From positions 1-64,000 of the forward strand of contig DYEA01000007.1 of assembly GCA_020725885.1 (NCBI GenBank): a DNA stretch of 64,000 nucleotides, given 5' to 3'. The notes under the pieces are model-generated. The model saw only the letters and a program-made list of their open reading frames with translations. It was not told where the DNA came from and searched no databases. Shown here piece by piece: positions 1-64,000 of the stretch. Position numbers and translations under genes: made by a program. Numbering within the stretch: position 1 is the first letter of the stretch; every line of letters starts with the position of its first letter. Origin of the DNA: Slackia sp. GTDB taxonomy: Bacteria; Actinomycetota; Coriobacteriia; Anaerosomatales; Anaerosomataceae.

Positions 1-58
<58 letters not shown>

Positions 59-72
59 ACGCGGCGCACCGG

Positions 73-101
73 ATTATACGGAAGGGCCGCGGGGGCTGCA
101 A
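73..101 (-). promoter_or_regulatory. Promoter of tRNA-Asn
   Basis: On the minus strand a perfect -10 box TATAAT (78-73) lies 17 bases after a -35-like TTGCAG (101-96). The predicted start is about 8 bases before the tRNA. Seen directly; sigma-70-type use is inferred. Confidence 0.6.
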
Positions 102-153
102 CAGCGGCATCCCGTGGTCCATTCGGTTGCGGTACAATCGTGCTTCGGCCGTC

Positions 154-228
154 GGGCCCGTAGCTCAACGGTGGAGCAGGGGACTCATAATCCCTTGGTT
201 GCAGGTTCGAATCCTGCCGGGCCCACCA
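154..228 (+). tRNA. tRNA-Met (CAT)
   Basis: Complete 75-base cloverleaf with encoded CCA. The acceptor stem is GGGCCCG/CGGGCCC, the anticodon loop CTCATAA carries CAT at 186-188 and the T arm contains GGTTCGAATCC. A G1:C72 pair argues against an initiator tRNA of the enterobacterial kind. CAT anticodons may also be tRNA-Ile2 with modified C34, which the sequence alone does not settle. A -10-like TACAAT sits at 133-138; no clear -35 is visible. Confidence 0.93.
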
Positions 229-335
229 GACGCGCCGCAAGAGCTCGGCTGACGGCGAGGAGGTACGCGATCGGCCGGCGGATCGAAAGACGCTTCCGCG
301 TCAAGCACGCACGGACACGCCCGCTGAAGGCTGCG

Positions 336-1367
336 ATGGCCGTCGTCGCCGCGGCGGCGATCGTCGCCGCTGTTGCGGCCGGAGCCGTCGCCGTCCGCCG
401 CGCCCAGCGCGTCCACGTGCTCCCTGGCACGAGCGATGCCGCGAGCAGCGCCGTCGCGCTTGCGTCGACGGACGCGACGGGAGCTGCGCTGGTCGGGCGC
501 GTCGAGGTGCCCCGCGTGACCGGGATGCAGCTCGCTGGCGCTCAGTCGCTCCTGGCTGCCGGCAGGCTGTCCGTGAACACGGTGCCGTCCCCGGCCGGAG
601 AGACGACGCCCGGGGTGGTGCTGTCGCAGGATCCTGCGCCGGGAACCGTGGTGGACACCGGCACCACGGTGACGCTGTGGTTCGCGTCGGACGGAAGCGG
701 AGGCCCGGCGAGCAACCTGAACGACCCGGACGCCGCAAGGCGGCGCTACGTCGTCTGCATAGACCCCGGCCACCAGGACCGGCCCGATCCCGCGCCCGAG
801 CCGATAGGTCCCGGCGCGAAGCAGACTGCGCCGAAGGTGGCTCCCGGTACGGTCGGCGTCGTGACGGGCCAAAGCGAAGCCGAGGTCGCGCTCCAGATCG
901 CGCTTGCTCTGAAGCAAGAATTGGAGGCGCGCGGGGTCGCGGTGGTGCTCACCCGCACGACGAATGCGGTGGACATCTCGAATGCGGAGCGTGCGCGGAT
1001 CGCGAACGACGCCGGCGCTGACCTGTACGTGCGCATCCACGCTGAGGCGGACACCAACGGCGATGTCAGCGGCATCCGTACACTCTACCCTGGCGGCAAC
1101 CAGTGGGTCGCGGGTATCGTCGCCGAGAGCAAGCGGGCAGCCGAAGCCGTGCAGCGAGCGGTTGTGAGCGTGACTGGCGCCGCGGACCGCGGCATCGAAG
1201 CGCGTGGCGACCTCGCGGGCTTCAACTGGAGCAAGGTGCCAGCGGTGATGGTGCAGTGCGGATACCTGAGCAACCCGGTGGAAGACCGCAGGTTGGCGTC
1301 GCCCGCATACCGCGCCTCGTTGGCGCGCGGCATCGCGGCGGGCGTGCTACAGTATCTGGAAGAGTGA
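336..1367 (+). CDS. PASTA-containing N-acetylmuramoyl-L-alanine amidase (Amidase_3) with a Glu-to-Gln change
   Basis: A 343-residue exported cell-wall hydrolase of the zinc amidase_3 family, expected to cut the MurNAc-L-alanine bond of peptidoglycan. There is a hydrophobic signal or anchor at residues 2-20, one PASTA domain at about 56-117 and the amidase domain from about 138. DPGH at 143-146 gives zinc ligand His146; Glu181 or Glu183 and His235 (in RIHAE) are the other likely ligands. The usual catalytic Glu of the E-x-G-[FY]-[LM]-[ST]-N motif is Gln307 (VQCGYLSN), so activity is uncertain. ATG 336 is preceded by GAAGG at a 5-base spacing. A strong GAGGAGG at 257-263 lies before an in-frame ATC at 270, so a longer form with a rare start is possible. 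Confidence 0.85.
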   Translation: MAVVAAAAIVAAVAAGAVAVRRAQRVHVLPGTSDAASSAVALASTDATGAALVGRVEVPRVTGMQLAGAQSLLAAGRLSVNTVPSPAGETTPGVVLSQDPAPGTVVDTGTTVTLWFASDGSGGPASNLNDPDAARRRYVVCIDPGHQDRPDPAPEPIGPGAKQTAPKVAPGTVGVVTGQSEAEVALQIALALKQELEARGVAVVLTRTTNAVDISNAERARIANDAGADLYVRIHAEADTNGDVSGIRTLYPGGNQWVAGIVAESKRAAEAVQRAVVSVTGAADRGIEARGDLAGFNWSKVPAVMVQCGYLSNPVEDRRLASPAYRASLARGIAAGVLQYLEE

Positions 1368-1395
1368 GCCAGGGACGCGGAGGGGGAGAGCTGAC

Positions 1396-2151
1396 GTGAA
1401 GGAGAAGGCCCGGCAGCCGCGCGTCGGCGCGACGAGCGGGGTCGCTGGCGCCGTGAGGGGCGGCGTGCTCGCAGGCCTGGTCGTGGTGCTGTTGGCGGGC
1501 GCCGCGCTGGCGTACCTTCGGCTGTCCGGCGAGCGGCTCCCGTTCGAGCGCCCGCGCGAGATCGACCGGGTGCTCGTGGTCGTCGCGCTTCCTGACGAGA
1601 ACGGCGACGTGGTCGCCCAGGTGATCGCGGAGGCGGACGTGGGCCGCGGCGTCGTGTCGAGCATCGACCCATCGACGACGGTGACGATACCGGGGACGAC
1701 GTACTCGTCGCTCCGAGACGCGTACCCGTTCGGCGGAGGAGCGGGGGTCGCTCGCGCGCTGGCCTCGGTGCGTGCTGCGGAACCGATGCCGTGGATCGCT
1801 CTTGGTTCTGAGGCGTTGGAGCACGTGTTCCGGAGCGGCGCGCGGCTTGATGTGCGGCTTGACGAGCCGATGTCGGTGTTCGACGGGGAGCGGCTGTACG
1901 AGTTTCCGGCCGGCACGGTGAGCGTCGGGGCCGTGTCAGACCTGCGTGCCATCCTGAACGGCGCAGCGTACCTGACGGCCGGTGCGCGCACGCGCCTGCT
2001 GGACAGCGTGGCGGCGGAAATCGTTCTGGCGCTCCCGGCGTACCCAGGCGGCTTAGGCGCGGCGATCGAGGCCGGGGTGGTCGAGAGCGACCTTACGCCG
2101 GAGGAGGCGGACGAGGCGGCTCGGCGCATGGCAGGGCTGCGGCCAGAGTGA
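1396..2151 (+). CDS. Divergent LytR-CpsA-Psr (LCP)-like membrane-anchored protein
   Basis: A 251-residue protein with an N-terminal basic segment and one membrane helix at about 22-42, then an extracytoplasmic domain. The order of blocks (a TTVTIPGTTYSSLRDAY segment, a GGG stretch, then LDEPMSVFDG and a closing hydrophobic part) follows the LCP fold, whose members attach teichoic acids or capsules to peptidoglycan. The conserved PRDT arginine and the C-terminal arginine pair of active LCP enzymes are not visible, so I read it as a degenerate, perhaps non-catalytic relative. GTG start after GGAGGGGGAGAG. It lies 28 bases after the amidase, probably cotranscribed. Confidence 0.55.
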   Translation: MKEKARQPRVGATSGVAGAVRGGVLAGLVVVLLAGAALAYLRLSGERLPFERPREIDRVLVVVALPDENGDVVAQVIAEADVGRGVVSSIDPSTTVTIPGTTYSSLRDAYPFGGGAGVARALASVRAAEPMPWIALGSEALEHVFRSGARLDVRLDEPMSVFDGERLYEFPAGTVSVGAVSDLRAILNGAAYLTAGARTRLLDSVAAEIVLALPAYPGGLGAAIEAGVVESDLTPEEADEAARRMAGLRPE

Positions 2152-2180
2152 GGCGCGTCACATTCAGCGCACCGAAGGTA

Positions 2181-2189
2181 TGGTATTCT
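2181..2189 (+). promoter_or_regulatory. Extended -10 promoter before the 2218 gene
   Basis: TGGTATTCT has an extended -10 shape (TG, one base, TATTCT at 2184-2189), 28 bases before the start codon. No convincing -35 is visible. Confidence 0.4.
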
Positions 2190-2217
2190 CTCTCGGATGC
2201 GGAGAAGGGGGACTGGC

Positions 2218-3063
2218 ATGGCTGAAGCGGATACGAAGGCAAGCAGCAAGAAGCTCGTCGCGGCGCTCGTGGCGACGGTGGTGATCGTCGGCGCGTTCGC
2301 GGCCGCGTACGCGCTGCTCGGCGGCGCCGACATGGTCGCTGACCTGCTCGGTGGCAAGGGCGCGGAGCCGGTAGCGAGCACGCCCGCGACGCCGGCCAAG
2401 CCAAGCGCTCCGAGCGGCACGCCGAGCACCCCGTCGGAGTCTTCGGCGCCTACCGAGAGCGTCGAGCCGACGGAGGCCGCAGAGGCGCCCGCGACGCAGC
2501 CCTCCGGCACCACGTCCGGCGGTTCCAGCACGCCTGCCGTGACGCTGCCGACGAGCGACCAGGCCGCACGCATGTACTGGGAGCAGGTCGCGAGCCAGGA
2601 GCAGATCGGCAAGCTGGTGCGCGGTGAGGTGTCTCGCTTCAGCATCGGCAGCGTCTCGGTGTCGGGCGACGCCGCGGTCGTGCCGCTGACGGTGACGTAC
2701 ACGGACGGCTCGTCGTTGTCCGGCCGCATGGTGCTCCGGAAGTACGGCACCGCGTGGTACTTCTCGAGCATCGCTCGGTCGGGCAACCCGCTGACCGTCA
2801 CCACGGGCAAATCGGCCGACCTAGCGGTCGTCCAGACCATCGTGAACCAGCAGGCCACGAACCAGGACCTCGTCGCCGGCATCGTCTCGGGCGCCTACAA
2901 GACCTGCACCATCGCCGGCGTGTCGTCGGGATCCGGGACGGCCACCGTGAAGATCACGCTCTCGGGCGGCTCCGGCAGCCCCGTGGCGGGCCGCATCACC
3001 TGCATCAGCAAGGCGATCGACGGCACGAAGCACTGGTTCATCACGTCGTTCTCGAAGAACTAG
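2218..3063 (+). CDS. Membrane-anchored extracytoplasmic protein, unknown function
   Basis: I do not recognise a family. The 281-residue product has a short basic N-terminus, one membrane helix at about 13-34, a Pro/Ser/Thr/Glu-rich linker at about 55-110 and a C-terminal domain of about 165 residues. The linker suggests a spacer across the cell wall. The C-terminal domain has alternating Val/Thr/Ser stretches typical of a beta-rich fold and two cysteines (in KTCTI and GRITCIS), which might form a disulfide outside the cell. ATG 2218 is chosen over ATG 2197 because GGAGAAGGGGGA (2201-2212) fits it exactly. It sits between cell-wall genes and the polysaccharide locus, so a surface role is likely but unproven. 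Confidence 0.6.
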   Translation: MAEADTKASSKKLVAALVATVVIVGAFAAAYALLGGADMVADLLGGKGAEPVASTPATPAKPSAPSGTPSTPSESSAPTESVEPTEAAEAPATQPSGTTSGGSSTPAVTLPTSDQAARMYWEQVASQEQIGKLVRGEVSRFSIGSVSVSGDAAVVPLTVTYTDGSSLSGRMVLRKYGTAWYFSSIARSGNPLTVTTGKSADLAVVQTIVNQQATNQDLVAGIVSGAYKTCTIAGVSSGSGTATVKITLSGGSGSPVAGRITCISKAIDGTKHWFITSFSKN

Positions 3064-3089
3064 GCCCGCGAACATAGAAAGGCACCTGC

Positions 3090-4907
3090 GTGGAGCTGCG
3101 CGACTACCTAGCAGTCATCCGGGCGCGCAAGTGGGTCATCATCCAGGCGGTCGTGATCGTGACGGTCACGGCCGCCGTTGCGAGCGCCCTCATGCCGCCC
3201 GTGTACCAGGGGCAAGCGAAGGTCCTCATCTCTGAGAAGGACACGGGAGCCGCGCTGCTTGGCCAGGTGTTCTCCGAGTTCTCCCAGCCCGAGCGCGGGT
3301 TGCAGACGCAGGTGCAACTGATGCAGATCCGGCCGCTCGCGGAGCGCACCATCCGCCGGCTCGGGCTGAAGATGACGCCCGAGCAGCTCCTCAAGAAGGT
3401 GGAGTTCAAGGCGGTCGGGCAGACGAACATCGTCGAAATCACCGCGAAAGCCGGGGACGCCAAGCAGGCCGCCGACATCGCCAACACGCTGGCCGACGAG
3501 TTCGTGGCGTGGTCGAAGGAGTACAAACGCGAGAGCATCCGCGCCGCCGCCGACGAGGTGGAGCGGCGGCTGGAGTCAGCCAAGCAGGAGATCATCGACC
3601 TCGGGCGCGAGATCTCCGAGAAGGGCAAGTCCGACGAGCTCTCGGCCGAGCTCGCGATCGCCATCAACAGCTACACGGACCTCGCCGGGAGGCTCGAGGA
3701 ACTGCGCATCCAGGAGCAACTGGAGTCCGGCTCGGGGCGCGTCGTGAGCCCAGCGGTGGTAGCCGCCGAGCCGGTCGAGCCGCGGCCTGCGCGCAACGCC
3801 GCTCTCGGGCTGGTCGTCGGGCTGGTGTTCGGCCTGGGCATGGCGTTCCTGTACGAGTACCTCGACGACACCGTGAAGAGCACCGAGCAGGTGGAGCAAC
3901 TGGTTGGCGCGCCGGTGCTCGGCGTGATCCCGGCAGAGAAGATCGAGAAGGACGAGAAGCGGCGGCTCACGCTGGTGTCGCACCCAGGCACGGCGGCGGC
4001 CGAGGCGTACCGCGTGCTTCGCAACTCGCTCGACTTCATCAACTTCCAGCACGACATCACCTCGCTCATGGTCACGAGCGCAGCGCCCTCGGAGGGCAAG
4101 TCCACGGTGGCCGCGAACCTCGCGGCGGGCCTTGCGCAGGCGGGCAAGAAAGTCGCGTACATTTCGTGCGACTTCCGCAAGCCCACGACGCACCACTTCT
4201 TCCCGGTGTCCAACTCGATCGGGCTTTCGGACGTTCTCGCCGGCACCGTCACGCTCAAGAGCGCGCTGCAGCGCGTGAGCGAGGTGGGCGATCTGCTCCT
4301 GCTCACGGCCGGCAAACTGCCGCCAAACCCGAGCGAACTATTGGGCTCCGAGAAGATGCAACTGATCGTCGAGGAACTGAAGAAGTGGGCGGACTGGGTG
4401 ATCATCGACACGCCGCCTCTGCTCGCGGTGGCTGACGGCAGCGCCGTAGCGCGGTGGGCGGACGGCGTGCTGTTCGTGTGCAAGGCCGGCCAGTCCAGCC
4501 GCGGTGCCGTGAAGCAAGCAGCCGAACTGCTTGAGCAGGTAGGCGCGCGCACGGTCGGAGCCGTGGTGTGGGGCCTCGAGGCGTCCAGTGGTGGGTCGTC
4601 GTACTACTACGGTGGCAAGGGATACGCGGGCTACTACCGCTACGCGGACTACTACCACCAGTACGCGGGAGCAGGAGAGGCGCAGGCGGCGAGACGCGGT
4701 GCTGCAGCGGCTAGCGCAGCGCCGGCCACGAGTGCGCCCGAGGTCTACATCCCGCCCGTGAGTCCGATGCGGAAGTTCCTCGGCAGCGTCGCTCGTGTGC
4801 TGGGTGCGGTGCTCGCGTTCCTGGCGGTGGTAGCGATCGCCGCAGCCGTCGTCTACATCCTCGACACGACGCTCGGCTGGGGGATCATCGAGGGGCTGCT
4901 GGGGTGA
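3090..4907 (+). CDS. Wzz-type chain-length / BY-tyrosine kinase fusion with an extra C-terminal membrane helix
   Basis: A 605-residue bacterial tyrosine kinase joined to its polysaccharide co-polymerase, controlling length and export of the surface glycan. There is a Wzz-type N-terminus with helix 1 at about 14-36, a periplasm-like coil, and helix 2 at about 237-257. The cytoplasmic kinase has Walker A PSEGKST (333-339), Walker A' around Asp361 and Walker B with Asp440. A tyrosine cluster starting YYY at 505-507 and running to about 530 is the expected autophosphorylation tail. Unusually, the chain goes on for about 75 residues and ends in a third hydrophobic helix (about 567-590). GTG start with GAAAGG 7 bases before. 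First gene of the polysaccharide locus. Confidence 0.9.
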   Translation: MELRDYLAVIRARKWVIIQAVVIVTVTAAVASALMPPVYQGQAKVLISEKDTGAALLGQVFSEFSQPERGLQTQVQLMQIRPLAERTIRRLGLKMTPEQLLKKVEFKAVGQTNIVEITAKAGDAKQAADIANTLADEFVAWSKEYKRESIRAAADEVERRLESAKQEIIDLGREISEKGKSDELSAELAIAINSYTDLAGRLEELRIQEQLESGSGRVVSPAVVAAEPVEPRPARNAALGLVVGLVFGLGMAFLYEYLDDTVKSTEQVEQLVGAPVLGVIPAEKIEKDEKRRLTLVSHPGTAAAEAYRVLRNSLDFINFQHDITSLMVTSAAPSEGKSTVAANLAAGLAQAGKKVAYISCDFRKPTTHHFFPVSNSIGLSDVLAGTVTLKSALQRVSEVGDLLLLTAGKLPPNPSELLGSEKMQLIVEELKKWADWVIIDTPPLLAVADGSAVARWADGVLFVCKAGQSSRGAVKQAAELLEQVGARTVGAVVWGLEASSGGSSYYYGGKGYAGYYRYADYYHQYAGAGEAQAARRGAAAASAAPATSAPEVYIPPVSPMRKFLGSVARVLGAVLAFLAVVAIAAAVVYILDTTLGWGIIEGLLG

Positions 4908-4966
4908 GGGCTGGCAGACATCTATTGTGCCGGTGACGGCAATCGTCCAGCCGGGAGCGCGTCGAC
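4908..4966 (+). other. Intergenic inverted repeats before the flippase gene
   Basis: A short gap with two nested inverted repeats: GGCTGG (4909-4914) with CCAGCC (4947-4952), and inside it TGCCG-GTGA-CGGCA (4928-4941). There is no T tract. It could be a weak terminator, an attenuator or part of a promoter for the downstream lower-GC genes; I cannot tell which. Confidence 0.3.
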
Positions 4967-6433
4967 GTGAACGAGTCACCGACTCCAGATGATTACAGCA
5001 GCACGCCTAATGAGGCGTCACGCGGAGACCGTGGGATCCGGCAACAGGCGGTTTCGAGCGGAGTGGCGCTGAGTGTTCGCGAAGTCGTCGGGATGCTCGC
5101 GTCAATTGTGTTCACGGTTTACGCATTGCGAAAGCTTGGTCCAGAGAACTATGGTCTCGTCGGCTTAGGTATCGGCATTTCGACTGCTGCTACGGGGGTT
5201 GGAACCCTCGGCATGAATGTCTTGCTTGTGCAGAAGAAGACGTTGGATCACGAGGAAGCGCGACAGGCTATGACCGTCATGGTTGTGACTGCCATGGCAG
5301 TGGCCGCGGTTCTCATCACATCAGTACCCTTGATTGAAGGGTGGCTGCATCGGCCGGGGCTTGGTCCACTGGTTTCCATCGTTGCGGCTGCCGTGGCATT
5401 CAAGCTGACATCCGTGGTTCCGTCAGCGTTACTCGAGCGCGATATGAGGTTCCGCGACCTTGCGAGAATCGACCTGGTCGCGTTGGGCGTCTACTACCTC
5501 GTTGCTGGCTTCTTGATAGCACTCCACGGAACGTACCTCGCCATCTGGATTGGTAATCTCGCTCAGGGCGTTGTCGCGCTGGGGTGTCTCTTGGTCGCTC
5601 GCCCGGTGATTCCCACTCTCAGAGTCGACAGGTATTGGCTGCTGAGGTCCCTGAGGTTCGGGATCTCCTTCCAGGCATCGAGCTGGGTCTATTCGTTGCG
5701 AGATTCTGTGGCTTCATTCGTGCTTCCGCGATTCGCTGGTATGGGTGCTCTAGGTATAGTCACGGCAGCTGCACAGGTGGTTTCGCGATTGGCATTCTTG
5801 AGGATGGTTGTGTGGCGGGTGGCTGTGAGCGGCATGTCTCGTGCACAGGAGCGCGTCTCAGCTTTGCGCGCTGCTGTGGAGAAGGGGGCGATGGTGCAGG
5901 CCCTCCTCTTGGGCGGTGCCTTGTCATTGGTCTCGGTGTCGAGCCGATGGCTCTTTCCTGCGCTATTCGGTGAGCCGTGGAAGCAAACTGCAGTGGTGTT
6001 TCCGTTCGTGGCAGTAGCCATGTTGATTAACGGTGTGTTCATTCCGCACCTGGCAGTACTCACGGCGCGTGCGAGAATGAGAAGGTTGTTGGTTTTCAAT
6101 ACTGTGTACGTATCTAGCTTGTGGCTCCTCGCGCTGGTGTCTGTGGCAATGTTCGGGATTTGGGGGTACTGTGCGGCCGAAATCGTGGCGTTAGCGTCGT
6201 ATTGGGTCCTTGGCGGATACGTACGCCGGGAGATCGGCGGTATAGCAAGCTGGCCCGTTGTAGTAGTGGCGGGCTCAATGGTTCTCGTGACGTTGATTGG
6301 GCCGTTTCTCCCTCCGTTCGCTGGACTGGTCTTATGGGCGATAGTTGGGTGCGCGGTCATGTTCGGCTTCGAGCCATCACGCAGGCTGGTGGCCGAGATC
6401 CGCGCTACCGTCGGGCTGCCTCATGCGCAGTGA
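4967..6433 (+). CDS. Wzx-type polysaccharide flippase
   Basis: A 488-residue polytopic membrane protein with about 12-14 hydrophobic segments, of the oligosaccharide flippase (MOP/RfbX) type. It is expected to move undecaprenyl-linked repeat units across the membrane for Wzy-type polymerisation. The opening hydrophobic region (about 30-60) and the YALRKLGPENYGLVGLG segment are typical of lipopolysaccharide/teichuronic-acid exporters. GTG start with a modest GGGAG site. Codon use (many TTG, GTA, ATA) is less GC-biased than in the upstream kinase. Overlaps the next gene by 11 bases. Confidence 0.85.
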   Translation: MNESPTPDDYSSTPNEASRGDRGIRQQAVSSGVALSVREVVGMLASIVFTVYALRKLGPENYGLVGLGIGISTAATGVGTLGMNVLLVQKKTLDHEEARQAMTVMVVTAMAVAAVLITSVPLIEGWLHRPGLGPLVSIVAAAVAFKLTSVVPSALLERDMRFRDLARIDLVALGVYYLVAGFLIALHGTYLAIWIGNLAQGVVALGCLLVARPVIPTLRVDRYWLLRSLRFGISFQASSWVYSLRDSVASFVLPRFAGMGALGIVTAAAQVVSRLAFLRMVVWRVAVSGMSRAQERVSALRAAVEKGAMVQALLLGGALSLVSVSSRWLFPALFGEPWKQTAVVFPFVAVAMLINGVFIPHLAVLTARARMRRLLVFNTVYVSSLWLLALVSVAMFGIWGYCAAEIVALASYWVLGGYVRREIGGIASWPVVVVAGSMVLVTLIGPFLPPFAGLVLWAIVGCAVMFGFEPSRRLVAEIRATVGLPHAQ

Positions 6434-7394
6434 GAAGAATCCCCTGGTAAGCATCATCACGCCAGCCCTTAACAGGCGGGCGTTTCTTGAAGCGTGTCTG
6501 CACTCCGTGGAGGCGCAGGACTACCCGAGAATCGAGCACATCGTGATTGATGGGGGGTCCGTGGATGGGTCGGTCGAGCTGCTTTGTGATTGGAAAGGGT
6601 CACGACTCAAGAAATGGGTGAGCGAACCGGATGGTGGGCTATACGAGGCGGTCAACAAGGGTCTGCGTATGGCGTCCGGCGATGTGCTCGCCTACTTGAA
6701 TACAGACGACTTCTACTTCCCGTGGACGGTACGTTTGGCGGTCAATGCGCTTCTTGCTGGCGCAGATATGGTCTACGGTGACCTGCTGGTCGTTCGGACG
6801 ACTGGAGCGAGACCGACTACATATGTGCAGTTCTACCCGCCCTTCGAGCGTTTTCGGTATGCGTGGCTCCAGACGATCGCCCAGCCGACTGTGTTCTGGA
6901 GACGTGATGTGACGGACAGTCTTGGACCTTTCGACACGCGCTACCGGCTCATCGCTGACTGTGAGCGCTGGCTGGCGATGAACGAGGCCGGTTACAGGAT
7001 CTCACACATATCTGAGGTTATGGCGGTTCAAGTGGACCACGAGTCCACCCTGAGAGAGCACGCGGGCGGCAGGCTCGATGCCGAGTTCAGACGGCTGCGG
7101 TCGCAATACTGCCCGGACGCGAGTCCGTGGGCTGTCCGTGCGCGCCGCGTGTGGGACAAAGCGCGTTGGCGAGCGACAGTGTTCGCGTTCGTCAGGCGTC
7201 TGCGCGGAGCCAAATCATCAAACTGGGGCGAGTTCGCTGCGTTCGTAGCTGCGCACAACATTCAGTTCGACTCTGCCTATCCATGGCGATTCATGCTTCC
7301 TCAGCCGTGGCGCCAGAGAAGACAGATAAGTCTGCTAGACGCATCTCGGCTGCTGCACGCCATAGGAGTCAATGCCGGTGATGTCCTTGGGTGA
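6423..7394 (+). CDS. Family 2 glycosyltransferase
   Basis: A 323-residue GT-A fold glycosyltransferase. The N-terminus reads VSIITPALN, with DGGSVDGS at 43-50 and the metal-binding NTDD at 93-96, all typical of GT2. It probably adds a sugar to the lipid-linked repeat unit on the inner membrane face; donor and acceptor cannot be read from sequence. ATG 6423 places the conserved VSII block near the N-terminus and overlaps the flippase stop by 11 bases. An upstream in-frame start at 6345 would add 26 residues unlike the family. Confidence 0.85.
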   Translation: MRSEKNPLVSIITPALNRRAFLEACLHSVEAQDYPRIEHIVIDGGSVDGSVELLCDWKGSRLKKWVSEPDGGLYEAVNKGLRMASGDVLAYLNTDDFYFPWTVRLAVNALLAGADMVYGDLLVVRTTGARPTTYVQFYPPFERFRYAWLQTIAQPTVFWRRDVTDSLGPFDTRYRLIADCERWLAMNEAGYRISHISEVMAVQVDHESTLREHAGGRLDAEFRRLRSQYCPDASPWAVRARRVWDKARWRATVFAFVRRLRGAKSSNWGEFAAFVAAHNIQFDSAYPWRFMLPQPWRQRRQISLLDASRLLHAIGVNAGDVLG

Positions 7395-8820
7395 CAGTGA
7401 GCGTGCCAACGCGATTGTCGAGTGGAGCAGGCGCGCAGCCGTCGTTGGGGTCACGAGCGCTGCCGTGGGTCTTTTCGTGACACGATCCCCGGCGATAGGG
7501 CTTGCGGCAGCACTCGCCGTGGCTGTAGTCGGTCTCGCGCTCACGACTCGGCGGTCCTGGCATGTAGTGCCGGTGGTGCTTGCCGTGCCACCGGGGTTGC
7601 TGGTGTGGCTGCTGAGAGAGTCTGGGCTCGCCCAGGCGTATTCGCTGGGCGTTGTTGGCCTCAGTCTCGTGCTGTGGATCGCGCGGCGACCGCGGACATC
7701 GTCCGTTCCCGTGCGAGTTGCCATGGTGTCGTACGTGGTGATGCTCGCGACCATGATTGCAAGCGCACTGACGTCCGGGACCTGGCGTGTCGAGGGAGTG
7801 TCTGGCCAATTCCTCAATTTCGTGTACTACGCCGGCGCGTTCGCTCTGACTGTGGCGGCGGCTCCATCGAACAGCGTCGAGCGTGACCAGTATGCTCGCA
7901 GCGTCCTCATGGCAATCATGGTTTCGGCAATCGGGACAGGGCTGATAGGGGTCTGGCAGGCCAGAGCAGTGCTTGTCTCTGACTTCAGATTGCTTCCGGC
8001 GAATGTAGGCTTGATGTACCATCGCACGCACTTCGGGTACCTGATGGCACTCGGTTTCGTGACGTCTCTAGCCCTTTCGCGCGGGGCGGCGGATAAGGTT
8101 CAGTCTGTCGTCTGGTTCGTTGTGGTCTGCCTGGCTGGGTACCTAACAGTGTTCTCGATGACCCGCGGCGCGTGGCTCTCCGCACTAGTGTTCATGAGCG
8201 TGGTAGCAGTACTCGAGAGGCGGCCGAGACTGCTGTTGGGGCTCCTCCCGGCAATGGGTTTCTTGCAGGTTCCACAAGTTCGGGCGAGGCTGGTGGGGGA
8301 GTTCAGCGCAGGCGTAGCCGCTGCGGTGCAATCGGGTGCCGCCGGAAGCTATCGCATCAGGCTGTGGCAGACTGTGTGGGAGATGGCTTCGGGATCCATC
8401 GTTTTCGGGAGAGGTTTCGGGTTCCTACGAAGCGTGCTTGCGAGCGCGTACTTCGGAGAGGGACAGATGGTGACCCCGGATAACCCCGTGCTGTACGCGC
8501 ACAACGATGTCTTGTTCCTTCTCCTCGAGACCGGCGTGGTTGGAGCCCTCGCATACGTGGTAGCGTGGGCGGGGATTGCATATGAGTCGTTCGTGGCAGT
8601 GCGGCGTGTCCGAGGCTCTCACAGCGATCGCGCAGCGGTGGTTGCATTGGCAGGTGTCGGTGTCTTGATAGTGCTAACCATCTCACAGCTGGTCGATAAC
8701 GCATTCTTCGTCCGGTCAGTACTTGAGCGCTGTGCGGCCGGGTTCGCGGCTGCTCTCGTTGGCGTGGGCGTGTTCGAATACCCTGGAGAGAAGACGGCCA
8801 TGGAGGATCTACGTGGGTAG
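7372..8820 (+). CDS. O-antigen polymerase/ligase-like membrane protein (Wzy_C type)
   Basis: A 482-residue protein with about 11 hydrophobic segments and the large-loop architecture of Wzy polymerases and WaaL-like ligases. Signature pieces are MTRGAWLS, GRGFGFL and AHNDVLFLLLETGVVG in the C-terminal half, which match the Wzy_C family pattern. In this locus it most likely polymerises the exported repeat units. Overlaps the preceding glycosyltransferase by 23 bases. GGAG at 7365-7368 sits very close to ATG 7372, so GTG 7378 or ATG 7381 may be the real start. Confidence 0.82.
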   Translation: MPVMSLGDSERANAIVEWSRRAAVVGVTSAAVGLFVTRSPAIGLAAALAVAVVGLALTTRRSWHVVPVVLAVPPGLLVWLLRESGLAQAYSLGVVGLSLVLWIARRPRTSSVPVRVAMVSYVVMLATMIASALTSGTWRVEGVSGQFLNFVYYAGAFALTVAAAPSNSVERDQYARSVLMAIMVSAIGTGLIGVWQARAVLVSDFRLLPANVGLMYHRTHFGYLMALGFVTSLALSRGAADKVQSVVWFVVVCLAGYLTVFSMTRGAWLSALVFMSVVAVLERRPRLLLGLLPAMGFLQVPQVRARLVGEFSAGVAAAVQSGAAGSYRIRLWQTVWEMASGSIVFGRGFGFLRSVLASAYFGEGQMVTPDNPVLYAHNDVLFLLLETGVVGALAYVVAWAGIAYESFVAVRRVRGSHSDRAAVVALAGVGVLIVLTISQLVDNAFFVRSVLERCAAGFAAALVGVGVFEYPGEKTAMEDLRG

Positions 8821-9700
8821 TGCATGGCTGCAGGATTCGCAAGCGCGTGCTGGGACGCTTCCTGGAACCCCGCCCGTGGCTAGTATCATCACCCCGAGTC
8901 TCAATCAGTGCGCGTATCTTCAAGACGCATTGGAAAGCGTGAGACTTCAACGCGGCGGAGGGTCAGTCGAGCACATCGTAGTCGACGGCGGATCCACAGA
9001 TGGCACCGTTGATCTTCTGCGGAGTAGTTCAGCAACATGGGTCTCGGAGCCCGACGAGGGTCAGTCTGATGCTCTGAACAAGGGGTTTGCGCTTGCCCGT
9101 GGTCAGGTCATCGGTTGGTTGAATGCTGATGAATTCTACCTACCCGGTGCGCTACAAGCGGCAGCTGAGGTTTTCGCCAGGCATCCCGAGGTCGACGTGG
9201 TTTATGGTGATTGTCTTTTCGCGGATGCAGACGGGCGACTGACGCGGCTCAAGGCGGAACATGCGTACTGCAGAGCGCTGCTCGCATACTACGGCTGCTA
9301 CATCCCGACGGCCGCAACGTTCTTCCGTCGACGGTTGCTTGACGCAGGACGATTGTGGGTGTCCGCGGAGTATCACTACCTTATGGATTGGGATCTATTC
9401 CTGCGGCTGGCGCGTGACGGCACGAGAATGATGAGGATTCCGCGGCCACTGGCTGTGTTCCGGTGGACGGCGGAGAACAAGAGCTTGGACGCAGACGCCC
9501 GCTGGCGCGAGCGAAACGCTATCCAAGACTCGTTCGGTGTAGTCCCTCGAAACCGTAGTGCGCGCAAAGTGTGCTATGCGGGGGCTCGCGGCTTCCATCT
9601 CTTGTGGAAGGCACTAAACGGTGCGCTCATAGAGCAGGTGCGGTGGAGCCGACGACGGGGCGAATCGCTGAAATGGTGGATCGAGGACGGCTCTGAGTAG
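8813..9700 (+). CDS. Family 2 glycosyltransferase
   Basis: A 295-residue GT2 enzyme related to the one at 6423. It has SIITPSLNQ, DGGSTDG at 58-64 and a metal-site variant NADE at 104-107 instead of NSDD. GTG 8813 is chosen because GGAGG lies 6 bases upstream; it overlaps the polymerase stop by 8 bases. An in-frame start at 8723 would add 30 non-conserved residues. The two GT2 genes flank the polymerase gene and may be old duplicates with different acceptors. Confidence 0.85.
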   Translation: MGSAWLQDSQARAGTLPGTPPVASIITPSLNQCAYLQDALESVRLQRGGGSVEHIVVDGGSTDGTVDLLRSSSATWVSEPDEGQSDALNKGFALARGQVIGWLNADEFYLPGALQAAAEVFARHPEVDVVYGDCLFADADGRLTRLKAEHAYCRALLAYYGCYIPTAATFFRRRLLDAGRLWVSAEYHYLMDWDLFLRLARDGTRMMRIPRPLAVFRWTAENKSLDADARWRERNAIQDSFGVVPRNRSARKVCYAGARGFHLLWKALNGALIEQVRWSRRRGESLKWWIEDGSE

Positions 9701-9701
9701 G

Positions 9702-11060
9702 ATGGTTCGTGCGAGAAGTGATGGAGCTATCGGCGCGACTCAGGGCTGCATGACGGAGGTGTTCTCAACTCAGCGGCAGCTGCTGCTGCACTGTCTGAAT
9801 GCCCTTGAGGCAGCTGGCGCCACGCCCGTTGTCCTTCACGCCAGGTTCGGCCTACCAAGTCGGATCACAAGTGATGTCGACTTGGTGTGCAACCTCCCGA
9901 GCCTGCAGTGCGCCCGAATCATTGCGGAGTCTGTATCACAGACGAATGCGAGGTTCGTCCAGGCCATCCAGCATGAGCCCACATGGCACTACGCGGTGCT
10001 GGCTCTGGAAGGAGCGTCGCAGCTAGAATTCCTTGCGCTGGACATCGGAAGCGACCTCCGGAGAAGTGGGCTGCAGCTGCTTGACGGCGGCAAGCTCGTG
10101 AGCGATAGGCAGTGGGTTGATGGCATACCAGTGCCGAGCTGGCCTGTGGACGCGGTGGCGTACTTTATCAAGAGAATCGACAAGGCGGATGTGCGCTCTG
10201 ACGATTGGGCCTATCTCTTGGCCGCATACACAGTGGACCCGCAGGGTGTGCGCGTGCTGCTGCGTGAAGCGGTTGGTTCAAGGCTGGCATCGCGTGTGGT
10301 GCAGTCTCTAGGCAAGGGCGCAACTGTGCCTGACGTGCGGTGGAAAGCGGTGCGACGGCGGATTCGGGCGAGAGCCATTGTGGCGAGGCCATGGCGAGCT
10401 ATCAGGGGATGGATTGCAGATGCGGCAAGAGTCGGTCGAAGAGTATTGCAACCCACCGGTATTTGGATTGTGCTGCAGGGGCTGGACGGGGCAGGGAAGA
10501 CGACGGTAGCAGACGCTATCATCGAAAAGGTGTCGTCAGCGTTTCGACGCAGCAGGCACGCCCACATGTTCGGCGACGAGAAGCGGTCGGGCCAAGCGGT
10601 CGCGCCTCGCGTGAAGCGTCCGTATACCCCTGCGATGTCGCTGGTGAAAGCAGCGTACCTCGTGCTTCGGTGGTGGGTCGGCTGGGCCAGAGGGGTGATG
10701 CCCGTCGTCGTTCGTTCTGGCCTGGTCGTAACTGAGCGCTCACCAGTTGATCTTGTGGTCGACCCTCTCCGGTTCCGGTGCTCTGTTCATCCCGTGGTCG
10801 GAGATTGGGTTGCGCGCACATGTCCTCGTGCAGACTTGTACGTCTTGCTGCGAGTGTCACCGGAAGTCGCTGCTCTCAGGAAGAGGGAACTTGCGGTCAC
10901 CGATGCCCGCGTCTTAGCATCACGATACGATGAGGCCGCCATGCGAAGGGACATGCTCGTGGTCGATGCAGAGAGACCGGCGGACGAAGTGGCCGGCGAG
11001 ATTGCTGGCGCCCTGCTCAGAATGATGGAGGCCCGTGCTCTCGCCCGTCTTGGACTATGA
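9702..11060 (+). CDS. Nucleotidyltransferase-like / thymidylate-kinase-like fusion protein
   Basis: A 452-residue two-part protein. The N-terminal half (about 20-180) resembles a nucleotidyltransferase fold, with SRITSDVDLVCN as a possible metal-binding D-x-D. The C-terminal half is a P-loop kinase of the thymidylate kinase superfamily: GLDGAGKT at 260-267 and a TERSPVDLVVDP block similar to the DR[YF] region. It is not housekeeping Tmk, which is about 210 residues and lacks the N-terminal domain. In a glycan locus it may phosphorylate or activate a non-sugar decoration; the substrate is unknown. ATG 9702 has no good ribosome site; ATG 9750 is an alternative. Confidence 0.6.
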   Translation: MVRARSDGAIGATQGCMTEVFSTQRQLLLHCLNALEAAGATPVVLHARFGLPSRITSDVDLVCNLPSLQCARIIAESVSQTNARFVQAIQHEPTWHYAVLALEGASQLEFLALDIGSDLRRSGLQLLDGGKLVSDRQWVDGIPVPSWPVDAVAYFIKRIDKADVRSDDWAYLLAAYTVDPQGVRVLLREAVGSRLASRVVQSLGKGATVPDVRWKAVRRRIRARAIVARPWRAIRGWIADAARVGRRVLQPTGIWIVLQGLDGAGKTTVADAIIEKVSSAFRRSRHAHMFGDEKRSGQAVAPRVKRPYTPAMSLVKAAYLVLRWWVGWARGVMPVVVRSGLVVTERSPVDLVVDPLRFRCSVHPVVGDWVARTCPRADLYVLLRVSPEVAALRKRELAVTDARVLASRYDEAAMRRDMLVVDAERPADEVAGEIAGALLRMMEARALARLGL

Positions 11061-12066
11061 CGACCGGCGCCCAATGGAAACCTCTTCGCGCCTCGTACCG
11101 CTGCCACCGGTCGGTCGTTCTCGTGTGTTGATCTGGGCGGCGACACCCCGCGACAGATACCTTGTCGCACGACATTTCCCAGCCTCGCGGAGTGCCGCAA
11201 GGCTCGTCAAGGCTTTATGCCGTGCCTATGCACCCGTCGGGGTGCCAAGCCAACCTCTGCCTGACCTACTGAAATGCGAAACCGTTGGGCATCGCATCAG
11301 AACAGCAGTCAGGATGGCGGTGCTGATGGACAACTCCAACCGTGGCCGCTTGGTGGTAATCGCTGAGTACCGTGATGGCCGGGGCGTGTGCATCAAGATC
11401 GCGGACATGCCCTTCGACGCTCGCTTGGCCAGAGAGGCTGCCATGATGCGTGCGCTTCCCGATGAGATCTCCCCACGACTGATTGCCTGCCAGCCGGACA
11501 TTGGGAACCGCTCCGTGATCGTGACAGAGCTCGTCCAAGGTGCTTGGTCGAAGCGTTCGCTGATTCCGAACCGCACTGCTGCGAAGGCCTTGTTGGCCAC
11601 CGCGTCCGTGCAGCTTTACCGCGCTGAGGATCACCCATGGATCCGTTCTCTGCTCGATTCCGATAGGTCGGGGGCGGCAAACGCGTTCGTTGGGCGGCTG
11701 CGGGGCTTGAGTTTCCCCACGGTCGTGGCGCATGGCGACTTCGCCCCATGGAATGTCATCGAAACGGCTGATGGCGGCATCCGTCTTATAGACTGGGAGA
11801 GTGGAACACTTGACGGCTTTCCCTTCGTGGACGAGGCGCATTGGGTCTTGCAGGTAGCCGGACTCGTCAAACGATATAGTGCTCAACGATGCATCGATGG
11901 CTTTCTGGCCGTCACAGAGCATTGGAGTGTCGCCGGTCGTGCGCTGCGAGCTCACGAGCGCCTAGCGATACTGGGATTGTCCGCCCTGCACGATAGCCTT
12001 GAGTGTGAAGAACAGCATGCACGTCTAGCTGCCTTGCGATCAGAGGTGGTAGCACGCTGTGGATGA
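11035..12066 (+). CDS. APH/choline-kinase-like phosphotransferase
   Basis: A 343-residue protein of the aminoglycoside phosphotransferase/choline kinase fold. The catalytic loop HGDFAPWN is at 233-240 and the metal-binding IDWE follows at 252-255. The N-terminal lobe is long and atypical. Next to the kinase-like fusion and overlapping it by 26 bases, it probably acts in glycan modification, for example phosphorylating a sugar or an amino-alcohol, rather than in drug resistance; that is inference. GTG 11035 has GGAGG only 3 bases away, so ATG 11074 is a possible start. Confidence 0.65.
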   Translation: MLSPVLDYDDRRPMETSSRLVPLPPVGRSRVLIWAATPRDRYLVARHFPASRSAARLVKALCRAYAPVGVPSQPLPDLLKCETVGHRIRTAVRMAVLMDNSNRGRLVVIAEYRDGRGVCIKIADMPFDARLAREAAMMRALPDEISPRLIACQPDIGNRSVIVTELVQGAWSKRSLIPNRTAAKALLATASVQLYRAEDHPWIRSLLDSDRSGAANAFVGRLRGLSFPTVVAHGDFAPWNVIETADGGIRLIDWESGTLDGFPFVDEAHWVLQVAGLVKRYSAQRCIDGFLAVTEHWSVAGRALRAHERLAILGLSALHDSLECEEQHARLAALRSEVVARCG

Positions 12067-13333
12067 CGATTTGCGTCGTGTCTTGGTGATTGCGTACGCG
12101 TGCGAGCCGAACGTCGGATCTGAGCCTGCAATAGGCTGGAACACGGCGATAGGTCTGTGCAACCGGTTCGAGGTCTGGGTTCTGACGGGCTCCAATAACC
12201 GGTCCGCCATCGAGGCAGCACTGGCCATGGAGCCGGTGCGGCGCCTGCATGTAGCTTACTTCGACCTGCCGCGATGGCTCGCGTTCTGGAAGCGCAGACA
12301 GCGCGGAGTTCAGCTCTACTACTACTTGTGGCAGCTGCTGGCAGCTCGGGTTGTCCGAAGGATCGTAGCCGAGCACGAGATTGATGTCGTGCATCATGCC
12401 ACTTTCGTCAAGTACTGGGCTCCAAGCGCCGGGCGCGTCTCGAAGGTGCCATTCGTGCTCGGCCCGGTAGGAGGCGGCGAGCGTTTGCCGTCGTCGCTGT
12501 GGGCTACGCAGTCGATTCGAAGTCTGCTGTACGAGGTCGCGCGTTTGGTCGCGCAGCGGCTGGGTGAGCTCGATCCTGCTGTCCGGCGCACGGCTCGGTG
12601 TGCGACTATCGCGGTTGCCACGACACAGGACACAGCACAGCGACTCAGTCGCCTTGGGTGCGATAAGGTCCGCGTGATGTCTCAGTGCTCTCTAGCGCAT
12701 GAGGACATGCGGGAATTGGCCCGTATCGAGCGTGTGACCCACGACGGGGCAATCCGATTCTTGGCTGTGGGCCGGCTGATTGGGTTGAAAGGGTATGAGC
12801 TGTTGTTGCGTGCTCTAGCGTGTGCGCAGATTGAACGGCCATGGGAGATCGCGTTTGTAGGCGATGGTCCCCAGCGAGCACGGCTGGAATCGATAGCTAG
12901 GGCGTTCGGGTTGTCAGACCGTGTGCGATTCCTTGGGTGGCTGGAGCGCAAGCGCGTGTTCGAGGAGTATGCACGTGCCGATGTCTTCGTCCATCCATCG
13001 CTTCACGACTCGGGCGGTCAAGCCGTTCTTGAAGCTATGGCCACGGGCTTGCCAGTGGTGGGTTTGCGAACCGGCGGCACGGCCATGCTGGTCGCCGATG
13101 GTGCGGGCGTGCTGGTGGAGCCGTGCGGGCCGGAGGCCACCATCGAGCAACTCGGATTTGCGTGCAAGAGACTCGCCGAAGACGACGCCTATCGTACCTC
13201 ATGCGGCGTCAGGGCTCGCGACGTGGCGCTGAGCGATTTCAGCAGCGACGCCTACAGCGCTAAGCTCGCACAGCTGCTGCTCGAAGCGCTTGAAACAGCG
13301 CCTCCTAACCCTGGTGGTCAGCAGGAGACCTAG
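12059..13333 (+). CDS. Family 4 glycosyltransferase
   Basis: A 424-residue GT-B enzyme. The N-terminal acceptor domain contains GSEPAIGWN. The C-terminal donor domain begins at FLAVGRLIGLKGYELLL and carries FVGDGPQRARLE, VRFLGW and HPSLHDSGGQAVLEAM, the usual GT4 nucleotide-sugar-binding blocks. Donor and linkage are not readable. GTG start overlapping the previous gene by 8 bases, with GAGGTGG upstream. Confidence 0.86.
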   Translation: MDDDLRRVLVIAYACEPNVGSEPAIGWNTAIGLCNRFEVWVLTGSNNRSAIEAALAMEPVRRLHVAYFDLPRWLAFWKRRQRGVQLYYYLWQLLAARVVRRIVAEHEIDVVHHATFVKYWAPSAGRVSKVPFVLGPVGGGERLPSSLWATQSIRSLLYEVARLVAQRLGELDPAVRRTARCATIAVATTQDTAQRLSRLGCDKVRVMSQCSLAHEDMRELARIERVTHDGAIRFLAVGRLIGLKGYELLLRALACAQIERPWEIAFVGDGPQRARLESIARAFGLSDRVRFLGWLERKRVFEEYARADVFVHPSLHDSGGQAVLEAMATGLPVVGLRTGGTAMLVADGAGVLVEPCGPEATIEQLGFACKRLAEDDAYRTSCGVRARDVALSDFSSDAYSAKLAQLLLEALETAPPNPGGQQET

Positions 13334-14520
13334 TGAGAGTGCTGGTCTGCCATAACGAGTATCTCCTGCGCGGCGGCGAAGAGCGCGTCGTTGATACGGA
13401 GTGCGCGCTGTTGCGGGCCTCACGACACGATGTTGTCTCAGTGACTCCTTCGAGCCAAGACTTCTTGGACATGCCGCTACTGGCTCGACTGCGTACTGCG
13501 AGTCTCTTGATGGGGATTGATAGCCGGACCGACGACATGCGCAGGCACCTCAGCGAGCACCAGCCGGATGTCGTCCACTTCCACAACATCATCCCAAGCT
13601 TCGGCCCAAGTGCGATTCGGGCAGCTGGAGATTTTGGCTGTGCGACTGTACGCACGCTTCATAACTACAGGCTGACTTGCCTCGCAGGAACGCACTACCG
13701 GAACGGGTCGGTGTGCGAGTCGTGCTCCTCAAGGACGCGTCGTTCAGGCATCGCTCGCGGGTGTTACCGCGCCTCGCGACTGCAGTCGCTGTCGATGGCT
13801 CGTGTGGTGAGAACGGAATGGCATCTGGCACAGCAACATCACCTCCCCGACGTCTTCGTGTGCTTGACTGAATTCGCTCGGCAGCGCTTCATCACTGCTG
13901 GTCTGCCTTCGGAGCGACTTGTGGTGAAACCGAACAGCGTTGACTACGGCCATCCACTGCCATGGTCTGAGCGCGAAGGCGCGTGCTTCGTTGGAAGATT
14001 GTCCCGCGAAAAGGGCATCTTGGAGTTGGCGCTTACCTGGCCAGAAGGTGGGCCTCCCCTGACGATCGTCGGAGACGGGCCGCTTATGGAACAAGTGCTA
14101 TGCGTTGCCCAGCGCAAAGCGTCTGTGGTCGTTCTCGGACGGAAAGACGCGGCCGGTGTGAGGCAGGCCCTTCGCGGCAGCAGAGTCACGGTTGTGCCGT
14201 CTCTGTCGTATGAAGGACTTCCAACGGTGGCGCTTGAGGCCTTATCGGAAGGGACACCTGTCGTGGCGTTTGACCATGGGTGGTTCAGCGAGTTTCGTGA
14301 GTCGCTTTCCGTCCCGAGCGTCCCGGCGGGCGATGTTCAGACATTGGTTGACGTCGCCGTCGCGACTGAAGGGCTTGCGCGAAATCGGTGGGAGGCCCTG
14401 TCGGTTCGTGCAGTAGACCTTCACGCCGAGCGGTTCAGCCACGAGAAGAACATTCAAGGACTTGCGGCGGTCTACGAGCGCGCGATGGCCTTGCGAGCGA
14501 AGAGGAAGGGTGGCCGGTGA
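13333..14520 (+). CDS. Family 4 glycosyltransferase with Cys-rich insertion
   Basis: A 395-residue GT-B glycosyltransferase. The donor domain shows [21 protein letters not shown] and [22 protein letters not shown]. Between the two domains an insertion contains [18 protein letters not shown] and a further Cys a little later, a pattern seen in some capsule GT4 enzymes and possibly a structural metal site. The start codon GTG shares one base with the preceding stop; GGAG lies 5 bases upstream. Confidence 0.86.
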
Positions 14521-15065
14521 GGGTCGTTCGCCTGGTTTGCTTGGTTCTGTACTACGGCATTGTACAGTTTCTTCCGACGTCGCCGGCACCTGGGTACCGC
14601 GTCGCATACGCACTCCGTCGGATTCTAGTGAAGGGCATTTTCAGGCGGTGTGGACAGGGCGTGGTGGTGAAGTCGAGAGCGTATTTCGGGACCGGCGCCA
14701 ACGTCACGGTCGGTGACCGATCGCAGCTCGGGCGCGGGCTGCGGGCGGATGCCCATCTGACTCTGGGAGATGACGTCGTGATGGGGCCGGACGTGATGAT
14801 CATGTCCTGGACACACGATATCTCACGCACGGACGTACCGATGAACAAGCAAGGAAGCATAGGCCCGAATCCGGTCGTGATCGGCAATGACGTGTGGATT
14901 GGTGCACGGTCGATTCTTCTGCCGGGCATTCGCGTCGGGAATCACGCGGTCATAGGCGCTGGGGCCGTGGTCACAAAGGATGTGCCCGACTATGCGGTGG
15001 TCGGAGGCGTTCCAGCACGAGTGCTGTACTTCAGGGGTTCAAATCTGGACGGTAGGCAAGAATGA
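14517..15065 (+). CDS. Hexapeptide-repeat acyltransferase (WcaF/maa-like)
   Basis: A 182-residue left-handed beta-helix protein. Imperfect hexapeptide repeats run from about residue 50 to 165 ([57 protein letters not shown]). SWTHD near residue 98 supplies the catalytic-type His. It is expected to O-acetylate a sugar of the polysaccharide from acetyl-CoA. GTG 14517 gives a GTGA overlap with the upstream stop and is preceded by GAGGAAGG. Confidence 0.85.
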
Positions 15066-15838
15066 ACGATGCAGCCACGCCCAGGTTTACTGTGTCCGGC
15101 ATCCTCATATCTGCCGGTACAGTGCTAGGAGTCACGGCAGCTATTCTCCGTGAATGCGATTCGACTGCCCCACACGCGTATGTGCTGGTCAACGCTCACT
15201 CCTCGATGCTGCGGCACAAGAGTCAACAATATCAGGGAGTGCTCGCAGACATGTCGCGCGTCGTGGGGCTGCCGGACGGCGCTTCAATAACGTACACAGC
15301 CCGTCTGTTAGGCTATGGCGACGTCGGCCGTTGTCCAGGGCCGGACTTGATGGAGGAGATTTCTTCAGCAGCCGCCGGGCAGGGCATTCCGGTTTTCTTG
15401 CTCGGCGGCGGTCCGGGTGTTGCAGACGCTCTTGCTGACGCCTTGCGGGCGCGCCACCCGGGCTTAGTAGTTGCTGGCACGGCCACTCCGCCGTTTGGTG
15501 AGTGGTCCGAGGAGACGAACCGCGCTCTGGTTGAAGCGGTCAAGCAGTCAGGCGCTCGCATCCTCTTCATGGGTGTTTCCGCGCCGAAGCAGGAAATCTG
15601 GGCGTACGAGCACCTGGACGAGCTCGGTATCCCGATCGTGTGCGTTGGCGCTGCGTTCGATTTCCTGTCCGGCCGTAAGCCGCGAGCTCCGAAGTGGATG
15701 CGGAAGATCGGCCTTGAGTGGCTCTTCCGGCTGATCACAGAGCCGAGACGGCTTTGGAAGCGCTACTTGATCGGTAACCTCATCTTTCTGTGGGACGTGA
15801 TTCGCTACGGCCGTCGGCCTGCTCCGCCGCCTGTCTAG
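15062..15838 (+). CDS. WecG/TagA/CpsF-family glycosyltransferase
   Basis: A 258-residue GT26 enzyme. Recognisable pieces are [11 protein letters not shown] near the N-terminus, [33 protein letters not shown] and [20 protein letters not shown], the signature run of the WecG/TagA family. Members usually transfer ManNAc or ManNAcA onto a lipid-linked GlcNAc, which fits the wecB gene at 19546. ATGA overlap with the acetyltransferase. Last gene of the lower-GC block. Confidence 0.93.
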
Positions 15839-15844
15839 GCGGTC

Positions 15845-15853
15845 TGCTAGGAT
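15845..15853 (+). promoter_or_regulatory. Extended -10 promoter before gmd
   Basis: TGCTAGGAT forms an extended -10 element (TAGGAT at 15848-15853) about 34 bases before the gmd start. No good -35. Confidence 0.35.
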
Positions 15854-15886
15854 TGCTTCGTCTGTATCAAGAGAGGAGCTTCCGCG

Positions 15887-16933
15887 ATGAAACGCGCGCT
15901 GATCACCGGCATCACCGGCCAGGACGGGTCGTTCCTGGCCGAGCTGCTGCTCGAGAAGGGCTACGAGGTTCACGGCATCATCCGCCGCGCCTCGACCTTC
16001 AACACCGACCGGATCGACCACCTCTACCGCGACCCCCACGAGCCGGGTACCCGGCTGTTCCTGCACTACGGCGACCTCACTGACGCCACGGGACTGCGCC
16101 GCATCCTCGAGGAGGTGCACCCCGACGAGGTCTACAACCTGGGCGCGCAGTCGCACGTGAAGGTCTCCTTCGACCAGCCCGAGTACACCGCAGACGTCGT
16201 AGCGACGGGCACGCTGCGCCTCCTTGACGCGCTTCGGGACTACCAGAAGAACTCCGGCGCGCAGGTGCACATGTACCAAGCCGGCTCCTCGGAGATGTTC
16301 GGCGCCGCGACGCCGCCGCAGTCGCTCGCCACGCCGTTCTATCCGCGGAGCCCGTACGCCGTCTCGAAGGTCGCGGCTCACTGGTACTGCGTGAACTACC
16401 GCGAGGCGTACGGCATGTTCATCTGCAACGGCATCCTGTTCAACCACGAGTCCGAGCGGCGCGGCGAGACGTTCGTCACGCGCAAGATCACGCGCGCGGT
16501 GGGCCGCATCAGGCACGGGCTGCAGGACAAGCTCTACCTCGGCAATCTCGACGCGAAGCGCGACTGGGGCTATGCGCCGGACTACGTCGAGGCGATGTGG
16601 CTGATGCTCCAGCAAGACGAGCCGGGCGACTACGTGGTGGCCACCGGCGAGGCGCACTCGGTGCGCGAGTTCTGCGAGGCTGCGTTCGCGGAGGTCGGGC
16701 TCGACTGGCAGGAGTACGTGGAGATCGACCCGCGCTACTTCCGACCGACGGAGGTGGACTACCTGCTCGGCGACGCGAGCGAGACGCGCGAGCGGCTCGG
16801 CTGGGAGCCACGGGTCGGGTTCGACGAGCTTGTGAAGCGCATGGTGGCGCACGACATGGAATTGGCCGCGCAGGAGAAGACGCTTCGCGACGCTGGCCAC
16901 GACGTGGCGCTTCGGGGCGTGTCGCATGGATAG
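15887..16933 (+). CDS. gmd: GDP-mannose 4,6-dehydratase
   Basis: A 348-residue extended short-chain dehydrogenase that makes GDP-4-keto-6-deoxy-mannose, the first step to GDP-L-fucose. It has the NAD(P)-binding [10 protein letters not shown] (9-18), RRAST, the catalytic SSE...YAVSK (Tyr-x3-Lys) and the family block [20 protein letters not shown]. Strong GAGAGGAG site before ATG. Base composition is again very GC-rich, unlike the preceding block. Overlaps fcl by 8 bases. Confidence 0.97.
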
Positions 16934-17858
16934 GGACGCGCGCATCTACGTCGCCGGGCATCGCGGGCTGGTCGGCAGCGCGATTCTCCGGCGGCTCGAG
17001 ACGGGCGGCTTCAGCAACCTGATCGTCCGCACGCACGACGAGCTCGACCTGACGCGCCAGGCAGACGTTGAGGCGTTCTTCGAGCAGGAGCGGCCGGAGT
17101 ACGTGTTCCTGGCCGCCGCGAAGGTGGGCGGCATCCTCGCGAACGCCACCTACCCGGCCGATTTCATCCGCGTGAACCTGCAGATCCAGACCAACGTCAT
17201 CGACGCGGCCTACCGCTTCGGCGCGAAGAAGCTCCTGTTCTTGGGCTCGAGCTGCATCTACCCGAAGTTCGCCCCGCAGCCGATGAAGGAAGAGCACCTG
17301 CTCACCGGGCCGCTCGAGCCGACGAACGAACCGTACGCGGTGGCGAAAATCGCCGGCATCGTGATGGTGCGTTCGTACAGGCGGCAGTACGGCTTCAACG
17401 GCATCTCGCTCATGCCGACGAACCTGTACGGCCCCGGCGACAACTTCGACCTTACGACCTCGCACGTTCTGCCCGCGATGATCCGCAAGTTCCACGAGGC
17501 GAAGGTGGCGGGCGCGCCGTCGGTGACGCTGTGGGGCACCGGCTCGCCGAGGCGCGAGTTCCTGCACGTGGACGACTTGGCGGACGCGGCCGTGTTCCTG
17601 ATGGAGCGCTACGACGGCGAGGACATCCTGAACGTCGGCGTGGGGGAGGACGTGACGATCGCCGAGCTGGCGGAGATCGTGCGCGACGTCGTGGGGTACG
17701 AAGGCGAAATCGAGTGGGATACCTCGAAGCCCGACGGCACGCCGCGCAAACTGCTCGACGTGTCGCGCCTGCACGCGCTCGGGTGGCGCGCGCGCATCGG
17801 GCTGCGCGAGGGCATCGAGCAGACCTACCGCTGGTACTGCGAGAACGCGGCGTGCTGA
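16926..17858 (+). CDS. fcl: GDP-L-fucose synthase
   Basis: A 310-residue epimerase/reductase turning the Gmd product into GDP-L-fucose. Visible are [10 protein letters not shown] near the N-terminus, the family's [12 protein letters not shown], the [19 protein letters not shown] segment, the catalytic YAVAKIAG (Tyr-x3-Lys) and LYGPGDNFD. Length matches the family. Translationally coupled to gmd. Together they indicate a fucose-containing or 6-deoxyhexose-containing surface glycan. Confidence 0.96.
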
Positions 17859-17932
17859 GCGCGCTCAGGGCGTCTCGTCCACGCGCGCGAAGGCGGCGAG
17901 GCCGTGCCCGGCCTGTGCGTGTCAGCCGCATC

Positions 17933-17941
17933 TGGTATCTT
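17933..17941 (+). promoter_or_regulatory. Extended -10 promoter before the glycosylphosphotransferase gene
   Basis: TGGTATCTT fits an extended -10 (TATCTT at 17936-17941), 31 bases before the start codon, in a 114-base gap. Similar in form to the elements at 2181 and 24597. Confidence 0.4.
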
Positions 17942-17972
17942 CTTCAATCGAGGGACTCGGTGAGGGAGATGG

Positions 17973-19523
17973 ATGACGGATCGGCCTGATTCGCACGACA
18001 CGCATCACGACGGCCTTCCCGTAGGTGAGACTGCCGGCGCGCTTCAGGGGGCGGATGTTGCGCGCGGCGTGCACGTTGGAGGCCCGAGCGAGTTCAGACG
18101 GTATCGGTGGGCGATCGTGGCCACGCTCGTGTTCGTCGACGTGGTCGCGCTCATCGCGTGCGCAGCGCTCGCGACGTACCTGCGCTTCTCGACGTTCAGC
18201 GCCCGCCTGGGCATCGAGAATCTGCCCCACGGCGCGTCCTATTACGAAGCGATGTGGGCGTTCGTCGTGCTCGGCATGGCGGCGCTGTGGCGAGAGGGGC
18301 TGTACGACCTCGAGCGGCTTACCTGGGGCGCCGGCGAGTTCTCGCGCATCGCGCGCGCGATGGCGCTCGCGGCGCTCGGGTTCGTGCTCGCGAGTTTCTG
18401 GCTCAAGCTCCCCGGGCTTTCCCGCGCGTGGCTCTTGCTCGCCACGGTCGTCTCGTTCCTTGGCGTGTCGCTGGGGCGGCTGGCGGTTAGGACCGCGCTC
18501 CGGGCAGTCAGGCGGCGCGGGCGCGTCTTGCGGCGCACGCTCATCGTCGGATCCAACCCCGAAGCCGCCGAGATCGCGCGGATCCTGCGCGCGAAGCCGG
18601 AGCATGGCCTCGTTCCGGTCGGATGCCTCGCCTCGAGCCACGCTGAGTACCTGCCGTTGAGCTACTGCGACGAGGGCGTCCCGCTGCTCGGCGAGGCCCG
18701 CGACCTCCGGGAGTTGGTCCTTGCGCACGCCATCGACACGGTCATCATCGCGACGACCGCGTTCGACCACGACATCGTGTCCCGGATGATCGCGGAACTT
18801 CGCGGCACGGGCGCGACGATCCAACTGTCGTCTGGCCTGTTCGACATCCTCACGTCGCGCGTCTTGGTGAAAGAGGTCGCCGGCGTGCCGCTGATCACGG
18901 TGCGCTCGGTGTCGTTCTCGCGGACGAACGCGTTCATCAAGCGCGTGTTCGACTTGGTTGTGGCATCCGTCATCGTCCTGATCGGCATGCCGGTGTGGCT
19001 GCTGGTAGCGCTCGCGATCAAACTGGACTCGCCCGGACCGGTGCTCTACAGGCAACAGCGCATCGGCAGGGGCGGACGGCCGTTCGGGATGTACAAGTTC
19101 CGCTCGATGTTCCGTGACGCGGACGCGCGCCTGGCCGAGCTGGAGGCCGCCAACGAGGCGGACGGGCCGCTGTTCAAGATCAAGGACGATCCGCGCGTCA
19201 CCCGCGTGGGCAAGGTGCTGCGGCGCTACTCGATCGACGAGTTCCCGCAGCTGATCAACGTCCTGAAAGGCGAGATGTCGCTCGTGGGCCCACGCCCGCC
19301 GCTTCCGCGCGAGGTTGAGGCGTACGGCGACCGCGAATGGCAGCGCATGCAGGTGCTGCCAGGCATGACCGGGCTGTGGCAGGTCTCGGGACGCTCGCAC
19401 CTCACCTTCGACGAGATGATCCGCCTCGACCTGTTCTACATCGAGAATTGGAGCGTCGCGTTCGACATCGCGTTGCTCGTACGGACGTTGCCGGCGGTCT
19501 TGGCCGCGCACGGCGCGTGGTGA
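17973..19523 (+). CDS. Polyprenyl glycosylphosphotransferase (WbaP/CpsE-like initiating enzyme)
   Basis: A 516-residue initiating enzyme that transfers a sugar-1-phosphate from a nucleotide sugar to undecaprenyl phosphate. The N-terminal part has four hydrophobic helices (about 45-165), then a CoA-binding-like/Rossmann domain around TLIVGSNPEAAEI. A re-entrant helix follows (about 320-345), and then the catalytic domain with SPGPVLYRQQRIG, YKFRSM, RRYSIDEFPQL and GEMSLVGPRPP. The last two blocks hold the catalytic Asp-Glu and the phosphate-binding region. It begins the repeat unit assembled by the genes at 6423-15838. GAGGGAG precedes ATG. Confidence 0.95.
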   Translation: MTDRPDSHDTHHDGLPVGETAGALQGADVARGVHVGGPSEFRRYRWAIVATLVFVDVVALIACAALATYLRFSTFSARLGIENLPHGASYYEAMWAFVVLGMAALWREGLYDLERLTWGAGEFSRIARAMALAALGFVLASFWLKLPGLSRAWLLLATVVSFLGVSLGRLAVRTALRAVRRRGRVLRRTLIVGSNPEAAEIARILRAKPEHGLVPVGCLASSHAEYLPLSYCDEGVPLLGEARDLRELVLAHAIDTVIIATTAFDHDIVSRMIAELRGTGATIQLSSGLFDILTSRVLVKEVAGVPLITVRSVSFSRTNAFIKRVFDLVVASVIVLIGMPVWLLVALAIKLDSPGPVLYRQQRIGRGGRPFGMYKFRSMFRDADARLAELEAANEADGPLFKIKDDPRVTRVGKVLRRYSIDEFPQLINVLKGEMSLVGPRPPLPREVEAYGDREWQRMQVLPGMTGLWQVSGRSHLTFDEMIRLDLFYIENWSVAFDIALLVRTLPAVLAAHGAW

Positions 19524-19545
19524 TGGACCCGCAGAGGAGGAGTGC

Positions 19546-20634
19546 GTGCGCGTCATCGTAGTAGTGGGCGCAAGGCCGAACTTCATCAAGGTGGCGCCGC
19601 TCGTTCCGGCGCTCACTGCGCACGGCATCGCGGCCGACATCGTCCACACCGGGCAGCACTACGACGCCGCGATGTCGGACGTGTTCTTCGAAGACCTCGA
19701 GCTCCCGGAGCCGCGGTGGTTCTTGGGTGTCGGAAGCGGCACGCATGCCACGCAGACAGCCGCCGCGATGGTGAAGCTCGAGGAGCTGCTCGCCGTCGAG
19801 CGGCCCGACGCGCTGCTCGTGGTGGGCGACGTGAACTCGACGCTCGCAGGCGCGCTCGCTGCCGTCAAGCTCCACATCCCGGTCGTGCACCTGGAGGCCG
19901 GATTGCGCTCCCGCGACTTCTCGATGCCTGAAGAGGTCAACCGGCTCGTCACCGACCAGTTGTCGGCGCTGCTCCTCACGCCGGTGCGCGAAGCAGACGA
20001 GAACCTCGTCCGCGAAGGCGTCGACCCGGCCCGGATCCGCTTCGTCGGCAACGTCATGGCGGAGAGCCTGCTCCGTGCGCTGCCGCGAGTGGAGGCCCGA
20101 GACGCGTGCGCCCGATACGGCCTTGCGCGCGGCGCTTACGTGCTCGCGACCGTGCATCGCCCTGAGAACACCGACCATCCGGAGCGGCTCGCCGAGATCG
20201 TGGCCGCGCTGCGGGAATCGCCGCTGCCCGTGCTGTTCCCTGTGCACCCGCGCACGCGCCCGAGGCTGGCGGAGCACGGGCTGCTCGCATCCGCGCACGG
20301 GGTCGTGCTGACGGATCCCGTGGGTTACCTGGACATGCTGTCGCTCGAACGCGACGCGGCAGCGATCGTCACTGACTCTGGCGGTGTGCAGGAGGAGGCG
20401 TGCATGCTCCACACGCCGTGCGTCACGGTCCGCCGCAGCACGGAGCGCAGGATCACCATCGAGGTCGGGGCGAACCGCTTGGTCGGCGCGTGGCGCGACA
20501 AGATCTCGGCGGCGCTTGCAGACGCGCTGGCATCGTCGCGTGACTGGCCCACGCCCGAATTCTGGGACGACCGCGTGTCCGTGCGGGTCGCCGAAGCGCT
20601 TGTATCTGGCGTCGAGCCGATGCCGGGGGTGTGA
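19546..20634 (+). CDS. wecB: UDP-N-acetylglucosamine 2-epimerase (non-hydrolysing)
   Basis: A 362-residue GT-B-like epimerase interconverting UDP-GlcNAc and UDP-ManNAc. The N-terminus GARPNFIKVAPL, HTGQHYD, VVGDVNSTLA, VHLEAGLRS, MPEEVNR and the C-terminal TDSGGVQEEA are all family signatures. Strong GAGGAGGAG before GTG. It could supply ManNAc for the WecG/TagA-type transferase at 15062. No wecC-like dehydrogenase is in the window, so ManNAc itself may be used. Confidence 0.95.
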   Translation: MRVIVVVGARPNFIKVAPLVPALTAHGIAADIVHTGQHYDAAMSDVFFEDLELPEPRWFLGVGSGTHATQTAAAMVKLEELLAVERPDALLVVGDVNSTLAGALAAVKLHIPVVHLEAGLRSRDFSMPEEVNRLVTDQLSALLLTPVREADENLVREGVDPARIRFVGNVMAESLLRALPRVEARDACARYGLARGAYVLATVHRPENTDHPERLAEIVAALRESPLPVLFPVHPRTRPRLAEHGLLASAHGVVLTDPVGYLDMLSLERDAAAIVTDSGGVQEEACMLHTPCVTVRRSTERRITIEVGANRLVGAWRDKISAALADALASSRDWPTPEFWDDRVSVRVAEALVSGVEPMPGV

Positions 20635-20635
20635 C

Positions 20636-21640
20636 ATGCGGGTGCTGGTGACTGGGGGAGCCGGGTACGTCGGCAGCGTGAGCGTGCGCCTGCTGCTCCA
20701 GGCGGGACACGAGGTGGTCGTGCTGGACACGCTGGAGCGCGGCCACAGGGAGGCCGTCGACGACCGGGCCGACTTCGTCCTCGGCGACGTGGGAGACGCG
20801 GACGCGGTACGCGAAGCGCTCTGCTGTTGCGACGCGGTGCTGCACTGCGCGGGGTACATCGACGTCGCCGAGTCCGTCCGCGACCCGGAGGCGTACTTCG
20901 AGAACAACGCGAGCAAGCCGGCCGTCCTGCTCGAGCAGATGCGGATCGCAGGCGTCGACGCGCTGGTGTTCTCGTCGACCGCCGCGGTGTACGGCGAGCC
21001 TGACGCCGTTCCCATCCCCGAAGACGCCCCGTGCCGGCCGGTGAACCCCTACGGGGAAAGCAAGCTTCGCTTCGAGCAGGCCATCGCGGCGGCATCGCAG
21101 TCCTGGGGGCTGCGCGCCGTGGTTTTCCGGTACTTCAACGTAGCCGGGGCGTGGCCTGACGGCTCGCTCGGGGAGGCGCACGAGCCTGAGACGCACATCA
21201 TCCCGAGGGTGCTCGGCGTCATCCGCGACGGGGTGCGCGAGTTCGAGATTTACGGGCGTGACTATCCGACGCCCGACGGCACGTGCATCCGCGACTACAT
21301 CCACGTCTGCGACCTCGCCGATGCCCACGTCAGAGGACTCGAGCGGCTCGTCGCGGGCAAGGACGGGTGCGTGTGCAACCTCGGGACCGGCAAGGGGTGG
21401 TCGAACCTCGAGGTCGTGCAGGCCTGCGCGCGAACCGCCAGCGTTTCCATGAAGGTGACGTTCGGGCCCCGGCGGCCCGGGGACCCAGCGGTCTTGGTGG
21501 CGGGTGCGGACCGCGCTCGGGCGCTCTTGGGCTGGCGCCCCCGCCGGTCCGACCTGGGGACGATCGTGGAGGACGCGTGGCGTTGGGAGCGCGGTGGGCG
21601 GTTCGGCGCTGGGCGCAAGGATGTCACGGGTTCGTGCTAA
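20636..21640 (+). CDS. galE: UDP-glucose 4-epimerase
   Basis: A 334-residue extended SDR. GGAGYVGS near residue 7 binds NAD; SSTAAVYGEP and YGESK give the catalytic Ser and Tyr-x3-Lys; RYFNVAGAWPDG and DGTCIRDYIHV are typical of GalE. It makes UDP-galactose (or UDP-GalNAc) for the glycan. ATG 20636 starts one base after the wecB stop and places the Rossmann motif at the N-terminus. Confidence 0.93.
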   Translation: MRVLVTGGAGYVGSVSVRLLLQAGHEVVVLDTLERGHREAVDDRADFVLGDVGDADAVREALCCCDAVLHCAGYIDVAESVRDPEAYFENNASKPAVLLEQMRIAGVDALVFSSTAAVYGEPDAVPIPEDAPCRPVNPYGESKLRFEQAIAAASQSWGLRAVVFRYFNVAGAWPDGSLGEAHEPETHIIPRVLGVIRDGVREFEIYGRDYPTPDGTCIRDYIHVCDLADAHVRGLERLVAGKDGCVCNLGTGKGWSNLEVVQACARTASVSMKVTFGPRRPGDPAVLVAGADRARALLGWRPRRSDLGTIVEDAWRWERGGRFGAGRKDVTGSC

Positions 21641-21694
21641 GATTTGACCACGCGGCTCGGGGAGAGCCGTCGCGTCGCTGGAGAAGGGGGATCC

Positions 21695-23890
21695 ATGGCT
21701 CGGAGCATCAGGTCACGCGTGCTTCCTCTCGTGCTCGCCGCGGCTCTTTTGTGCGTTCAGGCGGCTCCTGCGGCGATGGGGAACGAAAGCTGCCCAACGC
21801 GCCTGCCGGGTGGTGAGACGAAAGCCGCGTCGTCCGCAGCGCCGAAGGTCGGACGCGGCACCGGGACACGGACAGGATTGGCACCGGCCACGGCTGGGAT
21901 ACCTGGCGCGGTCGCCCTTCCACCGTCGCCGGTCGCCGGCTCGCTGGACTACGCGACGCATCGCCAGGACGTGTACGCGGTGCCGATCTGGAGCGAGAAG
22001 CGGTTGGCTGTGACCCTGACGGGGCAAGCCTCCCTCAATGCCGACGTGTACGTGTTCGGGCCGGGCACGACGGCCGTGGATCCGGGCGCTGCGCTGTGCT
22101 CCACGCTAGGGGACGAGTTTCCGAAGAGCGCAATCCTCGACGTACCGGCAGGCGCGACTGGCGTCTACTACGTCGTCGTGTATGCATGGTCGGGCAGCGG
22201 CACGTACGGGATGGAATGGCAGATGGTCGATCCGGTCGGCGAGCCGGACGACGACGTGCCCGGAACGCTGCTGACCGCTTCCACCTCGTTGCAGACCACG
22301 ACGGGCGCGCTCGGGTGGCCCGCTGACATCGACGACGTCTACGCGATCCCGGTGGCGGACGGTCAGCGCCTGATCGTCCAGCTCGACGGTCCTGATGGGG
22401 CTGACTATGACCTGCGGCTCTTCGCTCCTGGGACGCCGACTGTCATCGGCGCCACGGCGCGGCTCGGCTCGTCCGGCGCGACTGCGGACGAATCGCTGCT
22501 GTATGACGTGCTCGCCGGAGAAGGGGGCACGTGGTACGTGGACGTGCGCGCAGCGCGGGGCGCGGGCGGGTACACGCTGCGGTGGCGCGTCGTCCCCGTG
22601 CCGCCCGGGACGTGGGAGACGCTCGCGTCAGCGACGCCGCTTTCGGGCGCCGGCGGCACCGTGATGGGATCCCTCGACCGGCTAACGGATGCCAACGACG
22701 TGTTCGCGGTGGGCCTTGAAGCGGGCAAGCGCCTTTCCGTGACGCTCGACGGTGCAGAGGGCACAGACTTCGACCTGTACCTGCACAGCACGGACGGGTC
22801 GCAGATCGTCGCCTTCGACGAAGACGGCGTCTATCCCGACAGGCTGCAGGCCGATGTCGCGGTTGCAGGGACGTACTTCATCGAAGTGCGGGCGTTCACC
22901 GGATCTGGCGCGTACCTCCTCGACTGGAGCGTGACGGACACGCCTGCTTTCGTCGCCTGCATGCGGGATGCCGGACTCGACAGGTACCAGACCGCGCTCG
23001 CAGTGTCGTGGGCCGCCTTCCCGGGCAGTTCGGTCGCGACGGTGGTGCTCGCGAGCGGAGAGGTCTTCCCGGACGCACTGGCGGCGGCCGGACTTGCGGG
23101 CTGCTACGGCTCGCCTGTGCTGCTGACGCGGAAGTCCTCGCTGCCGGACGGGTTGATTCCGGAGATCAGGCGCCTGGGAGCGAAGAGCGTCGTCATCGTC
23201 GGCGGCACGGGCGCGGTCACCGACGACGTGAAGAAGACGCTGACACAGGCCGGGTTCGCCGTAGACCGCGTAGCGGGTCTGAATCGGTACGAAACTGCTC
23301 GCGCCGTGGCCGCGAGGATACGCAAGCTGACTGGCGGTGGATTCTCCGGCATCGCGTTCGTTGCGCGTGGCGACGACTTCGCGGACGCGCTCGCGGTCGG
23401 GCCGTGCGCCTACGCGCTCAAGGCGCCAGTGCTCCTGACGACACCGACCGCGCTCCACGCCGACGCGCAGGCTGCAATCCAAGAGAACCGGATCACCGAC
23501 GTCTACATCGCCGGTGGCACGGGCGCAGTCTCTGAGGCTGTGCGCCAGGCTATCCAACCGCTGGTTACTCGCCCGGTCGTGCGGCTCGCCGGTCAGGACC
23601 GGTTCGGGACTGCAGCCGCAGTGGCGGACTACGCGACGAAGATGTACTGGCTTGAAGAGGGCGGCGTTCTCGTGGCCACGGGAAGCCTGTTCCCTGACGC
23701 GTTGGGTGGCGGCGCCGCTGCCGGGAAGCGCGGATTCGCGGTCTTGCTGACCCGGACCACCGTGCTCCCCGATGCGACGAGCAAGTACCTCGCCGCACGG
23801 AAGGGGACGATCGTCCAAGCCCGCATCGCAGGCGGCACCGGAGCTGTGTCCGACCAGGTGAAGGCCGCGATCGAGAAGCTCCTGCGATAG
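21695..23890 (+). CDS. Secreted cell-wall-binding protein: PPC-like repeats plus three CWB2 repeats
   Basis: A 731-residue secreted protein with a signal peptide (about 1-27, ending near AAPAAMG). Three similar beta-rich repeats (about 70-420) are read as pre-peptidase C-terminal-like domains, each with a D-V-[YF]-A-[IV] strand and a D-[VF]-D-L-[RY] strand. Three cell wall binding type 2 repeats fill the C-terminal 300 residues. These show the recurring LA-x-G-[DE]-x-FPDAL, GGTGAV and RLAG-x-[DN]R[YF]-T features. CWB2 repeats bind anionic wall polymers in Gram-positives. No enzymatic domain is visible, so it may be a surface adhesin or S-layer-like protein. GGAGAAGGGGG precedes ATG 21695. Confidence 0.88.
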   Translation: MARSIRSRVLPLVLAAALLCVQAAPAAMGNESCPTRLPGGETKAASSAAPKVGRGTGTRTGLAPATAGIPGAVALPPSPVAGSLDYATHRQDVYAVPIWSEKRLAVTLTGQASLNADVYVFGPGTTAVDPGAALCSTLGDEFPKSAILDVPAGATGVYYVVVYAWSGSGTYGMEWQMVDPVGEPDDDVPGTLLTASTSLQTTTGALGWPADIDDVYAIPVADGQRLIVQLDGPDGADYDLRLFAPGTPTVIGATARLGSSGATADESLLYDVLAGEGGTWYVDVRAARGAGGYTLRWRVVPVPPGTWETLASATPLSGAGGTVMGSLDRLTDANDVFAVGLEAGKRLSVTLDGAEGTDFDLYLHSTDGSQIVAFDEDGVYPDRLQADVAVAGTYFIEVRAFTGSGAYLLDWSVTDTPAFVACMRDAGLDRYQTALAVSWAAFPGSSVATVVLASGEVFPDALAAAGLAGCYGSPVLLTRKSSLPDGLIPEIRRLGAKSVVIVGGTGAVTDDVKKTLTQAGFAVDRVAGLNRYETARAVAARIRKLTGGGFSGIAFVARGDDFADALAVGPCAYALKAPVLLTTPTALHADAQAAIQENRITDVYIAGGTGAVSEAVRQAIQPLVTRPVVRLAGQDRFGTAAAVADYATKMYWLEEGGVLVATGSLFPDALGGGAAAGKRGFAVLLTRTTVLPDATSKYLAARKGTIVQARIAGGTGAVSDQVKAAIEKLLR

Positions 23891-23980
23891 GGTCGTCGAT
23901 CTACGTCCGCTGACGGGGCTTCCCCTCGATGGCAGGAACGGGTAGAATTGCCTGCGCTGCAGGTAGGTGGCAGCAGGTTT

Positions 23981-24055
23981 GGGCGATTAGCTCAGTGGGA
24001 GAGCGCTTCCTTCACACGGAAGAAGTCACAGGTTCAAATCCTGTATCGCCCACCA
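23981..24055 (+). tRNA. tRNA-Val (CAC)
   Basis: A 75-base cloverleaf with encoded CCA. The acceptor is GGGCGAT/ATCGCCC, the anticodon stem-loop CTTCC-TTCACAC-GGAAG has anticodon CAC, and the T arm is ACAGGTTCAAATCCTGT. A -10-like TAGAAT lies at 23943-23948. Confidence 0.95.
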
Positions 24056-24069
24056 TCAGCACTCATCTT

Positions 24070-24104
24070 GGAGGCGGCGTCTGCGACAGCGCAGGCGCCG
24101 CTCC
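24070..24104 (+). other. Strong hairpin after tRNA-Val
   Basis: A GC-rich stem (24070-24085 with 24090-24104, loop ACAG) with one bulged G and one G-T pair. No T run follows, so it may be a processing or Rho-related end of the tRNA transcript, or a structured leader of the next gene. Confidence 0.4.
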
Positions 24105-24163
24105 TGCATCTCGCCCCAGGAATCCGGTGTCCGCTCAACGGTGCGCATGAGGAGGGCCGTCCC

Positions 24164-24511
24164 GTGTTCGATGACGACTACAAGGAGTACCTGGACAGCC
24201 AAGATGACGCCACTGTGTGGGACCGCGAGGAGTACCTTGAAGTCCTCGGCATCGAGCCGGAAGACGATTGGGACGACGGCAGGAGCTCAGACGACGAACG
24301 GCTCGCTTGGTCGGTGCTGTACGACGACGACAACCTCCCTGAAGAGGACGAGTACGAGGACTTCGAGGACGACTACGAGGAGGAAGAGGGCGAGGGCGAA
24401 GAGGGTGAGAGCCCGGAGCCTTTAGACGAGGAGTACACGCCTCCAGTCCCAGTGTCGCCCGAGGTTCCGATGCCGTGCGATTTCCTCGACGAGGGCGAGA
24501 TCCCGTTCTGA
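24164..24511 (+). CDS. Very acidic small protein, unknown function
   Basis: A 115-residue protein not matched to any family I know. Asp and Glu make up close to half of it, with a run of mixed D/E/Y at about 55-85, then a Pro-rich tail. There are almost no basic residues and no membrane segment, so it is probably disordered and cytoplasmic. GTG 24164 is preceded by GAGGAGGG at 7 bases, which supports it as a real gene; longer in-frame starts would run through tRNA-Val. It might be a nucleic-acid mimic or a cation-binding protein; neither can be shown. Confidence 0.6.
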   Translation: MFDDDYKEYLDSQDDATVWDREEYLEVLGIEPEDDWDDGRSSDDERLAWSVLYDDDNLPEEDEYEDFEDDYEEEEGEGEEGESPEPLDEEYTPPVPVSPEVPMPCDFLDEGEIPF

Positions 24512-24531
24512 CGCTTTCTGATGCACGGCAC

Positions 24532-24561
24532 GTTGCGCGCGCGGCCGTCGTGACGCGCAAC
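24532..24561 (+). terminator. Hairpin after the acidic protein gene
   Basis: Perfect 8-base arms GTTGCGCG (24532-24539) and CGCGCAAC (24554-24561) with a 14-base loop. No T tract follows; a Rho-type or weak terminator is possible. Confidence 0.4.
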
Positions 24562-24566
24562 GCATC

Positions 24567-24584
24567 TTGTAACTATGTTTACAA
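24567..24584 (+). promoter_or_regulatory. Operator-like dyad 1 overlapping the nuo -35 box
   Basis: TTGTAACTATGTTTACAA is an 18-base imperfect palindrome with TTGTAA/TTACAA arms. It covers the predicted -35 box. In length and arms it resembles Rex sites (TTGTGAA-N4-TTCACAA), and Rex controls nuo in Streptomyces, but two positions per half-site differ. The regulator is inferred. Confidence 0.5.
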
Positions 24585-24607
24585 TGTCTTGGCGGCCGTG
24601 GTATAAG
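24578..24607 (+). promoter_or_regulatory. Promoter of the complex I operon
   Basis: TTTACA (24578-24583) and TATAAG (24602-24607) each match the sigma-70 consensus in five of six positions, 18 bases apart. TG and one base (24599-24601) precede the -10. The predicted start is near 24614, leaving a leader of about 125 bases before nuoA. Confidence 0.62.
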
Positions 24608-24612
24608 TCCGC

Positions 24613-24626
24613 CATCTGGCCAGATG
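24613..24626 (+). promoter_or_regulatory. Perfect palindrome at the nuo transcription start
   Basis: CATCTGGCCAGATG is a perfect 14-base palindrome exactly where transcription should begin. It may be a repressor site or may form a hairpin at the 5' end of the mRNA. Confidence 0.4.
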
Positions 24627-24685
24627 CTTCTGGACAAGCGTGCACTCTTCTTGCAGGACTTCGCGGTGGTCGCTGCGAATAGTGA

Positions 24686-24703
24686 TAGTAACGCTTGTTA
24701 CAG
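24686..24703 (+). promoter_or_regulatory. Operator-like dyad 2 in the nuo leader
   Basis: TAGTAACGCTTGTTACAG is an 18-base dyad with the same GTAAC-N4-[GT]TTAC core as dyad 1, 119 bases further on. Two sites of matching form suggest one regulator, perhaps with looping. Confidence 0.45.
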
Positions 24704-24740
24704 AGTGCCGTCTGAGTGAGCGTACGGGGGTGAGGCGTTC

Positions 24741-25103
24741 GTGGGAGGCAGGTCGGCGGTGCTGTTCGCAACGGGTCTCGTCGCAGGCCCCGCGCTGTTC
24801 CTCCTGATTTTGCTGACGTTGCAGCGGCTGCTCGCTCCACGACGGCCCGATCCAGTCAAAGAGAGCGCGTTCGAGTGCGGCATCCCGCAGGCGGACGTCC
24901 CGTGGAAACCGTTCAACGTGCGGTTCGCCGCCGTTGCCGCCCTGTTCGTCATCTTCGACGTCGAGGGCGTGCTGCTGTTCGCCGTGGCGCCTGCAGTGAA
25001 GGGCTCGCTTGCCGGCGTCCTCGAGGTCGGCGCGTTCGTGTCGATGCTCGCGATCGGCCTGCTGTACGCGTGGCGGAAGGGGCTGTTGTCGTGGCTGCGA
25101 TAG
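24741..25103 (+). CDS. nuoA: NADH-quinone oxidoreductase subunit A
   Basis: A 120-residue membrane subunit with three helices. The block FECGIPQADVPWKPFNVRF with its conserved Cys and the Asp-Glu pair in VIFDVEGVLLFA are NuoA signatures; the acidic residues lie in the second helix. GTG start with GAGG 5 bases upstream. First gene of a tightly packed eleven-gene operon running to 35779. Confidence 0.96.
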   Translation: MGGRSAVLFATGLVAGPALFLLILLTLQRLLAPRRPDPVKESAFECGIPQADVPWKPFNVRFAAVAALFVIFDVEGVLLFAVAPAVKGSLAGVLEVGAFVSMLAIGLLYAWRKGLLSWLR

Positions 25104-25714
25104 ACGAGCTCGCAGAGTTCCTCGAACGGACCCCCGGCGGCGGCATCCTGCTCACGACCGTCGATGCCGTCATGAACTGGGCGCGCGGCAAGTCGCTGTG
25201 GACCTTCCCGATGGGTACGGCGTGCTGCGCCATGGAGTTCATCGCTGCGTCGTTCTCGCGGTTCGACTTCGACCGGCATGGCACCATCCCGCGTCCCGAC
25301 CCGCGTCACTGCGACGTGATGGTGGTGGCCGGCACCGTTACCCGCAAGATGATGCCCGCGGTGAAGCGCATCTACGACCAGATGCCTGAACCGAAGTGGG
25401 TCGTCGCGATGGGCAACTGCGCCGTGTCGGGCGGCATCTTCTACTACGACACCTACTCCGTCGTGCGGGGCGTCGACGAGTTCCTGCCGGTGGACGTCTA
25501 CATCGCCGGCTGCCCGCCGCGGCCCGAGGCATTGCAAGACGCGATCTTGCAGCTTCGCAAGAAGATCGCGACCGAGTCGATCTCGAAGCGCCGCACGCGT
25601 CCGCTGGTGAGCGACCTCGCTCTTCCGACAGACCCGCGCAAAGGCGACCTGCTGTCCGCTGCAGACGCTGACGAAGAGGATGAGGCTCCCGCCACGAGGA
25701 GCGTGAGCGCATGA
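25091..25714 (+). CDS. nuoB: NADH-quinone oxidoreductase subunit B (cluster N2)
   Basis: A 207-residue peripheral subunit that carries cluster N2, which reduces quinone. The four ligands are present: the tandem Cys45-Cys46 (GTACCAMEF), Cys110 (GNCAVSGG) and Cys141 (AGCPPRPE). A C-terminal tail of about 45 residues after the conserved QLRKKI is Asp/Glu-rich and longer than usual. GTG 25091 has GGAAGGGG upstream and overlaps nuoA by 13 bases. Confidence 0.95.
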
Positions 25715-26172
25715 GGATCGAAGAGCTCCGCGAGCGCGTGTGCGCGATGTACCCGGACCTGTGCCCGCTGTTCTCCATCGAGTTCGGGGACGGCGCGATC
25801 AGCGTCCCGTTGGAGCGGGTCCACTCCGCTGCGGCGGACCTCAAGGAGATGGGCTTCGACAGGCTGGGCATGGTCACGGCGGTCGACCGCGGCGAGGAGT
25901 TCGAGATCGTCTATCGCCTGCAGTCCCGCGACCTCCGTGCAGGGATGTTCCTCAAGGCCCTCGTGCCGCGGTCCGATCCCCGCGTACCGAGCATGTGCGA
26001 CCTGTGGCCCGCCGCGAATTGGCAGGAGCGCGAGGTCTACGACCTGTTCGGCATCGTCTTCGAGGGCCACCCGGACCTGCGCAGGATCCTCCTTCCCGAC
26101 GATTGGGAAGGCCATCCGCTTCGCAAGGACTACGTGGATGAGCGCATCATCCCGAGGCCGGACTACATCTAG
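25711..26172 (+). CDS. nuoC: NADH-quinone oxidoreductase subunit C
   Basis: A 153-residue 30-kDa-type subunit of the connecting arm, with no cofactor. The family block [31 protein letters not shown] and the final GHPLRKDY are clear. It is a separate gene, not fused to nuoD. ATGA overlap with nuoB. Confidence 0.95.
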
Positions 26173-26180
26173 GGGCGTCG

Positions 26181-27278
26181 ATGGTCACTGAAGAGCTGAC
26201 TCTCAACATCGGTCCGTCGCACCCGTCGACGCACGGGGTCTGCCGGCTTCTGGTGCGGCTCGACGGCGAGATCGTCACCCACGTGGAGCCGATCATCGGG
26301 CACCTGCACCGCGGCATCGAGAAGATGGCCGAGAACCGGACGTACCTGCAGGTGGTCCCGCTCACCGACCGCCTCGACTACGTGGGATCGATGTACGCGA
26401 ACTGGGCGTACTGCCGCGCCGTTGAGCGTCTCGCCGGCATCCGCGTGCCGGAGCGCGCCGAGTACATCCGCGTCATCGTGTGCGAACTGCAGCGCATCGC
26501 GAGCCACATGATGGGCATCGGCTCAAGCGCGGCCGACACCGGCGCCACGTCAGCGTTCCTGTACGCGTTCGCGCAGCGGGACCTCGTCATCGACCTGTTC
26601 GAAGAACTGTGCGGCGCCCGGCTCACCTACAACTACGTGCGTCCGGGCGGAGTCTCGTTCGACCTGCCCGACGGCTGGGTGGAGAGGTGCCGGGCGTTCA
26701 CGGCGCAGCACCCGAAGGCCATGCTCGAGATCGACGGCTTCTTCTTCGGTAACGCCATCGCCCGCGCGAGGCTCAAAGGCGTCGGAGTCCTGGATCCGGA
26801 CGCGGCCGTCGCGTGGGGCGTGTCGGGGCCGTCTGCGCGCGGCTCAGGCGTCGATTGGGACCTCCGTCGGGACGACCCGTACTCGGTCTACCCGCGCTTC
26901 GACTTCGACGTGCCGATCGGGTCGAACGGCGACGCCTTCGACCGGGCCCGGGTCCGGCTGTGGGAGTGCATCGAGAGCTGCCGCATCATCGACCAGGCGC
27001 TCGACCAGCTCGAGCCGGGCCCCATCATGGCGGACGGGCTTCCGCGCCTGTTGGCGCCTCGCCCGGGGGACGCGTACGACCACATCGAGAGCGCTCGCGG
27101 GTCGCTCGGCGTGTACCTCGTCAGCGACGGGTCGCCGCGGCCGTACCGCATGAAGGTGCGCTCCCCGGCGTTCTGCAACCTCGCCGTCCTGCCGCTCATC
27201 GCCGTGGGGCACACGCTGTCGGACCTCTTGGTGATCCTCGGCTCGCTCGACCCGGTGTTCGGGGAGGTGGACCGGTGA
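26181..27278 (+). CDS. nuoD: NADH-quinone oxidoreductase subunit D
   Basis: A 365-residue 49-kDa-type subunit forming the quinone pocket with NuoB. The N-terminal GPSHPSTHGV holds the quinone-facing His; HLHRGIEK, DYVGSMYANWAYC and the C-terminal SLDPVFGEVDR are family blocks. The nickel-ligand cysteines of related hydrogenases are absent, as expected for a complex I subunit. It begins 8 bases after nuoC and ends in a GTGA overlap with nuoH. Confidence 0.96.
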   Translation: MVTEELTLNIGPSHPSTHGVCRLLVRLDGEIVTHVEPIIGHLHRGIEKMAENRTYLQVVPLTDRLDYVGSMYANWAYCRAVERLAGIRVPERAEYIRVIVCELQRIASHMMGIGSSAADTGATSAFLYAFAQRDLVIDLFEELCGARLTYNYVRPGGVSFDLPDGWVERCRAFTAQHPKAMLEIDGFFFGNAIARARLKGVGVLDPDAAVAWGVSGPSARGSGVDWDLRRDDPYSVYPRFDFDVPIGSNGDAFDRARVRLWECIESCRIIDQALDQLEPGPIMADGLPRLLAPRPGDAYDHIESARGSLGVYLVSDGSPRPYRMKVRSPAFCNLAVLPLIAVGHTLSDLLVILGSLDPVFGEVDR

Positions 27279-28225
27279 GCTCGTTGCTGCTCGGGATCCT
27301 CTGGGGCGTCGCCGGCGTGCTCGTCATCGCGGGCGGCGCCGTGATCGGCGTGTGGTGGGAGCGCAAAGTCGCCGGCCACATCCAGCTGCGGTACGGTCCG
27401 CAGCAGATCGGCCCGGCCGGTTCGCTGCAGATGCTTGCCGACGTGCCGAAACTGCTGTTCAAAGAGGACATCGTCCCGTCCGGAGCCGACCGGCCGCTGT
27501 TCAAGTGGGCGCCGCTCATGGCGTTCGCGCCGGTGGCCGCAGCCATGGCGGTGATCCCGTTCGCTGCGGGCTGGGCCCCGTTCGACACGAGCGTGGGTGT
27601 GCTGTTCTTCCTGGCGGTGCCCTCGCTGGAGGTGGTCGCGATACTCGTGGCCGCGTGGGCGCAGCGCAACTCGTACGCAGCCATCGGAGGCCTTCGCGCC
27701 GCGTCGCAGATGATCGCCTACGAGGTGCCACGCACGCTTGCGGTGGCGCCGCTCGTGCTGCTCGCTGGCTCTCTGCGGCCGACCGAGGTCGTCGCGGCGT
27801 GGCGCTGGTGGTGGCTGCCCCTGCTCGCCATCGCCTTCGTCGTGTACCTGATCGCGTCGATCGCGGAGATGAACCGCGGCCCGTTCGACCTGCCGGAAGC
27901 CGAATCCGAGCTCGTCGCAGGGTACTTCGCCGACTACTCAGGCATGCGCTGGGCGATCTTCATGATGGCCGAGTACGGCGCCGTCATCACCGCGAGCCTG
28001 TTCGCGGCTGCGACGTTCCTGGGCGCCGGCTGGCCCTTCAGCGGCGCTCTGGGGGTGGTCGCGCTCGTCGTCAAGACGTCCGTGCTCGTCACGATCGTGA
28101 TGTGGACGAAGTGGACGCTGCCGCGAGTCCGCCAAGACCAGCTCCTCCGGTTCTGCTGGGTCGTGCTGGTGCCGGCCACGCTCGTGCAATTGGCGATCGT
28201 CGGGGTGGTGCTGCCGTGGATGTGA
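27275..28225 (+). CDS. nuoH: NADH-quinone oxidoreductase subunit H
   Basis: A 316-residue membrane subunit with about eight helices that links the quinone chamber to the proton channels. WWERKVAGHIQLRYGPQQIGP, DVPKLLFKED and AEMNRGPFDLPEAESELVAGY are the conserved loops with the acidic funnel residues. GTG start in a GTGA overlap with nuoD, GGGGAGGTGG upstream. In ordinary operons nuoE, nuoF and nuoG would lie between nuoD and this gene; here there is nothing. Confidence 0.96.
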   Translation: MSSLLLGILWGVAGVLVIAGGAVIGVWWERKVAGHIQLRYGPQQIGPAGSLQMLADVPKLLFKEDIVPSGADRPLFKWAPLMAFAPVAAAMAVIPFAAGWAPFDTSVGVLFFLAVPSLEVVAILVAAWAQRNSYAAIGGLRAASQMIAYEVPRTLAVAPLVLLAGSLRPTEVVAAWRWWWLPLLAIAFVVYLIASIAEMNRGPFDLPEAESELVAGYFADYSGMRWAIFMMAEYGAVITASLFAAATFLGAGWPFSGALGVVALVVKTSVLVTIVMWTKWTLPRVRQDQLLRFCWVVLVPATLVQLAIVGVVLPWM

Positions 28226-30255
28226 AGCGAGACAGACCGGTCGTTCCGGCGAGCGTCTCCGACGGGCCGACGGGAGACGGCCTCGTCGCTGGAGCGCGCT
28301 CGATCGCCAAGGGCTTCGCGTACACGGCTCGCGCGGGCGTGAGCAAACCGCTCACCGTGCGGTATCCGAAGGAGAAGCTCACCGTCAGCCCGCGGTGGCG
28401 CGGCCCGCTCGCGCTTCGCGGCGTGCTCGGGCGCGACGAGATCCCGCTGCTCCGTGCGCCGTCGTACGCCTACAACGAGACGATCGACGGCCTGTACCGC
28501 GCCGACCGGTTGCCGCCGTGCGTGGGCAGCTGCCCCGCGAACGTGGACGCGCGCGGTCAGGCGTACCTGATCGCCGACGACCGGGTGGTCGAGGCCTACG
28601 AGCTCGTCCGCGACCGCAACATCCTGCCCGGCGTGCTCGGGCGCATCTGCCACCACCCGTGCGAGTCGGCGTGCAAGCGGAACTTCTTCGACGAGCCGAT
28701 CGCCATCCGCCCGCTTCACCGCTTCGCGTTCGAGGAGTACCGCAAGGTGCGGCACGAGCGCATCTCGCCGTTCCCGCGGACGCAGGGCAAGAGCGTCTGC
28801 ATCGTGGGATCGGGGCCCTCGGGCCTCGCGGCGGCGTACGACCTGCTCAAGCTGGGCTACCGCGTCGTGATGTACGAGCGCGAACGGAAGCCAGGCGGCG
28901 CGCTCAACACCGGCGTCCCTGCGTACCGGCTGCCCCGCGAGGTGCTGTACGAGGAGATCGACGACATCGTCGGGCTCGGCCTGGAGCTCAACACCGGCGT
29001 CGAGGTGGGGAAGGACGTCACGCTTCCGTCGCTCATGCGCGAGCATGACGCGGTGCTGCTCGCGGTCGGCCTTCAGCAGAGCCGGATCCTGCCGATCCCG
29101 GGCACCGACGCCGAGGGCGTCGTCGGCGCGCTCGAGTTCCTGTGGTCTGCGAACTTCAAGCACGAAGCCGGCGTGCGCGGCAAGCGGGTCCTCGTGATCG
29201 GCGGCGGCAACGTCGCCGTGGACGTGGCGCGGTGCGCGCTGCGAGTGGGAGCGTCTGAGGTCCGCCTCGCGTGCCTCGAGTCCGAATCCGAGATGCCGTG
29301 CCACCCGTGGGAGATCGCGGAGGCGCTCGACGAAGGCGTCATCGCGATGTGCTCGCTCGGCCCGGAGGAGGTCCTGACGAAGCACGACACGGTCGTGGGG
29401 ATGCGCATGCGCTCGTGCCTGTCGGTCTTCGACGAGATGGGCCGGTTCGCTCCGAAGTTCGGCGACGAGACCACAGACGTGCCGACCGACGTCGTGGTGT
29501 TCGCGATCGGCCAGGCGCCCAAGATCGACACGATCGTGGCCGGGACGGAGCTCCTGGTGAGCGGGCGAGGCCAGTTGGTCGTCGACGGTACGCTGTTCAC
29601 CACGTCGGTTCCTGGCGTGTTCGCGTGCGGCGAGATCGTCACGGGTCCCGGGAGCGCGATCGGGTCGATCGCTACCGGACACGAGGCGGCCGTCTCGATC
29701 CACCGGTACCTGCAAGGGCTGCCGCTCGACGGCGACCGCGTCGCGCGCCCCGTGCCCGTCTACCAGAAGCACGCCCCGGCCGACACGCGCGGCATCGAGT
29801 CGAACCGCAGGCGCGCCGTCATGCCGATGGCCGATCCGGAGGAGCGGGCGAAGGACTTCCGCCAGGTCGAGCTCGGCCTCACGAGGCAGGAAGCGACCGC
29901 TGAGGCCATGCGGTGCTTGCGGTGCGAGTCGGAGGTGTGCGTCGGGTGCACCTTCTGCGCGAGGACCTGCCCGGACTACGCCATCAAAGTGGAGCGCGTC
30001 GACGAAGCTGGCGCCCGGTGCCTCACCCGCTACGACCTCGACCTGACGAAGTGCTGCTTCTGCGGCCTGTGCGCGGAGCAGTGCCCCACGAAGGCGCTCC
30101 ACCACACGGGACAGTACGAGCTGTCGTTCTGGCACAGGGACCTCATGGTGTTCGACAAGGGCGAGATGCTCCGTCCTCCGACGGGCACGCGCGCCACGGG
30201 GCGTGACGGCATCTCGCCGCCAGGATGCCCCGTTCCGCGAAGGGAGGACGGATGA
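28216..30255 (+). CDS. NuoI with an inserted GltD/NfnB-like FAD-NAD(P) oxidoreductase module
   Basis: A 679-residue fusion in the nuoI position. Residues 30-62 match the N-terminal NuoI segment that lies against the membrane arm (KPLTVRYPKEK at 44-54, then PRWRG). The next 500 residues are a GltD-like module: Cys102, Cys106, Cys145, Cys149 and Cys153 (Fer4_20-type iron-sulfur site), the FAD-binding GSGPSG at 198-203, the NAD(P)-binding GGGN at 329-332, and the closing RCLRC (Cys567, Cys570). NuoI then resumes with Cys575-578-581-585 and Cys613-616-619-623, two [4Fe-4S] motifs, and a NuoI-like tail to KGEMLRPP. The NADPH-type RR after the second nucleotide fold is not seen (ACLESESEMP), hinting at NADH. 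Likely role: NAD(P)H to FAD to clusters to NuoB, replacing NuoEFG. GTG 28216 or 28222. Confidence 0.88.
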   Translation: MDVKRDRPVVPASVSDGPTGDGLVAGARSIAKGFAYTARAGVSKPLTVRYPKEKLTVSPRWRGPLALRGVLGRDEIPLLRAPSYAYNETIDGLYRADRLPPCVGSCPANVDARGQAYLIADDRVVEAYELVRDRNILPGVLGRICHHPCESACKRNFFDEPIAIRPLHRFAFEEYRKVRHERISPFPRTQGKSVCIVGSGPSGLAAAYDLLKLGYRVVMYERERKPGGALNTGVPAYRLPREVLYEEIDDIVGLGLELNTGVEVGKDVTLPSLMREHDAVLLAVGLQQSRILPIPGTDAEGVVGALEFLWSANFKHEAGVRGKRVLVIGGGNVAVDVARCALRVGASEVRLACLESESEMPCHPWEIAEALDEGVIAMCSLGPEEVLTKHDTVVGMRMRSCLSVFDEMGRFAPKFGDETTDVPTDVVVFAIGQAPKIDTIVAGTELLVSGRGQLVVDGTLFTTSVPGVFACGEIVTGPGSAIGSIATGHEAAVSIHRYLQGLPLDGDRVARPVPVYQKHAPADTRGIESNRRRAVMPMADPEERAKDFRQVELGLTRQEATAEAMRCLRCESEVCVGCTFCARTCPDYAIKVERVDEAGARCLTRYDLDLTKCCFCGLCAEQCPTKALHHTGQYELSFWHRDLMVFDKGEMLRPPTGTRATGRDGISPPGCPVPRREDG

Positions 30256-30746
30256 GCGCGCAGACGGCGGGGCTTGGCGTCGCCATCGCGCTGGTCGCCC
30301 TCGGCGCCGTGGGCGCGGTGCTCCTGCGTGAGGTGATGCGGGTCCTGATCTCGCTCGGCGTGTTCCTGTTCGGCGTGGCCGCGGTGTACGCATACCTCGG
30401 CTATCCGTTCTTGGCCGTCGCGCAGGTCTTCGTGTACGTGGGCGGCGTGCTGGTCCTGATGGTCTTCGCCGTCATGACTGCTCGTCGCGACCGCAGCGAA
30501 CGCCCGGCGTTCGTCTCGAGGCACGATGTCGGATCGGCTGCGATCGCGGCCGGGACCGGCGCCATGCTCTTCCTCGGGCTTCGCCCGCTGTTCCAAGACG
30601 CAGGGTTCGCCAGGTCCTCTGCCGTCTCGGACCTCGCGCAGGAGCTCCTCGGACCGCGCCTTCTTGCGTTCGAGGCGGGCGGCGTCCTTCTGCTGGCCGC
30701 GCTGATCGCAGTGGCGGCAGCGTTGAGAGGCGGTGAGGACCGGTGA
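30252..30746 (+). CDS. nuoJ: NADH-quinone oxidoreductase subunit J
   Basis: A 164-residue membrane subunit with five helices. The block AVYAYLGYPFLAVAQVFVYVGGVLVLMVFAVM, including the pi-bulge helix 3, is characteristic. ATGA overlap with the fusion gene, AGGGAGG upstream. Confidence 0.95.
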   Translation: MSAQTAGLGVAIALVALGAVGAVLLREVMRVLISLGVFLFGVAAVYAYLGYPFLAVAQVFVYVGGVLVLMVFAVMTARRDRSERPAFVSRHDVGSAAIAAGTGAMLFLGLRPLFQDAGFARSSAVSDLAQELLGPRLLAFEAGGVLLLAALIAVAAALRGGEDR

Positions 30747-31039
30747 TCGCGCTCGGGCTGTCGTGCGCCGTCTTTGCGCTCGGGCTGTACGGCGTGCTGA
30801 GCAGGCGGGACCTCATCGGAGTCCTGGTGTCGGTCGAGTTGATGCTCGGCGCCGGGGGCATCCTTCTCGCCGCGGCGGGCGCGGCCTCTGGCGCGACGTC
30901 AGGCGCGGTGCAGAGCATCGCCCTGATGGTGCTCCTTCTGGCCGCGGCCGAGGCCGCAGTGGGGTTGAGCCTGCTGCTCGCGCTGCACCGGCGGAGCGGG
31001 CGCACGCGCGTGGACGAGTTGAGCGAGGTGAGCGGCTGA
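30743..31039 (+). CDS. nuoK: NADH-quinone oxidoreductase subunit K
   Basis: A 98-residue membrane subunit with three helices. GVLSRRDLIGVLVSVELMLGAG carries the conserved Glu of helix 2, and AAAEAAVGLSLLLAL the Glu of helix 3, both needed for proton transfer in known complexes. GTGA overlap with nuoJ; its stop shares a base with the nuoL start. Confidence 0.95.
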   Translation: MIALGLSCAVFALGLYGVLSRRDLIGVLVSVELMLGAGGILLAAAGAASGATSGAVQSIALMVLLLAAAEAAVGLSLLLALHRRSGRTRVDELSEVSG

Positions 31040-32844
31040 TGACCGTCGTGCTCGCGTCCGTCGTGCTGCCCGTCGTGCTCGCCGTCGGCATCGCGCTCGC
31101 CGGGAACCGGGGGATACGCGTCGCGCAGGTCCTCGCCGTCGCTGGGCCAGGCGGCGCGTTGGCAGCCGGGATGTCGCTGCTCGCCAGCGAACGCGCGTCC
31201 AGCGCTGTCGCGTGGAGATCTGCGTGGCTTTCGCAGGGCGGCGCTTCCTTGCCGCTGGGGTTCGCTGGCGACGCGCTCGCCGCTGTGATGCTCGTGATCG
31301 TCGGCGTCGTGGCCGCGTGCGTCGTCGTGTTCTCGTGGGGCTACATGGCCCACGAGTCCGGCCGGCCGCGGTACTTCGCGGTGCTCATGCTGTTCGTGGC
31401 TGCGATGTCGGCGCTCGTGCTGGCGGACAACCTCGTGACGCTCTTCATCGGATGGGAGCTCGTGGGCGCGTGCTCCTACTTGCTGATCGGATTCTGGTAT
31501 CGCAAGCCTGAGGCCACCCGTGCTGCAATCAAGGCGTTCATGACCACACGCGTCGGCGACGTCGCCATGCTGCTCGGGATGGCGGTCCTGTGGCGGGCTG
31601 CGCAGACGCTGTCTTTGGACGGTATCGTCGCAGCCCTGCCGAAGATGCCGCAGGCCACCGTCACGGCCGCTGCGCTCTTGCTGTTCGTGGGCGCCGCGGG
31701 CAAGTCCGCGCAGTTCCCGCTGCACATCTGGCTGCCTGACGCGATGGAAGGACCGACGCCCGTATCCGCGTTGATCCACGCGGCGACGATGGTCGCATCG
31801 GGCGTCTTCCTCGTGGCGCGCGCGTGGCCCGTGTTCGAGGCGAGCGGCGTGGCGCGCGCGACGATGCTCGCGGTAGGCGTGCTGACGGCGCTGTACGCAG
31901 CCCTCGTCGCCCTGGCGCAGACGGACATCAAGAAGATGCTCGCGTACTCCACCATCAGCCAGCTGGGGTTCATGTTCGCCGCCCTCGGAGCCGGAGCCTG
32001 GGGCGCCGCGATGTTCCACCTCGCGACGCATGCCGCGTTCAAGGCCCTGCTGTTCCTTGCGGCGGGAAGCGTGATCCACGGTTCAGGCACGCAGGACATG
32101 GACGAGATGGGCGGGCTGGCACGGGCCATGCCCGTCACTGCCGCTGCGTGGACGGCCGGCGCGCTCGCGCTTTCGGGCTGGTGGCCGTTCGCGGGCTTCT
32201 TCTCCAAAGACGCGGTGATCGCGGCGGTGGCGGCTGCGTCTCCAGGCGCCTCGTGGATCCTCGTCTTCACCAGCGCCGTCACCGCGCTGTACGTCTGGAG
32301 CGCGACCTTCCGGGTGTTCCTGGGCGCTTCGCGAAGCGACCACGCAGCGCACGAATCAGGCCGATCGATGCTCGCGCCCTTGGCTGTGCTCGCGCTCCTG
32401 TCAGCTGTGGCCGGATGGGCCGGCCCGGCCTTCACCGAGCGCCTCGGGGCCCCGGAGGAGCACGCTGCGCTGGCCACGATCGCGGCCGCCGTCGCAGCGG
32501 TCGCAGCCGGTACGGCACTCGCCTACGCGCTCTACCGGAGAGCTCCCGAACGCGGCGCCTCGCTTCCAGGCGGGCTTCAGTCCGCGGCGAGGTCCGGTTT
32601 CGGCGTGGATGCCGCCGTCCACGCGCTCGTCGTGCGCCCAGCCGTCGCCTTCGCGCAGTGGGTTGCCCGGGTCGCGGACGAGAAGGTGGTGGACCGAGCC
32701 GTGGAAGGCTCTGCGGCGCTCACTGGGCGCGTCGGAGGGATGCTTGCACGCCTGCAGACGGGGGAGGCCGACGTGTACGCGTCGCTGGTCGCAGTCGGAT
32801 TCGTCCTGCTGACTGCGGTGGTCGTCTGGATGGGAGGGCGGTAG
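31039..32844 (+). CDS. nuoL: NADH-quinone oxidoreductase subunit L
   Basis: A 601-residue antiporter-like subunit with about 16 helices and the long C-terminal lateral arm. FIGWELVGACSYLLIGFWYRK has the conserved Glu; GAAGKSAQFPLHIWLPDAMEGPTPVSALIHAATMV holds the Lys and the broken helix; WPFAGFFSKD follows. The C-terminal 120 residues suit the amphipathic lateral helix and its anchor. ATG overlaps the nuoK stop. Confidence 0.95.
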   Translation: MTVVLASVVLPVVLAVGIALAGNRGIRVAQVLAVAGPGGALAAGMSLLASERASSAVAWRSAWLSQGGASLPLGFAGDALAAVMLVIVGVVAACVVVFSWGYMAHESGRPRYFAVLMLFVAAMSALVLADNLVTLFIGWELVGACSYLLIGFWYRKPEATRAAIKAFMTTRVGDVAMLLGMAVLWRAAQTLSLDGIVAALPKMPQATVTAAALLLFVGAAGKSAQFPLHIWLPDAMEGPTPVSALIHAATMVASGVFLVARAWPVFEASGVARATMLAVGVLTALYAALVALAQTDIKKMLAYSTISQLGFMFAALGAGAWGAAMFHLATHAAFKALLFLAAGSVIHGSGTQDMDEMGGLARAMPVTAAAWTAGALALSGWWPFAGFFSKDAVIAAVAAASPGASWILVFTSAVTALYVWSATFRVFLGASRSDHAAHESGRSMLAPLAVLALLSAVAGWAGPAFTERLGAPEEHAALATIAAAVAAVAAGTALAYALYRRAPERGASLPGGLQSAARSGFGVDAAVHALVVRPAVAFAQWVARVADEKVVDRAVEGSAALTGRVGGMLARLQTGEADVYASLVAVGFVLLTAVVVWMGGR

Positions 32845-32846
32845 CG

Positions 32847-34292
32847 GTGCATCTGCTGTGGCTCATCGTCCTTCCGGTCGCAGGCGCGTTGGCCGTGCTT
32901 CTCGCAGGCGAGCGCCTGGCTCCGTCGCGGACGCTGTCGCTTGTGGTCGCGTGCGCGGAGGCGGTCCTCGCTGGGTCCGCGATCGCGCGGATGCTGGCCG
33001 CGTCCTCGCCCGCTCTGTCGTGGGCTCCGGGCGGCGTGCTCGGTGCGGTCCCGCTGTCCTTGGGCTTGGACGGCTTGTCAGCGCCGCTGGTGGGCCTCAC
33101 GGCCCTCCTGACTCCCGTGGCGGTCTCTGCGTCGTGGCAGGTGGCTGATGGGCCACGGGCGCACCACGCGCTGCTGCTGTCTCTGGAGGCAGCCGTGATG
33201 GCAGTGTTCTTGGCGGCGGACCTCGTGTTCTTCTACGTCGCGTGGGAAGCGGTGCTCATCCCGATGTACTTCCTGATCGGCCTCTGGGGCCACGAAGGGC
33301 GCCGTCACGCAGCCGCGAAGTTCTTCCTCTTCACGTTCCTGGGGTCGGCGCTCATGCTGGTGGGCGTCTTGCTGCTCATCGGTCACACAGGCGCCACGGT
33401 GCTCAGCGACGTACCGAGAGTGCTGCCGCTCGAGCTTCAGCGTGCGGTCTTCTGGCTCTTGGCAGCCGGCATGCTCGTCAAGCTTCCGGCAGTCCCGCTG
33501 CACACGTGGTTGCCCGAAGCCCACGTGGAGGCCCCGACGGCCGGGTCGATGCTGCTGGCAGGCGTGCTTCTCAAGATGGGCGGATACGGCCTCATGCGGA
33601 TAGCGGCTCCGCTGACCCCCGAGGCCTTCCGGGAAGCCGCTCCTGCGTTGTTCGCGCTCGGAGCCGTTGGAACGGTGTACGGAGCGCTTGCGGCGCTCGC
33701 ACAACGGGACGTGAAGCGCCTCGTGGCGTACTCCTCCGTCGCCCACATGGGATTCGTGCTGGTCGCCCTGTCCGCACGGACCCCCGCTGGCTACGCTGCA
33801 GCGATGCTCGTGATGGTGAGCCACGGCCTCGTCGCCGCGCTCGCGTTCTTCCTCGTCGGCGCGTTGTACGAGCGCACGCACACGCGCAGCCTCGAGGACC
33901 TCGCGGGGCTCGCGGGCCCGATACCGCGGTGGTCCGTCCTGTTCGTCTTCACGGCGCTCGCCAGCCTCGGATTGCCTGCGCTTTCGGGGTTCCCGGGAGA
34001 GTTCCTCTCGCTGCTCGAGTCGTTCCGGACGTTCGGGTGGTGGGCCGCCGTCGCAGGCGTCGGGGTCCTGCTCGCAGCCACGTACAACCTCCATGCGGTG
34101 CGCGCCGCGGTCTACGGAGACCCGGTAGAACGCTGGGCGTCTCTACCTGACGTCTCGGCCCGGGAGGTCGTCACGGCCGCGCCGCTCGTCGCCGGCATCG
34201 TCGTGCTTGGCGTGTGGCCGGGGCTCATCACTGCGCTGAGCGACCCCGCCGTCTCGGCCCTGATCGCCCTCGTGCAGGGAGGTGGCAAGTGA
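32847..34292 (+). CDS. nuoM: NADH-quinone oxidoreductase subunit M
   Basis: A 481-residue antiporter-like subunit. FFYVAWEAVLIPMYFLIG has the conserved Glu, and AAGMLVKLPAVPLHTWLPEAHVEAPTAGSMLLAG the Lys and broken helix. KRLVAYSSVAHMGF is the second conserved block. GTG 32847 has GGGAGG 9 bases upstream. Confidence 0.95.
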   Translation: MHLLWLIVLPVAGALAVLLAGERLAPSRTLSLVVACAEAVLAGSAIARMLAASSPALSWAPGGVLGAVPLSLGLDGLSAPLVGLTALLTPVAVSASWQVADGPRAHHALLLSLEAAVMAVFLAADLVFFYVAWEAVLIPMYFLIGLWGHEGRRHAAAKFFLFTFLGSALMLVGVLLLIGHTGATVLSDVPRVLPLELQRAVFWLLAAGMLVKLPAVPLHTWLPEAHVEAPTAGSMLLAGVLLKMGGYGLMRIAAPLTPEAFREAAPALFALGAVGTVYGALAALAQRDVKRLVAYSSVAHMGFVLVALSARTPAGYAAAMLVMVSHGLVAALAFFLVGALYERTHTRSLEDLAGLAGPIPRWSVLFVFTALASLGLPALSGFPGEFLSLLESFRTFGWWAAVAGVGVLLAATYNLHAVRAAVYGDPVERWASLPDVSAREVVTAAPLVAGIVVLGVWPGLITALSDPAVSALIALVQGGGK

Positions 34293-35779
34293 GCGTGGCT
34301 GCCGGGCTGGTTCACGACCTCGTGTCCGGCATGGCCGGGATCTTGTGGCTGCCCGCCGCGCTGGTTCTCGCGGCTGCCGGGGCGGCTCTCGTGCTGGACG
34401 CGTTCGAACGGCCGTCCGCAGCGGTCTCAGCGGTCGGGCTTGCGGCGTGCATCGCCGCAGCCATCTGCGTCGCTGCCGCGCTTCAGGCGCCGCTCCAGCA
34501 GGCGGTCCCCGGCGTGTACGGAGGAGGCGGGCTGGCTGGAGCGGGGGCGGCCATGTACGCGCTGGCCGCGCTCGCCGCAGCCACGGGGATGCGCACCCTC
34601 CCGAATTCCGTGCGTGGGGCCGCAGCCGGTCTCGTCGCCTTGTCTGCCGTGGCCTGCCAAGCGCTCGCGGGCGCGGTGGACGCCGTGGTGATGATCCTGG
34701 CGCTGGAGACGCTGGCCATCGCAAGCTACGGGCTCGTGTCCGCGAGCGGGACGCGCTCCTCGGGCGAGGTTGCCATGCGGTACTTCGTCCAAGGCTCGGT
34801 CGCGGCCGGCTTGCTGGTGTTCGGCCTGGCCGGCGTCGTGGCGGTCGGAGGCGGCGAGACGTCGTACGAGGCCCTGACCGCGAGCGTCGCGTCGTCGCCT
34901 GCCGCAGCGGCAGGCGTTCTCGGGATGCTGTTCGTGGCCGCGTTGGCCTTCAAGGCCGGTGCCGTGCCGTTCCACTCATGGGTGCCTGACGCGTACGAGA
35001 CCGTGGAGCCTGGCGTGGCCGTGTTCGTGGCCGGCGCACCGAAGATCGCTGCCGTGACCGCCGTGTGGGTGCTGTTCGTGCGGACGGTATGGGCCTCCGA
35101 AACGTTCGCCGACCTCCGGACCGCCGTCGCGATCGCTGCCGCCGCGTCCGTCGTCGTCGGCAACCTGGCGGCGCTCAAGCAAGCGCGCCTCGGGCGGCTG
35201 CTCGGCTACTCGGCCATCGCCCAGGCTGGCTACGCGCTGACTGGCGTCGCTGCGGGAGCGGTCGGCACCGGGCTGCTCGTCGCGAGCTACGCGCTCGCCG
35301 CCGCGGTCGCCTTCGGCGTGGCGAGCGTGCTGAAGGAGGAGACGGGGAGCGATCCGCGCATCGAGGATCTGGCCGGGCTTGCATCGCGACGCCCGGCCCT
35401 CTCTGCGGCCCTGGCTGCCGCGATGCTGTCGTTGACCGGGATGCCGCTCACCGTCGGGTTCGTCGGGAAGCTCTGGGTCTTCTACGGGGCGATCGGCGCC
35501 GGCCTCACCTGGCTCGCCGTGATCGGCGCCCTCGGCTCGGTGGTGTCCTTCGGCTACTACGGACGCGTGATCCAGGCCGCGTATTTCGCGGAGCCGCAGG
35601 CTGCGCTCGCCGACACCGCTGACGAGGCGCCCGAAGCAGCAGACGAGGAGCCGCTGCAGCCAAACGTCTCGCGCCCGAGAGCGTGGCCGTTCGTCGCCGC
35701 AGCGGCCGCCCTCGTGATCGCCGGCGTCGCGCCGCTCGTGTTTGGGTTCGAGCAGATCGTCCGGTTCTTCATGGTATAG
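34289..35779 (+). CDS. nuoN: NADH-quinone oxidoreductase subunit N
   Basis: A 496-residue antiporter-like subunit and last gene of the operon. LALETLAIASYGLV carries the Glu, FKAGAVPFHSWVPDAYE the Lys and broken helix, and GRLLGYSAIAQAGYAL the second block. An Asp/Glu/Pro-rich loop precedes the last helix. GTGA overlap with nuoM. A terminator follows at 35874. Confidence 0.95.
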   Translation: MSVAAGLVHDLVSGMAGILWLPAALVLAAAGAALVLDAFERPSAAVSAVGLAACIAAAICVAAALQAPLQQAVPGVYGGGGLAGAGAAMYALAALAAATGMRTLPNSVRGAAAGLVALSAVACQALAGAVDAVVMILALETLAIASYGLVSASGTRSSGEVAMRYFVQGSVAAGLLVFGLAGVVAVGGGETSYEALTASVASSPAAAAGVLGMLFVAALAFKAGAVPFHSWVPDAYETVEPGVAVFVAGAPKIAAVTAVWVLFVRTVWASETFADLRTAVAIAAAASVVVGNLAALKQARLGRLLGYSAIAQAGYALTGVAAGAVGTGLLVASYALAAAVAFGVASVLKEETGSDPRIEDLAGLASRRPALSAALAAAMLSLTGMPLTVGFVGKLWVFYGAIGAGLTWLAVIGALGSVVSFGYYGRVIQAAYFAEPQAALADTADEAPEAADEEPLQPNVSRPRAWPFVAAAAALVIAGVAPLVFGFEQIVRFFMV

Positions 35780-35811
35780 AGCACGCTCGGACGTCCTTCA
35801 TTCGTGAATCC

Positions 35812-35840
35812 TTGCATTTTCTGAACAGCCGTGCTACGCT
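35812..35840 (+). promoter_or_regulatory. Possible promoter between nuoN and the flgM-like gene
   Basis: TTGCAT (35812-35817) and TACGCT (35835-35840) are 17 bases apart. The -10 is weak but has the TA....T form common in GC-rich bacteria. It would start RNA at about 35847. Confidence 0.35.
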
Positions 35841-35846
35841 GCGCAC

Positions 35847-35911
35847 GGTTGCTTCGGCAACCCCCTTACCCCTGAGCCTCAAGGTGCCGGCCTTGGGGCT
35901 CCCCCTTTTTT
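35847..35911 (+). ncRNA. Possible ~65-base terminated small RNA or leader
   Basis: Right at the predicted start is a hairpin with arms GGTTGC/GCAACC and a TTCG tetraloop (35847-35862). A C-rich linker and the terminator hairpin at 35874-35911 follow. A transcript from the promoter at 35812 would thus be a compact two-hairpin RNA. It matches no riboswitch class I know. It could equally be a leader whose terminator controls the flgM-like gene, or just the nuo 3' end. Confidence 0.35.
35874..35911 (+). terminator. Rho-independent terminator after the complex I operon
   Basis: Stem GAGCCTCAAGG (35874-35884) with CCTTGGGGCTC (35891-35901), one T-G pair, loop TGCCGG, followed by CCCC and six T (35906-35911). 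Confidence 0.85.
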
Positions 35912-35965
35912 CGGGGTGGATGCGCGCTCAAGAGCCGTCGTGGCCGTGCCGATACAGATGGCATC

Positions 35966-36223
35966 ATGATCATCTCGGACGAACAAGTCAGACGCGCAGT
36001 CGAATACCTGAAGTCATGCGGCGCACGCATCGAACCCAGCGATGCGTGCCTCCGTTGTGACGACGACCTCGTGCCGAAAGCGGTCGCGACGGCGATGGCA
36101 GCTCCAGACGTCCGCGACGAGCGCCTTCAGCAGGCCCGGTACGTCGTCGAGGGCTTCCTGCCTGACGGAGAGACCGTCGCAGAGAAGCTGATCGGCCGCA
36201 TCATCTCAGACAGCATCCGGTAG
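35966..36223 (+). CDS. FlgM-like small protein (anti-sigma factor type)
   Basis: An 85-residue soluble protein. Its C-terminal half (VRDERLQQARYVVEGFLPDG then VAEKLIGRIISD) follows the FlgM pattern of an arginine-led helix, a G-[YF]-x-x-[DP] turn and a VAEKL helix that grips the flagellar sigma factor. The N-terminal half has two Cys (CLRC) that FlgM usually lacks. No flagellar or sigma-28 gene is nearby, so the partner may be another sigma factor. ATG 35966 lacks a clear ribosome site. The gene sits between the terminator at 35874 and the promoter at 36249. Confidence 0.55.
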   Translation: MIISDEQVRRAVEYLKSCGARIEPSDACLRCDDDLVPKAVATAMAAPDVRDERLQQARYVVEGFLPDGETVAEKLIGRIISDSIR

Positions 36224-36248
36224 ACAGCCCCAGACGCACGCGATGCTC

Positions 36249-36276
36249 TGCTAGCATGGTCAGCGACAGTCGCTGA
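36249..36276 (+). promoter_or_regulatory. Promoter with adjoining perfect palindrome
   Basis: TGCTAGCAT gives an extended -10 (TAGCAT at 36252-36257). Three bases on, TCAGCGACAGTCGCTGA (36260-36276) is a perfect palindrome with 8-base arms around one A, covering the expected start site and ending 5 bases before the GGAGG ribosome site of the next gene. Either an operator or an mRNA hairpin next to the ribosome site. Confidence 0.5.
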
Positions 36277-36290
36277 CAGCGGAGGTTGCA

Positions 36291-36575
36291 GTGCGCCGCA
36301 CGTTCGCACACACGGTGCTCACGATCGCGATGGACCTGCTCGTCTTGCTTGCCGTCGCGCTCGTCGGCGGACTGGTCGTCCGGTTCTTCGGCGCTCTCTC
36401 TCAGTACCCGCTTGCAGAGGCCCTCGGCGCTTTCGCGCAACGAGCGAGCCTTCCGCTCGGCCTGCGGGGTATCAAGACACCGTACGGCGGCGTTTTCGAC
36501 GTTGACGTCGCTGCGACGATCGTCGCGTTGCTGTTCGTCGAGTGGGTGCTCGCAGGCATACGGCGGCGGATCTGA
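36291..36575 (+). CDS. Small two-helix membrane protein (weakly YggT-like)
   Basis: A 94-residue protein with helices at about 9-33 and 70-88. The part between them, ending TPYGGVFDVDVAATIVALL, recalls the P-x-GG-[IVL]-D-x-[SP]-P turn of YggT family proteins, which act near cell division or osmotic genes in some bacteria. The match is weak. GTG start with GGAGG 5-6 bases upstream; starts its own transcript with the PilB gene 12 bases downstream. Confidence 0.55.
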   Translation: MRRTFAHTVLTIAMDLLVLLAVALVGGLVVRFFGALSQYPLAEALGAFAQRASLPLGLRGIKTPYGGVFDVDVAATIVALLFVEWVLAGIRRRI

Positions 36576-36587
36576 GAGGTGGACGAC

Positions 36588-38252
36588 GTGTCCTACACGC
36601 GCGAGCGCTTGGGCGAGATCCTCGTCCGCGCAGGCAAGATCACCGCGGAGCAGCTCGCCGCTGCCCTCGCCGTGCAAGCGGTCGAGGGCGGCAAGATCGG
36701 CCAGGTCCTGGTGCGCCAACTCGTTCTGGACGAGGACGAGATCGCCCAGACGCTAGCCGAGCAGAAGGGCCTCGACTGCGTGCGTCTGACCGCGTTCCCT
36801 ATCGACCGGCGCGCCGTGTCGGAGATCCCAGAGCGCCTCGCGCGGAAGCGGCTCGTCATCCCGATCGCGTACGAGGGCGAGTCCCTCGTCCTGGCCATGG
36901 CCGACCCGCTGGACGTCGAAGCGATCGACGACGTCCGGCTCACCACCGGCCGCAACGTCGTCCCAGTCGTGGCCACCCCGACCCAGATCCAATACGCGAT
37001 CGAGAAGTTCCTCGCTTCTGCAGACGCCCTGCAAGAAGTCGTCGAGACCGTGCGCGAGACCCACGAAGAGGAGGTCGCCGCTCCGGACGAGGACGCGCCG
37101 GTCGTCCGGCTGGTCAACCAGATCATCCGCGAGGCGGTCATGGACCAGGCAAGCGACATCCACATCGAGCCCGGCGACCACTCCGTCCGCGTGCGCTATC
37201 GCGTCGACGGCGTCTTGCACGAGCGTATGCAGCTGCCGCTGTCCGTCCGGCCTGGCCTGACGTCGCGGATCAAGATCATGGCCGACCTGGACATCTCCGA
37301 GCGGCGTCGTCCACAGGACGGACGGATCGCCGTCTCGATCAACAACCGCCCCTTGGACATCCGCGTAGCCACGTTGCCGACGCCCGCAGGAGAAAGCATC
37401 GTCTTGCGGCTGCTCAACCATGACGTCGAGATGCACACGCTGGGCGACCTCGGTATGGACCAGGACAACCTCGCGACCATGCAGCGGTTCCTTGCGCGTC
37501 CGTGGGGCGCGGTGTTGGTATCGGGACCGACTGGGTCGGGCAAGACGACGACGCTGTACGCGGGACTGAACCGCATCAACGAGCCGACCCGGAAGATCAT
37601 CACCATCGAGGACCCCATCGAGTACCGCATCCCGGGCATCACGCAGATGGCGGTGAATCCGGCAATCGGACTGACCTTCGCAGCCCTGCTGCGGACCGTC
37701 CTCCGCTCCGACCCGGACGTGGTGATGGTGGGCGAGATCCGCGATCCCGAGACCGCGGAGATCGCCATCCGTGCGGCCCTCACGGGCCACCTCGTGCTGT
37801 CGTCGATCCACACGAACGACGCGCCGTCGGCGCTCACGCGCCTCGTGGACATGGGCGTCGAGCCGTACATCACTTCCTCGGCACTGGTCGGGGTCGTCGC
37901 GCAGCGGCTCGCGCGCAAACTGTGCCGCAAGTGCCGCAAGCGCTACCGCGTCGCTCCCGAGTCCGCCCTGGCGGCGGGGTTCACGGAAGAGGAGGTCGAA
38001 GCGGGTCTTCGGCTCTTCCGGGCCGTCGGCTGCGACGAATGCTCGGGCACGGGGTACCGCGGACGCATCGGCCTGTTCGAGATCATGGAGGTCACCGAGG
38101 AGATCCAGCGCCTCTTCCTGCGCGAAGCCCCCGCTGACCAGCTGCGGGACGCGGCTATCGAAGCGGGCATGCGCACGCTCAGGCGGGACGCGCTTGAGAA
38201 GGTCAAGGCCGGGATCACCTCGCTCGACGAAGTCGCGCGCGTCGTCGTGTGA
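36588..38252 (+). CDS. Type IV pilus assembly / type II secretion ATPase (PilB/GspE)
   Basis: A 554-residue hexameric ATPase powering pilus extension or secretion. It has an N-terminal MshEN domain (about 1-145; such domains can bind c-di-GMP), Walker A GPTGSGKT at 313-320, the Asp box and EDPIEYRI region, DPDVVMVGEIRDPETAEIA (Walker B), and the zinc-binding Cys446-x2-Cys449 and Cys482-x2-Cys485. GTG 36588 is favoured because GAGGTGG lies 5 bases upstream; GTG 36579 is the alternative. No pilC, pilT, pilM-Q or pilin gene is in the window, so the ATPase is separated from its partners. Confidence 0.92.
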   Translation: MSYTRERLGEILVRAGKITAEQLAAALAVQAVEGGKIGQVLVRQLVLDEDEIAQTLAEQKGLDCVRLTAFPIDRRAVSEIPERLARKRLVIPIAYEGESLVLAMADPLDVEAIDDVRLTTGRNVVPVVATPTQIQYAIEKFLASADALQEVVETVRETHEEEVAAPDEDAPVVRLVNQIIREAVMDQASDIHIEPGDHSVRVRYRVDGVLHERMQLPLSVRPGLTSRIKIMADLDISERRRPQDGRIAVSINNRPLDIRVATLPTPAGESIVLRLLNHDVEMHTLGDLGMDQDNLATMQRFLARPWGAVLVSGPTGSGKTTTLYAGLNRINEPTRKIITIEDPIEYRIPGITQMAVNPAIGLTFAALLRTVLRSDPDVVMVGEIRDPETAEIAIRAALTGHLVLSSIHTNDAPSALTRLVDMGVEPYITSSALVGVVAQRLARKLCRKCRKRYRVAPESALAAGFTEEEVEAGLRLFRAVGCDECSGTGYRGRIGLFEIMEVTEEIQRLFLREAPADQLRDAAIEAGMRTLRRDALEKVKAGITSLDEVARVVV

Positions 38253-38266
38253 CGGAGAGGGTGCCT

Positions 38267-39481
38267 ATGTCCACCACAACGCGCCAGCGCTCCCCGCGGG
38301 CGATCGTGATGGTGCTCGACAGCGTCGGCGCCGGGGCGTTGCCCGACGCGGACGCGTACGGGGACGAGGGCTCGAACACGCTCAAGAACACCGCGCGGGC
38401 CGTCGGCGGGCTTCGCATGCCGAACCTGCAGGCGATGGGGCTCGGCAACATCACGGACATCGAGGGCGTTCCGCCCACCGACCGCCCGACCGCGTCGTGG
38501 GGCCGCTGCCGGGAGCGCTCTGCCGGTAAGGACACGACGACCGGCCACTGGGAGATGATGGGGCTCGTGCTCGAGCGTGCCTTCCCGACGTATCCCGACG
38601 GGTTCCCGGACGAGGTCATCGACGAGTTCATCGCCAAGACGGGAGTGCCGGGAGTGCTCGGCAACAAGGCTGCGAGCGGCACCGAGATCATCCAGGAGTT
38701 CGGGGCGGAACACGTCGCTAGCGGGAAGCCGATCGTGTACACGTCCGCGGACTCGGTGTTCCAGGTCGCGGCGCACGAGGAGGCGTTCGGGCTTGATCGC
38801 CTCTACGAAGTCTGCGGGATAGCGCGCGGGATGCTCACCGGAGACCACTGCGTCGGCCGCGTGATCGCGCGACCCTTCGTCGGCCCGGACGAGTCCGGCA
38901 GATTCGTGCGGACGCACCGGCGGCGCGACTACGCGGTGAAGCCGTTCGAGCCGACGGTGCTCGACTTGCTGCGATCGAACGGCGTGCCGGTCTTCGGAGT
39001 CGGGAAGATCGGTGACATCTTCGCCTGGCAAGGCGTCGACTCCTCGCCGCACGTGACGGACAACATGGACGCGGTCGACAAGCTCGTGGCCGAGATCGCC
39101 CGCCCAGAAGACGGCTTCGTCTTCGCGAATCTGGTCGACTTCGACATGCTCTGGGGCCACCGCAACGACGCGGAGTCTTACGCTCGCGGGCTCGAGGCCG
39201 TTGACGCCCGCATCCCCGAAGTGCTCGACGCGATGCTTCCAGGCGACCTCCTCATCATCACCGCCGACCACGGGTGCGATCCGACGACCCCGTCGACCGA
39301 CCACAGCCGCGAGCACACGCCGCTGATCGCAAAGGTCAAAGGCATCGACGCAGGATGCCCGCTCGGCACCCGCAGCACGTTCGCGGACATCGGCGAGACG
39401 GTGCTGGACTTCTACGGGCTTGCGGGCGCGTGCGGCCGAGGGACGTCGTTCCTCGACGACGTGAAAGGAGCCTGCCTGTGA
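38267..39481 (+). CDS. deoB: Phosphopentomutase
   Basis: A 404-residue alkaline-phosphatase-fold mutase interconverting (deoxy)ribose-1- and -5-phosphate in nucleoside salvage. VMVLDSVGAGALPDA, GKDTTTGHWEMMG (the phosphorylated Thr region), and ITADHGCDPTTPSTDHSREH with metal ligands are present. ATG 38267 has GGAGAGG at 6 bases. Overlaps the next gene by 4 bases, a usual deoB-phosphorylase pairing. Confidence 0.96.
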   Translation: MSTTTRQRSPRAIVMVLDSVGAGALPDADAYGDEGSNTLKNTARAVGGLRMPNLQAMGLGNITDIEGVPPTDRPTASWGRCRERSAGKDTTTGHWEMMGLVLERAFPTYPDGFPDEVIDEFIAKTGVPGVLGNKAASGTEIIQEFGAEHVASGKPIVYTSADSVFQVAAHEEAFGLDRLYEVCGIARGMLTGDHCVGRVIARPFVGPDESGRFVRTHRRRDYAVKPFEPTVLDLLRSNGVPVFGVGKIGDIFAWQGVDSSPHVTDNMDAVDKLVAEIARPEDGFVFANLVDFDMLWGHRNDAESYARGLEAVDARIPEVLDAMLPGDLLIITADHGCDPTTPSTDHSREHTPLIAKVKGIDAGCPLGTRSTFADIGETVLDFYGLAGACGRGTSFLDDVKGACL

Positions 39482-40779
39482 AAAGCCTCGTCGAGCTCAT
39501 CGAGTGGAAGCGGGACGGCAACCGCCATACCGAAGAGGAGATAGAGCGCATCGTCCACGCATTCACGCAGGGCGAGATGCCGGACTACCAGATGTCCGCC
39601 TGGCTCATGGCCGCGTTCTTGCGCGGCCTGGACGCCGACGAGACCGTATGGCTCACGCGTGCGATGCGCGACTCTGGAACCGTGGTCGACCTCAGCGGCG
39701 TGGGGATGCCAGTGGCCGACAAGCATTCGACGGGCGGCGTCGGCGACAAGACGACCCTCGTGCTCGGTCCGCTCGTCGCGTCGTGCGGCGTGGCTGTCGC
39801 GAAGATGAGCGGGCGCGGTCTGGGACACACAGGCGGAACGCTCGACAAACTCGAGTCCATCCCCGGCTTCCGCGTGGAGATGAGCGTCGAGAGCTTCGTG
39901 GAGCAGGTCAAGCGCGTCGGGATCGCCGTGATCGCCCAAAGCCCCGACATCTGTCCTGCGGACAAGAAGATGTACGCGCTTCGCGACGTGACGGGCACGG
40001 TCCCGAGCATCCCGCTCATCGTCGGCTCCATCATCTCGAAGAAGGCCGCCGGGGGCGCATCAGCCATCGTCTTGGACGTGAAGACCGGCTCTGGCGCCTT
40101 CATGAAGACGGAGGACGAGGCCAGGGCGCTCGCTCGGGAGCTGCAGCGGGTCGGCCACGCGCTCGGGCTGAAGATCCAGTGCGTGGTGAGCGACATGGAC
40201 CAGCCTCTCGGACGCACGGTCGGCAACGCCCTCGAGGTCTGCGAGGCAATCAGGACTCTCAAGGGGGAAGGTCCTGAGGACCTGCAAGAACTCTGCCTCG
40301 AGCTCGGTGCCCGGATGCTGCGCCTGGCCGGCGCTGCTGCAAGCAACGCGGAGGGGCGCGCCGCGCTCGAGCGCTCGCTGCACGAAGGACGTGCGCTGGA
40401 GACCTTCGTCCGATGGGTCGAAGCGCAGGGCGGCGACCCCCGCATCGTCGAGGAGCCGTCGCTGCTGCCGGCGGCCGAGTTCTCGACGGTCCTGACGGCA
40501 GACCGCGACGGATTCGTCGGCGGGTTCGACGCCGAGGGCGTCGGGCGCGCCGCTCTCGCGCTTGGTGCGGGCCGGCACCGCAAGGAGGATGCGATCGACC
40601 CCGGTGCTGGCGTCGTCCTCGCCGTCAAGCGCGGGGACCGCGTCGTCCGCGGCGACGCCCTCGCCACGGCGCACGCGAGCACGCTCGACCGTCTGGAGGC
40701 GGGCGCGGAGCGGCTCAGGGCGTCCATCAGCATCGCAGACGAACCGCCCGCGCCGAGGCCGTTGTTCCACGAGGTGTAG
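39478..40779 (+). CDS. Pyrimidine-nucleoside/thymidine phosphorylase
   Basis: A 433-residue phosphorylase splitting (deoxy)uridine or thymidine into base and sugar-1-phosphate, which DeoB then converts. KHSTGGVGDKTTLVLGPLVASCG and KMSGRGLGHTGGTLDKLESIPG are the phosphate and nucleoside-binding blocks of the DeoA/Pdp family; KTGSGAFM follows. DeoA and Pdp cannot be told apart with confidence. GTG 39478, AAAGGAG upstream. Confidence 0.93.
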   Translation: MKSLVELIEWKRDGNRHTEEEIERIVHAFTQGEMPDYQMSAWLMAAFLRGLDADETVWLTRAMRDSGTVVDLSGVGMPVADKHSTGGVGDKTTLVLGPLVASCGVAVAKMSGRGLGHTGGTLDKLESIPGFRVEMSVESFVEQVKRVGIAVIAQSPDICPADKKMYALRDVTGTVPSIPLIVGSIISKKAAGGASAIVLDVKTGSGAFMKTEDEARALARELQRVGHALGLKIQCVVSDMDQPLGRTVGNALEVCEAIRTLKGEGPEDLQELCLELGARMLRLAGAAASNAEGRAALERSLHEGRALETFVRWVEAQGGDPRIVEEPSLLPAAEFSTVLTADRDGFVGGFDAEGVGRAALALGAGRHRKEDAIDPGAGVVLAVKRGDRVVRGDALATAHASTLDRLEAGAERLRASISIADEPPAPRPLFHEV

Positions 40780-40782
40780 CAG

Positions 40783-43512
40783 GTGTCTCGCAGGACGACG
40801 CTGGGCACGACGCGAGCCACGCACGTCGTCGTCGGTCACGCGAACCCTGACTTCGACGCGTACGCTGCCATGGTGGCCGCGACGAAGCTGTCTCCTGGCG
40901 CGAAGGCGGTCTTCCTCGGAAGCCAGAACCCGAACGTGCGCGAGTTCCACAACCTCCACGCGGAGTTCCTCGAGTTCGTCGACCTGCGAGAGATCGACCT
41001 GGACGCGATCGAACGGGTCACGATAGTCGACACCCGCGACCCAGGCCGTCTCGGCGAGATCGAGCACGTCGTGCGGCGCCCAGGCGTCGAGGTCGTCGTC
41101 TACGACCACCACCCGCCGGCCCCGGGGGACGTGGCAGGCGCTGAGGAGCACTGCATGGAGGTCGGGGCCACGACCTCGATCCTCGTGCACGAGATCCGCG
41201 ACCGCGGCATCCCGATCACCCCGCTCGAGGCCAGCGTCATGCTGCTTGGCATCCACGAGGACACCGGTTCGCTCACGTACGTGAGCTCCACGGCGTACGA
41301 CGCAGACGCCGTCGCCTTCCTCATGGCGTCGGGAGGCGACCTCGACGTGGTGAACCAGTTCCTCACGAGGTCGCTCACCCCCGAACAGAGGAAGCTCCTC
41401 CAAGACCTGCTCGACACGCTCGAAGTGTGGAACGTCAACGGGCAGGCGGTGGCTGTCGGCTGGGCCGTCAGCCCAGAGTACGTGGATTCTGCGAGCGTGA
41501 TCACCCACCACCTGTGCGACGACATGGGTTACCGAGTCGCCATGGCCGTCATCGCGATGCCCGACCGCGTGCACGTCGTTGCCCGCTCCCGGATCGCGGA
41601 GGTGGACGTCGGACGTATCTTGGAGCGCATCGGCGGGGGAGGGCACCCGCTTGCCGCGTCCGCCGCAATGAAGGGGGCGACCGTTCCCGACGTGCTCGCA
41701 CGCCTGAAGGAAGCCGCGTTCGCGGTCGTGCGGCCACCCGTCACCGCGCGCGACGTCATGTCTGCGCCCGTCCGGACGGCCGATCCCGACATGCCGATGG
41801 ACGAGGCGGGACGCATCATGGAGCGGTGGGGCCACGGTGCCCTGCCGGTCGCAGTCGACGGACGTCTCGTGGGCATGGTGACGCGAAAGGACGTCGACAA
41901 AGCGCGCCGTCACCGGCTCGCGCACGCGCCCGTGCGGGGGTTCATGTCACGCGAACCGCTCACTGTCGGCCCGGACGCGACGCTTGAGGAGCTGCAAGCG
42001 CTGCTGTCGCAGACCGGTGTCGGGCGGGTGCCGGTGCTCGAGGGCGAGCGTATCGTCGGGATCGTCACGCGCAAGGACCTCTTGCGTGCCTCCCACGGCG
42101 ACCGGTACACGGACCGCAAGGCGACCGTCGTCCGCACGGAGGCCTCCGCCCGCTTCATGGCCTCATTCCAGTCGGTGCTGCCGCAGCCCATCCGCGACGT
42201 CGTCACCGCGATCGGACGCCGCGCCGCCAGCGAAGGACTGCGCGCCCACGTGGTCGGCGGCTTCGTCCGCGACATGCTGCTCGGCAGGCCGAACCTCGAT
42301 GTAGACATCGTCGTCGAGGGCGACGGCCTTGCGTTCGCGGAGAAGGTAGCTCGCGAGAACGGGTGGCGCGTCCGCGTGCACAAGCGTTTCGGCACTGCGG
42401 TCCTGGTCGTGGACCGGGACCTGCACGTGGACGTGACCAGCGCGCGAGCCGAGTACTACACCCGGCCTGGAGCGTTGCCGACCGTCGAGCGCTCGTCGCT
42501 GCGCCAGGACCTCTTCAGGCGCGATTTCTCCATCAACGCGATGGCAGCGTCGATCGCGCCGGAGTCGTTCGGACAGATCGCCGACCCGTTCGGCGGGTTG
42601 TTCGACCTCGAGCGGCGTGTGGTGCGCGCCTTGCATTCGCTTTCGTTCGTCGAAGACCCGACCCGCGTCTTGCGCGCCGCACGGTTCGCCGTGAAGTTCG
42701 AGTTCCGCATCGACCCGTCGACCGAGGCGCTCCTGAAGCAGGCGGTCGAGATGGACATGCTCAAGGAGGTCTCCGGAGCCCGGCTTCGCGAGGAGATCCT
42801 CGACATCTTGGACGAGGAACGGGCCTCGGACGTGCTTGCGATGCTTCGCGACCTTGGCGCGCTCGACGAGCTGCTGCCCGACGGCGTGGATCGCGACGCG
42901 GTCCCCGGGGACGTGGCTCAGGCCGCCGCCGCGTACGATCGGCTCGCGCCGCGCTTCCAGCTGCAGCCGAGGAGGCGCGTCGTGCTCGTCTCCGCCCTCG
43001 TCGCGCGAGCCAGCGCCCGCGCGGCCGAGCGATGGCTGAAACGGATGCGGTTCGGACGCGAGTACGCCGTCCCCGCCATGGCGGTCGTGGAGCGCAGCGC
43101 GGCAGCGCTTCGCACGTTGCGCGACCGCCGCGTCATGCGGGACAGCCGGATCCACTCGATCCTCGCGCCGCTGCCTGCGGAGAGCGTGGTCTGCCTCTGG
43201 GCGCTCGCAGCGGACGAGACTGCGAGGTCGCGGATCGAGCGGTTCGTCGATGAGCTCGTCCGGATCCGCCCGGCGGTGACAGGAGACGACCTCGTCGCCA
43301 TGGGCTTCCGGCCGGGTCGCGCATTCTCTGCTATCCTTGCCCAAGCCCTCGCCGACCGCCTTGACGGCAAGGCCGTCGGCAGGGAGGCGGAGCTGGAGAA
43401 CCTCGCACGCATCGCGCACCGCTGGACCCGGAACCATCCCGAGGAGACCGATGGACCTGCTGTCGATCGCAGTCCGGTTCGCTCTCGTCGTTCCCGCGAT
43501 CGTCTTCCATGA
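40783..43512 (+). CDS. DHH phosphoesterase - CBS pair - CCA-adding/poly(A) polymerase-type fusion
   Basis: A 909-residue fusion. Residues 1-315: DHH/DHHA1 phosphoesterase with GHANPDFDA, Asp108-His109-His110 and GGGGHPLAAS. Residues 322-440: two CBS domains (ARDVMSAP, then VRGFMSREPLTV), usually sensing adenine nucleotides. From 487 on: a class II tRNA nucleotidyltransferase with VVGGFVRDMLLGR, the catalytic Asp506/Asp508 (DVDIVVEGD), FRRDFSINAMA and DPTRVLRAARFA. Comparable fusions in Aquifex-like and deltaproteobacterial lineages add A to, or repair, tRNA ends; the DHH part may remove oligonucleotides. This may be the only CCA enzyme, or may share the task with another. Confidence 0.9.
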   Translation: MSRRTTLGTTRATHVVVGHANPDFDAYAAMVAATKLSPGAKAVFLGSQNPNVREFHNLHAEFLEFVDLREIDLDAIERVTIVDTRDPGRLGEIEHVVRRPGVEVVVYDHHPPAPGDVAGAEEHCMEVGATTSILVHEIRDRGIPITPLEASVMLLGIHEDTGSLTYVSSTAYDADAVAFLMASGGDLDVVNQFLTRSLTPEQRKLLQDLLDTLEVWNVNGQAVAVGWAVSPEYVDSASVITHHLCDDMGYRVAMAVIAMPDRVHVVARSRIAEVDVGRILERIGGGGHPLAASAAMKGATVPDVLARLKEAAFAVVRPPVTARDVMSAPVRTADPDMPMDEAGRIMERWGHGALPVAVDGRLVGMVTRKDVDKARRHRLAHAPVRGFMSREPLTVGPDATLEELQALLSQTGVGRVPVLEGERIVGIVTRKDLLRASHGDRYTDRKATVVRTEASARFMASFQSVLPQPIRDVVTAIGRRAASEGLRAHVVGGFVRDMLLGRPNLDVDIVVEGDGLAFAEKVARENGWRVRVHKRFGTAVLVVDRDLHVDVTSARAEYYTRPGALPTVERSSLRQDLFRRDFSINAMAASIAPESFGQIADPFGGLFDLERRVVRALHSLSFVEDPTRVLRAARFAVKFEFRIDPSTEALLKQAVEMDMLKEVSGARLREEILDILDEERASDVLAMLRDLGALDELLPDGVDRDAVPGDVAQAAAAYDRLAPRFQLQPRRRVVLVSALVARASARAAERWLKRMRFGREYAVPAMAVVERSAAALRTLRDRRVMRDSRIHSILAPLPAESVVCLWALAADETARSRIERFVDELVRIRPAVTGDDLVAMGFRPGRAFSAILAQALADRLDGKAVGREAELENLARIAHRWTRNHPEETDGPAVDRSPVRSRRSRDRLP

Positions 43513-44101
43513 GGTCGCGCACGGCTATGCCGCGCTTGCGCTCGGCGACACGACTGCGCGCGATTCTGGACGCCTGAGCCTCAACCCGTTCAAGCACATC
43601 GACCCGTTCGGAACCGTCCTGCTGCCGCTGCTGATGACGGCGACGCTCGGATTCGGCTTCGGATACGCCAAGCCGGTGCCGGTCAATCCGTGGCGATTCC
43701 GCGGCGACCGGCGCACGGGCATGGCCATCACGGGGCTTGCGGGCCCGCTCGCCAACCTGGCGATGGCGATCGCCGGGGCCGCCGTGGTGCGGGCGCTCGG
43801 TGTCGTGTCTGGGGGGCTGGCCGACGCTGTCTGGACCCTGGCGTACGCCTTTTGCGCCGTCAACCTCGCGCTGATGCTCTTCAACCTGGTTCCCATCCCG
43901 CCGTTCGACGGATCGCGGCTGCTGCTGCCGTTTCTGTCGCGTCGCGGGCTCGCCGTCTACCAGGACCTCGAGCGCTACGGCTTCATCATCGTCATCGCGC
44001 TGCTCTGGCTTCCAGAGCGGTTGTTCCGGGTCGACCTCTTCGGCCTGTACTTCGACGTCACGCTCGTGCCGGCGCTTCGGTTGCTGACCGGCGTGGGGTA
44101 G
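43451..44101 (+). CDS. Site-2-type membrane metalloprotease (M50)
   Basis: A 216-residue polytopic protein of the small M50B group. The zinc site is HEVAH at 20-24 in the first helix; the third ligand is Asp153 in NLVPIPPFDGSR. It cuts membrane proteins inside the bilayer; the substrate here is unknown. ATG 43451 has GAGGAG upstream and lies 62 bases inside the preceding gene, a long overlap supported by the HExxH position. Confidence 0.9.
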   Translation: MDLLSIAVRFALVVPAIVFHEVAHGYAALALGDTTARDSGRLSLNPFKHIDPFGTVLLPLLMTATLGFGFGYAKPVPVNPWRFRGDRRTGMAITGLAGPLANLAMAIAGAAVVRALGVVSGGLADAVWTLAYAFCAVNLALMLFNLVPIPPFDGSRLLLPFLSRRGLAVYQDLERYGFIIVIALLWLPERLFRVDLFGLYFDVTLVPALRLLTGVG

Positions 44102-44114
44102 GCCGCTGCTGCGG

Positions 44115-44120
44115 TATCAT
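44115..44120 (+). promoter_or_regulatory. -10 element before trpS
   Basis: GCGGTATCAT contains TATCAT, 37 bases before the trpS start. No clear -35. Confidence 0.3.
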
Positions 44121-44156
44121 GTGGCAGTCCTGCCACCGTTCGCGAGGAAGGCATCG

Positions 44157-45161
44157 ATGCGGAAACGTCGCGTGCTCACTGGGTATCGGCCCACTGGCCG
44201 TCTGACGCTCGGGCACTGGTTCGGAAACCTCCTGAACATGCGTCAGATGCAGGAGGAGTACGAGGCCTACTACTTCGTGGCCGATTGGCACGCGCTGACC
44301 AGCGACTGGCAGGACACGTCGGCTGTCCGGCGCTTCACCGAGGAGATGGTGCTCGACTGGCTCGCGGCGGGCATCGACCCCGAGAAGGCAACGATCTACC
44401 GCCAGTCCGACGTCCCTGAAGTCGCCGAGCTCACGCTCTACCTGTCGATGGTCACGCCGATGTCGTGGCTGGAGCGAGTGCCGAGCTACAAGGAGCAGCG
44501 CGAGCAGATTTCCGACAAGGACCTCGGCAACGTCGGCTTCTTCCTGTACCCGCTCATGCAGGCCGCCGACATCACCATCGTGCACGCGGACCTCGTGCCG
44601 GTCGGCGAGGACCAGGCGCCGCACCTGGAGCTCACGCGCGAGATCGTGCGCCGGTTCAACGCGACCTACGGCGACCTGCTGCGCGAGCCGCAGGCGGTCA
44701 TACCCAAGGAAGGCGCGCGGGTTCCGGGCACTGACGGCCGCAAGATGTCGAAGAGCTACGGCAACGCGATCTACCTCTCTGAGAGCGCCGAGGAGACAGC
44801 TGCGAAGGTCCGCGGCATGGTCACCGACCCGGCGCGGAAGCTCAAGACCGACCCAGGCAACCCGGACATCTGCCCGCTTCACCAGATCCACCGGCTCGTT
44901 GGCGATCCTGCAGTCGTAGCGGAGTTCGACCGCTGCTGCCGCGTCGCCGAGTGCGGCTGCGTTGCCCACAAGGCGAAGATGGCGGAGGACCTCAACGCGT
45001 ACCTCGCTGAGTTCCGCGAGCGGCGCGCTTCGCTTGCTGCGCAACGCAACCTCGCGTGGGAGGTCCTGCAGGCCGGCGCCGACCGCATCCGGCCAGCCAT
45101 CGACGAGCTCATGGGCGCCGTGCGCGAAGCGATGCACGTGGATGCGCCCGCACAACGATGA
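44157..45161 (+). CDS. trpS: Tryptophanyl-tRNA synthetase
   Basis: A 334-residue class I synthetase. The HIGH-type motif is LGHWFGN (18-24), and KMSKS is at 196-200 (GRKMSKSYGN). VGEDQAPHLELTREI recognises the tRNA/tryptophan site. A Cys-rich stretch RCCRVAECGC occurs near residue 265. ATG 44157 is preceded by GAGGAAGG at 6 bases. ATGA overlap with scpA. Confidence 0.96.
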   Translation: MRKRRVLTGYRPTGRLTLGHWFGNLLNMRQMQEEYEAYYFVADWHALTSDWQDTSAVRRFTEEMVLDWLAAGIDPEKATIYRQSDVPEVAELTLYLSMVTPMSWLERVPSYKEQREQISDKDLGNVGFFLYPLMQAADITIVHADLVPVGEDQAPHLELTREIVRRFNATYGDLLREPQAVIPKEGARVPGTDGRKMSKSYGNAIYLSESAEETAAKVRGMVTDPARKLKTDPGNPDICPLHQIHRLVGDPAVVAEFDRCCRVAECGCVAHKAKMAEDLNAYLAEFRERRASLAAQRNLAWEVLQAGADRIRPAIDELMGAVREAMHVDAPAQR

Positions 45162-45907
45162 GCTACACTGTCAGGACACAGGGGTTCGAAGGACCGTTCG
45201 ACTTGCTGCTGACGCTCGTCGCGCGGCAGAAGGTCGACGTGCGGGAGCTGTCGATCGCGGAGATCGCCGACCAGTACCTGGCGCACGTCGAGGAGATGCG
45301 CGAACTGGACTTGGAGGTCGCGAGCGACTTCCTGCTCGTCGCCGCGACGCTCCTCGAGATCAAGGCCTTGTCGTTGCTCCCTCGCGAGACCCTCGAGTCC
45401 TTCGAGGGCGAGGAGGACCTCTCTCCCGACGAGGCGCGCGAGCTCCTGGTGGCACGTCTGCTGGCCTACAAGCAGTTCAAGAACGCCGCGGCCGAGCTTG
45501 CCGCCAGGTACGAGGCCGAGTCCCGGATGCACCCGCGCGCTGCTGCGCTCGAGGAGCCGTTCCTCGGGCTCATGCCGGACTACCTCGAGGGCGTGACGCT
45601 GCATACCCTCGCCGTGACCTGCGCCGACCTCTTGCACCGCCGCGAGGTCTTCCTCCTCGAGGCGGAGCATGTGGCGGCCGCGCCGGTGCCCGTCGACCTC
45701 CACGTGGAGTCGATTCGCAGGCTGCTCGCGAAACGGAAACGCGCCACGTTCGCGGACGTGGTCCCTGGAGCCGCGCGCCCGGAGGAGGTCGTCGTCGCGT
45801 TCCTCGCCATTCTCGAGCTGTACAAGCACGGCGAGGTGCGGCTCGTCCAGGAAGAAGCGTTCGGAGAGATCCTCATCGAGTCTGTCAGGAAGGGGCTGTT
45901 CTCATGA
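45158..45907 (+). CDS. scpA: Segregation and condensation protein A
   Basis: A 249-residue kleisin that bridges the SMC heads. F-EGPFDLLL near residue 10, the helix DFLLVAATLLEIKALSLLP that contacts the SMC neck, and the C-terminal winged helix (VVVAFLAILELYKHGEV) are visible. It works with ScpB, the next gene, in chromosome segregation. Confidence 0.95.
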   Translation: MSYTVRTQGFEGPFDLLLTLVARQKVDVRELSIAEIADQYLAHVEEMRELDLEVASDFLLVAATLLEIKALSLLPRETLESFEGEEDLSPDEARELLVARLLAYKQFKNAAAELAARYEAESRMHPRAAALEEPFLGLMPDYLEGVTLHTLAVTCADLLHRREVFLLEAEHVAAAPVPVDLHVESIRRLLAKRKRATFADVVPGAARPEEVVVAFLAILELYKHGEVRLVQEEAFGEILIESVRKGLFS

Positions 45908-46536
45908 AGGAGAGCGAGGTCCTCCGCGGCCCGCTCGAAGCACTGCTGTTCGTCAGCGACGAGCCGGTCAGCGTCTCCCGCCTCGCGAAGGTCCTTGACG
46001 CCACCGAGCGCGACGTGGCGGAGACCCTCGCGCTGCTTCAGCAGGAATACGCGGATCAGGATCGCGGCTTCCAGTTGCGCGAGGTGGCGGGCGGGTGGCG
46101 CCTCTACACACACCCGGCATACCACGAGTTCGTCGAGCGGCTCGTGCTGTCCTGGGACACGAGGCGGCTGTCGCAGGCGGCGCTCGAAGCGCTCGCGGTC
46201 ATCGCGTACCGGCAGCCGGTCAGCCGTCAGGGCGTGAACGCCATCCGCGGCGTGAACAGCGAAGCCGTCATCGCATCGCTGATGGAGAAGGGTCTGGTCA
46301 AGGAGGTGGGCCGCGACAAAGACGCCGGCAACGCCATCCTGTACGGCACGACCCAGGCGTTCCTGGAGCGGTTCGGCCTGAAGGACATCTCCGAGCTGCC
46401 GCCGCTCGAAGAGTTCGCGCCGGACGCCGCCACGGAGCGTGCGATCCGTGACCGGCTCTCGGCCATCGACGGCGCAGCGCTGTTCGGGGACGAAGACGAC
46501 GACGTGGCCGCTGATGCCGGGAACGATGAAGACTGA
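45904..46536 (+). CDS. scpB: Segregation and condensation protein B
   Basis: A 210-residue protein with two winged-helix domains that binds the ScpA middle region. EALLFVSDEPVSVSRLAKVL and QAALEALAVIAYRQPVSRQGVNAIRGVNSE are family blocks. A short acidic C-terminal tail follows. ATGA overlap with scpA; 11-base overlap with rluB. Confidence 0.95.
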   Translation: MKESEVLRGPLEALLFVSDEPVSVSRLAKVLDATERDVAETLALLQQEYADQDRGFQLREVAGGWRLYTHPAYHEFVERLVLSWDTRRLSQAALEALAVIAYRQPVSRQGVNAIRGVNSEAVIASLMEKGLVKEVGRDKDAGNAILYGTTQAFLERFGLKDISELPPLEEFAPDAATERAIRDRLSAIDGAALFGDEDDDVAADAGNDED

Positions 46537-47287
46537 CGTCCACGCGACGCCCTCGACGCATCCAGAGCGCCTCCAGAAGTACCTCGCCCGTGCAGGCGTG
46601 GCGTCGCGACGCGCGGCCGAAGAGCTGATCGCCGCAGGCAGGGTCAGCGTCAACGGCGTGGTGGTGACCGCCATGGGCGTCAAGGTCACGCCGGGGCTCG
46701 ACCGCGTCGAAGTCGACGGGCGGGAGGTGGCGCCGCCCAGCGACCACGTCTACCTCATGCTCAACAAACCCGCCGGATACGTGACGACCCTCAAGGACCC
46801 GCTCGGCCGCCCGATCGTCGCAGACCTGCTTCCGGACATCGGGCGACGGGTATACCCCGTCGGCCGGCTCGATGCGGACACTACCGGGCTGCTGCTCCTC
46901 ACTGACGACGGCGAGTTCTCGCAGATGCTGATGCATCCGCGCTTCCACGTCTCGAAGACCTATCGCGCCCGGGTCGAAGGAACGCCGTCAGAGCAGGCCC
47001 TCGACAAGCTTCGCCGCGGCGTCGTCCTCACCGACGGGCCCACGAGACCGGCCGAGGTCGAGCTCGTCGAGCGGCAGGCAGGCAGCTGCATCGTGCGCAT
47101 CACGATCCGGGAGGGCCGCAAGCGCCAGGTCAGGCGGATGTTCAAGCACATCGGGCATCCCGTCATCGAGCTTCACCGGGAACGCATCGGGCCGCTCGAG
47201 CTTGGCGACCTGGCTCCGGGCGCCGTGAGGCCGCTGGCTGCTGAGGAAGTGGCCGCGCTCATAGAAGCTGCTGGGAAGGAGCGATAG
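46526..47287 (+). CDS. rluB: 23S rRNA pseudouridine synthase (RluB/RsuA family)
   Basis: A 253-residue protein with an N-terminal S4 RNA-binding domain (about 12-70) and the RsuA-type catalytic domain. GRLDADTTGLLLLTDDG contains the catalytic Asp, and GRKRQVRRMFKHIGHPV is the second signature. It likely modifies helix 89 of 23S rRNA, as RluB does. ATG 46526 is chosen; ATG 46514 is possible. Confidence 0.92.
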   Translation: MKTDVHATPSTHPERLQKYLARAGVASRRAAEELIAAGRVSVNGVVVTAMGVKVTPGLDRVEVDGREVAPPSDHVYLMLNKPAGYVTTLKDPLGRPIVADLLPDIGRRVYPVGRLDADTTGLLLLTDDGEFSQMLMHPRFHVSKTYRARVEGTPSEQALDKLRRGVVLTDGPTRPAEVELVERQAGSCIVRITIREGRKRQVRRMFKHIGHPVIELHRERIGPLELGDLAPGAVRPLAAEEVAALIEAAGKER

Positions 47288-47290
47288 GGC

Positions 47291-47893
47291 GTGCCGCTGA
47301 CTGTGTTCACGGGCGGCGTGCGAAGCGGGAAGTCCGCGGCCGCTGCAGCATACGCGGACGCGACGCGCCTGCCCGTGACGGTCGCCGTCGCGGGCGTCGC
47401 AGACGGCGATGACGAGATGCGCAGGCGCATCGAAGCGCACCGCCGCTCGCGCCCGCCAGGATGGCGGGTTTTGGAGGTCGCTGGCATGGCCCCGGCTTCG
47501 TGGCTTCAGCACGTCGGTGACGACGAATGCCTCCTCGTGGACTGCATCGGGACGTTGCTCGCTGCGCTTGTGTGGCCGCCGTCTGGAGGAGCTCGCACCG
47601 GCGCGGAGGCCGAGGCGGCTGTTCACGCCGCTCGCGAGATCGCCGAGGCCCTGATTGCGCGGCGAGGCGAGACGGTCGTCGTGACGAACGAGGTCGGATG
47701 GGGCGTCGTCCCCATCTCTGAGTCCGGGAGAGCCTTCAGAGACGCCATCGGCGTCGCCAATCGCATGCTGGTGGACGGCGCCGACAGGGCTTTCTTGGTG
47801 GTATGCGGGCGGCTCGTCGACTTGTCCGCGCTGCCACGCGCAAGCGACGCCGGTCCGCGCGGTCACGAGAGGGAGGACGATGGAAGCGCATGA
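47291..47893 (+). CDS. cobU: Adenosylcobinamide kinase / guanylyltransferase
   Basis: A 200-residue P-loop enzyme that phosphorylates adenosylcobinamide and then attaches GMP. GGVRSGKS at 8-15, the guanylylated His likely His50 (AHRRSRPPGW), LVDCIGTLLAALVW and TNEVGWGVVP are typical. GTG start 3 bases after rluB. First of four cobalamin nucleotide-loop genes. Confidence 0.94.
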   Translation: MPLTVFTGGVRSGKSAAAAAYADATRLPVTVAVAGVADGDDEMRRRIEAHRRSRPPGWRVLEVAGMAPASWLQHVGDDECLLVDCIGTLLAALVWPPSGGARTGAEAEAAVHAAREIAEALIARRGETVVVTNEVGWGVVPISESGRAFRDAIGVANRMLVDGADRAFLVVCGRLVDLSALPRASDAGPRGHEREDDGSA

Positions 47894-48953
47894 CGTCCTG
47901 CGGGACCTGTCGGCCAACGTCGATGCGGTCGACGCCGAATGGGAGCGCAGAGCGTGGGAGCGCTTGGATTCGCTCACCAAGCCTCCTCGAAGCCTCGGAC
48001 GGCTCGAGTCCCTGGCAGCGCAGATGGCCGCCGTTCAACGCACGGACAAGCCGCGGTCCCGGCCTGCCGCTGCGGTCGTCTTCGCCGCGGACCACGGCGT
48101 CGTCGCCCGCGGCGTCTCCGCGTATCCCCCTGAGGTCACCGGCCAGATGGTCCGCAACTTCGCTTCAGGGGGCGCTGCCGTGAACCAGCTCGCCAGGAGC
48201 GCCGGCGCCGACCTCGTCGTCTACGACGTCGGCGTCGCGGCACGCCTCGACGACGTCGCCGGCATCCGGCATGCGAAAGTGCGCCCCGGCACCAGGGACA
48301 TGACTACCGAGCCCGCGATGACGCCTGACGAGGCGCTCCAGGCGTTGCACTTAGGCGTCCAGGCGGTCGCGGACCTGGTTTCGCGCTCCGGGGTCCGGGC
48401 CGTCGCTATCGGAGAGATGGGAATCGGCAACACGACGGCTGCGTCGGCGCTCATCTGCGCGTTCACGGGCGCCACGCCTCGCGAGATCGTCGGACCGGGG
48501 ACGGGCTTGGACGCCGAGGGCGTGGCGCGCAAGGCGTCGGTCGTCGAGGAGGCCCTCGCAGTGAACGCCAGCGCGTTGCGAGACCCGTTCGCGACGCTGG
48601 CCGCCCTCGGCGGTCTTGAGATCGCGGCGATGTCGGGTGCGGTCATCGGGTGCGCACGCCATCGGGTGCTCGCGGTGATCGACGGGTTCATCTCTACTGC
48701 CGCGGCACTCGCGGCAGCCCGCATCTGCCCCACCTGCACGGGATACGTCGTCGCATCGCACCGGTCCAAGGAACGCGGCCACGCCGCGGCGCTGCAGGCC
48801 CTCGGCGTCGAGCCGCTGCTCGACCTGGACATGCGGCTGGGTGAGGCGAGCGGCGCCGTGCTCGCGCTTCCGCTGCTCGACGCAGCGTGCGCGATCATCG
48901 GCGGGATGGCCACGTTCGCCGACGCCGGCGTGAGCGAGGCGACGCAGAGGTGA
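47880..48953 (+). CDS. cobT: Nicotinate-nucleotide-dimethylbenzimidazole phosphoribosyltransferase
   Basis: A 357-residue enzyme that makes alpha-ribazole phosphate. TKPPRSLGRLE, FAADHGVVARGVSAYP, GEMGIGNTTAASAL and the C-terminal RLGEASGA with the catalytic Glu are all present. The catalytic Glu suggests a functional enzyme. Overlaps cobU by 14 bases and cobS by 4. Confidence 0.95.
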   Translation: MEAHDVLRDLSANVDAVDAEWERRAWERLDSLTKPPRSLGRLESLAAQMAAVQRTDKPRSRPAAAVVFAADHGVVARGVSAYPPEVTGQMVRNFASGGAAVNQLARSAGADLVVYDVGVAARLDDVAGIRHAKVRPGTRDMTTEPAMTPDEALQALHLGVQAVADLVSRSGVRAVAIGEMGIGNTTAASALICAFTGATPREIVGPGTGLDAEGVARKASVVEEALAVNASALRDPFATLAALGGLEIAAMSGAVIGCARHRVLAVIDGFISTAAALAAARICPTCTGYVVASHRSKERGHAAALQALGVEPLLDLDMRLGEASGAVLALPLLDAACAIIGGMATFADAGVSEATQR

Positions 48954-49699
48954 GCCCCCTCCGCGGTCTTCGTGCGGCCATCGCATGGCTGACGGTGATC
49001 CCGGTCCCGGCGGAGCCCGGGGCGGACCCAGTGCCATGGTTCCCGTGGGCCGGCATCGTGCTGGGGTCGGCTGGCGCCTTGGCGGCGGCGGGGGTCGGGG
49101 CCGCCGTCCCTGGCGACCTCGGCGCGCTCCTGGCCGGCGTCGTCGTCGTCGCATCATGGGCGGCGCTCACTGGCATGATGCACCTCGACGGGCTCGCCGA
49201 TGCGTTCGACGCGCTCACCGGGACCAGGTCCCGCGAGGAGCGGCTCCGCATCATGCGGGACAGCCGGATCGGCTCGTTCGGAGCGGGGGCGCTGACGCTC
49301 GCGCTCTTGACGTGCGCCGCGTCGTCTGGGGTCTTGGTCAGCACAGGGCGGTTAGGAGTCCTTGTGCTCGCACCGGTGATGGGCCGCTGGAGCGCCGCCG
49401 TCGCGTTGTCGACGCTTCAGGCGGCCCGCCCCGACGGGCTCGCGGCGCGCTTGGTGTCGGCTCGTCCGGCCGGCGCGCACCTGCTTGCTGCGCTCCCGCT
49501 CGCGCTGGTCGGGGGGCTCGCACGGCCCGGCCTGCCGTCCGTCGCTGCCGGAGTGGTCGCAGCCCTCGCGATCCCGCGCCTGCTGTCCCGCCGGGTCGGG
49601 GGGCTGACCGGCGACATCGTCGGCGCCTCCATCGTCCTCGTGGAGGCCGTGGTCCTCTTCATAGGCGCAATCGTTCCAGCGAGCTGGCTGCTGCCGTGA
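48950..49699 (+). CDS. cobS: Adenosylcobinamide-GDP ribazoletransferase
   Basis: A 249-residue membrane enzyme with about seven helices. MMHLDGLADAFDAL with the metal-binding Asp/His residues and TRSREERLRIMRDSRIGSFG are diagnostic. It joins AdoCbi-GDP (from CobU) with alpha-ribazole (from CobT and CobC). GTG start in a GTGA overlap. Confidence 0.94.
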   Translation: MSPLRGLRAAIAWLTVIPVPAEPGADPVPWFPWAGIVLGSAGALAAAGVGAAVPGDLGALLAGVVVVASWAALTGMMHLDGLADAFDALTGTRSREERLRIMRDSRIGSFGAGALTLALLTCAASSGVLVSTGRLGVLVLAPVMGRWSAAVALSTLQAARPDGLAARLVSARPAGAHLLAALPLALVGGLARPGLPSVAAGVVAALAIPRLLSRRVGGLTGDIVGASIVLVEAVVLFIGAIVPASWLLP

Positions 49700-50319
49700 C
49701 TCGCATCCTCGTCATCCGTCACCCCGAGACCGTCGCCAACACCGAGCGTCGACTCATCGGCGTGACCGATTCTCCGTGGACGGAGCGCGGGCGCGCCCAG
49801 GCGCGAGCTCTCAAGGCAGTGGTCGACGAGATGTCGCCGCGTGAGGTCTGGGCGTCGCCGGCGCCCCGAGCGTTGCGCGCCGCGCACCTCGCCACGCCGT
49901 GCACAGTCCCGCTTCGGATCGTCGAGGAGCTTCGCGAGATCGACTTCGGCCGAGCCGAGGGCCTCACGTTCGAGGAGGCGGCGCGGGCGGGGATCAGCCT
50001 CCGCTACCGGCCCTCTGTGCCTGCCAGATCCGCCCCGCAGCCTCTTCCGGCCGCAGAGCACGGTGAGATCGCGCCAGGAGGCGAGGACTGGCCTTCGTTC
50101 GGCGCTCGGATCGCCGCCGTTCGGGACGCGCTGGCTGCCGCGTCGGGGACGGTCTGCGCGTTCACCCACGGGGGCACGGGCCGTGCGGTGGTCGCGGCGC
50201 TGCTCGGCTTGCCCTTGGACGCGATGTGGGCCTTCGCGCTTCCGCCCGCCGGCATCGCGCAAGTCCGGCTCGACGACGGCGTCGGGACCCTCGAGAAGCT
50301 CTGGGTTCCGTCGGCCTGA
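49696..50319 (+). CDS. cobC: Alpha-ribazole phosphatase-like histidine phosphatase
   Basis: A 207-residue histidine phosphatase. The phosphorylated His is in IRHPETVANT rather than the usual RHGET; the second His is in FTHGGTGRAV. Context (end of cobUTS) points to removing the phosphate of alpha-ribazole-5'-phosphate. The RHP variant should be noted but occurs in such phosphatases. GTGA overlap with cobS. Confidence 0.8.
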   Translation: MTRILVIRHPETVANTERRLIGVTDSPWTERGRAQARALKAVVDEMSPREVWASPAPRALRAAHLATPCTVPLRIVEELREIDFGRAEGLTFEEAARAGISLRYRPSVPARSAPQPLPAAEHGEIAPGGEDWPSFGARIAAVRDALAAASGTVCAFTHGGTGRAVVAALLGLPLDAMWAFALPPAGIAQVRLDDGVGTLEKLWVPSA

Positions 50320-50333
50320 CCCCCGACGGGCGG

Positions 50334-50362
50334 TTGCGCCCCTCGCACACGTAGGCGACAAT
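50334..50362 (+). promoter_or_regulatory. Possible promoter before the aromatic cluster
   Basis: TTGCGC (50334-50339) and GACAAT (50357-50362) are 17 bases apart, 28 bases before the aminotransferase start. A small GGGCG-GTTG-CGCCC hairpin (50328-50341) overlaps the -35. Confidence 0.4.
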
Positions 50363-50390
50363 CTCTCGCAACCTGGACGGAGGAGCGGGC

Positions 50391-51491
50391 GTGGGAATCG
50401 ACGGGATCATCAGGCCTGAGCTCGAGCCGCTGGTGCCGTACGCGCCCGGGCTTCGCGCAAGCCAAGTGCGCGAGCGCAGCGGAGTCGACCGGGTGCTGAA
50501 GCTCTCCAGCAACGAGCACCCGTGCGGCCCGGTGCCGTCCGCGCTCGCAGCGATGCGGGCGGTCCTTTCGCGTGTGAACCGCTATCCTGACGGCGCGTGC
50601 GCCGCCCTCAAGCGCAAACTGGCGGACCGCCTGAAAGTCGCCGTCGACAACGTGGTGGTCGGCAACGGTAGCAACGAGGTCCTGCGCCTCATCGCCCAAA
50701 GCGTCCTTCGCCCTGGAGACGAGGTCGTCTTCGCCTGGCCGTCGTTCGTGGTCTATCCCATGGTGACGGCCATCTTCGGCGCCACCGCCGTGCGCGTGCC
50801 GCTTGCGGACGGCGACGTCCACGACCTCGACGCCATGCTTGCCGCCATGACCGAGCGCACGCGGCTCGCGTTCTTGTGCAATCCCAACAACCCGACTGGC
50901 ACCATCTACGGCCGGGATGCGTTCGCTCGCTTCATGGAGCGCGTTCCTGACCACGTGCTGGTGGTCGTGGACGAAGCGTACTTCGAGTTCGTCACTGCGC
51001 CCGGCTATCCCGACGCCCTGGAGTGGTTCGACGGCTCACGGCCGCTCGCGGTGTGTCGCACGTTCTCAAAGATGTACTCGCTTGCGGGACTGCGCGTCGG
51101 GTACGGGATCGTGCCTGAGCCGCTCGCGCGTGCCATCGACAAGGTCCGGGAGCCCTTCAACGTGAACACGGTTGCGCAGATTGCGGCGTACTACGCCCTC
51201 GATGACGAGGCGGAAGTTCGGCGGCGGCGAGCCGAAAACCAGGAACAGAAGACCTACCTCTATTCGTGCTTCGACCAGCTCGGCATCTCGTACGCGCGGT
51301 CGGAGACGAACTTCGTGTACGTTCGCACCGCCAAGCCGGTCGAAGCGTTCGAGGCGCTGCTTCAGCAAGGCGTGATCGTGCGGGACTTCGGCACCTCGCC
51401 GGCGCTGCGCGTGACCGTCGGAACGCCGGAGGACACCGAGCGCACGATCCAGGCGTTCGAGGCAGCTGTCGCCCAGCTCGGCACGCTGTGA
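50391..51491 (+). CDS. hisC: Histidinol-phosphate/aromatic aminotransferase
   Basis: A 366-residue PLP class II aminotransferase of the HisC family. LSSNEHPCGP, NGSNEVLRLI, CNPNNPTGT, VVVDEAYFEF and RTFSKMYSLAGLRVGYG (with the PLP Lys) are seen. It leads directly into aroF, tyrA and aroA, so transamination of prephenate, phenylpyruvate or hydroxyphenylpyruvate is likely, perhaps along with histidine synthesis. GGAGGAG before GTG. Confidence 0.88.
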   Translation: MGIDGIIRPELEPLVPYAPGLRASQVRERSGVDRVLKLSSNEHPCGPVPSALAAMRAVLSRVNRYPDGACAALKRKLADRLKVAVDNVVVGNGSNEVLRLIAQSVLRPGDEVVFAWPSFVVYPMVTAIFGATAVRVPLADGDVHDLDAMLAAMTERTRLAFLCNPNNPTGTIYGRDAFARFMERVPDHVLVVVDEAYFEFVTAPGYPDALEWFDGSRPLAVCRTFSKMYSLAGLRVGYGIVPEPLARAIDKVREPFNVNTVAQIAAYYALDDEAEVRRRRAENQEQKTYLYSCFDQLGISYARSETNFVYVRTAKPVEAFEALLQQGVIVRDFGTSPALRVTVGTPEDTERTIQAFEAAVAQLGTL

Positions 51492-51539
51492 CCTGCGCCT
51501 GCGGGCGCGCGCAGCGACACTCGAAGGGGTGAGGCAACC

Positions 51540-52565
51540 GTGCTTATCGTCATGCGAGACCACGCTACCGCCGAAGAGATCGACCACGTCGTCGCGCTGC
51601 TCCACGAGGCGGGCGCCGAGGCGCATCTCTCCCGAGGCGAGGTCAAGACCGTCATCGGAGTGATCGGCGACCGGGAGGTCATGTACTCCCTCGAACTCGA
51701 GGGGCTTCCGGGCGTCGAGCAGGTCATCCGCGTCCTGAAGCCGTACAAGCTCGTCTCCCGTGACTTCCAGCGTGAAGACACTGTGGTGGAGGTCGGGAGC
51801 GCGACGATCGGCGGAGGTTCGTTCGCGGTGATCGCCGGTCCGTGCTCGGTGGAGAGCGAGGACCAAGTGCTCGCGACCGCGAAGGCGGTCAAGGCCGCCG
51901 GTGCGACGATCCTGCGCGGCGGCGCGTTCAAGCCACGCACGAGCCCGTACGCCTTCCAGGGGCTCGGCGTGGACGGTCTGCGTCTGCTTCGCGAGGCCGC
52001 AGACGAGGTGGGGCTGCCGATGGTCACCGAAGTGCTCGACATACGGGACGCAGAGACTGTCGCCGAATACGCTGACATGCTCCAGGTGGGCGCCAGGAAC
52101 ATGCAGAACTTCATGATGCTGGACGAGTTGGGACGCTTCCGGAAACCCATCCTGCTCAAACGCGGGCTCTCCGCGACCATCGAGGAGGTCCTGTCGGCCG
52201 CCGAGTACGTGCTCAAGGGCGGCAACCGGGACGTGGTGCTCTGCGAACGCGGCATACGCACCTTCGAGACGTACACGCGCAACACCCTCGACCTGGCCGC
52301 CGTGGCCGCGCTGAAGTCGCTCACGCACCTCCCGGTCGTCGTGGATCCGTCCCACGCGACGGGACGCCGTGAGCTCGTGGCGCCGATGTCGCGAGCCGCG
52401 CTCGCAGCCGGCGCCGACGGGATCATGGTCGAGGTCCACATCGACCCCGAGCACGCCAAGTGCGACGGCCCGCAGTCGCTGACGCCCGACGGGTTCGAGG
52501 CTCTCATGCGCGAGCTGCGTCCATTGGCGTCGCTCGTCGGCGCACGCGTCGGACAGGAGGCGTGA
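51540..52565 (+). CDS. aroF: DAHP synthase (AroF, type I beta) with N-terminal regulatory domain
   Basis: A 341-residue 3-deoxy-7-phosphoheptulonate synthase. The N-terminal 70 residues form the ferredoxin-like domain seen in Thermotoga DAHPS (MLIVMRDHATAEEI), which gives feedback control by aromatic amino acids. The barrel follows with AGPCSVES, RGGAFKPRTSPYAFQGLG, LLKRG and VDPSHATGRR. First step of the shikimate pathway. GTG start. Confidence 0.95.
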   Translation: MLIVMRDHATAEEIDHVVALLHEAGAEAHLSRGEVKTVIGVIGDREVMYSLELEGLPGVEQVIRVLKPYKLVSRDFQREDTVVEVGSATIGGGSFAVIAGPCSVESEDQVLATAKAVKAAGATILRGGAFKPRTSPYAFQGLGVDGLRLLREAADEVGLPMVTEVLDIRDAETVAEYADMLQVGARNMQNFMMLDELGRFRKPILLKRGLSATIEEVLSAAEYVLKGGNRDVVLCERGIRTFETYTRNTLDLAAVAALKSLTHLPVVVDPSHATGRRELVAPMSRAALAAGADGIMVEVHIDPEHAKCDGPQSLTPDGFEALMRELRPLASLVGARVGQEA

Positions 52566-52566
52566 C

Positions 52567-53685
52567 GTGTTCTCGCGCATAGCCGTCATCGGGCTCGGGC
52601 TCATCGGCGGATCGGTGGCAGCCGCCGCGCGACGCGCCTGGCCGGACCTGGCGGTCGTCGGCGTCGACGCGGTCGAGGCCGTGTGCCGCCGGGCGGTCGA
52701 GCTCGGCGTTGCCACCGAGACCCATGTCGCAGACGCCGCGCGCGAGGACCTCAGCGACGCCTTGTCCGGTGTCGAGCTCGTCGTGCTAGCGACGCCGGTG
52801 GCTGAAGCGCTCCGGTGGCTGGACAGGCTCCACGAGGCGGGTTACCGCGGCATCGTCACCGACGTGTGCTCGACGAAATCGGCCATCGTCGCGAAAGCCG
52901 CGGCGCTGCGCCCCGTCTATGCGTTCATCGGAGGCCATCCCATGGCAGGCTCCGAGCGAAGCGGCATCGACGCCGCCAACCCGGAGCTCTTCGACGGCGC
53001 CTACTACGTGCTCACGCCCACGGCCGACACGGACGCCGGCGCGTTCCGCCGCGTCCACGAGTTCGTCACCGGGATCGGCGCCCGCCCGATATCGATCCCC
53101 GCCGACGTCCACGACGAGGCGGTCGCGCTCATCAGCCACGTGCCCCACGTGGCTGCCGCAGCACTGGTCGCGCTCGTTGCCGAGCAACCGGCAGGGGAGG
53201 ACGCGCTGCGCCTCGCCGCGGGCGGGTTCAAGGACATGACCCGCATCGCGGCAGGCAGCCCTGACCTCTGGACGGGCATCTGCGCAGAGAACGCGGACCG
53301 CATCGTGGATGGGCTGGGCCGGCTCCAGGACGTGATCGCCCGCTTCAAAGACGCGCTCGCTCGCCGGGACGCCGGCGAGGTCCGGTCGCTCCTGGCCGCG
53401 GCTGCTGAGGTCCGGCGCTCGCTTCCTGCTCGCTGGGTCCCCGCCAGCGCTGCCCTGTTCGAGCTCTCCATCCCCATGCGCGACCGGCCAGGCGCGATCA
53501 GCGAGATCACGACGCTCGTCGGCAGGGCGGGCTGCAACATCGAGGACATCGAGATCGACCACGTCTCCGAGGACAGCGCCGTCCTCCGCCTCGTGCTGAC
53601 CGACGAGGGAGACCGGGACGCTCTGGTCGAGTCGCTGCAGCGGTCCGGCCATGCGCCGACTCTGCGCCGCCTGGAGGATGCGTAA
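52567..53685 (+). CDS. tyrA: Prephenate dehydrogenase with ACT domain
   Basis: A 372-residue enzyme converting prephenate to 4-hydroxyphenylpyruvate. GLGLIGGS near residue 10 binds NAD; GGHPMAGSERSGIDAA carries the catalytic His; SHVPHVAAAAL follows. The C-terminal ACT domain (about 300-365) suggests tyrosine feedback. It begins 1 base after aroF and ends 1 base before aroA. Confidence 0.95.
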   Translation: MFSRIAVIGLGLIGGSVAAAARRAWPDLAVVGVDAVEAVCRRAVELGVATETHVADAAREDLSDALSGVELVVLATPVAEALRWLDRLHEAGYRGIVTDVCSTKSAIVAKAAALRPVYAFIGGHPMAGSERSGIDAANPELFDGAYYVLTPTADTDAGAFRRVHEFVTGIGARPISIPADVHDEAVALISHVPHVAAAALVALVAEQPAGEDALRLAAGGFKDMTRIAAGSPDLWTGICAENADRIVDGLGRLQDVIARFKDALARRDAGEVRSLLAAAAEVRRSLPARWVPASAALFELSIPMRDRPGAISEITTLVGRAGCNIEDIEIDHVSEDSAVLRLVLTDEGDRDALVESLQRSGHAPTLRRLEDA

Positions 53686-53686
53686 G

Positions 53687-54991
53687 ATGCGCGCCGTCAT
53701 CGACCCCGCCGAGCAGCCGCTCCGCGGATCCATCCGGGTCCCGAGCGACAAGTCGATATCCCACCGCGCTGTGCTGTTCGCCGCGCTCGCGCACGGCAGA
53801 AGCGTCGTCCGGGACGCCCTCGATGCCGCCGACGTCCGCTCGTCGATCGAGGCGGTCCGCGCCCTGGGTGCAGCCGTCGACGTCTCACCGGGCGACTGCG
53901 GGCTGTCGCTGGTCATCGACGGGTGGGGCGACCGCGGTCCCGCCGCGCCGCCGCACCCGGTCGACTGCGGGAACAGCGGCACCACGGCACGGCTGCTCCT
54001 CGGCATCCTGGGCGGATATCAGGTCAGCGTCACCCTAGTCGGCGATCGCTCACTCAGCGGCCGCCCGATGCGCCGCGTCACCGAGCCGCTCGCGCGCATG
54101 GGCGCTCGCTTCGACCTCTCGCCTCAAGGGACTCTGCCCGTCACAGTCCACGGCGGGCCGCTCGTCGGTTGCAATCACGAGCTCACCGTCGCAAGCGCCC
54201 AAGTGAAGACGGCCCTGTTGCTTGCGGGCCTGCGCGCCACGGGCACGACCACCGTGCGCGAGCCCGCTCCGAGCCGCGACCACACGGAGCGGATGCTGCC
54301 CGTGTTCGGCGCCCAGGTCGAGCGGGAGGACTCCCTCACAGTACGGGTGCAAGGCCTCCAGATCCTCCGCCCAGCCGAGGTCGCGGTCCCTGCCGACCCG
54401 TCCTCAGCGGCGTTCCTCGCGGTCGCGGCAGCATTGGTCCCCGGCAGCGAGGTCGTGCTCCGTGACGTCTGTTTGAACCCGACGCGGATCGCGTTCCTGG
54501 ACGTGATGCGCCGCATGGGCGTGGACCTCTCGATCGCCCCCGGTCCTGACGCAGGCGGGGAGCCTGTCGGCGACGTGACCGTGCGCGGAGGCGCTCCGCT
54601 GCGTCCGGCAGACGTCCCGCCTCACGAAGTGCCCGCGTTGATCGACGAAGTCCCAGTTCTCGCAGTCCTTGCGTGCGCGGCGCACGGCGCGACGCGATTC
54701 CGGTCCGTCGGCGAGCTCCGCGTGAAGGAGTCGGACCGCCTCGACGCGACCGTGCACGCGTTGCACGCGATGGGCGCCCAGGCCCGCGTCGAGGACGACG
54801 ACCTCGTCGTCGTCGGCCCGGCCAACCTCCACGGCGCCGAGTTTTCTTCCCGCGGCGACCACCGGCTTGCGATGGCTTTCGCGGTCGCGGGCCTCGTTGC
54901 CAGCGGACCCGTGTCAATCGACGGGTTCGAGGCCGTTGCGGTGTCCTACCCGCGGTTCAGCGAAGACCTCCACGCCCTCGTCCGCGGCTGA
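53687..54991 (+). CDS. aroA: 3-phosphoshikimate 1-carboxyvinyltransferase (EPSP synthase)
   Basis: A 434-residue two-domain enzyme. VPSDKSISHRAV, DCGNSGTTARLLLGIL, SLSGRPMRRV, ASAQVKTALLLAGL and RVKESDRL are the substrate and glyphosate-region motifs. ATG 53687 with GGAGG 9 bases upstream, after the tyrA stop. ATG 53678 is a possible start within tyrA. Confidence 0.96.
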   Translation: MRAVIDPAEQPLRGSIRVPSDKSISHRAVLFAALAHGRSVVRDALDAADVRSSIEAVRALGAAVDVSPGDCGLSLVIDGWGDRGPAAPPHPVDCGNSGTTARLLLGILGGYQVSVTLVGDRSLSGRPMRRVTEPLARMGARFDLSPQGTLPVTVHGGPLVGCNHELTVASAQVKTALLLAGLRATGTTTVREPAPSRDHTERMLPVFGAQVEREDSLTVRVQGLQILRPAEVAVPADPSSAAFLAVAAALVPGSEVVLRDVCLNPTRIAFLDVMRRMGVDLSIAPGPDAGGEPVGDVTVRGGAPLRPADVPPHEVPALIDEVPVLAVLACAAHGATRFRSVGELRVKESDRLDATVHALHAMGAQARVEDDDLVVVGPANLHGAEFSSRGDHRLAMAFAVAGLVASGPVSIDGFEAVAVSYPRFSEDLHALVRG

Positions 54992-55006
54992 AGTGTTCTG
55001 GCCGCG

Positions 55007-55015
55007 TGCTAGAAT
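55007..55015 (+). promoter_or_regulatory. Extended -10 promoter before cmk
   Basis: TGCTAGAAT: TG, one base, TAGAAT (55010-55015), 26 bases before the cmk start. Confidence 0.45.
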
Positions 55016-55041
55016 CCTGCGGTCGGACGAAGAGGAGCTCG

Positions 55042-55713
55042 ATGATCGTCGCCATCGACGGACCAGCCGCATCAGGGAAGTCCACGGTCGCCCGCGCATT
55101 GGCGCGCCGGCTCGGGTTCCGCTACCTCGACACCGGCGCGATGTACCGCGCCGTGGCCGAGGAGGCGTTGGTCAGCGGCATCGCTTTGGACGACGCAGCT
55201 GCGCTAGCGGCGCTGGCCCGTGACGCCTGCATCGCATTCGAGTACGCAGGCGACGACCCGGTCTACACGCGCGTCACGGTACGCGGCCGCGACGTGACTG
55301 CCGCGATCCGGACACCGCAGGTCGACGAGGCCGTGAGCTCCGTCGCGAGCATCCCGGAAGTCCGGGCAGCCATGGTGTCCGAGCAGCGCCGGTGCGCCGG
55401 AGCCGGCGACATCGTCGTCGAAGGACGTGACATCGGCACGGTGGTGTTCCCAGACGCGGAAGTGAAGGTGTACCTCACGGCCACGCCGGAGGAGCGTGCC
55501 GCCCGCCGCCTCCAAGACAGGCGTGGAGCCGGTCACGACGCCGAGTTCGAGCGGGTGGTGGCCGACATACGGCGGCGCGACGAGGCGGACTCCACCAGGA
55601 AGGCAGGCCCGCTCGCCACCGCGCGCGACGCGGTGGTCGTCGACACGACCGGCCTGTCGGTTGACGAAGTCGTCGAACGCATCGAACGCCTGGTGCGAGA
55701 GAGGATGCCCTGA
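55042..55713 (+). CDS. cmk: Cytidylate kinase
   Basis: A 223-residue NMP kinase. GPAASGKST at 7-15, YLDTGAMYRAV, the CMP-binding insert, and VVEGRDIGTVVFPDAEVKVYLTA are clear. AGAGGAG precedes ATG. Shares one base with the next gene. Confidence 0.96.
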   Translation: MIVAIDGPAASGKSTVARALARRLGFRYLDTGAMYRAVAEEALVSGIALDDAAALAALARDACIAFEYAGDDPVYTRVTVRGRDVTAAIRTPQVDEAVSSVASIPEVRAAMVSEQRRCAGAGDIVVEGRDIGTVVFPDAEVKVYLTATPEERAARRLQDRRGAGHDAEFERVVADIRRRDEADSTRKAGPLATARDAVVVDTTGLSVDEVVERIERLVRERMP

Positions 55714-56354
55714 TGTGGCTGGGACGCATCGTGCGCTTCTTCGGGCGTCCCCTGATACGGGTCGCGTTCCGCGTCCGTGACTACGGCCGGGAGCACGTCC
55801 CGCGCAGCGGGCCGGCCATCCTCGCCGGAAACCACCGCTCGTACATGGACCCGGTGATCCTGTGGTGCATCAGCCCGCGCCCCGTGTCGTTCATGGCAAA
55901 GAAGGAGCTCTTCCACGGCTTCTTGGGGTGGGCGCTGCCGCGCCTGTGGTCGTTCCCCGTGGACCGCTCCGGAGCCGACCGGGCCGCCCTGCAGCGCGGA
56001 CATGAGATCCTTGCCGAGGGCGGTCTAGTGGGGATCTTCCCCGAAGGAACCCGTCAGGACGCCGACGAGCTGGGCCAGGCGCACGGAGGAGCGGCATTCC
56101 TCGCCCTTCGCGCGGGCGTGCCTGTCGTCCCGGTCGGCATCGTCGGCACAGCGCACGTCTGGCCGCGCGGCCAGCGCCTGCCGAAGCTGCGGCGAGTCAC
56201 CGTCGTGTACGGCGAGCCGCTGCCTCCAGACCGATTCCCGCGCGAAGGCTCCCGCCGGGAGCAGGTCGACGCGCTGACGGCCCGGATCATGGAACGCATC
56301 GCAACGTGCGTCGAGCAGGCGAAGGAGCTGCACGATGAACGTCGTCGTCGCTGA
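55713..56354 (+). CDS. plsC: 1-acylglycerol-3-phosphate acyltransferase
   Basis: A 213-residue PlsC family acyltransferase at the membrane face. The catalytic NHRSYMDP (H-x4-D) and FPEGTR are present, followed by PVVPVGIVGT. It works after PlsY (59774) in phosphatidic acid synthesis. Overlaps ispH by 20 bases. Confidence 0.92.
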   Translation: MWLGRIVRFFGRPLIRVAFRVRDYGREHVPRSGPAILAGNHRSYMDPVILWCISPRPVSFMAKKELFHGFLGWALPRLWSFPVDRSGADRAALQRGHEILAEGGLVGIFPEGTRQDADELGQAHGGAAFLALRAGVPVVPVGIVGTAHVWPRGQRLPKLRRVTVVYGEPLPPDRFPREGSRREQVDALTARIMERIATCVEQAKELHDERRRR

Positions 56355-57174
56355 GCACGCGGGCGTCTGCTACGGCGTGGAGCGGGCCCTCCGCCTCGCG
56401 AGCGAAGCGGCGTCGAGCGGCAACGCGGTCCGTACCCTGGGACCGCTCATCCACAACCCGCAAGCGGTGGAGAAGCTGCGCGAGCGAGGCGTCGGCGTCG
56501 CCCGCAGCCTCGACGAGGTGACCGGGGGCACGCTCGTCATCCGCTCGCACGGCGTCGATCCTGCCGTCATCGCAGCGGCGCGCGAGCGCGGCCTCGAGGT
56601 CGTCGACGCGACGTGCCCGTTCGTCTCGACGGCGCAGCGCCACGCGGCGGAGCTCAAAGAGCAGGGCTACGCGGTCGTGATCGTGGGGGAGGCCGATCAC
56701 CCTGAAGTCGAAGGCATCGTGGCTCACGCCGGAGGAGACGCCGTCGTCGTGGAGTCCGCAGCCTCGCTCCCAGAGCGTCTGCCGTCGCGCAGGGTCGGCG
56801 TGGTGGTGCAGACCACGCAGACGGCGGAGCGCCTGCAGGAGGTCGTGGCGGCCCTCCTGCCGCGCACGAACGAGTTGCGGGTCTTCAACACGATCTGCAG
56901 CGCCACGGCCAAGCGCCAGAAGGCTGCTCGCGAGCTCGCGCGCGCCGTAGACGTCGTCGTGGTCGTCGGCGGCCACAACTCGGGCAACACCACGCGGCTC
57001 GCCGAGATCTGCCGCGAGGAGAACGACCGCGTCTACCACATCGAGACGCCGGAGGAGATCGACCCGGCATGGTTCGCCGGTGTCGAGGTCGTGGGCGTGA
57101 CGGCAGGAGCGTCCACGCCGAGCGACCAGATCGCGCAGGTCGTCGCTGCGATCGAGCGGATTGGCGATGGGTGA
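56335..57174 (+). CDS. ispH: 4-hydroxy-3-methylbut-2-enyl diphosphate reductase
   Basis: A 279-residue [4Fe-4S] enzyme of the MEP isoprenoid pathway. The cluster ligands are Cys12 (AGVCYGV), the Cys of VDATCPFV and the Cys of NTICSATAKRQ. RSHGVDP, TTQT and SGNTTRL form the substrate site. Ends overlapping the next gene by 8 bases. Confidence 0.96.
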   Translation: MNVVVAEHAGVCYGVERALRLASEAASSGNAVRTLGPLIHNPQAVEKLRERGVGVARSLDEVTGGTLVIRSHGVDPAVIAAARERGLEVVDATCPFVSTAQRHAAELKEQGYAVVIVGEADHPEVEGIVAHAGGDAVVVESAASLPERLPSRRVGVVVQTTQTAERLQEVVAALLPRTNELRVFNTICSATAKRQKAARELARAVDVVVVVGGHNSGNTTRLAEICREENDRVYHIETPEEIDPAWFAGVEVVGVTAGASTPSDQIAQVVAAIERIGDG

Positions 57175-58454
57175 CCGCCGGTACGGCGAGCCGCACCCTT
57201 CTGGAGGCAGGATCGCACGGGTGCGTCTCGGCAGCCCTGCGTGGCGCGCGGGGCTGCGGGCCGGCGACGTCGTCGTGTCCGTCGACGGCCGGCCAGTCGT
57301 GGACGTCCTCGACTGGCAGTGGGCGACTGCCGACGGACCGTTCGACGTCACGGTGCTGAGGCGTGGCCGCGAGCGCTCGTTCACCGTACCGGCCGGATCG
57401 TCTGACATCGGGGCGCAGTTCGACAGCCTGCTGTTCGACGGCGTCCGCCAGTGCGCGAACGCCTGCTCGTTCTGCTTCGTGCGGCAGCTGCCCCCAGGCC
57501 TGCGGCCGTCGCTCTACGTTCGAGACGACGACTACCGGCTGTCGTTCCTGCACGGGAACTTCGTCACGCTCACGAACCTCGACGCCGCCGACGTCGAGCG
57601 CATCATCACCCAACGCCTCTCGCCGCTGTACGTGTCCCTGCACGCCGTGGACCCCGACGTCCGGAAGCGCCTCATCGCGCCTCCGGCCCCCGATCGGGCG
57701 CTCGAGCACCTCGAGGCGCTCACCGACGCGGGCATCGAGATACACGTCCAGGTGGTCGCAGTGCCGGGCGTCAACGACGGAGACGTCCTCCGCCAGACGC
57801 TGGAGCATCTGAGCGCCCGCAACGCGGTCGCGTCCGTCGGCGTCGTCCCGTTGGGCTTCACCGGCCACCAGCGCCGGTTCTCGTCGTCGTACGACGCGGC
57901 GGGCGCCAGCGGTCATCGTGATCGTGCAGGAGGCCCAGCGGCGGGCTCGCGCGTCCCGCGGACGGACGTGGGCGCACGCAGCGGACGAGTTCTACCTCCT
58001 CGCCGGGCTGCCGTTCCCGGACGCCGAATCGTACGACGGCTACCCCCAGTACGAGAACGGCATCGGGCTCGTCAGGAGCTTCCTCGACGACCTCGCGGAG
58101 CATCCGCTGCCGTCCTCCACGCGCACTTCGGCGGTGCTCGTCACCGGAACGATGTTCGCTCCGGTCCTCGAAGACGCTGCCCGTGACGCCGGAATCGAGG
58201 TCCTCGCGGTCCCGAACCGCTTCCTTGGCGGGAACGTAGGCGTCGCGGGGCTCCTGGCTGGCCGGGACATCGCGCGCTCTATCGCGGAGCACGGCGGGCA
58301 GGGTACATACCTCGTGCCCGACGTCGTGCTAAACTCCGACGCGCTCACGCTTGACGACATGACCGTGCGCGACATCGAGCGCACGTCCGGCGCTCGCGTC
58401 CGCATCGTCGGCTCGACCGCGGAAGACATGGCGCGGGCGCTCGCACAGCTCTGA
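57167..58454 (+). CDS. PDZ - radical SAM - DUF512 protein, split by a +1 frameshift
   Basis: A conserved bacterial protein of about 430 residues, of unknown function. The first frame holds a PDZ-like domain (about 10-75) and the radical SAM motif Cys96-x3-Cys100-x2-Cys103 (CANACSFC). It loses homology after SSSYD near 57895 and runs out of frame to 58186. The family sequence continues in another frame from about 57900 (VIVIVQEAQRRAR, then AADEFYLLAGLPFPD) to 58454. One extra base, most simply a G in the GGG at 57901-57903, explains it. Sequencing error or real loss cannot be told apart here. Confidence 0.8.
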
Positions 58455-58464
58455 GGAGGTTTCC

Positions 58465-59772
58465 GTGGGAGTCCCCCTCGTGGCAGTGGTCGGCAGGCCC
58501 AACGTCGGCAAGTCGACCTTCGTGAACCGAATAGCCCAGCGCCACGACGCGATCGTCCACGAGCAGAGCGGCGTGACGCGAGACCGCAGCTATCACCGCG
58601 CTGACTGGAACGGCGTCGACTTCATGCTCGTCGACACCGGAGGGATCGAGCTCGCCACCGACGACGCGTTCGGCCCGTCCATCCGCGCGCAAGCGGTGCG
58701 TGCCGCAGAAGAAGCTGACGCGGTGATCTTCCTGGTGGACGGCAAGACCGGCCTCGCCCCTGGCGACGAGGACGTCGCGCAGCTTCTCAGACGCGCAGAC
58801 AAGCCGGTGTTCCTCGTCGTGAACAAGGTCGACGATCCAGGCAGCGACCTGGCCGTCCACGAGTTCTGGGCGCTCGGTTTGGGGGAGCCGTGGCCGGTGT
58901 CCGCGCTGCACGGTCACGGGACGGGCGACCTGCTCGACGCGCTCGTCGCTGCGCTGCCTCGTGGGGCCGAGGCCGTCGACGTCGACGCCATCGACGTCGC
59001 CATCATCGGACGGCCCAACGCCGGCAAGTCGTCGCTGTTCAACCGCCTGATCGGGGCGGAGCGCTCCATCGTGTCCGACGTCCCTGGGACCACCAGAGAC
59101 GCCATCGACACCGTCGTCGAACGCGACGGAGTGCGCCTCCGTCTCGTCGACACTGCCGGCCTGCGGAGGAAGTCCCAGATCGACGACTCGGTCGAGTACT
59201 TCGGCTTCGTCCGGGCTATGCGCGCCATCGACCGCGCGCAGGTCGCGCTCCTCGTCGTGGACTCCACCCTCGGTGTGACCGACCAGGACCAGCGCGTCGC
59301 TCGCTTCGCCGAAGAGCGGGGCTGCGCCATGGCCGTTCTGCTCAACAAGTGGGACGCCGTCGGCGGGCCTGAGCGCAAGGAGGAGGTCGTCCGCCAAGCC
59401 GGCGAGAAGCTCGGCTTCGTCTCCTACGCTCCGGTCCTGCGCGTCAGCGCCAAGACAGGCGCCGGCACGGACCGCGTCTTCGAAGCCGTGCGCATGGCAT
59501 CCGAGTCGCACTCGCGCCACGTCCCGACCAGCCAGCTCAATCGCCTGCTGATGGACATCAAGGCCACCGGGCACACCGTCAGCAAGGGGAGGCGGCACCT
59601 CAAGATGGCCTACGTCACGCAGACGCGCACCAGCCCCCCTGAGTTCACGTTCTTCGTCAACCACCCGGACCTCGTCGAGCCCTCGTTCGAGCGCTACCTC
59701 GAGAACCGGCTCCGCGAGACGTTCGACCTGACTGGGACTCCCGTCCGGCTCGCCTTCCGGAAGAAGGCATGA
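58465..59772 (+). CDS. der: Ribosome-assembly GTPase Der (EngA)
   Basis: A 435-residue tandem GTPase for 50S subunit assembly. First G domain: GRPNVGKS (10-17), DTGG, NKVD. Second: GRPNAGKS (182-189), DTAGLRRK, NKWD. A C-terminal KH-like domain follows (about 350-435). GAGGAGG before GTG. Confidence 0.97.
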   Translation: MGVPLVAVVGRPNVGKSTFVNRIAQRHDAIVHEQSGVTRDRSYHRADWNGVDFMLVDTGGIELATDDAFGPSIRAQAVRAAEEADAVIFLVDGKTGLAPGDEDVAQLLRRADKPVFLVVNKVDDPGSDLAVHEFWALGLGEPWPVSALHGHGTGDLLDALVAALPRGAEAVDVDAIDVAIIGRPNAGKSSLFNRLIGAERSIVSDVPGTTRDAIDTVVERDGVRLRLVDTAGLRRKSQIDDSVEYFGFVRAMRAIDRAQVALLVVDSTLGVTDQDQRVARFAEERGCAMAVLLNKWDAVGGPERKEEVVRQAGEKLGFVSYAPVLRVSAKTGAGTDRVFEAVRMASESHSRHVPTSQLNRLLMDIKATGHTVSKGRRHLKMAYVTQTRTSPPEFTFFVNHPDLVEPSFERYLENRLRETFDLTGTPVRLAFRKKA

Positions 59773-59773
59773 G

Positions 59774-60412
59774 GTGAGCGTTGCGGCCCGCATAGCGCTT
59801 GCCGCGGCGGCAGGGTTCGCGTTCGGGAGCATCCCGTTCGCCGTGATCGTGAGCCGCGTGTTCTTCCGCACGGACATCCGCCAGCACGGCAGCGGCAATC
59901 CCGGCGCGACCAACGTCTTCCGGACATTCGGCCCGCCGGCAGGCATCGCCGTCCTCGTCCTCGATGCCGCGAAAGGCGCCGCAGCGGTCGCGACGGCGCG
60001 CTGGCTCCTCGCTGGCATCGCCGAGCGCCCGTACGACTGGGGCATGGTCGTGGCGTCGCTCGCTGCGATAGCCGGCCACAGCTTCTCTCCCTTCATCGGC
60101 TTCAGGGGAGGGAAAGGGGTCGCGACGGCCGCCGGCGCGGTCGCCGTGCTCATGCCCGCTGGTTTCGCCGTCCTCCTCGCCACGTTCGTGAGCGTCCTCG
60201 TCATCGGCCGGATGGTGTCTCTCGGGTCCGTCACGCTCGCTCTGGAGTTTCCGGCGCTCGTGCTCCTGCTGTACGGCGACAGGACCGCGCTCGTCGCGTT
60301 CGGGTTCGCAGCCGGCGCGCTCGTGCTGTGGCGTCATCGCGCCAACGTCCGCCGGATCCTTCGCGGAGAGGAGCCGCGGATCGGGACGGCAGCGAGGGGT
60401 GATGCTGCGTGA
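59774..60412 (+). CDS. plsY: Acyl-phosphate:glycerol-3-phosphate acyltransferase
   Basis: A 212-residue integral membrane enzyme with about five to seven helices. GSIPFAVI, GSGNPGATNVFR, and GHSFSPFIGFRGGKGVATAAG are the three family motifs. It makes lysophosphatidic acid using glycerol-3-phosphate from GpsA, the next gene. GTG start 1 base after der. Confidence 0.96.
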   Translation: MSVAARIALAAAAGFAFGSIPFAVIVSRVFFRTDIRQHGSGNPGATNVFRTFGPPAGIAVLVLDAAKGAAAVATARWLLAGIAERPYDWGMVVASLAAIAGHSFSPFIGFRGGKGVATAAGAVAVLMPAGFAVLLATFVSVLVIGRMVSLGSVTLALEFPALVLLLYGDRTALVAFGFAAGALVLWRHRANVRRILRGEEPRIGTAARGDAA

Positions 60413-61437
60413 AGGGCGTCGCTGTGGTCGGCGCAGGATCGTGGGGCACCGCCGTCGCGGCGCTCCTCGGCGCCAAAGGGATCCGCGTGACGATGTGGGC
60501 ACGGGACGAGGAAGCCGCCGCCCGCATCACGGCTGAGCACCGCAACCCGAGGCACCTGTCCGACGTCGTCCTGCCCGACGCGGTCGTCGCCACCTCCGAC
60601 GTCCACGCGGCAGTGTCGGGCGCCGAGGTCGTCGTCGTCGCCACTCCGTCGCACGCGGTCCGCGACATCGCCGAGGCCATGCGCGGCGCCATCGGACCGC
60701 AGACGCCGGTCGTCTCGCTCGCCAAAGGCATCGAGCGGGGCACGCTGCTTCGCATGACCCAGGTGCTGGCCGAAGTGTTGGGGCGCCCAGAGCGGCTGGC
60801 GGCCCTGTCAGGCCCGAACCACGCCGAAGAGGTGAGCGTGGGCATCCCGTCGGCCACCGTCGTCGCCGCCTACGACGAGACGGTGGGGCTCGAGCTGCGC
60901 GATCTCTTCTCAACCCCCGCTTTCCGCGTCTACACGAACCCGGACGTCGTCGGCGTGGAGATCGCCGCCGCCACCAAGAACGTCATCGCCGTGGCCGCCG
61001 GCATGTCCGACGGCCTCGGCTACGGAGACAACACCAAGGCGACGCTCATGACGCGCGGGCTCGCCGAGATGGCGCGACTGGGCACCCGCCTCGGCGCCAA
61101 CCCGCTGACGTACATGGGACTGGCGGGCGTCGGCGACCTCATCGCGACGTGCACCTCGCGCCACAGCCGCAACCGTGCGCTCGGGGAGCACGTCGCCCGC
61201 GGCGGCACGGTCGAGAGCTTCGCTGAGCAGACGCGGATGGTCGCCGAGGGCGCGCTCGCGTGCGTCGCCGTAGACGAGCTCGGACGCCAGGCTGGCGTCG
61301 ACATGCCCATCACGCACCAGGTACGCGCTATCCTGTACGAGGGAGCGTCGGTGCGAAGCGCTGCCGGCGCCCTCATGGGGCGTGAGGCGAAAGACGAGCT
61401 CCACGGCATGGGGCTGGTCGACGACGAGGAGGCATGA
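60409..61437 (+). CDS. gpsA: NAD(P)H-dependent glycerol-3-phosphate dehydrogenase
   Basis: A 342-residue enzyme reducing dihydroxyacetone phosphate. GAGSWGTA (7-14), ALSGPNHAEEV, AAATKNVIAVAAG with the catalytic Lys, and GLAGVGDLIATCTS are typical. GTGA overlap with plsY. Confidence 0.96.
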   Translation: MKGVAVVGAGSWGTAVAALLGAKGIRVTMWARDEEAAARITAEHRNPRHLSDVVLPDAVVATSDVHAAVSGAEVVVVATPSHAVRDIAEAMRGAIGPQTPVVSLAKGIERGTLLRMTQVLAEVLGRPERLAALSGPNHAEEVSVGIPSATVVAAYDETVGLELRDLFSTPAFRVYTNPDVVGVEIAAATKNVIAVAAGMSDGLGYGDNTKATLMTRGLAEMARLGTRLGANPLTYMGLAGVGDLIATCTSRHSRNRALGEHVARGGTVESFAEQTRMVAEGALACVAVDELGRQAGVDMPITHQVRAILYEGASVRSAAGALMGREAKDELHGMGLVDDEEA

Positions 61438-62108
61438 TGTCGGGCGTGCTCATCGCGCCGTCGATACTGTCGGCGGACTTCACGGACCTCGCAGGCGCCG
61501 TCGCGTCCGTCGAAAGCGCCGGCGCGGACCTCGTGCACGTCGACGTGATGGACGGGCACTTCGTCCCGAACCTCACGGTCGGCCCTCCCGTCGTGCGAGC
61601 GCTCAAGCGTACGACGCGCCTGCCCCTCGACGTGCACCTGATGATCGACAACGCCGACGAGACCGTGGGGTGGTACCTGGACGCCGGAGCGGACATCGTG
61701 GTCGTGCACGTCGAGGCATGCCGCCACGTGCATCGCGTGATCCGCGCCATCAAGGACGCAGGGCGGGGCGCCGGCGTGTCGCTGAACCCCGGTACGCCGC
61801 TGTGCGCCGTCGAGCCGGTGCTCGCCGAAGTCGACCAGGTGCTCGTCATGAGCGTCGACCCGGGCTTCGGCGGCCAGAGCTTCATCCCGTCGTCGGTCGA
61901 CCGCATCCGCGAGCTTGCCCGCATGATCGAGGCAGCTCGCAGCAGCGCTCGCATCGCCGTCGACGGCGGCATCGACGCCGCTACCGCTCCCGCGGTCGTC
62001 GAAGCCGGCGCAACGGTCCTGGTCGCGGGCAACGCCATCTTCGGCGCGCCTGACCCGCCAGCGGCGCTCCACGCGCTGCGCGCGGCCGCGCTGTCCCGGC
62101 TTTGCTGA
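61434..62108 (+). CDS. rpe: Ribulose-phosphate 3-epimerase
   Basis: A 224-residue TIM barrel. APSILSADF, HVDVMDGHFVPNLTVGP, DVHLMI, VMSVDPGFGGQSFIP and VDGGID carry the metal ligands and catalytic Asp pair. ATGA overlap with gpsA; the second ATG at 61437 may be used instead. Confidence 0.96.
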   Translation: MMSGVLIAPSILSADFTDLAGAVASVESAGADLVHVDVMDGHFVPNLTVGPPVVRALKRTTRLPLDVHLMIDNADETVGWYLDAGADIVVVHVEACRHVHRVIRAIKDAGRGAGVSLNPGTPLCAVEPVLAEVDQVLVMSVDPGFGGQSFIPSSVDRIRELARMIEAARSSARIAVDGGIDAATAPAVVEAGATVLVAGNAIFGAPDPPAALHALRAAALSRLC

Positions 62109-62129
62109 CGGCCCTCGCGGTGCTACCAT
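62102..62129 (+). promoter_or_regulatory. Promoter of the riboflavin operon
   Basis: TTGCTG (62102-62107) and TACCAT (62124-62129), 16 bases apart, just upstream of the FMN aptamer. RNA would start near 62136, at the first aptamer helix. Confidence 0.5.
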
Positions 62130-62137
62130 ACTCCATG

Positions 62138-62253
62138 CTTTCTTCAGGGCGGGGTGCAAGTCCCCACCGGCGGTGACAGCCCGCGAACCCCGAGAGGGGC
62201 CGAACCGGTGAGATCCCGGTGCCGACGGTGACAGTCCGGATGGGAGAAGGAAG
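62138..62253 (+). ncRNA. FMN riboswitch (RFN element)
   Basis: The conserved RFN parts occur in order: AGGGCGGGGTG, CCCCACCGGCGGT, AGCCCGCGA, the GATCCCGGTGCCGACGGTGA region and GTCCGGATGGGAGAAGG. Helix P1 can form from CTTTCTTC (62138-62145) and GAAGGAAG (62246-62253). The ribD ribosome site GGAGAAGG (62243-62250) lies in that 3' strand, 6 bases before GTG. FMN binding should therefore hide the ribosome site directly. No terminator hairpin separates aptamer and gene. Confidence 0.96.
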
Positions 62254-62256
62254 GTC

Positions 62257-63405
62257 GTGCAAGGCGTGAGCCTGTTCGCTGACGACGCGCAGAGCATCGC
62301 CGATCCGTTCCTCCGACGCGCCTACGAGCTCGCCGAACGCGGGCGTGGCAGCACGAGCCCGAATCCATTGGTCGGGTGCGTGATCGTCCGCGACGGCGTG
62401 GTGGTGGCCGAGGGGTTCCACGAGCGCGCTGGCGGCGACCACGCAGAAGCGGCCGCGCTGAAGGCCGCCGGCCCTGCTGCAGCCGGCGCCACCGCCTACG
62501 TCACGCTCGAGCCGTGCAACCACTTCGGCAAGACGCCGCCGTGCGTGCAGGCCCTCGTCCGCGCTGGCGTCCGCGAAGTCGTCATCGGCATGCGGGACCC
62601 GAATCCGGACGTCTCAGGGGGCGGCGCCGAGGCGCTCGCCGACGCAGGCGTCGTGGTGCGGTTCGCGGACGACCCGTCTCCTTTCGAGCGCCAGAACGAG
62701 GCATGGCTCCATCGCCTGCGCACCGGCAGGCCGTTCGTGACCGCCAAAGCCGCATTGTCTCTGGACGGCAAGCCAGCCCTGACTGTCGGCAGAAGGGCCC
62801 GCATCACCGGCACCGGCGGCTCAAGAGCGACGATGCTGCTGCGCCGTCGCTCCTCGGCAGTCGCCGTCGGAGCCAACACGGCGTCGGTCGACGACCCGCA
62901 GCTGACTGTCCGCGACGAGTCCGGTAGCGCCGTCGAACGCCAGCCTGCCCGCATCGTTCTTTCACGCACCTCGGTCCCTCGTCCGACGCTCGGCATGCTC
63001 CGCGACGGCCACGGACCCGTGTACCTGGTAGTGTCCGACCGGGCGGACGAGCGGTGCATCCAGGAGTTCCGTCGCGCGGGCGGGACGGTGACGCAGTACC
63101 CGTACGCAGAAGGTCTACCCGCGGCGCTCGTCGCTGTCGCGTCCCTCGGGTTCGACGACCTGCTCGTCGAGGTCGGGCCGTCCTTGCTCACGGCGCTGCA
63201 CCGCGAGCGCCTCATCGACCGCTTGGCGGTCGTGACCGCAGGCGGGTTCGCCGGAAACGCCGCGCCGCCCGCATACCTCGGACCCGCAGACGCGGCCGCA
63301 TCGGACCTTGACCATCCCTACCGCGCAGAAGAGTGCGCGGTTTTCGAAGACGACGTCGTCGTGACGTGGGTGCCTCGAGCCCGCGATCTGGGAAGGAGCA
63401 GCTGA
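62257..63405 (+). CDS. ribD: Bifunctional riboflavin biosynthesis deaminase/reductase
   Basis: A 382-residue protein with two domains. N-terminal deaminase (about 15-160): SPNPLVGCV, the zinc motif GDHAEAAAL and TLEPCNHFGKTPPC. C-terminal reductase (about 165-375): KAALSLDGK, and SSAVAVGANTASVDDPQLTVR. It carries out the second and third steps after GTP cyclohydrolase II. GTG start right behind the riboswitch. Stop overlaps the ribE start by one base. Confidence 0.96.
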   Translation: MQGVSLFADDAQSIADPFLRRAYELAERGRGSTSPNPLVGCVIVRDGVVVAEGFHERAGGDHAEAAALKAAGPAAAGATAYVTLEPCNHFGKTPPCVQALVRAGVREVVIGMRDPNPDVSGGGAEALADAGVVVRFADDPSPFERQNEAWLHRLRTGRPFVTAKAALSLDGKPALTVGRRARITGTGGSRATMLLRRRSSAVAVGANTASVDDPQLTVRDESGSAVERQPARIVLSRTSVPRPTLGMLRDGHGPVYLVVSDRADERCIQEFRRAGGTVTQYPYAEGLPAALVAVASLGFDDLLVEVGPSLLTALHRERLIDRLAVVTAGGFAGNAAPPAYLGPADAAASDLDHPYRAEECAVFEDDVVVTWVPRARDLGRSS

Positions 63406-64000
63406 TGTTCACCGGCTTGATCGAGTGCGAGGGCGTCGTGACGCGGGCGGAGCGCGTCGGCGGAGGCATGCGGCTCGAGGTCTACGCCCCGGAGTTCGGA
63501 CGGGACATGGCCATCGGCGACTCTGTGGCCGTGGACGGCGTGTGCCTGACGATCGTGAAGTTCATCCGAGGAGCGTTCCTGGCCGACGTCAGCGGCGAGA
63601 CCCTCGACCGGACCACGCTGGGGCTGCTGGTCCAAGGCTCGAAGGTCAACCTCGAACGCGCGCTTCGCCTCTCTGACCGTCTCGGCGGACACCTGGTCAC
63701 CGGTCACGTAGACGGGATCGGGCGCCTGGAGCTGAGGCAGCCCGCCGGCGGATACACGGTCTACCAGTTCGGCGCGCCGCCGCAGGTGATGGAGTACGTG
63801 GTCGAGAAGGGGTCCATCGCCGTCGACGGGATCTCGCTCACCGTCGCTCGCACGAGCGACCGAGGCTTCACCGTCGCCGTCGTCCCCCAGACCGAGCGTG
63901 CGACGACGCTCAAAGACAAGCCCATCGGCGCGAGCGTGAACCTCGAAGCCGACGTGCTCGGCAAGTACGTCAAGCGCTTCGTGACCGCGTACCTCGAGCC
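63405..64000 (+). CDS. ribE: Riboflavin synthase alpha chain, 3' end outside window
   Basis: The first 198 residues are present and reach nearly full length. MFTGLIE opens the first lumazine-binding repeat (VDGVCLTIV, then GHLVTGHVDGIG). The second repeat begins near residue 100 (GSIAVDGISLTVA, then DVLGKYVKR). It dismutates two lumazines to riboflavin. GGAAGGAG lies upstream and the start overlaps the ribD stop. No stop codon before the window edge. Confidence 0.96.
   Translation, partial: MFTGLIECEGVVTRAERVGGGMRLEVYAPEFGRDMAIGDSVAVDGVCLTIVKFIRGAFLADVSGETLDRTTLGLLVQGSKVNLERALRLSDRLGGHLVTGHVDGIGRLELRQPAGGYTVYQFGAPPQVMEYVVEKGSIAVDGISLTVARTSDRGFTVAVVPQTERATTLKDKPIGASVNLEADVLGKYVKRFVTAYLE

Follow-up and report, generated by a model that had tools for sequence, protein, structure and literature searches.

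The window analysed, i.e., the whole stretch of 64,000 nucleotides, contains a complex I operon (nuo1) whose first gene is nuoA, and three dyad elements are located between an open reading frame ending at 24511 and nuoA, which starts at 24741. The upstream frame (23948-24511, forward strand) would encode a very acidic protein of 187 residues, lies directly upstream of the nuo1 promoter and has no Pfam match. The features of the locus are listed below, RexA being a Rex-family protein encoded elsewhere in the genome:

24567-24584, forward strand: O1 (site 1), predicted operator of RexA covering the -35 box of nuo1, from its conservation before nuoA
24578-24583, forward strand: predicted -35 hexamer TTTACA within O1, assigned by eye (no call by the promoter scanner)
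24602-24607, forward strand: predicted -10 hexamer TATAAG, 18 bp after the -35 hexamer; a -10-like hexamer is also found in relatives
24613-24626, no strand: palindrome CATCTGGCCAGATG, judged a chance feature as it is not conserved in the genus
24686-24703, forward strand: O2 (site 2), a further predicted operator of RexA, within the leader of nuo1, recurring in the last 110 bp before nuoA in relatives
24741-25103, forward strand: nuoA, which opens the nuo1 operon (Pfam PF00507)
28228-30255, forward strand: NuoI with a GltD/NfnB-like NAD(P)H module, from a predicted start codon (Pfam, NCBIfam and PDB matches)

A preliminary description of this region had reported three dyads around the nuo promoter, and these were found exactly as described, TTGTAACTATGTTTACAA at 24567-24584, CATCTGGCCAGATG at 24613-24626 and TAGTAACGCTTGTTACAG at 24686-24703. 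The distance of 119 bases given between sites 1 and 2 is correct, and the GTAAC-N4-KTTAC core that they share has no other copy in the window and did not appear in 100 shuffles. The proposal that site 1 covers the -35 box is plausible by eye, although a consensus scanner called no promoter here; this scanner requires a T at the last -10 position and the box reads TATAAG. Arm pairing by itself is unremarkable: 190 N4 dyads of the window have 6 or more of their 7 arm bases paired, a value of 6 being obtained for site 1 and of 5 for site 2. Likewise, the core with one mismatch gave 5 and 5 matches in the whole genome against 8 and 7 for the reversed control. The outer ends TTGT and ACAA are both present in O1, and those of O2 are TAGT and ACAG here and TTGT and ACAC, or similar, in relatives. 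Arm pairing in one sequence being insufficient, the significance of sites 1 and 2 comes from their conservation.

This conservation was scored as the best fit, out of 12 positions, to TTGTnAC-N4/5-GTnACAA within up to 350 bp upstream of nuoA, for 32 upstream regions of the nuo1 type (30 loci and 2 further rows of the same NuoA match list). A score of at least 11 was reached in 29/32 upstream regions and in 0/3200 shuffles. The O1 form precedes nuoA in 26/32 loci, 16 of the 26 being identical over 18 bp to TTGTAACAATGTTTACAA; the automatic count was 27, from which one locus (L057) was set apart as site-2-like. A -10-like hexamer follows the O1-form site by 16-17 nt in 25 of 27 loci. In the region of O2, a site scoring at least 10/12 is present in the last 110 bp of 21/32 loci against 10/3200 shuffles, and subtracting three loci in which this site is O1 itself (L040, L041 and L054) and L057, where it is the only site, leaves a second site distinct from O1 in 17/32. 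Three loci are weak, L036 and L053 having no good site and L045 just 10/12. The nearest named relative by NuoA, “Coriobacteriaceae bacterium EMTCatB1” (82% identity), has a diverged promoter, and yet sites 1 and 2 have counterparts there, TTGTAACAATGTTTACAA and TTGTAACGCAAGTTACAC, whereas the middle palindrome is lost. None of the three relatives of the same genus has this palindrome at its place, and perfect 14-bp palindromes number 14 in the window for 8.8 expected. Hence, two of the three dyads stand as conserved elements, and the middle palindrome was ruled out as a start-site element. The spacer of O1, AATG or TATG, is nearly invariant over the order, and the spacers of rexA operators vary. 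This order of the Coriobacteriia is probably Anaerosomatales (OPB41); EMTCatB1 is listed by NCBI under Coriobacteriales.

The likeness of site 1 to Rex sites had been pointed out in the preliminary description, and this reading gains support from the rest of the genome (1.83 Mb, 17 contigs), in which Rex genes are present and the motif recurs at nuo2 and rexA, with an operator shifted from the published form. Three Rex-family genes were found, so that the objection of an absent Rex fails: rexA is located on contig C10, and rexB and rexC on contig C17 (L010, 3330-3977 and 14645-15373). RexA carries the Rex DNA-binding domain PF06971 and the NAD-binding domain PF02629, both over their curated cut-offs, and is similar along most of its length to the solved Rex proteins of T. 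aquaticus/T. thermophilus and T. maritima (E 3e-44 to 8e-41). RexA and RexB also pass the cut-off of NCBIfam Rex models, and RexC lies just under the subfamily cut-off with 119.9 vs. 126. A site was found at the promoter of rexA itself, where it reads TTGTGAC-N5-GTAACAA and spans the predicted -10 box (by eye), which is the position of a repressor. For all 37 rexA-type matches among 41 genomes, the promoter scored 10/12 or more in 35, of which 33 reached 11/12 or more, compared with 22/3700 and 0/3700 shuffles, respectively. The promoters of rexB and rexC were rejected as owners of the motif, their best scores being 6-8/12 and 7-9/12 (11 loci each) and none reaching 10/12. In RexC, GTARM stands in place of the GAGNLG of RexA; given this motif and its score below the Rex cut-off, RexC may have lost NADH sensing. 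A TCGTTAC half-site was seen in several rexC upstream regions (L211-L213, L217 and, in the genome itself, L010 at about 14630).

The recurrence of the motif before other respiratory genes was also observed, at a second complex I operon (nuo2, on contig C8) in addition to rexA. In the host genome, the relaxed motif TTGTNACN{4,6}NTNACA matches three places, namely O1 of nuo1, nuo2 and rexA, and its reversed pattern matches none; O2 falls outside it. Because about one match is expected by chance in the genome (a rough estimate from base composition), the evidence lies in the identity of the three places and not in their count. For nuo2, 21 upstream regions were taken out of 37 weaker NuoA rows, L223, L231 (from G038, with a weaker NuoA match and a best score of 8/12) and L232 being left outside the counts. 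Scores of at least 10/12 were obtained in 11/21 and of at least 9/12 in 14/21, vs. 18/2100 and 182/2100 shuffles, and 7/21 loci scored below 9. The exact motif TTGTAACN{4,5}GTTAC is present in 40/41 genomes (the host and 40 relatives), its reversed control in 0/41.

At the level of the class (296 genomes), the exact motif was found in 64/69 genomes of the order and in 30/227 others, vs. 1/69 and 44/227 for the reversed control (counted from the listing); outside the order, the motif is no commoner than its control. A Rex-domain match at E 1.8e-14 or better exists in 66/69 genomes of the order, and outside it a match at E 0.001 or better exists in 32/227, just 2 of which are over the cut-off (by subtraction). 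Five genomes of the order lack the exact motif: G079 has no Rex either, G113 and G135 have a RexB-like match alone, and G111 and G038 possess RexA with a poor 8/12 site. Against a strict link, the motif is present without any Rex match, RexA-type included, in G021 (70% complete) and without a Rex match in G140 (73% complete), and G003, G027 and G039 (92, 86 and 73% complete) have motif and Rex but no RexA-type match.

The published Rex consensus is TTGTGAA-N4-TTCACAA, according to PMC5355995 and PMC3441419, the latter citing Ravcheev et al. for the general form. The outer arms and the 18-bp length of O1 are the same, and the inner bases differ. At position 5, the published G is mostly an A here, and the published A of position 7 is a C. 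This would fit a lineage-specific operator, TTGTAAC-N4/5-GTTACAA. As a genome-wide marker the published consensus was discarded, little excess being observed with up to 3 mismatches (8 places vs. 5 for the reversed control); O1, with three mismatches, is among these matches and O2 is not. Over the nuo1, rexA and nuo2 promoters, its mean best score was 2.0 to 2.3 of 14 lower than that of TTGTAAC-N4-GTTACAA. The A at position 5 is not obligatory, as three rexA left halves of the same genus read TTGTGAC or TTGTTAC. In T. maritima Rex bound to DNA (PDB 7WB3; PMC8836258), Arg48 is the residue that reads the first G, and the second G and the A that follows it are in contact with Lys49. This protein can be aligned with RexA, which retains Arg48 as well as the other half of the recognition helix and has an Arg, residue 62 of RexA, in place of Lys49, and the G lying under Lys49 is an A in most sites here; the base under Arg48 is unchanged. 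According to this alignment, the two positions are Arg-Arg in 37/37 RexA and Arg-Lys in 11/11 RexB. The change from Lys to Arg and the base change occurred in one clade and hence count as one event.

We therefore estimate, with a probability of roughly 0.85, that sites 1 and 2 serve as operators for a repressor of the Rex family that senses NADH/NAD+, most probably RexA. What sequence comparison contributes to this reading is the sites themselves, the way they are conserved and placed, and the fact that they recur at nuo2 and rexA and go together with Rex in the order; from these, we infer that RexA and not a paralogue binds them, that NADH is the signal, that the outcome is repression and that O2 has a role. 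Mechanistically, this would most likely amount to classic Rex repression. At low NADH, the repressor dimer, with NAD+, would occupy the TTGTAAC-N4/5-GTTACAA sites. Bound at O1, over the -35 box of nuo1, it would exclude RNA polymerase, and O2 in the transcribed leader could act as a roadblock or as a second contact. A rise in NADH would then release the repressor and allow the transcription of nuo1, nuo2 and rexA. This is in line with S. avermitilis, in which Rex sites have been proven to lie over the promoters of nuoA1 and of rex (PMC5355995), the nuoA1 site including the -35 box, as well as with its sites downstream of the start, at cydA1 and wblE, that also repress and may serve as a precedent for O2. 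The nuoA1-N1/rex system described there shares with the present one a Rex repressor, complex I and rex as targets, and an 18-bp operator of the TTGT...ACAA type. It differs by its operator, TTGTGAA-N4-TTCACAA instead of TTGTAAC-N4/5-GTTACAA with two spacings, and the present host has Rex in three paralogues, complex I in two operons and a NuoI that contains a GltD-like module. That Rex represses nuo is thus already known from Streptomyces, and the novelty is the operator shift together with the unusual complex I. In searches limited to open-licence papers, and among the papers cited here, neither a Rex regulon nor a TTGTAAC-N4/5-GTTACAA operator was found described for this group.

The operators might instead belong to RexC, or be common to the Rex paralogues and not RexA's own. 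RexC also has Arg-Arg at both base-reading positions and could hence share the operator, so that it is chiefly the rexA promoter that speaks for RexA. Indeed, the contrast between promoters is marked (7-9/12 for rexC and 6-8/12 for rexB, at 11 loci each, vs. at least 10 in 35/37 for rexA), and the two genomes with a RexB-like match alone are without the exact motif, making this alternative improbable. Slightly less probable still is that O1 is the site of an activator of the CRP/FNR type (TGTNA-N6-TNACA geometry) in a class-II-like place, its likeness to Rex sites being coincidental or secondary. With its centre some 38 bases upstream of the predicted start at about 24614 (by eye), O1 forms a perfect TTGTAA-N6-TTACAA dyad whose spacer is almost frozen, and two genes of the genome encode an HTH_Crp_2 domain over the cut-off. 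However, TTGTNA-N6-TNACAA, the form of O1, occurs just once in the genome, a good -35 box lies inside O1, and the rexA and nuo2 sites stand between -35 and -10 or on -10 (by eye), which is a poor place for an activator. The overlap with the -35 box accounts for the conservation of the right arm of O1, and of that arm alone. A second factor reading O1 besides the Rex repressor, such as one of the two CRP/FNR-like proteins, may be involved and would explain the frozen spacer. Finally, the dyads might have arisen by chance in an A+T-rich promoter, as the 190 dyads of similar arm pairing and a one-mismatch core no commoner than its control might suggest; this holds for the middle palindrome but is most improbable for sites 1 and 2, being contradicted by their conservation across the order and by the shuffled and reversed controls.

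The preliminary description had seen in Rex control a redox switch on an NADH-consuming complex. The Rex-type sites at nuo agree with the switch, whereas NADH consumption was an assumption, no NuoEFG domains having been seen by Pfam among the nuo1 genes scanned. For two cultivated Anaerosomatales, PMC9686372 reports a complex I without NuoEFG and suggests donors besides NADH, e.g., ferredoxin; it also places a Rex-type gene of one of the two in a multihaem cytochrome cluster. In nuo1, the gene at 28228-30255, between nuoH and nuoJ, encodes in order a NuoI-like start (by eye), Fer4_20 and Pyr_redox_2, and a NuoI-like 4Fe-4S part. NuoI thus appears to be split by an inserted GltD/NfnB-like flavoprotein module, and the fusion is kept in 10/10 nuo1 loci fetched (65-91% identity). 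This module could be the own NAD(P)H entry of a complex I devoid of NuoEFG; the fusion makes an NAD(P)H input plausible and, with it, gives a redox switch on nuo1 a purpose.

A broader reading is put forward tentatively, the odds being somewhat against it: the Rex code may have been rewritten in this order, RexA having changed Lys to Arg, its operators having moved to TTGTAAC-N4/5-GTTACAA with two spacings, the circuit having separated from RexB, which kept the old residue, and the rewired switch governing a complex I in which a GltD-like module built into NuoI replaces the usual NADH-input arm. The fact that RexC shares the Arg weakens this proposal. The case would nonetheless offer a natural example, in a repressor family with solved structures, of one residue change accompanying one change of operator base with a paralogue keeping the old residue. 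It also ties the puzzle of complex I without NuoEFG, as raised in PMC9686372, to a predicted switch that senses NADH and to an NAD(P)H module fused into the complex.

Besides, the motif provides a testable redox regulon for a little-studied and mostly uncultured order. Its survey was based on 60 places taken as neither nuo nor rex; five listed places were omitted (one on G025:C2, two in G039 and two in G033), as were clusters presumed to be in a wrong frame (low third-position G+C or opposite another cluster), and target counts are hence lower bounds. The largest cluster comprises at least 21 loci before short-chain dehydrogenases. It is accompanied by formate-dehydrogenase-like proteins with a Tat signal (at least 8 loci), [NiFe]-hydrogenase small subunits (at least 6, L189 being doubtful), Fer4_22 iron-sulphur proteins (at least 3) and b-type cytochromes (at least 3). 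Three members of the short-chain dehydrogenase cluster and one member of each other cluster were scanned against Pfam. Targets without an evident redox role were observed as well, namely YCF48-like proteins (at least 2 loci clustered, one scanned) and TPR proteins.

Follow-up and report, generated by a model that had tools for sequence, protein, structure and literature searches.

Complex I is usually described either with a fixed NADH module (NuoE, NuoF and NuoG) or with none, and other 11-subunit complexes I (Fpo with F420, NDH-1 with ferredoxin) take their input via a separate protein or subunit. GltD modules next to complex I-type Fe-S domains are known from other settings. Such a module, with a cluster arm on its C-terminal side, is carried by the StnC subunit of the Sporomusa Stn transhydrogenase (8oh5, PMC10482914) and by NfnABC chain A (9bov, 9n5u). 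Both are NuoG-like subunits of soluble, bifurcating enzymes, with NADPH as the nucleotide in the case of StnC; electrons of StnC run along FAD-C7-C6-C5 into the NuoG-like domain (PMC10482914). DsrL and other PRK12771-type proteins have the order Fer4_20, FAD, NAD(P), linker and C-terminal dicluster ferredoxin, the partners of DsrL being DsrAB. The 'putative oxidoreductase' proteins of PRK13984/NF010590 combine a NuoI-like domain and GltD end to end, with the whole NuoI-like domain preceding an unpermuted GltD. No description of a NuoI-GltD-NuoI protein was found in the open-access literature searched, which is no proof that none exists. The order Anaerosomatales was described in PMC9686372, where the gene examined here is annotated as NuoI, NuoEFG are noted as missing and donors such as ferredoxin are suggested; the sections of that paper that bear on complex I do not mention a fusion.

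The whole stretch of DNA analysed here (the window; 64,000 nucleotides from an Anaerosomatales genome) contains on its + strand an 11-gene operon, nuoA-B-C-D-H-I*-J-K-L-M-N (24741-35779), identified from the list of open reading frames, HMMs and synteny. Its sole nuoI, designated nuoI* (28216-30255), lies between nuoH and nuoJ and is a single open reading frame of 679 residues whose GTG start is within the 3' end of nuoH and overlaps its stop. The complex thus encoded has the same membrane and Q modules as the Fpo/F420 and NDH-1/ferredoxin complexes and likewise no NuoE, NuoF or NuoG, but only here is there an insertion in NuoI. Upstream, on the same strand, are nuoA (24741-25103), nuoC (25711-26172) and nuoH (27275-28225), all recognized by NCBIfam models; nuoB (25091-25714, start approximate; Pfam and synteny), which retains the N2 cysteines (ACC, NC, GC); and nuoD (26181-27278; NCBIfam and synteny), in which HPSTH and DRLDY are present at what we take to be the places of the quinone-site histidine and tyrosine, residues whose roles are general knowledge. 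Downstream are nuoJ (30225-30746, with an alternative ATG start at 30252; Pfam); nuoK (30743-31039), taken from the list of open reading frames with homologues assigned by synteny; and nuoL (31039-32844) and nuoM (32847-34292), both with approximate starts, and nuoN (34289-35779), from the same list and synteny. Outside the operon, the window at 21644-23890 and 36579-38252 resembles, by eye, a cell-wall-binding-repeat surface protein and a type IV pilus assembly ATPase.

NuoI* is not a standard NuoI, yet it is built from one: a NuoI N-terminus (residues ~20-70) is followed by a GltD/NfnB-type Fe-S/FAD/NAD(P) module (~85-570) and then by the NuoI 2x[4Fe-4S] domain and tail (571-655). It shares with ordinary NuoI (TIGR01971) the N-terminal segment, the two [4Fe-4S] motifs, the tail and the place between nuoH and nuoJ. 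An HMM made from the ordinary NuoI of relatives (31 proteins) matches NuoI* twice, with HMM positions 5-42 at residues 29-66 (iE 2.8e-6) and positions 50-124 at residues 572-645 (iE 3.4e-20), so that almost no NuoI sequence is missing and the difference consists of ~500 extra residues between HMM positions 42 and 50. TIGR01971 itself is matched in two stretches at 87.8 bits, and because of the insert its curated cut-off of 113 is not met. All 28 fusion proteins tested yield two separate domains with the ordinary-NuoI HMM, although three of them have only a weak N-terminal match (iE 0.005-0.03). The N-terminal segment (28273-28425) comprises a helix and KPLTVRYPKEK..PRWRG..LRG; when residues 16-75 (60 residues) alone are compared with the PDB, complex I subunit I chains occupy all of the best ranks (best E 1.5e-4), with the alignment ending at 'RGEHALRR', and residues 565-653 match the same chains, resuming where the first match stops (9f5x_G: 85-124, then 122-211). 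The C-terminal part (29926-30180; NCBIfam, NuoI HMM; Fer4_7 of Pfam at residues 575-627) has two CxxCxxCxxxCP motifs for clusters N6a and N6b, with cysteines 575, 578, 581, 585, 613, 616, 619 and 623. The insertion therefore lies inside NuoI and is not a mere extension, although folding of the two parts as one domain is inferred.

A DsrL-like protein fused end to end behind a NuoI N-terminus was considered and is disfavoured. NuoI* shares the domain order of DsrL and PRK12771-type proteins, but DsrL lacks the NuoI N-terminus and the C-terminal ferredoxin of NuoI* is NuoI-like: ferredoxin and tail score as NuoI (iE 3e-20), whereas the C-terminal ferredoxins of two paralogues from Wood-Ljungdahl clusters do not (best iE 3e-7 with the ordinary-NuoI HMM). 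A NuoI N-terminus together with a NuoI C-terminus is the simpler reading, which we favour. The PRK12771 score of NuoI* (447 bits) is under the curated cut-off of 516.

The inserted module has its Fer4_20, FAD and NAD(P) motifs in GltD/NfnB-type order. Its Fer4_20-type part (residues 100-177; 28513-28746; Pfam) precedes an FAD domain with an embedded NAD(P) domain (residues 193-488; 28792-29679; Pyr_redox_2 of Pfam, structural match), with the FAD motif GSGPSG at residues 198-203 and the NAD(P) motif GGGN at 329-332. In NfnB the distal cluster is ligated by C39, C42, C47 and C100 and the proximal cluster by C51, C90, C96 and E117 (PMC7596348); alignment places C102, C106, C145, C149, C153 and H168 of NuoI* at NfnB C47, C51, C90, C96, C100 and E117, with no counterpart of C39 and C42 in the N-terminal (Fer4_20) part of the module. 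Residues 530-575, however, match the N-terminal arm of PydA (4ylf residues 4-47, E 3.9e-6) and of NfnL, which is the arm that carries C39/C42, and they also match the C-terminal arm of StnC and NfnABC. The arm (residues 533-570, ...EAMRCLRC; 29812-29925) is therefore circularly permuted, as in StnC. C567 and C570 of this arm probably complete the distal cluster, and C570 sits five residues before the first NuoI cluster cysteine (C575). The predicted ligands are thus C106, C145, C149 and H168 for the proximal cluster and C102, C153, C567 and C570 for the distal cluster; this assignment is made from sequence alone, and the clusters have not been measured. It is accompanied by strong conservation, all 15 cysteines being invariant in 57 sequences with the single exception of C567S in L080 (G601), the only fusion with serine at this predicted distal ligand. 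Position 168 is histidine within Anaerosomatales and histidine or lysine in other lineages of the 57 sequences; in StnC, lysine can ligate the proximal cluster (PMC10482914).

Of the whole protein, AlphaFold2 modelled only the flavoprotein core in two runs, of which that with 27 alignment rows (A3) was worse than that with 32 (A2); the NuoI halves mostly had pLDDT <50, and viral-contig scans for relatives gave no further sequences for a deeper alignment. The core matches GltD, NfnB and StnC at Z 29-35. Model residues 96-571 align with StnC 98-565 (Z 34.6) and with chain A of Caldicellulosiruptor NfnABC (Z 35.4), but with NfnB and GltD only up to ~501-511, which is consistent with the permuted arm. 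Like StnC and NfnABC chain A, with which it aligns at Z 33-35 over residues 96-571, NuoI* connects its module to a complex I-type Fe-S domain that comes next in the chain; unlike them, it has the module inside NuoI of a membrane complex without NuoE, NuoF or NuoG.

Most of what the original prediction claimed on this architecture has held. Its reading frame and coordinates, its residue numbers for five Fer4_20-type cysteines and for the FAD and NAD(P) folds, and its eight ferredoxin cysteines after the insert are correct; its N-terminal NuoI segment, including PRWRG (residues 59-63), is borne out by the PDB matches and the NuoI HMM, its GltD/NfnB-type module by sequence, and its insertion within NuoI rather than end-to-end fusion by sequence and synteny. 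The structure prediction that it proposed as a check has not settled whether the two NuoI parts form one domain, and that reading rests on sequence. It did not anticipate the C567/C570 arm shared with StnC, the replacement of the NADP-binding motif discussed next, or the finding that the GltD modules are not one clade.

In NfnB, YRR binds the phosphate of NADP, and related enzymes without YRR prefer NAD(H) (PMC7596348). NuoI* has CLE at this position (GGGN...CLE, residues 327-355; 29194-29280; assigned by conservation and the YRR rule), and none of the 43 Anaerosomatales sequences departs from L354 or E355, whereas the 14 fusions outside the order divide into six with LE and eight with YRR. 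With E355 fixed in the order and YRR in other lineages, the nucleotide site seems to be under selection. The motif predicts, in the absence of biochemistry, that NADH is more probably used than NADPH in Anaerosomatales, including by the window protein, and that the YRR group uses NADPH.

The fusion is conserved throughout the order. All 61 relatives match at some level, and ~50 carry the long form, some truncated at contig ends; every one of the 30 Anaerosomatales loci retrieved has the genes in the sequence A B C D H I* J K L M N, up to the contig limits, two or three apparent swaps of neighbours being an effect of overlapping stop-to-stop frames. Within the class (a sample of 298 genomes) full-length matches are listed only for Anaerosomatales, and the phylum sample adds more full-length forms in other actinobacterial families: 14 of these diverged forms (34-50% identity), each from a different genome, were retrieved, and all 14 lie in nuo operons. 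The carriers are anaerobic actinobacteria, most of which have not been cultured. The survey outside Actinomycetota consisted of one scan of genome contigs, and no copy with the NuoI N-terminus was among the five matches listed for plasmids.

The window genome (1.83 Mb, 100% complete) has no Pfam match to NuoE (PF01257), NuoF (PF10589) or NuoG (PF10588) and so does not meet the definition of a canonical 14-subunit complex I by these three subunits. An intact nuoI alongside nuoEFG, which would have refuted the original prediction, is not found: nuoEFG are absent, and although an intact nuoI is present, it belongs to a second complete, ordinary 11-subunit nuo operon elsewhere (G000:C8, L075:2941-12592, - strand; NuoI of 156 residues). 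The genome therefore encodes an ordinary 11-subunit complex I in addition to the one with a built-in module. NuoF-like proteins are encoded elsewhere in the genomes of relatives from other families, so NuoF is not absent as a rule. The window genome encodes MqnE, of the futalosine route to menaquinone (515.9 bits, cut-off 434.6), but there is no MqnE match in four fusion carriers of the same family (G006, G009, G012, G015), which possibly have another quinone route or another acceptor.

We consider it likely (probability roughly 0.75, with no biochemistry at hand) that NuoI* serves an 11-gene complex I as its subunit I and contributes a built-in NAD(H)-linked input module. NAD(H), more likely than NADP(H), would bind the embedded nucleotide domain and exchange hydride with FAD; single electrons would pass from FAD to the proximal and then the distal [4Fe-4S] cluster, on to N6a and N6b of NuoI, to N2 in NuoB and to quinone at NuoD, and proton pumping by NuoA, NuoH and NuoJ-N would be coupled to this transfer. 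The data establish the architecture, the operon, its conservation, the lack of NuoE, NuoF and NuoG, and the homology of every module and ligand, whereas the clusters, cofactor choice, electron path (for which cluster distances were not modelled), quinone as partner, proton pumping and NADH:quinone activity are all inferred. The direction is undecided and may be NADH oxidation or quinol-driven reduction of NAD+ during growth fed by H2 or formate. This reading is supported by the N2 and quinone-site residues kept in NuoB and NuoD and by the presence of MqnE. It is weakened because quinones were undetected in two cultured Anaerosomatales and ferredoxin was proposed as donor (PMC9686372), because MqnE is unmatched in the four relatives, and because a form without the NAD(P) domain (L155) implies that NAD(P)H use is not needed everywhere. 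As for the original prediction, its replacement of NuoE, NuoF and NuoG by one protein is supported by sequence, synteny and the lack of the three Pfam domains, and its flow of NAD(P)H electrons into NuoI and NuoB remains an inference. In this respect a single inserted flavoprotein domain seems to do the work of three subunits, with FAD instead of FMN and a shorter chain of clusters, which makes it a small natural test case of what complex I needs for coupling NADH oxidation to pumping, and which alters how energy metabolism is annotated in a subsurface order for whose complex I donors such as ferredoxin had been suggested.

Among the alternatives, the closest shares the anatomy of the main reading and differs in direction: the enzyme would act mainly in reverse as a quinol:NAD+ oxidoreductase, with quinol from hydrogenase or formate dehydrogenase and the proton gradient reducing NAD+ for CO2 fixation. 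In its favour, growth of the cultured members is supported by H2 or formate together with Fe(III) or sulfur compounds, their [NiFe] hydrogenase belongs to group 1i and comes with cytochrome b (PMC9686372), and the related DsrL-1A is faster at NAD+ reduction (PMC7596348); against it, no sequence feature fixes the direction and the genome also has an ordinary second complex I. On balance it is less likely than not. It is unlikely that ferredoxin feeds NuoI, as proposed for 11-subunit complexes, with the GltD part serving as a ferredoxin:NAD(P)+ branch or persisting as a remnant. The authors of PMC9686372 proposed ferredoxin since NuoEFG are missing, and one relative (L155) has lost the NAD(P) domain, but the 57 sequences keep their nucleotide and FAD motifs and almost every ligand, and the separate ordinary complex I could serve ferredoxin.

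It is more doubtful still that the inserted FAD carries out flavin-based bifurcation or confurcation and thereby links NAD(P)H, ferredoxin and quinone. NfnB-type FAD sites do bifurcate, and R238, whose YRLP context suggests equivalence to R201 of NfnB and R239 of StnC, is invariant in the 57 sequences; however, neither an NfnA partner nor a second flavin is found in the protein or operon, and in StnC, which is the closest relative with a solved structure, FAD is the non-bifurcating flavin (PMC10482914). An artefact, in which separate nuoI and gltD genes were joined in assembly or read through, can be practically dismissed: no evidence for it was found, NuoI halves flank the insert, and the same continuous frame recurs in ~50 genomes of the order and in 14 genomes of other families. 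The sequencing join that would have overturned the original prediction is thereby excluded, the arrangement recurring in 30 of 30 loci.

The inserted modules do not share a single origin. In a tree of GltD cores the fusions fall at no fewer than three places (>=3) among Wood-Ljungdahl-cluster, StnC-like and GltD/Nfn proteins; monophyly of the fusions as a whole is rejected (p-AU 1.5e-54), and that of the LE-type fusions is not (p 0.33). When NuoD is used for the tree, operons whose NuoI is ordinary (L144, L146) branch among operons that carry the fusion. Together, the trees indicate that the module was gained, lost or replaced repeatedly at one NuoI site, which was thus filled more than once, and they do not resolve gain, loss and replacement from one another; the case illustrates how input modules are swapped during evolution. 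A bolder reading, which we hold to be as likely right as wrong, is that NuoI is a recurrent docking site, at one junction of which GltD modules of varied ancestry and of NADH and NADPH types were inserted several times in Actinomycetota, and that this includes the split arrangement of family f44.

In that family (L147, L148, L151), the gene between nuoH and nuoJ (L148:6774-8585, +) encodes a NuoI(N)-NuoF fusion of ~603 residues that includes the NuoI N-terminus with its first motif, and the next gene (L148:8598-11135, +) encodes a NuoG(2Fe-2S)-GltD-Fe-S-NuoI(C) fusion of 783-845 residues; the pair is apparently a Stn-like two-flavin module joined to complex I, which is an inference. The form without an NAD(P)-binding domain (L155:5611-7122, +) is a NuoI-GltD-NuoI protein of 503 residues that keeps the FAD motif and all Fe-S motifs. 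On a Bacteroidales contig, a gene adjoining a NuoD-like gene (L067:363-2174, +) encodes an end-to-end NuoI-like and GltD protein of PRK13984 type, in which GltD is unpermuted and has YRR; it scores 653 bits with PRK13984 and NuoI* scores 350, neither reaching the cut-off of 946. Finally, a paralogous GltD that is likewise permuted (~40-45% identity) is found in a Wood-Ljungdahl cluster at L073 and L074 (G027:C15, G016:C76), where neighbouring genes resemble, by eye, metF, metV and acs/CODH.
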